39,542 nucleotides of DNA from Myceligenerans pegani. Its GTDB lineage: Bacteria; Actinomycetota; Actinomycetes; Actinomycetales; Cellulomonadaceae. The notes under the pieces are model-generated. The model did not search any database. It was given only the letters and a program-made list of their open reading frames with translations, and had not been told where the DNA came from. Below are positions 1 to 39,542 of the stretch, in pieces. Position 1 is the first letter of the stretch. The number at the start of each line of letters is the position of its first letter. Made by a program: the position numbers and the translations under genes. The DNA lies in contig NZ_JADBGR010000079.1 of the NCBI RefSeq assembly GCF_014892515.1, positions 1 through 39,542 on the forward strand. Direction: 5' to 3'.

Positions 1-1
1 G

Positions 2-3000
2 ACGGCGTTTGTGTTGACGGGGCAGGGGAGTCAGCGGGTGGGGATGGGGCGTGAGTTGTATGGGTCGGAGCCGGTGTTTGCTGCGGCGTTCGATGCGGTG
101 TGCGGGGGGTTGGATGCGGTGCTGGATCGTCCGTTGCGGGAGGTGGTGTTCGCGGAGGAAGGGTCTGCGGAGGCTGGTCTGTTGGAGCGGACGGTGTTTG
201 CTCAGGCGGCGTTGTTTGCGGTGGAGACGGCGTTGTTTCGGCTGGTGGAGAGTTTTGGGGTGCGTCCGGACTTTCTGCTGGGGCATTCGATCGGTGAGGT
301 GACGGCTGCGCATGTGGCGGGGGTGTTGGATCTTGGGGATGCGTGTTCCTTGGTGGCGGCGCGGGGTCGGTTGATGCAGTCGGCGCCGGCTGGTGGCGTG
401 ATGGTGGCGGTGGAGGCGTCGGAGGAGGAAGTGACGCCGACGTTGGTTGCGGGTGTGGAGGTTGCGGGGGTGAATGGTCCGTCGTCGGTGGTCGTGTCTG
501 GTGACGCCCAGGCGGCGCAGCAGGTGGAGTGGGTGTGGCGTGAGCGGGGTCGTCGGGTGAAGCGTCTGTCGGTGTCGCATGCGTTCCATTCGGCGCACAT
601 GGACGGGGTCCTGGCCGAGTTCGAGGAGGCGATCTCGGGTCTGACGTTCCGCGAGCCGGCCATTCCTGTGGTCTCCAACGTGACCGGCCGGATCGCGACC
701 GAGCTGACGTCGCCCGCCTACTGGGCGCGGCAGATCCGTTCGACGGTCCGGTTCCATGACGGTGTACAGACCCTGCGGGACGCGGGTGTGGTGCGCTACC
801 TGGAACTAGGGCCCGACGGCGTCCTGAGCGCCCTCCTGCCCGACGCCGTCCCCGCCCTGCGCACAGGCCGCCCCGAGAAGCTCACCTTCCTGACCGCGCT
901 CGCCACCCTGTTCGCGGACGGCATGGAAGTCGACTGGCGCCGGCTCGCGGCAGGGCCGGCCGTCGACCTGCCCACCTACGCGTTCCGGACCCGGAACTTC
1001 TGGCTCCAGCCGACCCCCGCGGGCGCCGTCGACACCGGTCATCCGGCGATCGGCGGGCCCGTGCCGCTCGCCTCCGGCAACGGGACCGTGTTCTCGGGCC
1101 GGCTCGGCGCGCTGCCCGGGGCCGATCCCGGAGAGGCGCCCGGCTCGGTCGTGCTCGATCTGGCGCTGCACGCCGGAACGGAGCTGGGTGACATCGGCGA
1201 GCTCGACGTCGAGCGGGCGCTCGTGCCGCCCCCGGACGGTGGGCTCGAGGTCCAGGTGGCGGTGGCCGCTCCCGACGAGGACGGCGGTACGCCGTTCACG
1301 ATCCACGCCCGCCCCGAGGACACGGGCGAGACGTGGACCCGCTACGCCACAGGGATCTACGTCCCGGCCGCCGGCCGCCCGCCGGCGGGCGGCGCGACCG
1401 AACCGTTCGAGGTCGCTCTTCCCGAGGACCTCACGGGCGCGGCCCGGCGGTACGCGCTTCACCCGACCCTGCTGGCCGGCGTGTTGCGGGAGGTGTCGCC
1501 GGACGACGCGGTGGTCTGGCGCGGTGTCCGCCTGTATCGCTCGGGAGCCGCGGCGGTCCGCGCCGCGTTCGCGGGCACCGGGCTCACGCTCACGGACCTG
1601 GACGGCAACCTCGTCCTGACCGTCGAGTCCGTCGAGTTCGGCACCCTGGAGCGCGCCGAGCGGCACCACGCCACGGCGCTGCTCGCCCTCGACCGGACGC
1701 CGCTCCCCTCGGTGCATCCGGCTCCTGTCCGGTGGGCCGTGCTGGGCGACGTGGAGCACCTGCTCCCGCAGGCCCCGCATCATGCCACCCTGGCCGAGCT
1801 GACCGGATCCCTCGCGACGCCGGACCGGCCCGAGGCGGTCGTCACCACGGTCGCCGACCCGCATCGCATGCTCACGCTGCTCCGCGACTGGCTGGCCGAA
1901 GACCGCCTCGCCGCCGTGCCGCTGGTCCTGTGCGGCTCTCCCGACGAACCGGCCGCCGCGGTGTCCTGGGGCCTGGCACGCTCCGCCCAGGCCGAGGCCC
2001 CAGGCCGCCTGGTTCTCGTGGACCTCGACGACGCCGGCCCGGCCGACGAGACCCTCCTGTCCGCGGTCGTGGCCTCGGGCGCGCCCGAGGTGTCCGTCCG
2101 CGGCGGCCGGATCTGGACACCCCGTCTGGTGCGGAAGGAGGCCGGGGACACGCCCGGGGCCGTCCCGGACGGCATCGTCCTGGTCACCGGCGGCGCGGGC
2201 GCGCTCGGCTCGCTGGTCGCCCGGCATCTCGTGCGCGAGCACGGCGTCCGGCGGTTGGTGCTGGCGGGGCGCCGCGGACCGGACACCCCGGGCGTGGAGG
2301 CGCTGGCCGAGGAACTGCGCGGGCTGGGCGCGGAGGTCTCGGTGGCCGCGTGCGACGTCGGCGACCGTGCCCAGGTGGCCGCGCTGCTCGACGCCGTCGG
2401 GCCGCTCGCCGGCGTCGTGCACGCGGCCGGTGTCCGCGACAACGGCCTGATCGGCACGCTCACGCCCGAACGACTCGACGCCGTCCTGCGTCCCTCCGTG
2501 GACGGGGCCCGTCACCTGCACGAGCTCGCCGGTGACGTGCCGCTCTTCGTGCTGTTCTCCGCGACGGCCGGCCTCCTCGGGACTCCCGGGCAGGCGGCCT
2601 TCGCGGCCGCGGGTTCCGCACTGGACGCTCTCGCCCGACGACGGCGTGCCCAGGGACAGCACGCGGTGTCCATCGCGTGGGGGCTCTGGGACCTCGGTAC
2701 GGGGCACGACCACGACGCGGACCTCTCCGACCGGCATCGCGAGCGGTACGCGCGTGAAGGCCTCCGACCGATCACGGAGGAGGAGGGCCTGGCCCTGTTC
2801 GACAGGGCGCTGGGGCCGGACACCGATCCGGTCGTCGCGGCGGTGCGTCTCGACCCGGCCGGCCTGCGCGCGTCCGACGACGTCCCGCCGCTGCTCCGCA
2901 CGCTCCTGCCCGCCGGCTCCCGGCGGCCGGTGCGGTCCACGCGGACCCAGCTCCTCGCCGACCAGTTGCACGACCTGGAGCCGGAGGAGCGCGGCGGCCA

Positions 3001-3478
3001 CGTCCTGGACCTCGTGCTCCGCCAGGTCACCCAGGTTCTCGGCGGTGTGGACGCGCCGCCGGACCGCCCGTTCCGTGACCTCGGATTCGACTCGCTGACC
3101 GCGGTGGATCTGCGCAACCGGCTCGCGGCGGCCGCGGGAACCGCGCTGCCCGCGACGCTCGTCTTCGATCACCCGACCCCGGCGGCCCTGGCGGACCGGC
3201 TGATGGAGCTGGTCCTGCCGGACACGAGCCCGGCCGAGCGGGGCAAGGCCGAGCTCGACCAGCTCGGCGACATCATCGCCGGACTCGGGGAGGACGACGA
3301 CGAACTGCGCTCCCTGCTGACCGTCCGGCTGCGGACCCTGCTCGCCCGGCTCGCGGAGAAGCCCGCCCTGCCCGACTGGGACGGCGCGTCCGACACGGCC
3401 GAGCGGATCGAGTCCGCCTCGGCCGCCGAGATCTTCGACTTCATCGACAACGAACTCGGCCGCACGGCCGGCCACTGA
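2..3478 (+). CDS. Modular type I polyketide synthase, 3' part (AT - pseudo-DH - inactive KR - ACP), truncated by window edge
   Basis: The reading frame is open through the left edge, so the KS and gene start lie outside. The AT domain opens with GQGSQ, has its nucleophile in GHSIGE (Ser codon 287-289) and HAFH at 578-589, the motif typical of malonyl-CoA selectivity. A shortened DH-like region (about 1040-1660) lacks the HxxxGxxxxP motif, and HPTLLAG replaces the usual HPxLLDA. The KR keeps a GGAGALG cofactor loop (near 2190), but the catalytic Lys, Ser, Tyr and Asn are replaced by Ser (2495), Ala (2561), Phe (2600) and Gly (2612), so it should not reduce. The ACP has an intact GFDSL serine (3092). 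The C-terminus ends in an acidic helical docking tail. The next PKS gene starts 26 bases on, so this is the penultimate module. By inference it adds malonate and leaves the beta-keto group. Codon use before about base 600 differs sharply from the rest. Confidence 0.95.
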
Positions 3479-3504
3479 CCGCGGTCCGACGAGAAAGGTG
3501 CGCC

Positions 3505-9647
<6,143 letters not shown>

Positions 9648-9648
<1 letters not shown>

Positions 9649-10388
9649 TGGACAGCCTGTGGTTCCGCCGATTCGCCCCCGAAGCCGAGGGCCGCCTGCG
9701 CCTGCTCTGCTTCCCGCACGCCGGAGGTGCCGCCAGCACCTACAGCACGCTCTCGCGGGCCCTCGCCCCGCACCTCGACGTCCTGTCGGTGCAGTACCCC
9801 GGGCGGCAGGACCGCCGGAACGAACCCCTCGTCGCCGAGATCGAGGATCTCGCCGCCCGGATCGCCGACCGGCTGCCGGACGGGCCCTACGCCTTCTTCG
9901 GCCACAGCATGGGCGCCGTCGTCGCCTACGAGGTCGCACGGCTGCTGGCGGACACCGGCCCGGTCCGGATGTTCGTCTCGGGGCGGGCGGCCCCGTCCGT
10001 TCCCAACAGCCGGTTCGTGCACCGGATGGACGACCGAGGACTCATCAGCGATGTCCGGTTCCTCCGAGGTATGGGCAGTTCGGTCCTCGACGACCCCGAT
10101 GTGCTGGCGATGGTTCTGCCGGTACTGCGCGCCGACTACACCGCCATCGAGACGTACCGGTGGACCCCTGGTCCGCCGCTGGAGGTTCCCGTCACGGTTC
10201 TCGTCGGCGACGAGGACCCGCTGGTCGACGCACGCCAGGCCCGTGCGTGGGAGGAGCACACCACCGGCGAGCTCACCCTGCGGCCCTACCCGGGCGGTCA
10301 CTTCTATCTCGAGGATCAGCCCCAGCGGGTGGCCCGGGACCTTCTGGACGACCTCGGCGTGACGGTGGCAGGGCCGAGCCCGCAGTGA
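9648..10388 (+). CDS. Type II thioesterase (alpha/beta hydrolase)
   Basis: A 246-residue stand-alone thioesterase of the kind that clears stalled or misprimed acyl groups from PKS carrier domains. The nucleophile elbow is GHSMG with Ser87, an acid candidate lies in GDEDP (Asp188 or Asp190), and the catalytic His is His218 in GGHFYL. The N-terminal FPHAGGAAS block, which forms the oxyanion hole region, is typical of the family. Its ATG overlaps the TGA of the preceding PKS gene by one base and is preceded by AGAGAGGAAA, so it is translated together with the synthase. Because the synthase ends in a reductase, this protein is more likely an editing enzyme than the product-releasing one. Confidence 0.95.
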
Positions 10389-10430
10389 GGTGCACGCCTG
10401 CCGACCACGAATCTCGCCGGAGGAATCCCG

Positions 10431-11264
10431 TTGCCTGCCTCTCTCCTCGCCGTGAGCGACCTGCACGTCGCGTACGACGAGAACCGGAGCGTCGTCGACG
10501 CGATCATGCCCGAGACGGACGACGACTGGCTGATCGTCGCCGGGGACGTGGGCGAGCGTTTCGACGACATCGAGGCGACACTGAGCCTGCTGCGCGGCCG
10601 GTTCCGGCGGGTGATCTGGACACCGGGGAACCATGAGCTGTGGACCCATCCCGGTGACGCGGTACAGCTGCGGGGTCAGGCACGGTACGAGGCCCTGGTG
10701 CGCCTGTGCCGCGAGCTCGACGTCGTCACGCCGGAGGACGACTACCCGGTCTGGTCGGCACCGGACGGCCCGGTCGTGGTGGTGCCGCTGTTCGCGCTCT
10801 ACGACTACTCCTTCCGCGTCCCCGGTGCGGACACGAAGGAGGAGTCGCTCCGGCGCGCCCACGACGCGGGCGTGGTCTGCACGGACGAGTTCCTGCTGCA
10901 TCCCGACCCCTACCCGGACCGGGAGTCCTGGTGCCGCGCGCGCGTTGCGGTGACGGAGGAGCGCCTGGCCGCGATCGATCCGACCCTGCCGACGGTGCTG
11001 GTCAGCCACTGGCCGTTGGTGCGGCAGCCGACCGCCGCGCTGTGGTACCCGGAGTTCGCCCAGTGGTGCGGGACCGACCTGACCGCGCGCTGGCACACCC
11101 GGTTCAGGGCGGTCGCGGCCGTCTACGGCCACCTGCACATACCGCGTTCGACGACGTACGACGGCGTCGCGTTCGAGGAGGTGTCGCTGGGCTACCCGCG
11201 CGAGTGGGGGCGGCGGTCGCGGGCTCCCGCGCCGGTCCGCCGGATCCTGGGCGGGCTGCCGTGA
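10431..11264 (+). CDS. pptH: Calcineurin-like metallophosphoesterase, probable phosphopantetheinyl hydrolase (PptH-like)
   Basis: A 277-residue cytosolic metallophosphoesterase. Metal-binding motifs occur in order: SDLH (Asp10, His12), AGDV (Asp39), GNHE (Asn67, His68), a later SHWPL and GHLH near the C-terminus. The start is a TTG 7 bases after GGAGG. The last four bases overlap the start of a phosphopantetheinyl transferase (GTGA). In Mycobacterium tuberculosis a metallophosphoesterase gene (Rv2795c, PptH) sits in the same way before pptT, and the protein removes phosphopantetheine from carrier proteins, opposing PptT. The name here rests on family motifs and this arrangement. A different phosphodiester substrate remains possible. 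Confidence 0.85.
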   Translation: MPASLLAVSDLHVAYDENRSVVDAIMPETDDDWLIVAGDVGERFDDIEATLSLLRGRFRRVIWTPGNHELWTHPGDAVQLRGQARYEALVRLCRELDVVTPEDDYPVWSAPDGPVVVVPLFALYDYSFRVPGADTKEESLRRAHDAGVVCTDEFLLHPDPYPDRESWCRARVAVTEERLAAIDPTLPTVLVSHWPLVRQPTAALWYPEFAQWCGTDLTARWHTRFRAVAAVYGHLHIPRSTTYDGVAFEEVSLGYPREWGRRSRAPAPVRRILGGLP

Positions 11265-11926
11265 TCGCCACCCTGCTCCCGGCGACGGTGCGGGGCGTGG
11301 AAGCGTACGGCGACGTGCGCGACGAGCCGCCGTTCCCCGGCGAGGCCGACCTCGTCGCCGCCGCGGTCGAGGGCCGGCGCAGGGAGTTCGTCACGACCCG
11401 CCGTTGCGCCCGGCAGGCCCTCGCGCAGCTCGGCCTGCCGCCGGTCGCGATCCGTCCCGGCCCCGGACGCGCCCCGAGGTGGCCCACCGGGGTGGTGGGC
11501 AGCCTGACGCACTGCACCGGCTACCGCGCGGCAGCGGTCGCACGCGCGGAGGACGTGTCGGCGGTGGGGATCGACGGTGAACCGCACGCGCCGCTGCCGG
11601 GCGGTGTGCTGGAGTCGGTCGTCGTGCCCGGAGAGACGGAGATGCTGCGCCGGATCACCCGGGTGGACCCGACGACGCACTGGGACCGCCTCCTGTTCAG
11701 CGCGAAGGAGTCGGTCTACAAGGCATGGTTCCCCCTGACCGGCCGGTGGCTGGGCTTCGAGGACGCCCGTCTGGAGATCGATCCGCATGCCCGGACGTTC
11801 ACCGCACATCTCCGTGTCGCCGGTCACCGCCTGGACGGCGCGTCCCCGCTGACCTCGCTGGCCGGATCGTTCCTGGTGGGCCGCGGCCTGGTCCTCACCG
11901 CGGTGGTCGTCGAGCCGCGGGCGTGA
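11261..11926 (+). CDS. pptT: 4'-phosphopantetheinyl transferase, PptT type
   Basis: A 221-residue enzyme of the EntD/PptT group that moves phosphopantetheine from CoA to the serine of carrier proteins, here most plausibly the ACPs of the upstream synthase. It shows the magnesium-binding GIDGEP (Asp105, Glu107), the N-terminal RRCARQAL block, GSLTHC, and FSAKESVYKAWFPL with Lys149 and Glu150. The length is close to PptT of mycobacteria. The GTG start overlaps the stop of the metallophosphoesterase gene by 4 bases, so the two are translationally coupled. It is the last gene of the + strand operon and faces an enoyl-CoA hydratase gene 20 bases away. Confidence 0.95.
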   Translation: MIATLLPATVRGVEAYGDVRDEPPFPGEADLVAAAVEGRRREFVTTRRCARQALAQLGLPPVAIRPGPGRAPRWPTGVVGSLTHCTGYRAAAVARAEDVSAVGIDGEPHAPLPGGVLESVVVPGETEMLRRITRVDPTTHWDRLLFSAKESVYKAWFPLTGRWLGFEDARLEIDPHARTFTAHLRVAGHRLDGASPLTSLAGSFLVGRGLVLTAVVVEPRA

Positions 11927-11946
11927 CGTGCACCGCTCACGGTCAC
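11923..11946. terminator. Possible bidirectional terminator between convergent genes
   Basis: GTGACGTG (11923-11930) can pair with CACGGTCAC (11938-11946) with one bulged base. It fills the 20-base gap between two convergent stop codons. There is no U-tract, so the call is weak. Confidence 0.3.
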
Positions 11947-12738
11947 TCAGCGTCCCGGGAACGACGGTGGCCGCTTGGCCAGGAACGCGGCCGTGCCCTC
12001 GCGCATGTCACCGGTCGTGAACGTCTTCCGGAAGGCCGCCTTCTCGACGGCGAGCGCGTCAGCAGTGGTTCTCCCGACCGAGTCGCCGATCGCCGACTTG
12101 CACAACGCGACCGCGACCGGTGAGCGCGTGGCGATCTCGGCGAGGGTCGCGGCGGCCGAGTCGAGCATTTCCTCTCGCGTGTCGAAGACCCGATTGACCA
12201 GCCCGATCCGCCGCGCTTCGACGGCATCGATCCTCCGGCCGGTGTAGATCAGCTCCTTGGCCCAGCCGGGTCCGACCCGGTGGTGCAACCGCACGCAGCC
12301 GCCGAAGCCCGGGATCAGGCCGAGCGACACCTCGGGCTGGCCGAACACCGCTGAACCGGTGGCGTAGACGAAGTCGGCGGCCATGGCAAGTTCGCAGCCC
12401 CCGCCGAGCGCATAGCCGGACACACAGGCGATCACCGGGACGGGCAACTCTTCGAGCAGGCGGGTGACCCTCTGGCCGAGCGCGCCGAAGGCCTCGCCCT
12501 CGTCCGGGGTCATCACGGACATCTCGCGGATGTCGGCTCCCGCGACGAACGCGCGCTCACCGGCTCCGGTCAGGATGACGCCGCGGATGTCGCTCCCGTT
12601 CGGTGGAAGCGGGCCTTCCAGCAAGATGCCCAACTCGGTGAGCACCTCTCTGTTCAGCGCGTTCAGCGCGTCCGGCCGGTTCACGGTGATGGTGAGGACG
12701 CCGCGGTCGTGCGACAGCAGCAGGGTCTTGTCGGTCAT
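11947..12738 (-). CDS. Enoyl-CoA hydratase/isomerase family protein
   Basis: A 263-residue crotonase-fold protein. The oxyanion-hole segments are AGADI (about 66-70) and YALGGGCELA. Both glutamates used by hydratases are present: Glu116 in GGCELA and Glu136 in QPEVSLG. This favours true 2-enoyl-CoA hydration over a pure isomerase. The gene follows the membrane flavoprotein gene by 12 bases on the same strand and is the third gene of the adenylation enzyme operon. Its CoA substrate is not evident. It could work on the product of the adenylation enzyme if that makes a CoA thioester, or on a general fatty acyl-CoA. Confidence 0.93.
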   Translation of the reverse strand: MTDKTLLLSHDRGVLTITVNRPDALNALNREVLTELGILLEGPLPPNGSDIRGVILTGAGERAFVAGADIREMSVMTPDEGEAFGALGQRVTRLLEELPVPVIACVSGYALGGGCELAMAADFVYATGSAVFGQPEVSLGLIPGFGGCVRLHHRVGPGWAKELIYTGRRIDAVEARRIGLVNRVFDTREEMLDSAAATLAEIATRSPVAVALCKSAIGDSVGRTTADALAVEKAAFRKTFTTGDMREGTAAFLAKRPPSFPGR

Positions 12739-12750
12739 GGTGGTGGCCTC

Positions 12751-14031
12751 TCAGGAGTCCCATATGGCGCCGTAGGCCGGGATGCCCCGCATCTCCAGCT
12801 GCTCGACGACGTTCCAGGTGGTCTTCTTGTTGGAGATGCAGATCACCGCTTCGGCGTCGAACTCGCGGTACGCCTGGTAGGCGAGCGCCACCAGGTCGGG
12901 CTTCCCGAGAGCCGTGGTGTCCCAGATGACCGGATCAGGCTGCACGGCGAGGATTTCTTCGACCAGGTCGTCCCCGTAGGTGGCGCGCGGGTCGCGGGTG
13001 GACCAGACGAGGCGAGACGGCGTCTCGCGCGAGAGCAGGTGTGGCAGGCACGGGCCGATACCGCTGCCGGTGGCCACCCACACGACGCGGCGGAACAGCC
13101 GGTCGATGTTCCCGACGCCGGCTGTCGGGATGCCCTTGACCCACAGGTGCGACGGGCGGTCGTCGATCAGCGCCCCGGTCCAGTCGCCCGCCCGCGAGAT
13201 GGTGAGCCGGAATCCGGGCATGCCGGGAGACGGCACGTTGGCGAAGGAGTGCCATTCGCGCAAAGGGCTACGGCTGACCGTGGTGGACGAGCCGGCGAAC
13301 GGCGTCACGCCGTAGTCGAAGCGCACGAGCGCGACGTGCGAGGAGGGAGAGCTGATGCGTACCGGTACCCGGCGCAGCCGAAGCCACGGCAGGGCGATGC
13401 TGATCGACACGACGAGCAGCACCAGGATCGGTGCCGGCCCGGTCGCGGAGACGAGGGCGGAGAAGAGGAGGGAGTGCAGCCAGAACAGGGCGAGCAGGCC
13501 CCAGCCGCCGAAGCGGTGCATCAGCTCGAAACGGTTGTGGTGGCGCGCCCGGAACGTCGGCAGCGCCGACGTGATCATGGCGAGCAGCAGTGCGGCGATC
13601 AGGTAGGTGACCACGAGCACCGCGGCGCCCACCGGCTGCACGGTCGCGGTGGCCGCGAAGACCAGGAACCACCCGGTCGCGGACGCCATCCCGCCGACGT
13701 GGATGCCGCCGAACACGTGGTAGACCTTGCCGAGCAGGGCGCGCACCCGTAGTGGCCAGGTCACCGGCGCGCTGGTCGCGGACAGGAAGATCGCGTTGAT
13801 CACGTACTGCTGCCGGATCAGCGCCGCGAGTGCGACGTTCGCCAGCACCATGCTCGAGATCGTGCCCAGGTCGCCCCACCAGCCGCCGTCGGCGAGGACC
13901 ACGAGGTTGACCGCGACCACACCGGCGGCGAGCCGGTTGTGGTGCATCAATCGCCGGTGCCGCCACACGCGGCGCCATCTTCCGCGAACCGGTGGCAGCG
14001 GGCGGGCCAGTTCGGTGTCGGCCGGTGTCAT
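12751..14031 (-). CDS. Multi-pass membrane flavoprotein / NAD(P)H oxidoreductase, TmpA-like
   Basis: A 426-residue protein. The N-terminal half holds about six hydrophobic segments (near 33-50, 58-84, 118-160 and 174-206). His172 and His186 lie on one predicted helix with 13 residues between them, the spacing of heme ligands in ferric reductase/NADPH oxidase proteins. The C-terminal half looks like a ferredoxin-reductase fold, with a nucleotide-binding VATGSGIGPC (309-318) and an ending RGIPAYGAIWDS. This combination, next to an adenylation enzyme, recalls the fungal TmpA family, where the two modules can be fused. That resemblance is from memory of the family. The ATG overlaps the stop of the adenylation gene (ATGA), so the two proteins are probably made together. 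Substrate and direction of electron flow are unknown. Confidence 0.78.
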   Translation of the reverse strand: MTPADTELARPLPPVRGRWRRVWRHRRLMHHNRLAAGVVAVNLVVLADGGWWGDLGTISSMVLANVALAALIRQQYVINAIFLSATSAPVTWPLRVRALLGKVYHVFGGIHVGGMASATGWFLVFAATATVQPVGAAVLVVTYLIAALLLAMITSALPTFRARHHNRFELMHRFGGWGLLALFWLHSLLFSALVSATGPAPILVLLVVSISIALPWLRLRRVPVRISSPSSHVALVRFDYGVTPFAGSSTTVSRSPLREWHSFANVPSPGMPGFRLTISRAGDWTGALIDDRPSHLWVKGIPTAGVGNIDRLFRRVVWVATGSGIGPCLPHLLSRETPSRLVWSTRDPRATYGDDLVEEILAVQPDPVIWDTTALGKPDLVALAYQAYREFDAEAVICISNKKTTWNVVEQLEMRGIPAYGAIWDS

Positions 14032-15566
14032 GCCATGGCCTCCTCGGTGGTCAGTCCGGCGACCAGGGCCCGCTTGTCGACCTTGCCGCGGTGCGTGGTC
14101 GGCAGTTCGGCGACAGCCCGGACGGTGGCCGGCACGCAGTAGTAGGGCAGGATGCCCGCGACCACATAGCCGGCCGCGACGGCGTCCACTCCCGCCGGGG
14201 TCACGAAGCCGACCAGTTCGCCGTCGTGCAGCACGGTCGCCGCCCGTTCGCAGCCGGGTGTGCGTTCCAGCGCGGCGGTGATCGCGTCGAGCTCTACCCG
14301 GAAGCCACGAACCTTCACCTGCTCGTCGGTGCGTCCGTGGTGCTCGAGCCGGCCGTCCGGGGTCCATCGGCCGAGGTCGCGGGTGCGGAACATGCGGTTC
14401 TCGCCACCGAGGAACGGGTCGGGACGGTAGCGCTGCGCGGTCAGCTCGGGATTGCCCAGGTAGCCCTGGCTGACGCAGGCTCCACCCGCCCACAACTCGC
14501 CGACCTCGCCGATCGGGCACGGCCGAAGGCGCTCATCGAGCACGTAGACGGTGGTGTTGGGCAGCGGCGAGCCGATCGTGGGCTCCTCGCCGCGCCGGTG
14601 CGGCGGTGCGATCGTGTTCACGATGGTGACCTCGGTAGGCCCGCACGCGTTGTGGAACCGGGCGAACGACGACCAGGCGTCCGCGAGCGGGCGCGGGCAG
14701 CGCTCCCCGGCCACCGCCACCACGGCGACGTTGCGGCACAGGGCCGGATCCAGGCTCGCCAGCACACTCGGTGTCGCGATCACCACGTCGACCGAACGCA
14801 CGGCCTGCAGGATCGAGTCGCCCCTGATCACCAGTTCCGCACCACGGCACAGCGCCACGAAGATCTCCCACGCCGCCATGTCGAACGCGATGTTGAGCAG
14901 CTGCGACACCTTCATGCCCGGTCGGACGCCGAGTGCTCCCGGCCCGTGTGTGACCACGTTGCACAGATTCGCGTGCGTGACGGCGACGCCGTTCGGTGCA
15001 CCCGTGGTGCCCGAGGTGAAGATCACCATCGCCGGACCCCCCGGCGCGCTCGCGACCGCAGGCGGCTCCGCCCGCTCCCCGGAGAGCTTGTCCACCGCGA
15101 GCACCACCCGGCCGGGCAGCGCCGGAAGGGCGGTGACGAACTCGGACAGTGTCAGCACGACACGGATGTCAGCGGTCGCCGCGATATGGGCCAGGTGCGC
15201 ACCCGACGTGATCCGCGCGTCCTGCGGCACGTAGGCGGCCCCTGCCTTCAGTACCCCGAGGATGCCGACGACCATCGGGATCGAGCGCTTCACGAACAGC
15301 CCGACTCGATTCCCGGGGCCGACGCCGAGCCGCACGAGCGACCCGGCGAGAAGGTTCGCCCGTCGGTCGAGCTCGCGGTAGGTCAGCGCCTCGCCGGCAT
15401 GCGTCACCGCGACCGTCCCCGGCCGAAGCCGGGCCATGGCCTCGAACGCCCGATGCAACAGGACGAACGGCGGCGGTGCCGATGCCCCCGCCCCGAAGCG
15501 TCGGAACAACTCTTGGTCGAGTGGCGTCAGGCCGATCAATGCGGACCGGTCGATGCGATTGGTCAT
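14028..15566 (-). CDS. Stand-alone NRPS-type adenylation enzyme
   Basis: About 512 residues, an adenylate-forming enzyme with the core order of NRPS A domains: A3 FTSGTTGAPNG (about 183-193), A4 FDMAAWEIF with Asp229 at the position that binds the alpha-amino group of amino acids, A5 NACGPTE, A8 GRTDEQVKVRGFRVE, and A10 with the catalytic Lys in GKVDK. A7 reads RTRDL where TGDL is usual; the ribose-binding Asp is kept. No carrier, condensation or reductase domain follows, and no free carrier protein was found nearby. It should activate an amino acid, but the acceptor is unknown. First gene of a three-gene minus-strand operon with a membrane flavoprotein and an enoyl-CoA hydratase. GGAG lies about 11 bases before the start. 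Confidence 0.9.
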   Translation of the reverse strand: MTNRIDRSALIGLTPLDQELFRRFGAGASAPPPFVLLHRAFEAMARLRPGTVAVTHAGEALTYRELDRRANLLAGSLVRLGVGPGNRVGLFVKRSIPMVVGILGVLKAGAAYVPQDARITSGAHLAHIAATADIRVVLTLSEFVTALPALPGRVVLAVDKLSGERAEPPAVASAPGGPAMVIFTSGTTGAPNGVAVTHANLCNVVTHGPGALGVRPGMKVSQLLNIAFDMAAWEIFVALCRGAELVIRGDSILQAVRSVDVVIATPSVLASLDPALCRNVAVVAVAGERCPRPLADAWSSFARFHNACGPTEVTIVNTIAPPHRRGEEPTIGSPLPNTTVYVLDERLRPCPIGEVGELWAGGACVSQGYLGNPELTAQRYRPDPFLGGENRMFRTRDLGRWTPDGRLEHHGRTDEQVKVRGFRVELDAITAALERTPGCERAATVLHDGELVGFVTPAGVDAVAAGYVVAGILPYYCVPATVRAVAELPTTHRGKVDKRALVAGLTTEEAMA

Positions 15567-15822
15567 GTGCGGCTGCTCCGTTTCGGGACGGGCTCGCCGA
15601 CGAGAGCGACCTCGAAGCCCTCATCGGCAGGCCCGGGCAGAGATTCGACGCAGAGGGTCTCGGATGGCTCCTTCTGTCAAGAAAAGCTCAGATAATGGCA
15701 ATTCGGCGGTCGCGCTCGCAACGGCACCGTAAGGCAGGGTGTCCCGGAACTGGCACTGACGTAATCGGTTCAGTTCGCCGGCATGGAATTCCCCCCGCGA
15801 CGTGGTCAAGCATGAGTCCGGC

Positions 15823-15828
15823 TAGGGT
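15823..15828 (+). promoter_or_regulatory. -10 element for leaderless glycolipid-binding-domain gene
   Basis: TAGGGT ends 7 bases before the ATG at 15836, placing the predicted transcript start on the start codon. The rest of 15567-15835 separates divergent genes, is locally AT-richer around 15680-15715, and shows no supported gene. Confidence 0.5.
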
Positions 15829-15835
15829 CGGGGAC

Positions 15836-16426
15836 ATGCGGCTCGATCCGATGCCTCTCGTGTCCGCCTGGACGCACAGCGGCGTCCGGGCCGGATTCGA
15901 GGTTCTCTTCGCCGAGACCGTGCCGGCCGGTTATCTGCTGCGTGGGCACACCACCGCCGTCGAGGGCCCTGAGGCATGGTCGGTCGGGTACCGGATCGAG
16001 GCAGATGGGCACTGGCACACCCGCCGTGCCGAGATCGAGAGGATGACGCCGACCGGATCGGCCCGAACCACGCTCGAGCGGATCGATCGCGCGGGCAGCG
16101 TGCAGTGGCTGGTCGAGGGCGTCCTGCGACGCGAGCTCGACGGCTGTCTCGACGTGGACCTCGAGTCGTCGGCGGTGACGAACACCCTGCCGGTCCACCG
16201 GCTGGACGCGGTCGCCGGGAAAACGTACGCCACGCCCGCCGTCTTCGTCCGTGCCGGCACCCTCGCGGTGGAGCGACTCGAGCAGGAGTACCGGCTCGTC
16301 GCCCGGACGTCGGACGAGATCCGGTTCGACTACGCGTCGTCGACCTTCGACTTCCGGTGCGAGCTGAGCTACGACACGTCGGGACTGATCCTGCGGTACC
16401 CGGGGATCGCTCGCCGGACGCGCTGA
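15836..16426 (+). CDS. Putative glycolipid-binding domain protein (PF06475 type)
   Basis: A 196-residue soluble protein without signal peptide or membrane segment. The central GCLDVDLESSAVTNTLPVHR and the later DFRCELSYDTSGL fit the putative glycolipid-binding family common in actinobacteria. The biochemical role of this family is not well defined; its name comes from structural similarity to lipoprotein-localisation folds. The start was chosen because TAGGGT ends 7 bases upstream, which predicts a leaderless mRNA. An in-frame ATG at 15812 is a weaker alternative, since it would lie upstream of that transcript. It is transcribed away from the adenylation operon. Confidence 0.82.
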   Translation: MRLDPMPLVSAWTHSGVRAGFEVLFAETVPAGYLLRGHTTAVEGPEAWSVGYRIEADGHWHTRRAEIERMTPTGSARTTLERIDRAGSVQWLVEGVLRRELDGCLDVDLESSAVTNTLPVHRLDAVAGKTYATPAVFVRAGTLAVERLEQEYRLVARTSDEIRFDYASSTFDFRCELSYDTSGLILRYPGIARRTR

Positions 16427-16506
16427 GCGCCGGACCGGCCTGCCCGGAATCCGTCGGAGCCAGGCCTGCCGTGTCGCGGGAGAGCGATGCCTGAGACCCT
16501 GGACGC

Positions 16507-16887
16507 ATGCCACGCGACCCGAACATCCCCGACGCGTTCGACGTCTACACCGTCGTCGTCCTGCGGCGTCCGCCGGACGCGCCGGAGATCTCGGACGACG
16601 AACTCGACGTGCTCCAGGCCCGCCACCTCGCCTACCGGGCGGAGCTGAACCGACGCGGCCTGGTCGTCGCGAACGGGCCGTTCGACGAGCGGAGCGACCC
16701 GTCGTATCGCGGCATGTCGATCTTCGCCTGCGACCCGGACGAGGCCGCCCGCCTGTCCGAGGCCGACCCGTCCGTCGTCGCGGGCCGGCTCACCTACGAC
16801 GTGATGGAGTGGTGGGTCGGCGCCGGGTCGCTGGCCTTTCCGCTCGCCGATCGCCCGGTCGGCCGGCGCCGCTCGATGCCCGATTGA
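16507..16887 (+). CDS. YciI-related domain protein
   Basis: A 126-residue small protein of the YCII family: a ferredoxin-like fold with YTVVVLRRPP, a conserved His in ARHLAYRAEL, ANGPFDE and a C-terminal hydrophobic segment YDVMEWWVG. Family members are mostly uncharacterised, with some acting as small lyases or dehydrochlorinase-like enzymes. No substrate can be assigned. It follows the glycolipid-binding-domain gene by 80 bases. A weak -10-like GACCCT ends 6 bases before the ATG, so it may be leaderless. The following 184 bases (16888-17071) to the convergent ferredoxin gene show no gene. Confidence 0.85.
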   Translation: MPRDPNIPDAFDVYTVVVLRRPPDAPEISDDELDVLQARHLAYRAELNRRGLVVANGPFDERSDPSYRGMSIFACDPDEAARLSEADPSVVAGRLTYDVMEWWVGAGSLAFPLADRPVGRRRSMPD

Positions 16888-17071
16888 CGTCGGTGCGCTT
16901 CGCCGAGGCGCGCCGCAGCAGTTCACGGCGTACGCCCTGGGGCGCGTACCACGTGCGTGGAGACGGTCGCGGCAGGTGCAGACCTGGGTCGATGACCTGG
17001 TCGGGAGGTGGCTCGCGTGCTGTGCCCCGGCGGGTCACGAGCTGACGAGGCGGTGCCGGCGTCGCGAGGAA

Positions 17072-17284
17072 CTACGTCGTCCCGGGATCGTCCTCGACGT
17101 GGATCGTCGCCGACGGGCACAGGTCCTCCGCCTCGCGGACGGCCGCCCACTCCGACTCGGGCGGGTTCTCGTCGAGCACGCTGACGTACCCGTCGTCCTC
17201 CTCCCGGTTCGCGAACACTCGCGGTGCCGTCCGGCTGCAGTTGCCGGAGGCGATGCAGGTGGTCGGGTTGACGGTGACTCTCAT
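17072..17284 (-). CDS. Small [3Fe-4S]-type ferredoxin
   Basis: A 70-residue acidic ferredoxin. The cysteine pattern is Cys10 and Cys16 in TCIASGNCS, then a single CP in DLCPSATI, with Ala in place of the second cysteine of a 4Fe cluster. This is the pattern of single-cluster [3Fe-4S] ferredoxins that donate electrons to monooxygenases. It starts 19 bases after the fatty acid desaturase stop, on the same strand, with GGAGGA upstream. The arrangement suggests it feeds electrons to that desaturase, since no cytochrome P450 is visible in the window. Confidence 0.9.
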   Translation of the reverse strand: MRVTVNPTTCIASGNCSRTAPRVFANREEDDGYVSVLDENPPESEWAAVREAEDLCPSATIHVEDDPGTT

Positions 17285-17303
17285 GAGCGTATGTCCTCCA
17301 TGC

Positions 17304-18347
17304 TCAGCCGCGGTACCGGCGCACCAGCGGGCAGGTGTACGGGTCGCGGTGCTTCAGCCCGACCTGATTCAGGTAGGCGATGATCGTCCGGAAGGCTCCG
17401 CCGAGCGATGTCTCCGTGTAGGGGATGTCGTTCTCGGCGCAGTAGCTGCGGACGAGCTTCCGCAGGGCGGGCAGGTTCGGGCGGGGTGCCATCGGGAACA
17501 GGTGATGCTCCACCTGGTACTCCAGGCCGCCCATGAAGAAGTGCACCAGCGGCCCGCCCCGGACGTTTCGGGACATGTAGATCTGCCGGCGCAGGAAGTC
17601 GATGTCGGCGTCGTGCGGGACGGTAGGCATCCCGATGTGGTTGGGGGAGAACGCGCCACCCAGCAGGAACCCGAACACGGCGACCTGCACGGCCACGAAG
17701 GCGACCGCCATCCCGGGCGGAAGAACGATGAACAGGAAGCCGAGGTACCCGAGGACCCGGACCCCGACGAAGAGGATCTCGGTCCAGCGGTGGGTGACGT
17801 CCTTGCCGCCGAGGATGGTCCTGAACGAACTGGCATGCAGCGAGAATCCCTCGAAGAGCAGGAGCGGGAGGAAGTAGTAGCCCTGATACCTGGCGAGCCT
17901 CGCGGCCAGGCCGGTGCGCTCGTCGGTGCCGTCCGGCGTGAAGGACAGTACCCGGGACCGGACGTCGGGGTCCTCACGTTCCTTGTTCGGGTTGGCGTGG
18001 TGCCGGCCGTGCTTGTCCACCCACCAGCCGTAGCTGAGTCCGTTGAGCAGCCCGGCGATGATGCGTGCCGTCCACTCGTTCCAGCCGTCGGAGGCGAAGA
18101 TCTCCCGGTGGGCCGCCTCGTGCCCGAGGAATCCGAGCTGTGCCATCGTCACGCCGAGCAGGGCCGCCAGGAGGAGCTGGAACCACGTGTCACCCAGCAC
18201 GGCCACGCCGACGAGGATCGCCACCGTGGCCAGCGTCCAGAACAGCATCATCGCCCAGTAGAAGCCGTAGCGACGGCGCATCAGGCCGGCGTCGTTGGCC
18301 TGCGTCGTCAGCTCGTGAAAGGCTTCTACGTACCGGTTGGCGGGCAT
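17304..18347 (-). CDS. Membrane fatty acid desaturase
   Basis: A 347-residue di-iron membrane desaturase. The three histidine boxes are HEAAH (76-80), HGRHH (113-117) and QVEHH (278-282). Glutamine at the start of the third box is the form found in front-end type desaturases, but there is no fused cytochrome b5 domain, so an external donor is needed; the next gene encodes a ferredoxin. Hydrophobic segments flank the boxes. The start at 18347 has GGGAGGA 5 bases upstream. An in-frame ATG at 18443 would add 32 polar residues, and it lies exactly where a leaderless transcript from the TAGCAT box would begin, so two starts may be used. Substrate and regiochemistry cannot be read from sequence. 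Confidence 0.92.
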   Translation of the reverse strand: MPANRYVEAFHELTTQANDAGLMRRRYGFYWAMMLFWTLATVAILVGVAVLGDTWFQLLLAALLGVTMAQLGFLGHEAAHREIFASDGWNEWTARIIAGLLNGLSYGWWVDKHGRHHANPNKEREDPDVRSRVLSFTPDGTDERTGLAARLARYQGYYFLPLLLFEGFSLHASSFRTILGGKDVTHRWTEILFVGVRVLGYLGFLFIVLPPGMAVAFVAVQVAVFGFLLGGAFSPNHIGMPTVPHDADIDFLRRQIYMSRNVRGGPLVHFFMGGLEYQVEHHLFPMAPRPNLPALRKLVRSYCAENDIPYTETSLGGAFRTIIAYLNQVGLKHRDPYTCPLVRRYRG

Positions 18348-18449
18348 GGTCGTCCTCCCAGGCCCGGCGCCGTTCGGGCGGAGTGCGCGGACGGGCCGGT
18401 CGTTCCGTGTCGGCGGCGGTTCCGAAGGCTGATTGCCGTCCATCGAGTG

Positions 18450-18455
18450 ATGCTA
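18450..18455 (-). promoter_or_regulatory. -10 element upstream of the desaturase-ferredoxin operon
   Basis: TAGCAT on the minus strand ends 6 bases before an in-frame ATG at 18443, the spacing seen for other leaderless genes in this window. It predicts a transcript start at about 18443, 96 bases upstream of the Shine-Dalgarno-supported start. Confidence 0.45.
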
Positions 18456-18523
18456 AACATGCAGGCCGGGGCTCGCCAACGCGACGCCGTGCGTCGACCA
18501 GGGGGCGTACGCCCGGCCGCTCG

Positions 18524-19114
18524 CTAGCCGCCCGGCCTCCCGGTCCCCGGCGGATCGGTGGTGAAGAGCCCGCGGTGCAGGATCTCGCGCGTCGCGTCCG
18601 CCGGTGGCCGGAGCCCCGCACTCGTCTCCGCCGCCTGGACGGCCATCGCCATCGGGAGCGTGAGCAGCACGTGCTGCGTGGTGACGGACGGGTGGGTGAG
18701 GCCCGCCTCGCGTGCCCTCGCCAGGAGCGGTTCGAGGGCCGACGCCGTCCGCTCGGCGAGGTCGCCGAGGGCGCGCAGCTCCACGTCACCGCCGGGGGTG
18801 ACGACGAGCGCCAGCCACGGGGCGCCCCGCTGCATGTCATGCATGAAGTGGAACAGGCGCACCGCGCCGTCGTCGGCGTCCGACAGCTTCGCGGCCTCGG
18901 TCTCGATGTCCACGACGTTCTGCCACATGACGGCCGAGACCAGCGCCGGACGATCCGCGAAGTGCCGGTGCAGGGTGGTGCGGCTCACGCCCGCCGTGCG
19001 GGCGATCTCCTCGAGCGGGGCGTCCGGCCCGAGGTCCGCGAACACCCGCCGGGCGGCGGCGACGAGGCGCTCGCGGTTGCGCGCGGCGTCCCGCCGGGTT
19101 GGAGCTTCCGTCAT
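18524..19114 (-). CDS. TetR family transcriptional regulator
   Basis: A 196-residue TetR repressor. The N-terminal helix-turn-helix (about residues 12-55) contains LEEIARTAGVSRTTLHRHF. The C-terminal ligand-binding part is not diagnostic. It is divergent from the Baeyer-Villiger monooxygenase gene, and a palindrome lies between them, so it likely controls that operon and itself. The ATG is preceded by TAACCT with a 6-base spacer, indicating a leaderless mRNA. The inducer might be a ketone or lactone linked to the monooxygenase, which is inference. Confidence 0.93.
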   Translation of the reverse strand: MTEAPTRRDAARNRERLVAAARRVFADLGPDAPLEEIARTAGVSRTTLHRHFADRPALVSAVMWQNVVDIETEAAKLSDADDGAVRLFHFMHDMQRGAPWLALVVTPGGDVELRALGDLAERTASALEPLLARAREAGLTHPSVTTQHVLLTLPMAMAVQAAETSAGLRPPADATREILHRGLFTTDPPGTGRPGG

Positions 19115-19120
19115 GTGGTG

Positions 19121-19126
19121 AGGTTA
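19121..19126 (-). promoter_or_regulatory. -10 element of the leaderless tetR gene
   Basis: TAACCT on the minus strand ends 6 bases before the ATG at 19114. The palindrome at 19164-19179 lies about 40 bases further upstream. Confidence 0.5.
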
Positions 19127-19163
19127 CGGGCTGCGCCGTGCACGGCGGGGTGTGGACCTGAAA

Positions 19164-19179
19164 CGTACATCCATGTACG
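19164..19179. promoter_or_regulatory. Palindromic operator between tetR and the BVMO gene
   Basis: CGTACATCCATGTACG: two perfect 7-base arms around CC. Outer TGAAAC (19159-19164) and GTTTCA (19184-19189) extend the symmetry imperfectly. Size and position in a divergent tetR promoter region fit a TetR dimer site. Confidence 0.72.
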
Positions 19180-19304
19180 GTTTGTTTCACCCTCTGGCAT
19201 CGGCGCCGAGGTCCCGACGAGTCCGGCCGGGGCCGGGCCGGCCTCCGGGCGCCGAGCCTCGCCGGGACCTCGGTGCCCGCCGACCCCGACGAAAGGTCTC
19301 CGCG

Positions 19305-21137
19305 ATGACCGACACGACGCCCCGCACCGGCACGACGCTCCCGGACCTCGGGTTCGATCCCGACGCCCTGCGCGAGAGGTACCGCCGGGAGCGGGACCGC
19401 CGGATCCGCACCGACGGCGCGACGCAGTACCGGCGCGCGGCGGGCGAGTTCGGCTACTACGCGAAGGACCCGTACACCGAGCGCGTCGAGCGGGACCCGC
19501 TGACGGACGGTGTCGAGGTGCTGGTCGTGGGCGGCGGCTTCGGCGGCCTGCTCACCGGTGCCCGGTTGCGGGAGGCCGGCGTCGAGTCGCTGCGGATGAT
19601 GGACGAGGCCGGGGACTTCGGCGGCACCTGGTACTGGAACCGCTACCCGGGCATCCACTGCGACGTCGAGTCCTACTCCTACATGCCGCTGCTGGAGGAG
19701 ACCGGCTACATGCCGAAGTGGCGGTACGCGCCGGGCGAGGAGATCCGGCAGCACGCCGTGCGGATCGCCGAGCACTACGGCCTGTACCGCGACGCGGTGT
19801 TCCACACGCGGGTGACCGAGCTGCGCTGGGACGAGGACGCCGCGGAGTGGCACGTACGGACCGACCGGGGCGACGAGATGCGCGCCCGCCACGTCGTCGT
19901 CTCCTCCGGCACGCTCACGCAGCCCAAACTGCCCGGCATCCCGGGCATCGAGGACTTCCGCGGCCACACCTTCCACACCAGCCGGTGGGACTACGGCTAC
20001 ACCGGCGGCACCGCCGACGGCGGCCTGACGGGGCTCGCGGACAAGCGGGTCGCCGTCGTCGGCACCGGCGCCACCGGCCTGCAGGCGATCCCGCACGTGG
20101 CCCGGGACGCGCGGCACCTGTACGTGCTGCAGCGGACGCCGTCGTCGGTGGACGTGCGCGACAACCGGCCCACCGACCCGGAGTGGGCGGCCTCGCTCCG
20201 GCCCGGCTGGCAGCGTGAGCGGATGGAGAACTTTCTCGCGATCCTCGCCGGGGAGGACGTCGAGGAGGACCTCGTCCAGGACGGGTGGACCGGCACGGCA
20301 CGACTGCAGCGCGCGATCATCACGGGGGCCGTGGACACCACGCTCGACCCCGCCGAGCGGGAACGGCTCGACGAACTGGCCGACTTCGCCAAGATGAACG
20401 AGATCCGCGCCCGCGTGGACGATGTCGTGCACGACCCGGCCACGGCCGAGGCCCTCAAGCCGTGGTACCGCTACATGTGCAAGCGCCCGGGCTTCAGCGA
20501 CCACTACCTGCAGACCTTCAACCGGCCGAACGTGACGCTCGTGGACACCGCCGACCACGGCGGGGTCACCGGGATGACCGAGAACGGCGTCGTCGTGGGC
20601 GAGACGGAGTACGAGGTCGACTGCGTGATCTTCGCGACCGGCTTCGAGACCGGGGTCTCCGGCGTCGTCTCCGGCACGCTGCCCGTGCACGGGCGAGGCG
20701 GCACCCCGCTGCTCGAGGCCTGGGGACGCGGGCCGCGCACGCTGCACGGCTTCTACTCCCACGGCTTCCCGAACCTCTTCCACCTGGGGCCGCTGCAGAA
20801 CGCCAACTCGGTGAACTTCGTGCACATCCTGCAGGAACAGGCGGAGCACATCGCGGCGGTCGTCGCCGAGGCGAGCAAGACCGGGGCGCGGTACGTCGAA
20901 CCGACGCCCGAGGCCGAGGCCGCCTGGGCGCGCACCCTGGCCGAGACCTTCGTCGACAACTCCGCGTTCCTCGCCGAGTGCACGCCCGGCTACTACAACG
21001 GCGAGGGCACGCGCCGCGCGGCGCCGACGTCGTACAGCCCCGGGCCCGTCGCCTTCCACAGGCTGCTGGCCGAGTGGCGCAAGGGCCACATGAGCGACGT
21101 CCTGGTCGCGCCCGCCGCCGCCCGCACGGAGGGCTGA
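19305..21137 (+). CDS. Flavin-containing Baeyer-Villiger monooxygenase
   Basis: A 610-residue FAD/NADPH monooxygenase that would turn a ketone into an ester or lactone. The first Rossmann motif is GGGFGG (76-81), followed by FGGTWYWNRYPG. The type I fingerprint reads FRGHTFHTSRWD, and a second Rossmann motif GTGATG follows. Members of this class with an extended N-terminus (about 60 residues before the FAD motif) include large-ring and steroid ketone enzymes; the true substrate is not evident. The start follows GAAAGG by 8 bases. It is first in an operon with a lipoprotein SMP-30 protein that starts 3 bases after its stop, and is probably repressed by the divergent TetR. Confidence 0.94.
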   Translation: MTDTTPRTGTTLPDLGFDPDALRERYRRERDRRIRTDGATQYRRAAGEFGYYAKDPYTERVERDPLTDGVEVLVVGGGFGGLLTGARLREAGVESLRMMDEAGDFGGTWYWNRYPGIHCDVESYSYMPLLEETGYMPKWRYAPGEEIRQHAVRIAEHYGLYRDAVFHTRVTELRWDEDAAEWHVRTDRGDEMRARHVVVSSGTLTQPKLPGIPGIEDFRGHTFHTSRWDYGYTGGTADGGLTGLADKRVAVVGTGATGLQAIPHVARDARHLYVLQRTPSSVDVRDNRPTDPEWAASLRPGWQRERMENFLAILAGEDVEEDLVQDGWTGTARLQRAIITGAVDTTLDPAERERLDELADFAKMNEIRARVDDVVHDPATAEALKPWYRYMCKRPGFSDHYLQTFNRPNVTLVDTADHGGVTGMTENGVVVGETEYEVDCVIFATGFETGVSGVVSGTLPVHGRGGTPLLEAWGRGPRTLHGFYSHGFPNLFHLGPLQNANSVNFVHILQEQAEHIAAVVAEASKTGARYVEPTPEAEAAWARTLAETFVDNSAFLAECTPGYYNGEGTRRAAPTSYSPGPVAFHRLLAEWRKGHMSDVLVAPAAARTEG

Positions 21138-21140
21138 GCG

Positions 21141-22169
21141 ATGAGGACGACACGCGGCGCCCGCGCTCGCCGGCTCACGGCCGGGGCCGCCGTCGCCCTG
21201 ACGCTTCCGCTGGCGGGGTGCGTCGCCGGGTCGACGGCGGGGGAGGCGCCCGCCGGGCCGAGCGGGATCACCGCCGAGCGGGTCCTGCAGGTGACGTCCG
21301 TGCACGAGGAGACCGGCATGACCCTGCTCGAGGGCCCGGTGTTCGGCGACGACGGCAAGCTGTACCTCGTCGACGTCACCGCCCCGGCCGGGGACCCGAA
21401 GGTCATGCGGGTCGATCTCGACGCGCGCGAGGTGGAGCCGGTGTTCACCGACTCGGCGGGCGCCTACACGTCCGCCCAGCTCAGCCCGTACGACGGCCGG
21501 CTCTACCTGACCGACTACCAGGGCGGCAGGATCGTCAGCGTCAGCCAGGACGGAGACGACCCGCGAACGTTCTTCGAGGGCCGCGTCAAGGGCCGCGCCA
21601 TGCACCCGGACGACCTCACGTTCGACGACGACGGGCACCTCTTCGTCACCGACTCCTCACCCGTCGCCTATCCGGTGGGGACGATGTCGGGCCGGGTGGT
21701 GCGCATCGACCGCGACACAGGAAGGGCGACCGTCCTGGCCGCGAACCTGCCCAACCCGAACGGCATCTCCTTCGACCTCGACGGCGGCGCGCTCTGGGTC
21801 AGCCAGCTCGACGCCAACCGGGTGGACCACCTCACGCTCGGCGAGGGCGGGACTGCGGTGACGGCCGGTCACGCGGCCATCCACGTGAACGGCGGCACGG
21901 ACCAGACGGACTCGACCGCCGTCGACGCCGCGGGGAACCTCTACCAGGGGATGCACGGCACGCCGCGGATCCTCGTGTATGCGCCGGACGGCACCCACCA
22001 GACCACCGTGACCGTCCCGGCCGGCCACGAGGGGCTCGAGTCCGCGACCAACGTCGCGATCCGGCCGGGCACCACCGACGCCTACATGACGGTCAGCGGG
22101 CCCGCGGGCGGCTTCGTCTACCGGTTCGACGCCCTCGCCGAGGGCATCCGGCAGTCCAACGGGGGCTGA
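21141..22169 (+). CDS. Lipoprotein SMP-30/gluconolactonase-like protein, possibly 3'-frameshifted
   Basis: A 342-residue protein with a lipoprotein signal peptide (Arg-rich start, hydrophobic core, lipobox LAGC at about 24-27), so it is anchored outside the membrane. The mature part is a beta-propeller of SMP-30 type, with repeats such as EGPVFGDDGKLYLVD, HPDDLTFDDDGHLFVTD and NPNGISFDLDGGALWVSQ. Such proteins often hydrolyse lactones with a divalent metal. It is coupled to the monooxygenase gene (3-base gap), so it may open the lactone that enzyme makes, although one acts in the cytosol and the other outside. The frame ends just after a run of five G (22161-22165). The +1 frame beyond it encodes a Pro/Thr/Ser-rich tail with strong coding bias. 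Confidence 0.87.
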   Translation: MRTTRGARARRLTAGAAVALTLPLAGCVAGSTAGEAPAGPSGITAERVLQVTSVHEETGMTLLEGPVFGDDGKLYLVDVTAPAGDPKVMRVDLDAREVEPVFTDSAGAYTSAQLSPYDGRLYLTDYQGGRIVSVSQDGDDPRTFFEGRVKGRAMHPDDLTFDDDGHLFVTDSSPVAYPVGTMSGRVVRIDRDTGRATVLAANLPNPNGISFDLDGGALWVSQLDANRVDHLTLGEGGTAVTAGHAAIHVNGGTDQTDSTAVDAAGNLYQGMHGTPRILVYAPDGTHQTTVTVPAGHEGLESATNVAIRPGTTDAYMTVSGPAGGFVYRFDALAEGIRQSNGG

Positions 22170-22170
22170 C

Positions 22171-22260
22171 GAGCCGACGGCGCCGGAGCCCACGTCGTCC
22201 CCGACGGCCCCGGCGCCGTCCCCGACGGGCCGCGAGGCACAGCCGGCGATCAGGGAATGA
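22171..22260 (+). other. Out-of-frame coding tail of the SMP-30 gene (candidate frameshift)
   Basis: In the +1 frame this stretch reads EPTAPEPTSSPTAPAPSP and continues to a stop at 22258-22260. Nearly every codon ends in G or C, as expected for a real secreted-protein tail here. Dropping one G from the run at 22161-22165 joins it to the SMP-30 frame. The same stretch contains an 11-base inverted repeat (22176-22186 with 22210-22220), so a terminator role is an alternative. Confidence 0.45.
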
Positions 22261-22285
22261 GCGTGGGCGCCGTTCCGGCACCACG

Positions 22286-22303
22286 AGGTTAATCGTTAAA
22301 CCT
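22286..22303. promoter_or_regulatory. LacI-type operator, distal site
   Basis: AGGTTAATCGTTAAACCT is an 18-base near-palindrome with central CG, as in LacI-family operators. It lies 67 bases before the arabinofuranosidase start. Confidence 0.45.
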
Positions 22304-22332
22304 GCTACCGGCGGCAGCGCTCCGGCGTGATG

Positions 22333-22348
22333 ATGTTAGCGCTCACAT
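22333..22348. promoter_or_regulatory. LacI-type operator, proximal site
   Basis: ATGTTAGCGCTCACAT is a 16-base palindrome with 7 of 8 pairs matched, close to the GTTAGCGCTAAC form common before actinobacterial hemicellulase genes. It lies 21 bases before the start codon, where a bound repressor would block transcription. Confidence 0.65.
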
Positions 22349-22369
22349 ACCCACGAAGAGGAGCGAAGG

Positions 22370-23836
22370 ATGAGGAAGTCCATCGCAAGTCTCGCGCTGG
22401 GGCTGGCCACAGCCCTGGCGCTGGTCACCGCAGCGGCGGTGCCTCCCGATCTCACCCCCGCGGCCGCGGCGGGCCCGAACCTGCTCACGAACAGCGACAT
22501 GGAGAACGGCACGACCGGCTGGTCGACGTTCGGCGCGGGATCCCTGGCCTCCACCACCAACCCCGTCCACGGCGGAAGCCGTGCCCTCTCGTACACGGGC
22601 CGCACGGCGTCGTGGAACGGCCCGTCCCAGAACGTGACGTCCGCGCTGACGAACAACACCAGCTACACGACGAGCGTGTGGATGCGGACGCAGGGCGGGA
22701 GCCCGACCGGCAAGGTCACCCTGGCGGTGACCGCCGGCGGCTCGACCAACTACATCCAGCTCGCGCAGGGGGCCGTGAACTCCTCGGGCTGGACCCAGCT
22801 GACGGGCACCACGACGGTCTCCTGGTCCGGCACGCTGTCGTCTGCCACGTTCTACGTGGAGACGACCGGCGGGACCGACAACCTCTACGTCGACGACGTC
22901 TCGTTCATGAGCAACTCGTCGTCGTCCTGCGACCTGCCCTCGAGCTACCGCTGGTCCTCCACGGGCCCGCTGGCGCAGCCGCGGTCCGGCTGGGTCTCGC
23001 TCAAGGACTTCACGGTGGCCCCGTACAACGGTCAGCAGCTCGTCTACGCGACGACCCACGACTACGGCACGTCCTGGGGCTCGATGAACTTCGGCCTCTT
23101 CTCCGACTACTCGCAGATGGGCAGCGTCTCGCAGAACGCGATGTCGTCCGGCACGGTGGCCCCGACGCTGTTCTACTTCGCCCCGCGCAACATCTGGGTG
23201 CTCGCCTACCAGTGGGGCCCGTCGCCGTTCATGTACCGCACGTCGAGCGACCCCACGAACCCGAACGGCTGGTCGGCGGCGAGCCCGCTGTTCACCGGGT
23301 CGATCAGCGACTCCGGCACCGGGCCCATCGACCAGGCGCTCATCGGCGACGGCCAGAACATGCACCTGTTCTTCGCCGGGGACAACGGCAGGATCTACCG
23401 GTCCAGCATGCCGATCGGGAACTTCCCGGGGAACTTCGGGAGCAACTACTCCGTCGTCATGAGCGACACCCGGAACAACCTGTTCGAGGCAGTCCAGGTC
23501 TACAAGGTCAAGGACCGGAACCAGTACCTCATGATCGTCGAGGCGATCGGCGCGCAGGGCCGCTACTTCCGTTCCTTCACGGCCAACAGCCTCACCGGTT
23601 CGTGGACGCCGCAGGCCGCCTCGGAGAGCAACCCGTTCGCGGGCCGGGCCAACAGCGGTGCCACCTGGACCAACGACATCAGCCACGGTGAGCTGCTGCG
23701 CACCAGCGCCGACGAGACCATGACCATCGATCCCTGCAACCTGCGGTTCCTGTACCAGGGTCGTGACCCCAGCTCGGACGGGACGGACTACGGCCTGCTG
23801 CCGTACCGCCCGGGTCTGCTGACGCTCCAGCGATAG
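22370..23836 (+). CDS. Secreted GH62 alpha-L-arabinofuranosidase with N-terminal carbohydrate-binding domain
   Basis: A 488-residue exported enzyme that removes arabinose side chains from arabinoxylan. The signal peptide is residues 1 to about 34, ending in a run of Ala. Residues 36-180 ([15 protein letters not shown] onward) look like a CBM4/9/22-type beta-sandwich. From CDLPSSYRW at 187 the GH62 catalytic domain runs to the end, with Asp213 (SLKDFT), Asp321 (GPIDQ) and Glu373 (LFEAVQVY) at the positions of the family's catalytic triad. AGAGGAG lies 6 bases before the ATG. Two LacI-like palindromes upstream suggest repression by a sugar-responsive LacI regulator, which is not in the window. 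A hairpin 16 bases after the stop may end the transcript. Confidence 0.95.
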
Positions 23837-23852
23837 GAAGGAGGGGTCACCC

Positions 23853-23884
23853 GGCGTCGCGCGCTCCTCCGGGCGCGCGGCGCC
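23853..23884 (+). terminator. Hairpin terminator after the GH62 gene
   Basis: GGCGTCGCGCGC (23853-23864) pairs with GCGCGCGGCGCC (23873-23884), 11 of 12 pairs, with an 8-base loop. It starts 16 bases after the stop. There is no U-tract, which is common in high-GC actinobacteria. Confidence 0.55.
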
Positions 23885-24021
23885 GATCCACGAGGCGACG
23901 CCGGTCGTGTGCGGCGGGCCGCCTCGGCCGGGCCACGGCTCCCGGGCGACGGCTCGGGGGCGTTCCGAAACCGATTGAGCGGCGCCCCCGATCGTGGAAC
24001 AGTGGCACCGGAGGTGAACGT

Positions 24022-25050
24022 ATGTCCGACTCGCTCGCCGTCGAGGCCCAGGGTCTCGTCAAGCACTTCACCAGCCGCAAGTCCGTCACCAAGGCGGTCG
24101 ACGGTATCGACCTCTCCATCGCCGAGGGCAGCGTGTTCGGCCTGCTCGGCCCGAACGGCGCCGGCAAGACCACCGTGGTCCGCATGCTCGCCACGCTGCT
24201 GCGCCCGGACGCCGGCACCGCGCGCGTGCTCGGGCACGACGTCGTCCGTGACGCCGACGCCGTGCGTTCCGCCGTCGGGCTCACCGGGCAGTACGCCTCG
24301 GTGGACGAGGACCTGACCGGGACCGAGAACCTGCTCATGCTCGCCCGGCTCTACGGGTTCGCGCCCGCCGCCGCACGGCGTCGCACGCAGGGCCTGCTGG
24401 AGGCGTTCGACCTGGCCGACGCCGGCGCCCGGCAGGTCAAGACCTACTCGGGCGGCATGCGCCGGCGCATCGACCTGGCCGCCTCGCTCGTGCTCGCGCC
24501 GCGTGTGCTGTTCCTCGACGAGCCGACCACCGGCCTGGACCCGCGCAGCCGCAACCAGGTGTGGGACATCGTCCGCGTGCTCGTCGAGGACGGCGCCACC
24601 GTGCTCCTGACCACGCAGTACCTCGACGAGGCGGACCAGCTCGCGGACCGCATCGCCGTCATCGACCACGGCCGCAGCATCGCGGAGGGCACCGCGAGCG
24701 AGCTCAAGCGATCCGTCGGCGAGGGCGCGGTGCACCTGCGCGTCGCCGAGGTGGCCGACCGCGTCAAGGCCGCCGAGATCACCGAGCGCCTGCTCGGCGC
24801 CGAGGTCACGCTCGGCTCCGACCCGCACGCCCTGTCGGCCCGCGTCCCCGACGAGGGGACCGACGCCGTGGCGGGCCTCCTGCCCGCCCTCGCCGACGCC
24901 GGGATCGCCGTCCCGGAGTTCAGCCTCGGCCAGCCCAGCCTCGACGAGGTCTTCCTCGCCCTCACGGGCCAGCCGTTGCCCGACGACGAGCCGGCGGGCG
25001 GCACGTCCTCCGCGCCGGGCCAGCGCGAGACCTCGGAGGCACCCCGATGA
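24022..25050 (+). CDS. ABC transporter ATP-binding protein, DrrA-like
   Basis: A 342-residue ATPase of the DrrA/daunorubicin-resistance type. It has Walker [10 protein letters not shown] (about 43-51), a Q-loop in [14 protein letters not shown], the signature YSGGMRRR, Walker [17 protein letters not shown] and an H-loop variant [11 protein letters not shown], where Gln replaces the usual His before the YLDEAD motif, as is common in this subfamily. The C-terminal extension ends near [17 protein letters not shown], also typical. GGAGGTG precedes the start. It overlaps the permease gene by 4 bases. The substrate is unknown; the polyketide cluster is 12 kb away, so a link to it is not supported. 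Confidence 0.93.
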
Positions 25051-25853
25051 CCACGACCCTGCGCGACGCCGTCGCCCTGGCCGAGCGGCCGGCCCGCCCA
25101 TCGCCCCTGTCGACCACGCTCACGTTCGGCTGGCGCGCGCTCCTGAAGATCAAGCACGTGCCCGAGCAGCTCTTCGACGTGCTCGTCACGCCCGTCATCT
25201 TCACGCTGATGTTCACGTACCTGTTCGGCGGTGCGCTCGCCGGCTCCACGCAGGCCTACATCCAGTTCCTGCTGCCCGGGATCCTGGTGCAGACGATCCT
25301 GTTCGTCACCATCTACACCGGCTACACGCTCAACACGGACATCTCCAAGGGCGTGTTCGACCGCTTCCGCTCGCTGCCGATCTGGCGGCCGTCGCCCGTG
25401 GTCGGCGCGCTGCTCGGGGACACCGTGCGCTACACGGTCGCCGCCGTCATCACCATCACGCTGGGCCTGATCCTCGGCTTCCGGCCCGACGGCGGCCTCG
25501 GCGGCGTGCTGCTCGGCGTGCTGCTCCTGCTGGTGTTCGCCTTCGCGCTGAGCTGGACCTTCATCATCCTCGGGCTGTTGGTGCGCTCGCCCAACGCGGT
25601 GATGGGTGTGTCGATGATCGTGCTGATGCCGCTCACGTTCGCCTCCAACGTCTTCGTGGACCCGGAGACGATGCCGTCGGGCCTGCGCGCGTTCGTGAGC
25701 GTCAACCCGGTCAGCCACCTGGTGACCGCGGTGCGCGGACTCATGGCCGGTAGCCCCGACGCGACCGAGATCGTCTGGGTCCTGATCGCGTCGGTCGTCC
25801 TCACCGCGGTGCTGGGCCCGATCGCGATGCGGATCTACCGCAGCAAGAGCTGA
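25047..25853 (+). CDS. ABC-2 type permease, DrrB-like
   Basis: A 268-residue integral membrane protein with about six hydrophobic segments and the family features [14 protein letters not shown] and a C-terminal [13 protein letters not shown]. It forms the membrane half of the exporter with the upstream ATPase; ATGA overlap of the two genes supports a fixed ratio. No further gene belongs to the operon. The 258 bases that follow hold a short tandem repeat and no gene. Confidence 0.93.
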
Positions 25854-25870
25854 CCGGCCGGGTCGGCGAT

Positions 25871-25936
25871 TCCGGAGGACGTGCGGCCTCGGAGGACGCG
25901 CGACTCCGGGGACGTACGACTCCGGGGACGTGCGGC
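25871..25936. repeat. Four-copy imperfect tandem repeat, about 16 bases per unit
   Basis: Units at 25871-25888, 25889-25904, 25905-25920 and 25921-25936 follow the form TCCGGGGACGTACGAC. The first is 18 bases. They lie in the non-coding gap after the permease gene. Confidence 0.75.
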
Positions 25937-26111
25937 CCGCGGGGAGGCGCTCCTCCGGGCGGTTCCGGAGCGATTCCGGAGGGCTTGGCCGGCCTGCCTG
26001 CACACTGCCCGTGGCGCTCCGGGGTGAACACGCTGTACCGTCTGGAGCCCGGGACCCACGCGCTCGCGCGTCGCCGGACCGCCGCCCAGCCGCCCTTCAC
26101 GAGGAGTCGAC

Positions 26112-26429
26112 GTGTCGTCCGACGAACTGCCGCAGGAGTTCCAGATCGACGTGCCGGACGAGATGGAGACCGGCGTCCCGGCCGATTTCGCCTCGGTGTG
26201 GCATACGCCCACATCGTTCGTGCTGGATTTCATCGCTGTAAAACAGCCGCCGAGTCCGCAGAACGACCCCGATACGGGTGAAGTGCGCAATGTCGTCGTT
26301 CCGGGGAAGGTCGCGTCGCGCGTGCGGATTCCGCCGCAGCAGGTGTTCGAGCTGGCGAAGGCCCTGACCATGCAGCTCGACGCGTGGGAGAAGGAGACGT
26401 CGGGGGCGAAGCGATCCAGTGATCAATAG
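26112..26429 (+). CDS. DUF3467 family protein
   Basis: A 105-residue small acidic protein. The core (about residues 25-90) has DFASVWHTPTSFVLDFIAV and ASRVRIPPQQVFELAKAL, which fits the DUF3467 family, whose role is unknown. The GTG start follows GAGGAG with a 5-base spacer. Third-position GC falls in the second half (codons such as cat, ttc, gta, aaa), lower than in neighbouring genes. It stands alone, with 222 bases to the next gene. Confidence 0.82.
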   Translation: MSSDELPQEFQIDVPDEMETGVPADFASVWHTPTSFVLDFIAVKQPPSPQNDPDTGEVRNVVVPGKVASRVRIPPQQVFELAKALTMQLDAWEKETSGAKRSSDQ

Positions 26430-26651
26430 TTCGTTCGGATGGTGTCGGAATGTTATTGAGCCCGACTCAGGTAAAGCGTCGTAACCTCGATCGAAGAAAA
26501 TCGCCTTCACCTGTTCCGTTCGCAAAGCGCGCCGCGTAGGATGCCGAATATCGCCACGAGGGTGTGGCGGGATCCAGGGCCGGTCGGGGGGTCGGTCGGC
26601 CACGGAATGTCGGTGAGACTCCGGCATGCGCGTGAACAGGGGCGAGAGCAA

Positions 26652-27020
26652 GTGAAAGATCTGAACCAGCTGTCGACGGCCGGGTCGATCCTTGTCGAGG
26701 AAAAGACCGAGGCGACCGTCGTGAAGATGTCCGGCGAGATCGATATCTCGTTGCGGAGCCAGACCGGCGCGGCGCTCCGGCAGGTGCTCGACCGATCCCG
26801 GCCGGTCGTCGTCGACACCTCCGGCGTGACGTTCATGGACTCGACAGGGGCGGCGTTCCTGGCGCAGCTCCGGATGTTCGGCTCCGAGGACGGGATTCGC
26901 GTCAGCCTCGCGGAGCAGTCGACGGTGGTGCGCAACCTCCTCGAGATGCTCGGCGTCGACGCGATGTTCCGCGACACCCCGATGCGGCCCGCAGCCGCCG
27001 GAACGGGGCACGCCATCTGA
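26652..27020 (+). CDS. STAS-domain anti-sigma factor antagonist
   Basis: A 122-residue SpoIIAA/RsbV-like protein. The STAS core has VKMSGEIDIS, VVVDTSGVTFMDSTG and a C-terminal helix. Ser64 in MDSTG is the expected site for phosphorylation by a partner anti-sigma kinase. No such kinase or sigma factor gene is adjacent, so the partner is elsewhere. The chosen GTG has AGGGGCGAG about 6 bases upstream. In-frame ATG codons at 26607 and 26541 would add poorly conserved sequence. A hairpin follows the stop. Confidence 0.88.
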   Translation: MKDLNQLSTAGSILVEEKTEATVVKMSGEIDISLRSQTGAALRQVLDRSRPVVVDTSGVTFMDSTGAAFLAQLRMFGSEDGIRVSLAEQSTVVRNLLEMLGVDAMFRDTPMRPAAAGTGHAI

Positions 27021-27022
27021 CG

Positions 27023-27054
27023 GGCCCCTCTGACAGGCCTGTCTGACAGGGGCC
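27023..27054 (+). terminator. Hairpin after the STAS gene
   Basis: GGCCCCT (27023-27029) pairs with AGGGGCC (27048-27054), and ACAGGCCTGT (27033-27042) forms an inner stem. It lies directly after the stop codon. There is no U-tract. Confidence 0.45.
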
Positions 27055-27183
27055 GTCCGAGAGGGCCGGCGGACGCCGACCGGGATGCCCGGCCGGCCGT
27101 CGTCGACAGGGGTGCGGCGACGGCCGGCGCGCCGGTCTTCACCGCCACGCGCCCGCGGGGCTTCTCGTGCCAGGGGCGCTCGT

Positions 27184-27939
27184 TCAGCCGCCGTTGTCCG
27201 CCGCGAGCGCCGCGGCCCCCACGATGCCGGCCGCGTTGCGCAGGTGCGCGGGGACGATGGGCGCGCGGAGGTGGAGCTTGGGCAGGAACTTGTCGTGCTT
27301 CTTGCTGACGCCGCCGCCCACGACGATCAGGTCGGGGGAGAGCAGGTCCTCGACGACGCCGAAGTACCGCTGGAGCCGTTCGGCCCACTCGTCCCAGGAG
27401 AGGTCCTCGCGGTCGCGTGCGGAGTCGGCGGCGTGCTTCTCGGCGTCCTGCCCGTCGATCTCGAGGTGGCCGAGCTCGGTGTTGGGCAGCAGGACGCCGT
27501 CGGCGAACAGCGCCGATCCGATGCCGGTGCCGAGGGTGCTGACGAGCACGACGCCGTCGGCGTCGCGGGCGGCGCCGTAGCGCACCTCGGCGACGCCCGC
27601 GGCGTCGGCGTCGTTCACGGCGACGACGTGGCGTCCGGTGGCGCGGTGCACCAGGGCGGGGACGTCGACGCCCGCCCAGGACTCGTCGAGGTTGGCGATG
27701 AACCGCACCGTGCCGTGGTGGATGGGTGCGGGGAAGGCGACGCCGATGGGCGCGTCGTCGGGCAGGTCGTAGGCGTCGACGAGTTCCTGCAGGACCTCCG
27801 CGACGGCCTCCGGGGTGGAGGGGCTCGGGGTGGGGATCCGGGTGCGCTCCTCGGCGAACTCGCCGGCGTCCAGGTCGACGGGGGCGCCCTTGATGCCCGA
27901 ACCGCCGACGTCGATGCCGAACGCGATCTTCTTGCTCAT
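27184..27939 (-). CDS. ppgK: Polyphosphate glucokinase (ROK family)
   Basis: A 251-residue cytosolic ROK kinase that phosphorylates glucose using polyphosphate (and ATP). The phosphate-binding loop is [11 protein letters not shown] (about 8-18). Asp in VNDADAAG is the catalytic base, and [10 protein letters not shown] and ELGHLEIDG are the glucose-binding motifs. The length and the N-terminal sequence match actinobacterial PpgK more closely than generic ROK glucokinases, which are longer and carry a zinc motif absent here. AGGAG lies about 10 bases before the ATG. It is divergent from a small SPOR-like gene. Confidence 0.93.
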
Positions 27940-27980
27940 GACTTGCGGGCTCCTGGCGCTTCGTCGGGTCGTCGCTGTGT

Positions 27981-27986
27981 CAGGAT
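27981..27986 (+). promoter_or_regulatory. -10 element of the leaderless SPOR-like gene
   Basis: CAGGAT ends 6 bases before the ATG at 27993, as at several other genes here. Confidence 0.45.
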
Positions 27987-27992
27987 CGTCTC

Positions 27993-28181
27993 ATGGGTGG
28001 CGAGGAGAAGTACTGGTACAACACGAAGACGGGCGAGGTCGAGCAGGGGCATCGCTCGTCCTGGACGCACCTGATGGGTCCGTACGCGACGCGTGAGGAG
28101 GCCGAGCAGGCGCTGTCGCGTGCCCGGTCCCGCAACGAGGCGTGGGAGGACGAGGACGCCGCCTGGCGCGACAAGGGCTGA
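27993..28181 (+). CDS. Small SPOR-like conserved protein
   Basis: A 62-residue charged protein, [14 protein letters not shown] at the N-terminus and [14 protein letters not shown] in the middle, ending in an acidic DEDAAW segment. It resembles a short actinobacterial family often annotated as SPOR domain-containing. It has no signal peptide or membrane segment, so it would act in the cytosol. Its role is unknown. It has a leaderless start and convergent orientation with panB. Confidence 0.82.
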
Positions 28182-28311
28182 GCCCGGACGAGGGCGAGCC
28201 CGTGCGGGAGACGTCACCGGTCCGGGGTCGCCGGATGCGCAGCGTGGCGAGGCCGCCCGCAGGCGGGGTACGAGCCGAGGACGGCTGAGCCCGGCGGCTT
28301 CGGAAACGCTG

Positions 28312-29145
28312 CTACTCCAGGAAGGAGTGCGCGTCGTCGGGGAACCTGCCCTTCTTCACCTCGGCGACGTAGTCCTCGGCGGCCTGCTGGAGGGCGCGGC
28401 CGAGTTCGGCGTAGCGCTTCGCGAAGCGCGGGGTCCAGTCGGTCATCCCGGCCATGTCGGTCCACACGAGGACCTGCCCGTCGCACTGCGCCCCCGCGCC
28501 GATCCCGATCGTGGGGATGCGCAGGATCTCGGTGATCCGCGCGGCGACGTCGACCGGCACCATCTCGAGGACGACGGCGATCGCGCCCGCCTCCTGGACG
28601 GCGAGGGCGTCGTCGGCGAGGACCTCGGCGGCCTGGTCGCCGCGGCCCTGGACCCGGTGTCCGCCGAGGGCGTGCTCCGACTGGGGGGTGAATCCGAGGT
28701 GTGCCACCACGGGGATACCGGCGTCGGTCAGCGCGCGGATCTGCGCGGCCACGCGGGTGCCGCCCTCGAGCTTCACGGCGGCGACGCCGGTCTCCTTCAT
28801 CATCCGGACCCCGGTCGCGAGCGCCTGTTCGGGCCCGGCCTCGTAGGAGCCGAACGGGAGGTCCACCACGACGAGCGCGCGCTTCGCGACGGACGCCACG
28901 GCACGGGCCGGGGGGATCATGTCGTCCACGGTGACGGGGAGGGTGGTGGTGTGCCCGTGCATCACGTTGCCGATCGAGTCGCCCACGAGCAGCAGGTCGA
29001 CTCCCGACGCGTCCAGCAGGGCGGCGGTGACGGCGTCGTACGCCGTGAGCATCGTGATCTTCTCGCCGCGCTCCTTCGCGGCGGCGAGGTGGTGCACGCG
29101 CACCTTCTTGGCCGACGCGGGCGTCGGCTTGGTGTGGGCTGACAT
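28312..29145 (-). CDS. panB: 3-methyl-2-oxobutanoate hydroxymethyltransferase
   Basis: A 277-residue enzyme that transfers a hydroxymethyl group from methylenetetrahydrofolate to 2-oxoisovalerate, the first committed step of pantothenate and so of CoA synthesis. It shows MLTAYDA, the metal-binding GDSIGNVMHG, AVKLEGG, VVAHLGFTPQ, VVLEMVP and IGIGAGAQCDGQVLVW. The start at 29145 has TACGGT with a 6-base spacer, indicating a leaderless mRNA. An in-frame ATG 228 bases upstream runs through the glnA2 promoter and was rejected. It is divergent from the glutamine synthetase gene. Confidence 0.97.
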   Translation of the reverse strand: MSAHTKPTPASAKKVRVHHLAAAKERGEKITMLTAYDAVTAALLDASGVDLLLVGDSIGNVMHGHTTTLPVTVDDMIPPARAVASVAKRALVVVDLPFGSYEAGPEQALATGVRMMKETGVAAVKLEGGTRVAAQIRALTDAGIPVVAHLGFTPQSEHALGGHRVQGRGDQAAEVLADDALAVQEAGAIAVVLEMVPVDVAARITEILRIPTIGIGAGAQCDGQVLVWTDMAGMTDWTPRFAKRYAELGRALQQAAEDYVAEVKKGRFPDDAHSFLE

Positions 29146-29151
29146 GCCTTG

Positions 29152-29157
29152 ACCGTA
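29152..29157 (-). promoter_or_regulatory. -10 element of leaderless panB
   Basis: TACGGT on the minus strand ends 6 bases before the panB ATG. Confidence 0.5.
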
Positions 29158-29181
29158 CACGCACCAGTAACACGGATGAGG

Positions 29182-29187
29182 CAAGAT
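29182..29187 (+). promoter_or_regulatory. -10-like element of glnA2-type gene
   Basis: CAAGAT ends 7 bases before the ATG at 29195 and overlaps the alternative ATG at 29186, so it favours the downstream start. Confidence 0.35.
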
Positions 29188-29194
29188 GGCCCCC

Positions 29195-30532
29195 ATGGAC
29201 AGGCAGCAAGAGTTCGTGCTCCGCACGGTCGAGGAGCGTGACATCCGGTTCATCCGGCTCTGGTTCACGGACGTGCTCGGCGTGCTCAAGTCGGTGGCCG
29301 TGGCTCCGGCGGAACTGGAGTCGGCGTTCACCGAGGGCATCGGGTTCGACGGGTCGGCGATCGAGGGCCTCACGCGGGTCTACGAGGCCGACATGGTGGC
29401 GCGCCCCGACCCGACCACCTTCCAGGTGCTGCCGTGGCGGGGTGAGCGGCACGGCACGGGCAGGATGTTCTGCGACATCCTCACGCCCGACGGCGAACCC
29501 TCGCTGGCCGATTCCCGGAACGTGCTCAAGCGCCAGCTCGCCCGGTCCGCGGAGGAGGGTTTCACCTTCTACACCCACCCGGAGGTGGAGTTCTACCTGT
29601 TCAACCAGCCGAAGTCGGCCGGGGAGCCCCTGGTTCCCGTCGACGACGGCGGCTACTTCGACCATCTCGCCCGCGGCTCCACGCACGACTTCCGCCGTGC
29701 CGCGATCACCATGCTGGAGTCCATGGGCATCTCGGTGGAGTTCTCCCACCACGAGGCCGGCCCCGGGCAGAACGAGATCGACCTGCGCTACGCCGACGCC
29801 CTCACCACCGCGGACAACCTCATGACGTTCCGCACCGTGGTCAAGGAGGTCGCGCTGGAGCAGGGCGTGTACGCGTCCTTCATGCCCAAGCCGCTCGCGA
29901 CGCACCCCGGCAGCGGCATGCACACGCACATGTCGCTGTTCGAGGACGACCGCAACGCCTTCCACGAACCGGGCGCCCAGTTCGAGCTGTCCAAGACCGC
30001 GCGCCAGTTCATCTCCGGCCTGATGGTGCACGCCGGCGAGATCACCGCCATCACGAACCAGCACGTGAACTCGTACAAGCGGCTGTGGGGCGGCCAGGAG
30101 GCGCCGTCGTACATCTCCTGGGGGCACAACAACCGGTCGGCCCTCGTGCGCGTGCCGATGTACAAGCCGGGCAAGGGCAACTCGTCGCGCGTGGAGTACC
30201 GCGCGCTCGACTCCGCCGCGAACCCCTACCTCGCGTTCGCCGTCCTCCTCGCGGCCGGCATGAAGGGTATCGAGGAGGGCTACGACCTCATCGAGCACAC
30301 CGAGGACGCCGTCTGGGACCTCACCTCGGCCGAGCGCCGGTCCCTCGGGATCAAGCCGCTGCCGCGGAACCTGTCCGAGGCGATCGAGGCGATGGAGCAG
30401 TCCGAGCTCGTCGCCGAGACCCTCGGCGAGCACGTCTTCCAGTACGTGCTGAGCAACAAGCGCCAGGAATGGGACGCCTACAGCGCCCAGGTGACGCCGT
30501 TCGAGCTCGAGCGCTTCCTGCAGGTGCTGTGA
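29195..30532 (+). CDS. glnA2: Glutamine synthetase, GlnA2-type
   Basis: A 445-residue type I glutamine synthetase-family protein beginning MDRQQEFVLR, the start conserved in actinobacterial GlnA2. It contains GFDGSAIEG, EVEFYLF, GQNEIDLR, MPKPLATHPGSGMHTHMSL and NRSALVRVP, which cover metal, glutamate and ATP binding. The adenylylation tyrosine loop of classical GlnA (NLYDLP) reads AVWDLT here, so it should not be modified by GlnE. GlnA2-type proteins in other actinobacteria are minor glutamine synthetases or related ligases (isoglutamine or polyamine), so the exact reaction is open. glnE starts 22 bases downstream. Confidence 0.92.
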   Translation: MDRQQEFVLRTVEERDIRFIRLWFTDVLGVLKSVAVAPAELESAFTEGIGFDGSAIEGLTRVYEADMVARPDPTTFQVLPWRGERHGTGRMFCDILTPDGEPSLADSRNVLKRQLARSAEEGFTFYTHPEVEFYLFNQPKSAGEPLVPVDDGGYFDHLARGSTHDFRRAAITMLESMGISVEFSHHEAGPGQNEIDLRYADALTTADNLMTFRTVVKEVALEQGVYASFMPKPLATHPGSGMHTHMSLFEDDRNAFHEPGAQFELSKTARQFISGLMVHAGEITAITNQHVNSYKRLWGGQEAPSYISWGHNNRSALVRVPMYKPGKGNSSRVEYRALDSAANPYLAFAVLLAAGMKGIEEGYDLIEHTEDAVWDLTSAERRSLGIKPLPRNLSEAIEAMEQSELVAETLGEHVFQYVLSNKRQEWDAYSAQVTPFELERFLQVL

Positions 30533-30542
30533 CCGGTCGGGC

Positions 30543-30548
30543 TAATCT
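30543..30548 (+). promoter_or_regulatory. -10 element of leaderless glnE
   Basis: TAATCT ends 6 bases before the GTG at 30555, just after the glnA2 stop, so glnE can be transcribed by itself. Confidence 0.45.
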
Positions 30549-30554
30549 CGGAAC

Positions 30555-33500
30555 GTGACCAGCCGCCGGCCCCAGACGCTGACCACCCACCTGATCCGGG
30601 CGGGCTTCGCCGACCTCACCAGGTCCGCGACACTGTGGAACGACGCCGGCCTGGTCGCCGTCCGTGACGGGGAGGGCGACGAGTCCCTTCCCATCGGGCC
30701 GGACGGCCGCGCGGTGGTCCTCAGCGACCGCGCCGGGGCGCTCCTCGCACGTCTCGGCGACACCGCCGACCCCGACCTCGCGCTGCTCCAGCTCACGCGC
30801 CTCGCCGGCGCGTCCCCCGACACGCTGCGCAAGGTCCTGTCCGACGACGGCGGCCCGGGCGAGCCCGCCGACGTGGGCGTGCAGGCGGCGGCCACCCCGG
30901 CGCGACGGCTGCTGCGGGTGCTCGGCGCGTCGTCGGCCCTCGGCGACGAGCTCGTGCGCCGCCCCGAACTGCTCGACGTGATCGCCGACCCCACGCCCGG
31001 CATCCACGTCCCGCCGGCGGAGGTGCGCGCCGAGCTCCTGCGCGCCGTCGACGCCGACCCCGACGCCGAGGTGCCGGTCGCGGGCGAACTCGCCCCGGAC
31101 GCGGCCGCGCGGGGCGGGGCGGCCCTGGGCGAGACGGGTCCGGGCGGGTCCGGACCGGGCGGCGCACCGGTGGGCGTGGCGGGTGCCGGCGCGTCCGGCG
31201 CGGACACGCTCGGACTCGGTCACGGACGGCCGGGCCGCCACCCCGGACCGCCGTCGTACACCGACCAGTTGCGGCGCGCCTACCGGGCGCGGCTGCTGCG
31301 GATCCTCGCCACCGACGTCACCGCTCCGGTCGCGACCGCCGCCGTGCCCGCGGTCGCGGCGGCGCTCGCGGACCTGGCCGGGGCGGCGCTCGAGGCGGCG
31401 CTGGCCGTGGCGCGGTACGCGACGCCCGGGCACGAGGCGGTGCGGCTCACTGTCATCGGGATGGGCAAGACGGGCGGGCGCGAGCTGAACTACGTCTCGG
31501 ACGTCGACGTCATCTACGTGGCCGAGCCCGCGACCGGGCCCGACGGCGAGCCGGCCACGGAGGAGGACGCGCTCCGCATGGGCACCCGCCTGGCGACGGC
31601 GCTGGCGCGGGTGTGCTCGGGAACGTCGGACGAGCCCCGGCTGTGGGAGGTGGACGCGGCGCTGCGGCCCGAGGGCAAGCAGGGCCCCCTGGTGCGGACC
31701 CTGGCCAGCCACGTCGCCTACTACGAGCGCTGGGCGTCCACCTGGGAGTTCCAGGCGCTGCTCAAGGCCCGGCCGGTGGCAGGGGACCGCGCGCTGGGCG
31801 ACGCGTACGTCGCCGCGCTGTCCCCGATGGTGTGGCAGGCGGCGTCACGGGAGAACTTCGTCGAGGACGCGCGGGCCATGCGCAAGCGGGTCGAGGACAA
31901 CGTGCCGGCCGCGGAGGCACCGCGGCAGATCAAGCTCGGGCGCGGCGGCCTGCGCGACGTCGAGTTCACCGTCCAGCTCCTGCAGCTCGTGCACGGGCGC
32001 ACCGACGAGTCGATCCGGTCGGCCACGACGCTGGACGCGCTCGCCGCGCTGGCCGCGGGCGGGTACGTCGGCCGGGCCGAGACCGGGCAGATGACCGAGT
32101 GCTACGCGTTCCTGCGCGCGCTGGAGCACCGCATCCAGGTGTTCGGGCTGCGCCGCACCCACCTCATGCCGACCGACGACGCCGACCTGCGCCGGCTCGC
32201 CCGCGGGCTCGGCATGCCCGGGGCGGAGGAGCTGACCAAGCGGTGGAAGGCGGTCCGCCGCGAGGTGCGGGACCTGCACGAGGCCGTGTTCTACCGGCCG
32301 CTGCTGCCGGCGACGGCGGGCCTGAGCGAGGACGAGATCTCCCTCGCGCCGGAGGCGGCCATGGCACGGTTCGCGGCGATCGGCTACCGCAACCCCGCGG
32401 GCGCCATGCGGCACGTCGAGGCGCTGACGGAGGGGGTGTCGCGGCGCGCGGCGATCCAGCGGCAGCTCCTGCCGGTCCTGCTCGGCTGGTTCGCGGACGG
32501 CGCCGACCCGGACGCGGGGTTGCTGGCCTTCCGGAAGCTCTCCGATGTGCTCGGATCCACGCACTGGTACCTGCGGCTGCTGCGGGACTCGGAGGTGGCC
32601 GCCGAACGGCTGGCGCAGGTGCTCTCCAGCTCCTCCTACCTGGCGGACGCGCTGGCGCGATCGCCGGAATCCGTGAAATGGCTCGGCCGCCCCGAGGCCC
32701 TCGAGCCGCTCGGGGCCGAACGGCTCTCCGCGGAGATGGACGCCGTGCTGGGGCGGGCCGAGGAGCCCGCGCCCGCGGCGCAGGCCCTGCGGGCGCTGCG
32801 CCGCCGGGAGCTGGCGCGGACCGGCGTCGCGGAGGTGCTGGGCGAGCTCGGCCCGGTGAGCGCGGCGCGGGCGATCTCGGACGCGGCCGACGTCGTGCTC
32901 GGGGGCGCGCTGCGCGTGGCGCGGGCCGAGGCCCGGGATGCCTCGGGGATCGCGGCGGGGGCGGAGCCCGCGATCCTCCTGGTGGTGGCGATGGGGCGGC
33001 TCGGCGGCCAGGAGATGGGCTACGGGTCCGACGCCGACGTGATGTTCGTGCACTCCCCGGCGTCCGGCGCGGGGGAACGCGAGGCCGGCGAGTTCGCGCT
33101 CGCGGTGGCGCGCGAACTGCGGCGGCTGCTGAGCGCCGTCGGGCCGGAACCCCCGCTGCCCGTGGACGCCGACCTGCGGCCGGAGGGGCGCAACGGGCCG
33201 CTGGTGCGATCGTTCGCGTCGTACCAGGAGTACTACGAGCGGTGGTCGTCGCCGTGGGAGGCGCAGGCGCTGCTGCGCGCGCGGCCCCTGGGGAAGTGGG
33301 CGCCTGCGGGCGGCGCGAGCGGGCCGGAGGCGTGGCTGGCCGACCGGTTCACCGGGCTCGTCGACCCGCTGCGCTACCCGGCCGGAGGGCTGCCGGACGA
33401 CGTCGTCCGCGAGGTGCGGCGCATCAAGGCCCGCGTCGAGGCCGAGCGGCTGCCGCGGGGCGCCGACCCGGCGCGGCACCTCAAGCTCGGGCGCGGGGGA

Positions 33501-33872
33501 GTGTCCGACGTCGAGTGGACCGTCCAGCTCCTGCAGCTGCAGCACGCCCACGAGGTGCCCGAGCTGCGGACCACCGGGACGATCCCCGCGCTGTACGCGG
33601 CGCGGGACGCGGGGCTGGTGTCGGCGCAGGACGCGACGGAGCTCCGGGAGGCGTGGTTCCTGGCCTCGCGGCTGCGGTCCGCGATCGTGCTGTGGTCCGG
33701 GAAGACCACCGGCGCGCAGATCGACCGGCTGCCGCACGGCAGCCAGGACCTGGCCGGCGTGGCCGGGCTGCTGGGCGACGTCGGGACGGGCCCGGAGCTG
33801 GAGGAGCTGTACCTGCGCACGGCCCGGCGGGCCCGGGCGGTGATGGAGCGGCTCTTCTACGGCGAGGAATGA
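30555..33872 (+). CDS. glnE: Bifunctional glutamine synthetase adenylyltransferase/adenylyl-removing enzyme
   Basis: A 1105-residue protein that adds and removes AMP on glutamine synthetase in response to nitrogen state. Two nucleotidyltransferase domains are visible: the N-terminal one has GMGKTGGRELNYVSDVDV (about 301-318) and the C-terminal one AMGRLGGQEMGYGSDADV (about 811-828), each with the DxD metal pair. Each half also has a second motif of the type LGRGGLRDVEFTVQLLQL or LGRGGVSDVEWTVQLLQL. It is about 110 residues longer than the mycobacterial protein, mainly through a Gly/Ala/Pro-rich insert at about 176-235. GTG start, leaderless. The target GlnA with a modifiable Tyr must be elsewhere, since the adjacent synthetase lacks it. 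Confidence 0.95.
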   Translation: MTSRRPQTLTTHLIRAGFADLTRSATLWNDAGLVAVRDGEGDESLPIGPDGRAVVLSDRAGALLARLGDTADPDLALLQLTRLAGASPDTLRKVLSDDGGPGEPADVGVQAAATPARRLLRVLGASSALGDELVRRPELLDVIADPTPGIHVPPAEVRAELLRAVDADPDAEVPVAGELAPDAAARGGAALGETGPGGSGPGGAPVGVAGAGASGADTLGLGHGRPGRHPGPPSYTDQLRRAYRARLLRILATDVTAPVATAAVPAVAAALADLAGAALEAALAVARYATPGHEAVRLTVIGMGKTGGRELNYVSDVDVIYVAEPATGPDGEPATEEDALRMGTRLATALARVCSGTSDEPRLWEVDAALRPEGKQGPLVRTLASHVAYYERWASTWEFQALLKARPVAGDRALGDAYVAALSPMVWQAASRENFVEDARAMRKRVEDNVPAAEAPRQIKLGRGGLRDVEFTVQLLQLVHGRTDESIRSATTLDALAALAAGGYVGRAETGQMTECYAFLRALEHRIQVFGLRRTHLMPTDDADLRRLARGLGMPGAEELTKRWKAVRREVRDLHEAVFYRPLLPATAGLSEDEISLAPEAAMARFAAIGYRNPAGAMRHVEALTEGVSRRAAIQRQLLPVLLGWFADGADPDAGLLAFRKLSDVLGSTHWYLRLLRDSEVAAERLAQVLSSSSYLADALARSPESVKWLGRPEALEPLGAERLSAEMDAVLGRAEEPAPAAQALRALRRRELARTGVAEVLGELGPVSAARAISDAADVVLGGALRVARAEARDASGIAAGAEPAILLVVAMGRLGGQEMGYGSDADVMFVHSPASGAGEREAGEFALAVARELRRLLSAVGPEPPLPVDADLRPEGRNGPLVRSFASYQEYYERWSSPWEAQALLRARPLGKWAPAGGASGPEAWLADRFTGLVDPLRYPAGGLPDDVVREVRRIKARVEAERLPRGADPARHLKLGRGGVSDVEWTVQLLQLQHAHEVPELRTTGTIPALYAARDAGLVSAQDATELREAWFLASRLRSAIVLWSGKTTGAQIDRLPHGSQDLAGVAGLLGDVGTGPELEELYLRTARRARAVMERLFYGEE

Positions 33873-33993
33873 GGCCGTGGCCAGGTTGGTCCAGCCCCCT
33901 GATCTCCGTGAGTCCGTGTATCCTCGGCGCAGCGTCGCGTGTCGGTGGCAGGCTGTGTCAGGCATGGAGGCGCCGGACCGAGAGGATCACGAC

Positions 33994-34026
33994 GTGAACG
34001 TCGCCCTTTCGACCCCCGCCGGATGA
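33994..34026 (+). CDS. Possible 10-codon leader peptide before the hemerythrin gene
   Basis: GTG at 33994 preceded by AGAGGA with a 7-base spacer reads VNVALSTPAG and stops at a TGA that overlaps the hemerythrin ATG (ATGA). The hemerythrin ATG has no good ribosome binding site of its own. It may serve for translational coupling. It could be chance. Confidence 0.35.
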   Translation: MNVALSTPAG

Positions 34027-34493
34027 GCGGGGGCGACACCACCAGGCTCGTCGCCTGGGCACAGGAACTACGCCGGGTGCACCATCGCCTGCGCGAGGCG
34101 CTGCGGGTCACCCGCCGGGCGGTGTCCGACGGCAGCCCGGCACACCCCGCGGCGCGGGAGCTGCTGCTGTTCTGCCACGGCTTCTGCACGGCCCTGACCG
34201 GGCATCACGAGGGCGAGGACCGCGCCCTGTTCCCGGCGATCACCGAGCGGCATCCGCAGCTCACCGAGACGATACGGAAGCTGGAAGCGGACCACTCGAT
34301 GATCGCGTACCTGCTCACCGCGCTGCAGGACGCGGTCGACCGCGCAGCGCCCCCGGAGGAACTGGACCGCCACCTCGAGGGCGTCGCCGCCATCATGGAG
34401 TCGCACTTCCGCTACGAGGAACGCGTCCTCCTGGCGGTCCTGGACACCCTCGACCTGGATGCCGACCCCCAAGACGTCCTCGGTCCCCTGTAG
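34023..34493 (+). CDS. Hemerythrin HHE domain protein
   Basis: A 156-residue four-helix protein with the di-iron ligand pattern of HHE hemerythrins: VHHRLREAL, HGFCTALTGHHEGEDRALFPA, EADHSMIAYLL and ESHFRYEERVLL. Such proteins bind oxygen or nitric oxide and act in sensing or detoxification. There is no membrane segment. The start was taken at the ATG at 34023, since upstream in-frame sequence from 33939 is Arg-rich and unlike the family. Converges with the DivIVA-motif gene 23 bases away. Confidence 0.9.
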   Translation: MSGGDTTRLVAWAQELRRVHHRLREALRVTRRAVSDGSPAHPAARELLLFCHGFCTALTGHHEGEDRALFPAITERHPQLTETIRKLEADHSMIAYLLTALQDAVDRAAPPEELDRHLEGVAAIMESHFRYEERVLLAVLDTLDLDADPQDVLGPL

Positions 34494-34516
34494 CTCGTGG
34501 CCGCCTCTCCGAGAGC

Positions 34517-34912
34517 TCACCTCCGGCCGAAGAGCCACCCCAGGAAGGTCGTGTCCCGCTCGAGGTCCGACGGCGCGGCGGTCGCCGGACCATGAGCAGC
34601 CGGTGGCGGTCCGGCGCCCTCCGCAGACGCACCGGAAGACGCCCGCGCGCGCCTCCCGGTGACCGCCGCACGCATCTCGTCCAGGAAACCGTCGACCTCC
34701 GCGATGTCGTAGCCCTCACGGAACCTCACGACCCGGAACCGTGCGTCGTCGACCAGCGCGGCGGCCCGTGCCGCCCGGTGCTCGCCCTCCGCCCGTACCG
34801 CCCCGGCGAGGCGGTCGAGGAACGCGTCGACCTCGGCGACGTCGTAGCCCTCGCGCAGCCTCGTGCCGGAGAACCTCGCGTCGGCGATGCGGCGGACCAG
34901 GTCGTCGGTCAT
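34517..34912 (-). CDS. Small protein with two DivIVA-type motifs
   Basis: A 131-residue protein made of two near-identical units, FSGTRLREGYDVAEVDAFL (14-32) and FRVVRFREGYDIAEVDGFL (59-77). This is the motif of the N-terminal membrane-binding end of DivIVA/Wag31-like proteins. Full DivIVA proteins have one such motif followed by a long coiled coil, which is absent here. After residue 85 comes an Ala/Pro-rich linker and a C-terminal TTFLGWLFGRR. Role unknown; membrane-curvature binding is a guess from the motif. The CAGGAT box 6 bases before the ATG suggests a leaderless mRNA. Confidence 0.85.
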   Translation of the reverse strand: MTDDLVRRIADARFSGTRLREGYDVAEVDAFLDRLAGAVRAEGEHRAARAAALVDDARFRVVRFREGYDIAEVDGFLDEMRAAVTGRRARASSGASAEGAGPPPAAHGPATAAPSDLERDTTFLGWLFGRR

Positions 34913-34918
34913 GGCGTC

Positions 34919-34924
34919 ATCCTG
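34919..34924 (-). promoter_or_regulatory. -10 element of the leaderless DivIVA-motif gene
   Basis: CAGGAT on the minus strand ends 6 bases before the ATG at 34912. Confidence 0.45.
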
Positions 34925-34945
34925 CCACTGCCGCGGCCGGCCGCG

Positions 34946-36115
34946 TCACCAGATCTGGCCGGCCCACTCCGGGTGGTCGATGAACGGGTTCCGGTTGCCC
35001 TGCCAGTCGGTGTAGATGATCTCGTTGCGGCGCCGCTCGGTGGCCGAGACAGGGTCGGACGCGTGCCAGTCGAGCAGCACGGAGATCCGCCCGTGCCAGG
35101 GCGCCGAGCCGCTGCTCACCGCGTCGTTGAGCTCCAGGTCCACGCCGTCGTCGCCCTCGTACCGCACGGCCATGTAGAAGAGCATCCGCGCGACGTCGCC
35201 CTTGACCCGGTCCGGCGGCTCGAACGAGTCGGCGTCGGTGTAGCAGCCGCCGCAGCCCGAGACCGACGAGCCGCCCTCGTCGAAGTCCTTGTTGCCGCGG
35301 GTGGAGTTCACCTGGACGTCGCTGGGCCGCAGGTGGTGCAGGTCCGTGCCGGGCCCGGCGGAGGTGCCGAAGTCGCCGTGGCTCTTGGCCCAGGTGTGCT
35401 CCCGGTTCCAGTCGCCCACGTTCCCGCCGTTGTCGTCCTTCGAGATCGAGGTGCCGGTGTACAGCTCGATGACGTTGCTCGAGTCGTTCGGGTCCTCGTC
35501 GGTCTCGCGCAGCGCGGTCCACACGGTGGAGTAGCTCAGTTCGGCGTGGTCGTCGATGATCCCGTGGAGCGCGGACTTCAGGGCGTTCCCGGTCAGGCCG
35601 TCCGCCGCGTCGTAGTACCCGGCCGGTTCGTCACCGCCGGGATCGCTCCCCCCGCCGTCACCGCCGTCGTCCCCACCGTCGACGACGGCGAACGCACTGC
35701 CGTTCTTGAGCCCCGGCCGCGAGAAGTAGGTCGTCAGCGTCCCGGTCACGTCGAGGAGCTGGCCCATCCGGCCCGGGTTGGACGCCAGGCCGAAGTCGGC
35801 GCGGAAGCCGCTCGGGATCTGGACGTAGAGCATGTCTTCCGTGTCGGTCTCGCCCGGGGCGTCGGCGAGCGCCAGCGCGTAGTCGGTGGGGAAGCCGCTG
35901 GTGACCACGGTGCCGGACGAGATGGGCTGCCCGACGACGTACCCCCGCACCGTGGCGGTCGATCCGTCCTGCGTGGCGCGAGCCTGGGCGACGCCGATCG
36001 GCGTCGCGGCGCTGCTCGGCGGGGCGGCGCCGAGTGGCGCGACCCCCGCGAGGAGGAGGGAGAAGGAGAGAGCCAGGACCGTGGACAGGGCTGGGCGCCC
36101 TCGCAGCTGCCGCAT
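34946..36115 (-). CDS. Secreted endonuclease I family nuclease with OB-like N-terminal domain
   Basis: A 389-residue exported protein. The signal peptide is about residues 1-37 (Arg-rich start, hydrophobic LALSFSLLLAGVAPLG). Residues 40-145 resemble the OB-like domain found in front of secreted nucleases (DUF6359 type). A flexible Gly/Asp/Ser linker follows. The C-terminal domain has the endonuclease I (EndA/NucM) motif NREHTWAKSHG, then DLHHLRPSD and NSTRGN, giving the beta-beta-alpha metal nuclease core. Likely degrades extracellular DNA or RNA for nutrients. The ATG at 36115 is preceded by TAGGGT with a 7-base spacer, so a leaderless start is preferred over the GTG at 36124. Confidence 0.9.
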   Translation of the reverse strand: MRQLRGRPALSTVLALSFSLLLAGVAPLGAAPPSSAATPIGVAQARATQDGSTATVRGYVVGQPISSGTVVTSGFPTDYALALADAPGETDTEDMLYVQIPSGFRADFGLASNPGRMGQLLDVTGTLTTYFSRPGLKNGSAFAVVDGGDDGGDGGGSDPGGDEPAGYYDAADGLTGNALKSALHGIIDDHAELSYSTVWTALRETDEDPNDSSNVIELYTGTSISKDDNGGNVGDWNREHTWAKSHGDFGTSAGPGTDLHHLRPSDVQVNSTRGNKDFDEGGSSVSGCGGCYTDADSFEPPDRVKGDVARMLFYMAVRYEGDDGVDLELNDAVSSGSAPWHGRISVLLDWHASDPVSATERRRNEIIYTDWQGNRNPFIDHPEWAGQIW

Positions 36116-36122
36116 GTATTTC

Positions 36123-36128
36123 ACCCTA
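36123..36128 (-). promoter_or_regulatory. -10 element of the secreted nuclease gene
   Basis: TAGGGT on the minus strand ends 7 bases before the ATG at 36115. A 10-base palindrome, ACGGTACCGT (36153-36162), lies upstream and could be an operator. Confidence 0.45.
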
Positions 36129-36231
36129 GCCAGGGTCGATGGCCCGATGATGACGGTACCGTTAACTCTTCTTGGTCATGGCCGGCGCTCTCAGGGCGGC
36201 GCCCGGGTGCGGGGCCTGCCACACGACACGC

Positions 36232-36331
36232 GGCGACCGCCGTCGGTCCCGGGGCGACCGCCGTCTCACGACCGTGGCGTGACCCGCTGGCGCCGTCGGA
36301 CCACTACCGCGTCTGCCGGACCACCACCGCG
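36232..36331. repeat. Two pairs of short direct repeats in a divergent promoter region
   Basis: GGCGACCGCCGTC occurs at 36232 and 36253. CGGACCACTACCGCG at 36297 recurs with one change at 36317. Both pairs are spaced 20-21 bases, two helical turns. Confidence 0.6.
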
Positions 36332-36362
36332 ACCGTCGGATCGCCATGTGGTCGCCGATCGC

Positions 36363-36368
36363 TACCGT
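36363..36368 (+). promoter_or_regulatory. -10 element of the leaderless PPOX gene
   Basis: TACCGT ends 6 bases before the ATG at 36375. Confidence 0.45.
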
Positions 36369-36374
36369 GGCGGC

Positions 36375-36794
36375 ATGAGGCTCGACAGCTCGACCTGCCG
36401 GGAGCGGCTGAGCGCCGCGAGATCGGCATACCTGGCGACCACGGGAGGCGACCTGGCGCCGCACATCGTCCCGATCGCGTTCGCCGTCCTCGGCGACCGG
36501 ATCGTCACCGCGGTCGACCGGAAGCCCAAGTCCACGACTGCCCTCCGGCGGCTGCGGAACATCGCGGAGAACCCGAGGGTCGCCGTCCTCCGCGACCACT
36601 ACTCCGACGACTGGGACCGCCTGTGGTGGGTCCGCGCGGACGGCACGGCCGACGTCGTCGACGACGGACCGGAGTGGTACGACGGCGTCGCGGCCCTGAC
36701 CGCCCGCTACCCCCAGTACGCCGACGCCCCGCCCCACGGTCCCCTGATCCGCATCACGACAACGCGCTGGACCGGCTGGGCCCACACCGCCTGA
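36375..36794 (+). CDS. PPOX-class F420-dependent oxidoreductase
   Basis: A 139-residue split-beta-barrel flavin/deazaflavin-binding protein. ARSAYLATTGGDLAPHIVPIAFAV is the typical N-terminal strand pair, followed by a cofactor-phosphate segment DRKPKSTTALRRLRNI and ENPRVAVLRDHYSDDW. The size and motif order fit the mycobacterial Rv0121-like PPOX family that uses F420 rather than FMN. The substrate is unknown. It has a leaderless start. It is divergent from the secreted nuclease gene and followed by thymidine kinase after 70 bases. Confidence 0.85.
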   Translation: MRLDSSTCRERLSAARSAYLATTGGDLAPHIVPIAFAVLGDRIVTAVDRKPKSTTALRRLRNIAENPRVAVLRDHYSDDWDRLWWVRADGTADVVDDGPEWYDGVAALTARYPQYADAPPHGPLIRITTTRWTGWAHTA

Positions 36795-36864
36795 CCGCCT
36801 CGCGCCGAGTTAGGGTTCTGTGCGGCAGGGATCGGCCTGTCGCGGATGGCGGGGAGAGGTATCG

Positions 36865-37467
36865 GTGGAGCTGTCGCTGGTTCTCGGCCCGATGAAGTCC
36901 GGCAAGTCACTCGACCTCATCGCGCAGATGGCGCCGCTGGCGTACTCTCGGCTGAGCTGCGCCGTCGTGCAGTCGGCCCGGCACGTGCGGGACGCCCGAA
37001 TCGTGTCCCGCACGGGCGCCTCCGTGCCGACGGTCAAGCTGGAGACCCTCGAACCGCTGCTGCACACCACCGAGGACGTCGTCGCCATCGACGAGGTCCA
37101 CATGTTCACCCCCGCCGACGTCCGCGTCGTCGAGGAGCTGGTGCTGCGCGGCACGCGCGTGCTGGCCTGTGGCATCGACCTCGACCACCGCGGCGAGCTG
37201 TTCGCCACCATCCGGGCGCTGCTCGAGCTCGGCCCGACCGACGTGCGCTACCGGCGCGCCGTGTGCGACCGCTGCCAGGACCTGCACGCCGCGTTCACCC
37301 AGGTGCTCAGCGACGGCGTGCCGTTCCTCGAGCCCCTGGGCGCCTCGGAACCGCTGCCCGACGACGGCACGTTCACCTACGAGGCGCTGTGCCGGCGCTG
37401 CTTCGTCCTGCCGGAGACGGCGATCGTCACCGGCACGTCCGGCGTGCCCCGGCCGCCGCGGACCTGA
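36865..37467 (+). CDS. tdk: Thymidine kinase
   Basis: A 200-residue type II thymidine kinase, salvaging thymidine to dTMP with ATP. The P-loop is GPMKSGKS (8-15), Walker B is AIDEVHMF (Asp76, Glu77), and a zinc site is formed by Cys134/Cys137 (CDRC) and Cys176/Cys179 (CRRC). The lasso and substrate-binding region around FTYEALC is present. The P-loop has Lys-Ser where Phe-Ala is usual in many bacterial enzymes. GTG start with GAGAGG 5 bases upstream. Confidence 0.9.
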   Translation: MELSLVLGPMKSGKSLDLIAQMAPLAYSRLSCAVVQSARHVRDARIVSRTGASVPTVKLETLEPLLHTTEDVVAIDEVHMFTPADVRVVEELVLRGTRVLACGIDLDHRGELFATIRALLELGPTDVRYRRAVCDRCQDLHAAFTQVLSDGVPFLEPLGASEPLPDDGTFTYEALCRRCFVLPETAIVTGTSGVPRPPRT

Positions 37468-37483
37468 CGCCGATCGCGCGCGG

Positions 37484-37512
37484 TTGGCAGACCATTTCGC
37501 ATATGCGAAACT
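37484..37512 (+). promoter_or_regulatory. Promoter with embedded palindromic operator for the antitoxin gene
   Basis: A -35-like TTGGCA (37484-37489) and -10-like GAAACT (37507-37512) are 17 bases apart. The -10 ends 7 bases before the GTG at 37520. Between them lies TTTCGCATATGCGAAA (37495-37510), a perfect 16-base palindrome, well placed for autorepression. Confidence 0.65.
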
Positions 37513-37519
37513 GTCTGTC

Positions 37520-38182
37520 GTGAGTCTGATGGCTGTGTCCGAGGCTGCCGAGCGCCTCGGAGTCTCCACGCGACAGGTGCAGTACCTCGTCGCACGGGGT
37601 GAGGTGCGCCAGCTGGCCCGGGGCATCGTTGACGAGAGCTCGATCGAGCGGTTGCTCGCAGTCAGGCAGGGCTCACACCGCCGGGCGTGGTCCGAGGCCA
37701 CGGCATGGGGTGCGGTCTCGCTGCTGTCAGGCGGTGACGCCGAGTGGATGGAAAGGACACAACGCTCGCGGCTTGGTGCGCGTCTACGAACTCTCGGCGC
37801 CGCCGACCTGGTCGAGCGAGCGCGTAATCGTGCTGTCGTGACTCACTACCGAGCGCACTCCAGCGCAGGGCAGCGCCTTCGCGGCATCCTGGTGTACCCC
37901 ACCGACGTCGCCGGTCGCCTCGGCCTTGTCGAGACCAACGATATCGACGGCTATCTCGCAACCTCTGATCTCGACGGTGTGGTGCGCCACCACGGCCTCA
38001 TCCGCGACGACGAGGGCCGTGTCACGCTTCGCGCCACGACGATGGACCTCGCCGTCGTTCGTGAGCTCGCCGATCGAAGTGTCGCCCTGGCCGCGCTCGA
38101 CCTTGCCGAGTCCCTCGACGTGCGCGAACGCCGGGCCGGCATGGACGATCTCGGCCGCGCGTTGAAGGACTTCCGTGACTGA
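37520..38182 (+). CDS. AbiEi-like antitoxin / helix-turn-helix regulator
   Basis: A 220-residue protein. The N-terminal 50 residues are a winged or MerR-like DNA-binding domain (AVSEAAERLGVSTRQVQYLV). The rest fits antitoxins of the AbiEi type, which repress their own operon. Codon use is less GC-biased than in neighbouring genes, suggesting horizontal transfer. The start is the GTG at 37520; an ATG at 37529 is an alternative. Its 3' end overlaps a GTG that should start the AbiEii-type nucleotidyltransferase toxin, but that frame stops after 10 codons. Confidence 0.75.
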   Translation: MSLMAVSEAAERLGVSTRQVQYLVARGEVRQLARGIVDESSIERLLAVRQGSHRRAWSEATAWGAVSLLSGGDAEWMERTQRSRLGARLRTLGAADLVERARNRAVVTHYRAHSSAGQRLRGILVYPTDVAGRLGLVETNDIDGYLATSDLDGVVRHHGLIRDDEGRVTLRATTMDLAVVRELADRSVALAALDLAESLDVRERRAGMDDLGRALKDFRD

Positions 38183-38283
38183 CCGCATCACCATCGCTGC
38201 CCGATGAGGCGCGGGAGTGGCGAACGCTCCTCGAACCGTGGCGCACCGACGGCCAGACCGCGTTGCGGATCCTGACGGCGTAA
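38175..38283 (+). pseudogene. Deletion remnant of a toxin gene (AbiEii-like) after the antitoxin
   Basis: A GTG at 38175 overlaps the antitoxin stop and reads VTDRITIAAR, then stops at 38205-38207. From 38203 the +1 frame reads EWRTLLEPWRTDGQTALRI and nearby residues to a stop at 38281-38283. This looks like the first and last codons of one gene joined by a large internal deletion with a frame change. The assignment to the AbiEii family rests on the antitoxin partner and position. Confidence 0.5.
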
Positions 38284-38422
38284 CGGACAGGGTGTCGAGG
38301 TGCTGGTGTCGTGTGGGCAGGCGCTCAGGCAGGCCCGCCTTCAGGCCCCGATTCACGGTGCGGGACTTGTTGAACCGCGGGCCAATCTCCCGCGAAGAAC
38401 CGGCGACGACGTCGGCCCGGTC

Positions 38423-38452
38423 TTGTCACCGGCGGGGTCCGGCATGTATGAA
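38423..38452 (+). promoter_or_regulatory. Sigma-70-type promoter of the Asp23-family gene
   Basis: TTGTCA (38423-38428) and TATGAA (38447-38452) with an 18-base spacer. The predicted 5' UTR is about 87 bases. The rest of 38284-38545 shows no gene. Confidence 0.45.
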
Positions 38453-38545
38453 CACAGGACCTGTGACCTGCGGCATTGGTCGGATCCCCAGGACGACGCC
38501 GTTCGCAGGAACCCGCCGCATCCTCACCGAAGGAGATCTGTCCGC

Positions 38546-39532
38546 ATGGCCGAAGTCAGTAACGACGTCTTCCACCGCCCCAGTGCGTCGCCCAGGCCCA
38601 CCACCAGCGGCGACGACGGCGCGCCCACATCGGGAACGCCCCTGGCGGTCGCGATCCAGGCGGCCGCGAGCGACACCGTCGAACGTGTCACCAGTGCGCC
38701 CGCGGTCCGGGACGCCGTCGTCGTCGACGTCGTCGTCGATGCCGCGGAAGCCGACGCCGGCGAGCCCGACGCGGGCGAGGTCGATGCCGGTGAGCCCAAT
38801 GCTGGTGAGCCCGACGACGGTGAGGCCGCCGTCGACCATCCCGCCGCCGAGGCCGACGGGACGGGCGTCGCAGATCCGGCCGACACCCTCCCGGCGGATT
38901 CCGCGGCGAGCGGCGCGCCGGAGGCCGCTGCGGAGGACGACGCCACGGAAGAGGGCGAGCCCGCGGAAGAAGAGGACTCCACGCCCGGCGTGGCCGAGGG
39001 CGCCCAGGACACCGTGGACGCCGAGCCGGCCGATGCGAGCCGGGCCGATGCGAGCCACGATGGAGCAGGCCAGGACGACGCGGAGGAGGAGGCTCCGATG
39101 GACGGTACGGAACCGGCCGGGCGGAACATCGACGGCGCCGACGCCGTGGGTGGCGACCAGGACGGCGGCGCGGAGGCGGTGGCGCGGGCCGACGCGGCGG
39201 CGCCCAGCGCCGAGACGGGCGCGGCGGGCACGCGTCCGTCAGCGCACCTGCGTGGTGACACCACGGTGAGCGACGGCGTCGTGACGAAGCTCGTCAACGC
39301 GGTGGCGGCGAGGGTCGAGGGCGTGCACGCGCTGGACGGCGCCGGAGTGGAGGTCGTCGACGACGTCGCGACGATCACGGTCTCCTTCGTGGCGGAGTAC
39401 GGAAGCCCCATCAGGCCCGTGGCCACCCGGGTCCGCACCGACGTGATCGAGGCCGCCGAAGGGCTTCTCGACCTCGACGTCGAAGCCGTGCACGTCACCG
39501 TCAGCGACCTGCACACGCCCGACCCGGCCTGA
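38546..39532 (+). CDS. Asp23/Gls24 family protein with long acidic N-terminal region
   Basis: A 328-residue protein. The C-terminal part (about 230-325) is an Asp23/Gls24 (DUF322) domain, with VSDGVVTKLVNAVAARVEGV, TITVSFVAEYGSPI and a closing VHVTVSDLHTP. The first 220 residues are disordered and strongly acidic, with a DAGEP-type repeat at about 70-95 (DAGEPDAGEVDAGEPNAGEP) and Glu/Asp/Ala-rich sequence after it. Most family members are 110-180 residues and have no such extension. They are linked to envelope stress. AAGGAG lies 10 bases before the ATG. In-frame upstream sequence to 38300 lacks a better start. Confidence 0.88.
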   Translation: MAEVSNDVFHRPSASPRPTTSGDDGAPTSGTPLAVAIQAAASDTVERVTSAPAVRDAVVVDVVVDAAEADAGEPDAGEVDAGEPNAGEPDDGEAAVDHPAAEADGTGVADPADTLPADSAASGAPEAAAEDDATEEGEPAEEEDSTPGVAEGAQDTVDAEPADASRADASHDGAGQDDAEEEAPMDGTEPAGRNIDGADAVGGDQDGGAEAVARADAAAPSAETGAAGTRPSAHLRGDTTVSDGVVTKLVNAVAARVEGVHALDGAGVEVVDDVATITVSFVAEYGSPIRPVATRVRTDVIEAAEGLLDLDVEAVHVTVSDLHTPDPA

Positions 39533-39542
39533 CGCGCGAGAC

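Follow-up and report, generated by a model that had tools for sequence, protein, structure and literature searches.

A conserved trio of adenylation enzyme, membrane oxidoreductase and enoyl-CoA hydratase in Myceligenerans pegani and its likeness to the fungal TmpB system

The window analysed here, a stretch of 39,542 nucleotides from Myceligenerans pegani (NZ_JADBGR010000079.1), contains an operon encoding a stand-alone NRPS-type adenylation enzyme (ADE), a membrane oxidoreductase (MEM) and an enoyl-CoA hydratase of the crotonase type (ECH). The order ADE-MEM-ECH is seen across four phyla, and a view of the trio as a split counterpart of the fungal TmpB type holds when the two are compared through their described motifs, domains and gene order. 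The features referred to below are:

14028..15566, minus strand: ADE, stand-alone NRPS-type adenylation enzyme, 512 aa (AMP-binding, TIGR01733, pocket code)
14028..14031, minus strand: ATGA start-stop overlap of the MEM ATG with the ADE TGA, read from the sequence
12751..14031, minus strand: MEM, membrane oxidoreductase, 426 aa (GSGIGP and EWHSFA motifs; invariant H105, H111, H165 and H172)
11947..12738, minus strand: ECH, enoyl-CoA hydratase (crotonase), 263 aa (catalytic E116 and E136, NCBIfam scores)
11261-11926, strand opposite to the trio: PPTase gene, near the trio, beyond the hydratase

A first-pass annotation of this DNA had described the three reading frames as one unit, and its coordinates, ATGA overlap and spacing of 12 bases (between the MEM stop and the ECH ATG) were all borne out; the three genes are on the minus strand. 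The longest open reading frame for MEM begins upstream of 14031, at a GTG, but translation more likely starts from the ATG at 14031; when starts were chosen by rule, the gap between ADE and MEM was -4 in 45 of 79 pairs, 11 of which are fusions. A scan of positions 11800-15900 for promoters and terminators found none.

The idea of a working pair presupposed homologues in other genomes, and the ADE/MEM pair recurs in 108 fetched loci (107 of them distinct, L058 and L160 being one locus present twice), with the order ADE-MEM-ECH kept in 105. Among loci fetched by MEM alone, 77/80 contain all three genes in order; the exceptions are L031, which has no hydratase, and L039 and L080, which are cut by the end of the contig. 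This recurrence is more than chance would give. In 14 of the 108 pair-bearing loci ADE and MEM are fused into a single protein, and the tree, with all rows labelled, requires four changes between the fused and split states, three of them forced by the starred branches. Distances in ADE and MEM are correlated with r = 0.94 (102 rows; a raw value that includes shared species history), whereas ECH is more weakly correlated with the other two proteins (r 0.68 and 0.74) and is absent from two pair-bearing loci (L031 and L168), for which reasons it may be auxiliary. MEM can function alone, since six solo paralogues stand without an A domain, one of them (L180) followed by a gene for a Rieske protein.

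ADE matches the Pfam AMP-binding family (1.2e-64) and scores 347.8 bits against TIGR01733, above the cut-off of 317.4; AMP-binding is the sole Pfam domain in the window protein, with no carrier or condensation domain fused to it. The Asp typical of amino-acid-activating domains, recognised in the first-pass annotation, is present as D229 together with the corresponding Lys (K495), and both residues are found in 105/105 ADE rows. The 10-residue pocket code, DMWIAAAIVK in the window, is near-invariant in the same 105 rows (DMW[IV][AI]A[ACSG]I[VI]K). D-alanine--carrier ligase (DltA) shares an adenylating fold and a small amino acid with ADE, but the DltA model TIGR01734 gives the window protein 154 bits, far under its cut-off of 560, and, unlike for DltA, a carrier partner of ADE was not found.

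An identical code is printed for Sare0718 of Salinispora arenicola, which was assayed in 2012 against all 20 proteinogenic amino acids and activated L-Ala only, although its authors noted that the in vivo substrate may differ (PMC3360062). Like ADE, Sare0718 is a stand-alone enzyme, and its gene neighbours are sare0716, which encodes an enoyl-CoA hydratase, and sare0717, a hypothetical gene in the position of MEM (PMC3360062). On the basis of pocket code and gene order Sare0718 is a probable orthologue of the window ADE, which from the shared code would probably activate L-alanine as well. A search for Sare0718 by molecular weight (60.287 kDa) among the fetched Micromonosporaceae gave no match. 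The trio had been called uncharacterised, which does not apply to its adenylation step if this orthology is correct, but stands for the middle gene: PMC3360062 treats the A domain alone, lists its neighbour as a hypothetical protein and does not use the word TmpA. The literature searched for these bacteria yielded no measurements on the steps that follow adenylation, and the accessible sections of PMC9030710 and PMC5561558 contain nothing on the trio.

The window MEM matches no Pfam or NCBIfam model, and is nevertheless a member of a well conserved family. Its GSGIGP nucleotide motif (G322-P327) is invariant in 30/30 aligned MEMs, and its flavin-type motif EWHSFA resembles EWHPFT of NOX2, although the NOX2 match itself is non-significant (E 0.22). 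Pfam Ferric_reduct is found in 2 of 30 members, where it is listed among unrelated families. In a single hhalign comparison, made outside any database, MEM was aligned with 12 actinobacterial PF01794 proteins at 69% probability (E 4.3e-5, 202 columns), the match spanning the fourth hydrophobic stretch to the NAD domain and leaving H105 and H111 uncovered. We consider MEM a putative remote homologue of the ferric reductase/NOX superfamily, with which it shares a hydrophobic N-terminal half, a flavin motif and a GxGIGP nucleotide motif; the flavin reductase fold proposed earlier is likewise suggested by these motifs and the remote profile match.

The two pairs of histidines (H-x12/13-H) by which that superfamily holds two hemes are not conserved in MEM. 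The H-x13-H helix seen in the first-pass annotation is present in the window as H172/H186, but among the 106 non-solo MEMs position 186 is His in just 43, and the argument for heme drawn from this spacing fails across the relatives. By comparison H105, H111, H165 and H172 are each His in 106/106, and none of these proteins has a His at 117-121 or 123-126. In the hhalign alignment H172 falls three columns off the inner His of the ferric reductases and H186 falls on the outer one. From the spacing we would guess that MEM binds a single heme through H105 or H111 together with H172; it is a guess because none of these three residues falls within the strongest hydropathy blocks (34-73, 121-162 and 176-222).

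In ECH the catalytic Glu pair of the crotonases (E116 and E136 in the window) and the oxyanion Gly are present in 79/79 rows, window included. The window protein is 49% identical to 5z7r, and its best NCBIfam model is the short-chain model NF004475 (277.8 bits, under the cut-off of 394). Three scanned examples of a second group (L009, L011 and L003) instead score 364-387 against NF004517, just under its cut-off of 396. Besides differing in best model, the two groups have a mean identity of 42% to each other, compared with 62% for MEM and 58% for ADE across the same split. The slot thus seems to hold two crotonase types, which would imply that a hydratase is needed there, whatever its origin.

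The likeness to fungal TmpA and TmpB pointed out in the first-pass annotation turns out to be stronger than was claimed. According to the available text of PMC4804170, TmpB is an A domain fused to TmpA and an enoyl-CoA hydratase gene adjoins tmpB; in the bacteria the hydratase lies beside the pair in the window and in 105/108 relatives, and the 14 fused proteins reproduce the fungal arrangement. The GSGIGP motif is named in the available text of PMC2766074 for the membrane flavoprotein TmpL, a domain of which, expressed alone, gave a flavin spectrum. An NRPS-type A domain and a membrane oxidoreductase are common to TmpB, TmpL, ChNPS12 and the trio, and the hydratase neighbour is that of tmpB. 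Stand-alone A domains of Salinispora and Hahella had already been grouped with ChNPS12 (available text of PMC4804170, PMC2766074 and PMC2823734). We file the window trio as a split counterpart and not as a member because its two domains are encoded by overlapping genes and not in one polypeptide, as they are in the fungi. TmpA, TmpB and TmpL affect sporulation (conidiation), redox balance and virulence in fungi; the accessible portions of the fungal papers name no product. Their authors proposed that an activated amino acid is oxidised or reduced to give a diffusible signal, an idea that the first-pass annotation put forward for the trio as well.

Our preferred reading, which we regard as possible though short of probable, is that the trio constitutes a self-contained inner-membrane pathway in which alanine activation, membrane redox chemistry and hydration yield a small product. 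ADE would adenylate L-alanine, as its probable orthologue with the identical pocket code does, and would pass the alanyl group to a thiol, most likely that of coenzyme A. MEM, presumably equipped with flavin, an NAD(P)H site and possibly one heme, would dock to ADE and there oxidise or reduce the alanyl unit, or an intermediate closely linked to it. ECH could then add or remove water at the C=C bond of the short unsaturated thioester so formed. The end product might be small, derived from alanine and perhaps released from the cell. The arrangement would work like the fungal TmpB system, where a single protein combines the first two enzymes and the hydratase gene is its neighbour. We infer all steps past adenylation; the evidence in favour of the pathway is the conserved order, the fusions, the r of 0.94, the fixed ADE code, the ECH Glu pair, the two crotonase types seemingly found in the ECH slot, the remote MEM matches and the flavin spectrum of the TmpL domain. 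Against it, dehydrogenating acyl thioesters is not what FNR-type flavin proteins normally do; they hand their electrons on to acceptors. A radical deamination step acting on alanyl-CoA was set aside, since a heme is too weak a reductant for it. A broader version, in which an ancient module of four phyla and fungi makes an alanine-derived diffusible molecule, a substrate-fixed A domain handing alanyl adenylate or thioester to a new class of flavoprotein (perhaps with one heme) that works on the activated amino acid at the membrane, and a recruitable hydratase finishing the synthesis, is in our judgement rather doubtful.

Several other explanations compete with the alanine pathway. MEM could serve chiefly to conduct electrons, with quinone, oxygen, ferric iron or a partner in the periplasm as the acceptor, and so set the redox balance; ADE and ECH would then provide or consume a small ligand or substrate by which MEM is tuned. 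This somewhat unlikely explanation draws on the remote similarity to the ferric reductase/NOX superfamily, on the solo MEM paralogues, including the one next to a Rieske protein, and on the disturbance of redox homeostasis reported for loss of fungal TmpL (available text of PMC2766074). An ECF sigma factor gene follows the trio in 16/80 loci, accompanied in L017 by a zinc-finger anti-sigma gene, which also fits a conduit. Judged by spacing, however, MEM lacks a conserved second His pair that could hold an outer heme, so that electron export across the membrane is disfavoured, and the recurrent ADE-MEM fusion together with the fixed ADE code argues for substrate channelling and not for a general control of redox state. 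A catabolic or salvage route, in which ADE turns a non-proteinogenic amino acid resembling alanine into an aminoacyl-CoA, which MEM oxidises and ECH hydrates as in beta-oxidation, strikes us as unlikely: the second group of ECHs comes close to the cut-off of NF004517, an enoyl-CoA hydratase model, and the gene for a TorF putative porin found after the trio in L018 could serve uptake, but it would be unusual for catabolism to employ an A domain of the NRPS type where an acyl-CoA ligase is expected, and the listed clusters (unannotated families present in 6 or more loci) show no neighbour that crosses phyla apart from the trio itself.

We think it quite improbable that ADE charges with alanine a carrier encoded elsewhere in the genome, MEM and ECH then modifying the unit on that carrier en route to an NRPS or PKS product. 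The earlier statement that no carrier is nearby is correct for discrete carriers, but a PKS in the window has two ACP domains ~3.5 and 8.7 kb from the end of the hydratase gene, on the other strand, and these would favour such a role. So would the PPTase gene near the trio in the window, in L164 and L195, and in S. arenicola, where it adjoins the A-domain gene (PMC3360062) instead of lying beyond the hydratase. The window PPTase gene, however, overlaps that of a phosphoesterase, the two lying on the strand opposite to the trio, and none of the 80 loci scanned first contained a match to the PPTase (at E 1e-10 and 80 bits), which rules it out as a fixed partner. A loose six-frame search for carrier motifs matched 19/80 loci, and by eye none of these matches looked like a carrier beside the trio; the one match inside ADE that was examined (L068) falls in an insertion.

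The bacterial version splits the functions into tractable genes, one with a probable orthologue of measured substrate (L-Ala), and its recurrence in cultivable bacteria makes the question of the fungal product testable. If the ancient-module reading were true, the bacteria would be making a compound of the same kind as the conidiation signal of fungal TmpB.

One family, DUF6733, was considered as a dedicated partner of the trio and rejected. Its neighbourhoods in genomes that lack MEM gave no clue by eye. It is not exclusive, occurring in 7 of 296 sampled Bacteroidota genomes, namely both of those that bear MEM (one being the seed, G422) and five without MEM.

The window, on a contig of 72% GC from a 5.87 Mb genome, encodes a stand-alone adenylation enzyme (ADE), a membrane oxidoreductase (MEM) and an enoyl-CoA hydratase (ECH) in three consecutive open reading frames:

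14028-15566, minus strand, ORF encoding ADE
12751-14031, minus strand, ORF encoding MEM
11947-12738, minus strand, ORF encoding ECH

The close packing described in the first-pass annotation is evident at the sequence level, the first two genes overlapping by an ATGA common to the start of MEM and the stop of ADE, and the third following after 12 bases. ADE is of the NRPS type: AMP-binding is its sole Pfam domain, and it exceeds the cut-off of the NCBIfam amino-acid adenylation model. ECH is a crotonase. MEM gave no Pfam or NCBIfam match at E 0.01 and no PDB match by phmmer at E 10. We consider this trio to be a new, mostly split bacterial counterpart of fungal TmpB, headed probably by an alanine-activating enzyme. 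A literature search by title and abstract start, which left most subscription journals outside its reach, returned no paper on a bacterial ADE-MEM-ECH operon among the matches listed.

Scanning genome contigs with MEM as query revealed 229 relatives, and the pairing described in the first-pass annotation recurs in other genomes: among the best 80 of the 229, ADE lies directly upstream of MEM on the same strand in 79 (in the exception, L080, the sequence begins within MEM), ECH lies directly downstream in 78 (L031 lacks it and L039 runs out at the contig edge), and all three genes are present in 77. Addition of further genome stretches brought the loci with ADE and MEM to 108 (107 distinct, as L058 and L160 are identical; row counts take in both copies), and 105 of these have the canonical order ADE-MEM-ECH, the misses being L031, L039 and L168. 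Hosts belong to the Actinomycetota, Bacteroidota, Chloroflexota and Pseudomonadota, and the distribution is patchy. The genomes with MEM number 3 of 396 in the Actinomycetota, that of the window among them, 2 of 296 in the Bacteroidota and 29 of 250 in the family of Micromonospora sp. KC606, each of the last two counts including its own seed genome; five of the 29 possess a solo MEM only (L179-L183).

ADE and MEM form a single open reading frame in 14 of the 108 pairs: three of these belong to the Micromonospora family, and the other 11, each a member of the Bacteroidota according to its title, came out of the first scan. On a quick tree of 111 MEMs, built without bootstrap and with every row labelled, four changes between fused and split forms (gains or losses) are needed, three of them forced by starred branches; the pattern is most simply read as repeated fusion. 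Neither ADE nor ECH lies near a further six MEMs, which are approximately 50% identical. Passages in two papers on the fungal proteins describe TmpA as stand-alone and TmpB and TmpL as fused (PMC4804170, PMC2766074), so that the fungal proteins and the bacterial trio span a like range, from solo (TmpA, solo MEM) to fused (TmpB and TmpL, fused ADE-MEM). The earlier suggestion that the modules are fused in fungi and split in bacteria is borne out for TmpB and for the window, where ADE and MEM are separate ORFs. Bushley and Turgeon (PMC2823734) had already grouped stand-alone A domains from Salinispora and Hahella with ChNPS12, a protein in which an A domain is joined to one resembling ferric reductases.

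The pocket code of the window ADE, taken from an alignment at what we take to be the positions of PheA, is DMWIAAAIVK, and the pattern DMW[IV][AI]A[ACSG]I[VI]K fits all 105 ADE rows. L164 (DMWIAASIVK) and L195 (DMWVAASIVK) have the layout PPTase-ADE-MEM-ECH. The window code is exactly that printed for Sare0718, a Salinispora arenicola stand-alone A domain which had been predicted to use L-Val before assay and was reported to adenylate L-Ala, although its authors note that the in vivo substrate may be another (PMC3360062). Sare0718 is a probable orthologue of the window ADE, which on the strength of pocket code and gene order very probably activates L-Ala.

MEM has strong hydropathy blocks at residues 34-73, 121-162 and 176-222. 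The proposed H-x13-H helix holds in part: the pair is present in the window protein (H172 and H186), but among 106 non-solo MEMs, the window included, residue 186 is His in just 43, the remainder having Gln (44), Leu (16), Met (2) or Phe (1). Histidine is present in all 106 at H105, H111, H165, H172, H232, H261 and H331; positions 117-121 and 123-126, where spacing would place partners of H105 or H111, are never His in these 106 proteins. Comparison of a MEM profile with 12 actinobacterial PF01794 proteins gave 69% probability (E 4.3e-5, 202 columns) over window MEM residues 137-359, across the flavin and nucleotide motifs; in this alignment H186 falls on the outer His of the ferric reductases, H172 lies three columns off the inner His, and H105 and H111 fall outside. 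A PDB profile search placed NOX2 on top with a non-significant E of 0.22, aligned over EWH.F...GDWT, and Pfam Ferric_reduct matches 2 of 30 MEM members (best 2.5e-5) alongside unrelated families. The motif GSGIGP, invariant in 30/30 MEMs, is shared with TmpL, for which it is named in sections of a study that also describe a flavin spectrum for the expressed domain (PMC2766074). MEM is thus likely to be a flavoprotein, and our guess is that it carries one heme.

In the pathway that we favour, ADE would adenylate L-Ala, as reported for Sare0718, and the alanyl unit would be passed to CoA; MEM, whose fungal counterpart is reported to bind flavin, would work a redox change on this unit, ECH would hydrate or dehydrate it, and a small product would be released. 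The weakest step is the chemistry of MEM on the ADE product. Recurrent fusion favours an action of MEM on that product or next to it; ferric reductase-like proteins usually pass electrons to an acceptor, so MEM may instead be mainly a redox conduit. In L180 (6852-8804) a solo MEM paralogue is followed by a gene for a small Rieske protein, possibly its electron partner. A Kribbella genome encodes a diverged second MEM (L126, 7426-8682) as well as the ADE-MEM pair of L031, without adjoining ECH, and in L166 (G761:C1:1615783-1617068) the MEM match is split into two fragments that lie in separate frames, which may point to a broken or misread copy.

All 79 of 79 ECHs retain the two catalytic Glu residues together with the oxyanion Gly. 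Identity between the 18 ECH rows of the type present in the window and the other 85 averages 42% (34-58), the means for MEM and ADE in the same split being 62% and 58%. Identity among the other 85 drops to 35%. Among NCBIfam models, NF004475 best matches the window ECH, which shares 49% identity with a clostridial crotonase, and NF004517 best matches the ECHs of L009, L011 and L003. It seems that two crotonase types occupy the third slot of the trio, and one may have replaced the other; yet the ECH of L002 (Saprospiraceae), 57% identical to that of the window, is among the other 85, even though its MEM groups with the Bacteroidota.

Downstream of ECH, an ECF sigma factor gene is found in 16 of the best 80 of 229 relatives (e.g. 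L007, 8000-8515), the family being confirmed by Pfam scans of L001, L007 and L019; in L017 it is followed by a gene for an anti-sigma zinc-finger protein. The corresponding MEM clade takes in the window, and searching the window with the ECF sigma factor of that clade gave no match. In 15 of these 80 loci, all from Bacteroidota, the trio is followed by a DUF6733 gene, identified by Pfam scans of L002, L009 and L026:

L009, 8171-8896, DUF6733 gene
L026, 8276-9004, DUF6733 gene

Our literature search found no paper on DUF6733, which gives the impression of an outer-membrane barrel; L018 encodes a TorF family putative porin. Such neighbours might hint at redox or stress control, or at outer-membrane passage.

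In the window itself, a metallophosphoesterase gene and a PptT/Npt-like PPTase gene (10431-11926, plus strand) overlap by four bases, the latter with a GTG start at 11261, an arrangement resembling that of mycobacterial PptT-PptH. A type I PKS (11-9648, plus) comprises two proteins, of which the first is truncated by the contig start and the second has a thioester reductase domain at its end; a thioesterase follows in the 8691-10388 frame. Divergent from ADE is a Glycolipid_bind family gene (15476-16426, plus), whose true start is probably later than 15476. Further along, a fatty acid desaturase gene overlaps a 4Fe-4S ferredoxin gene (17072-18443, minus) with a TetR regulator upstream (18524-19114, minus), and there are genes for a GH62 glycosyl hydrolase with CBM_4_9 (22370-23836, plus) and an endonuclease I with DUF6359 (34946-36124, minus).
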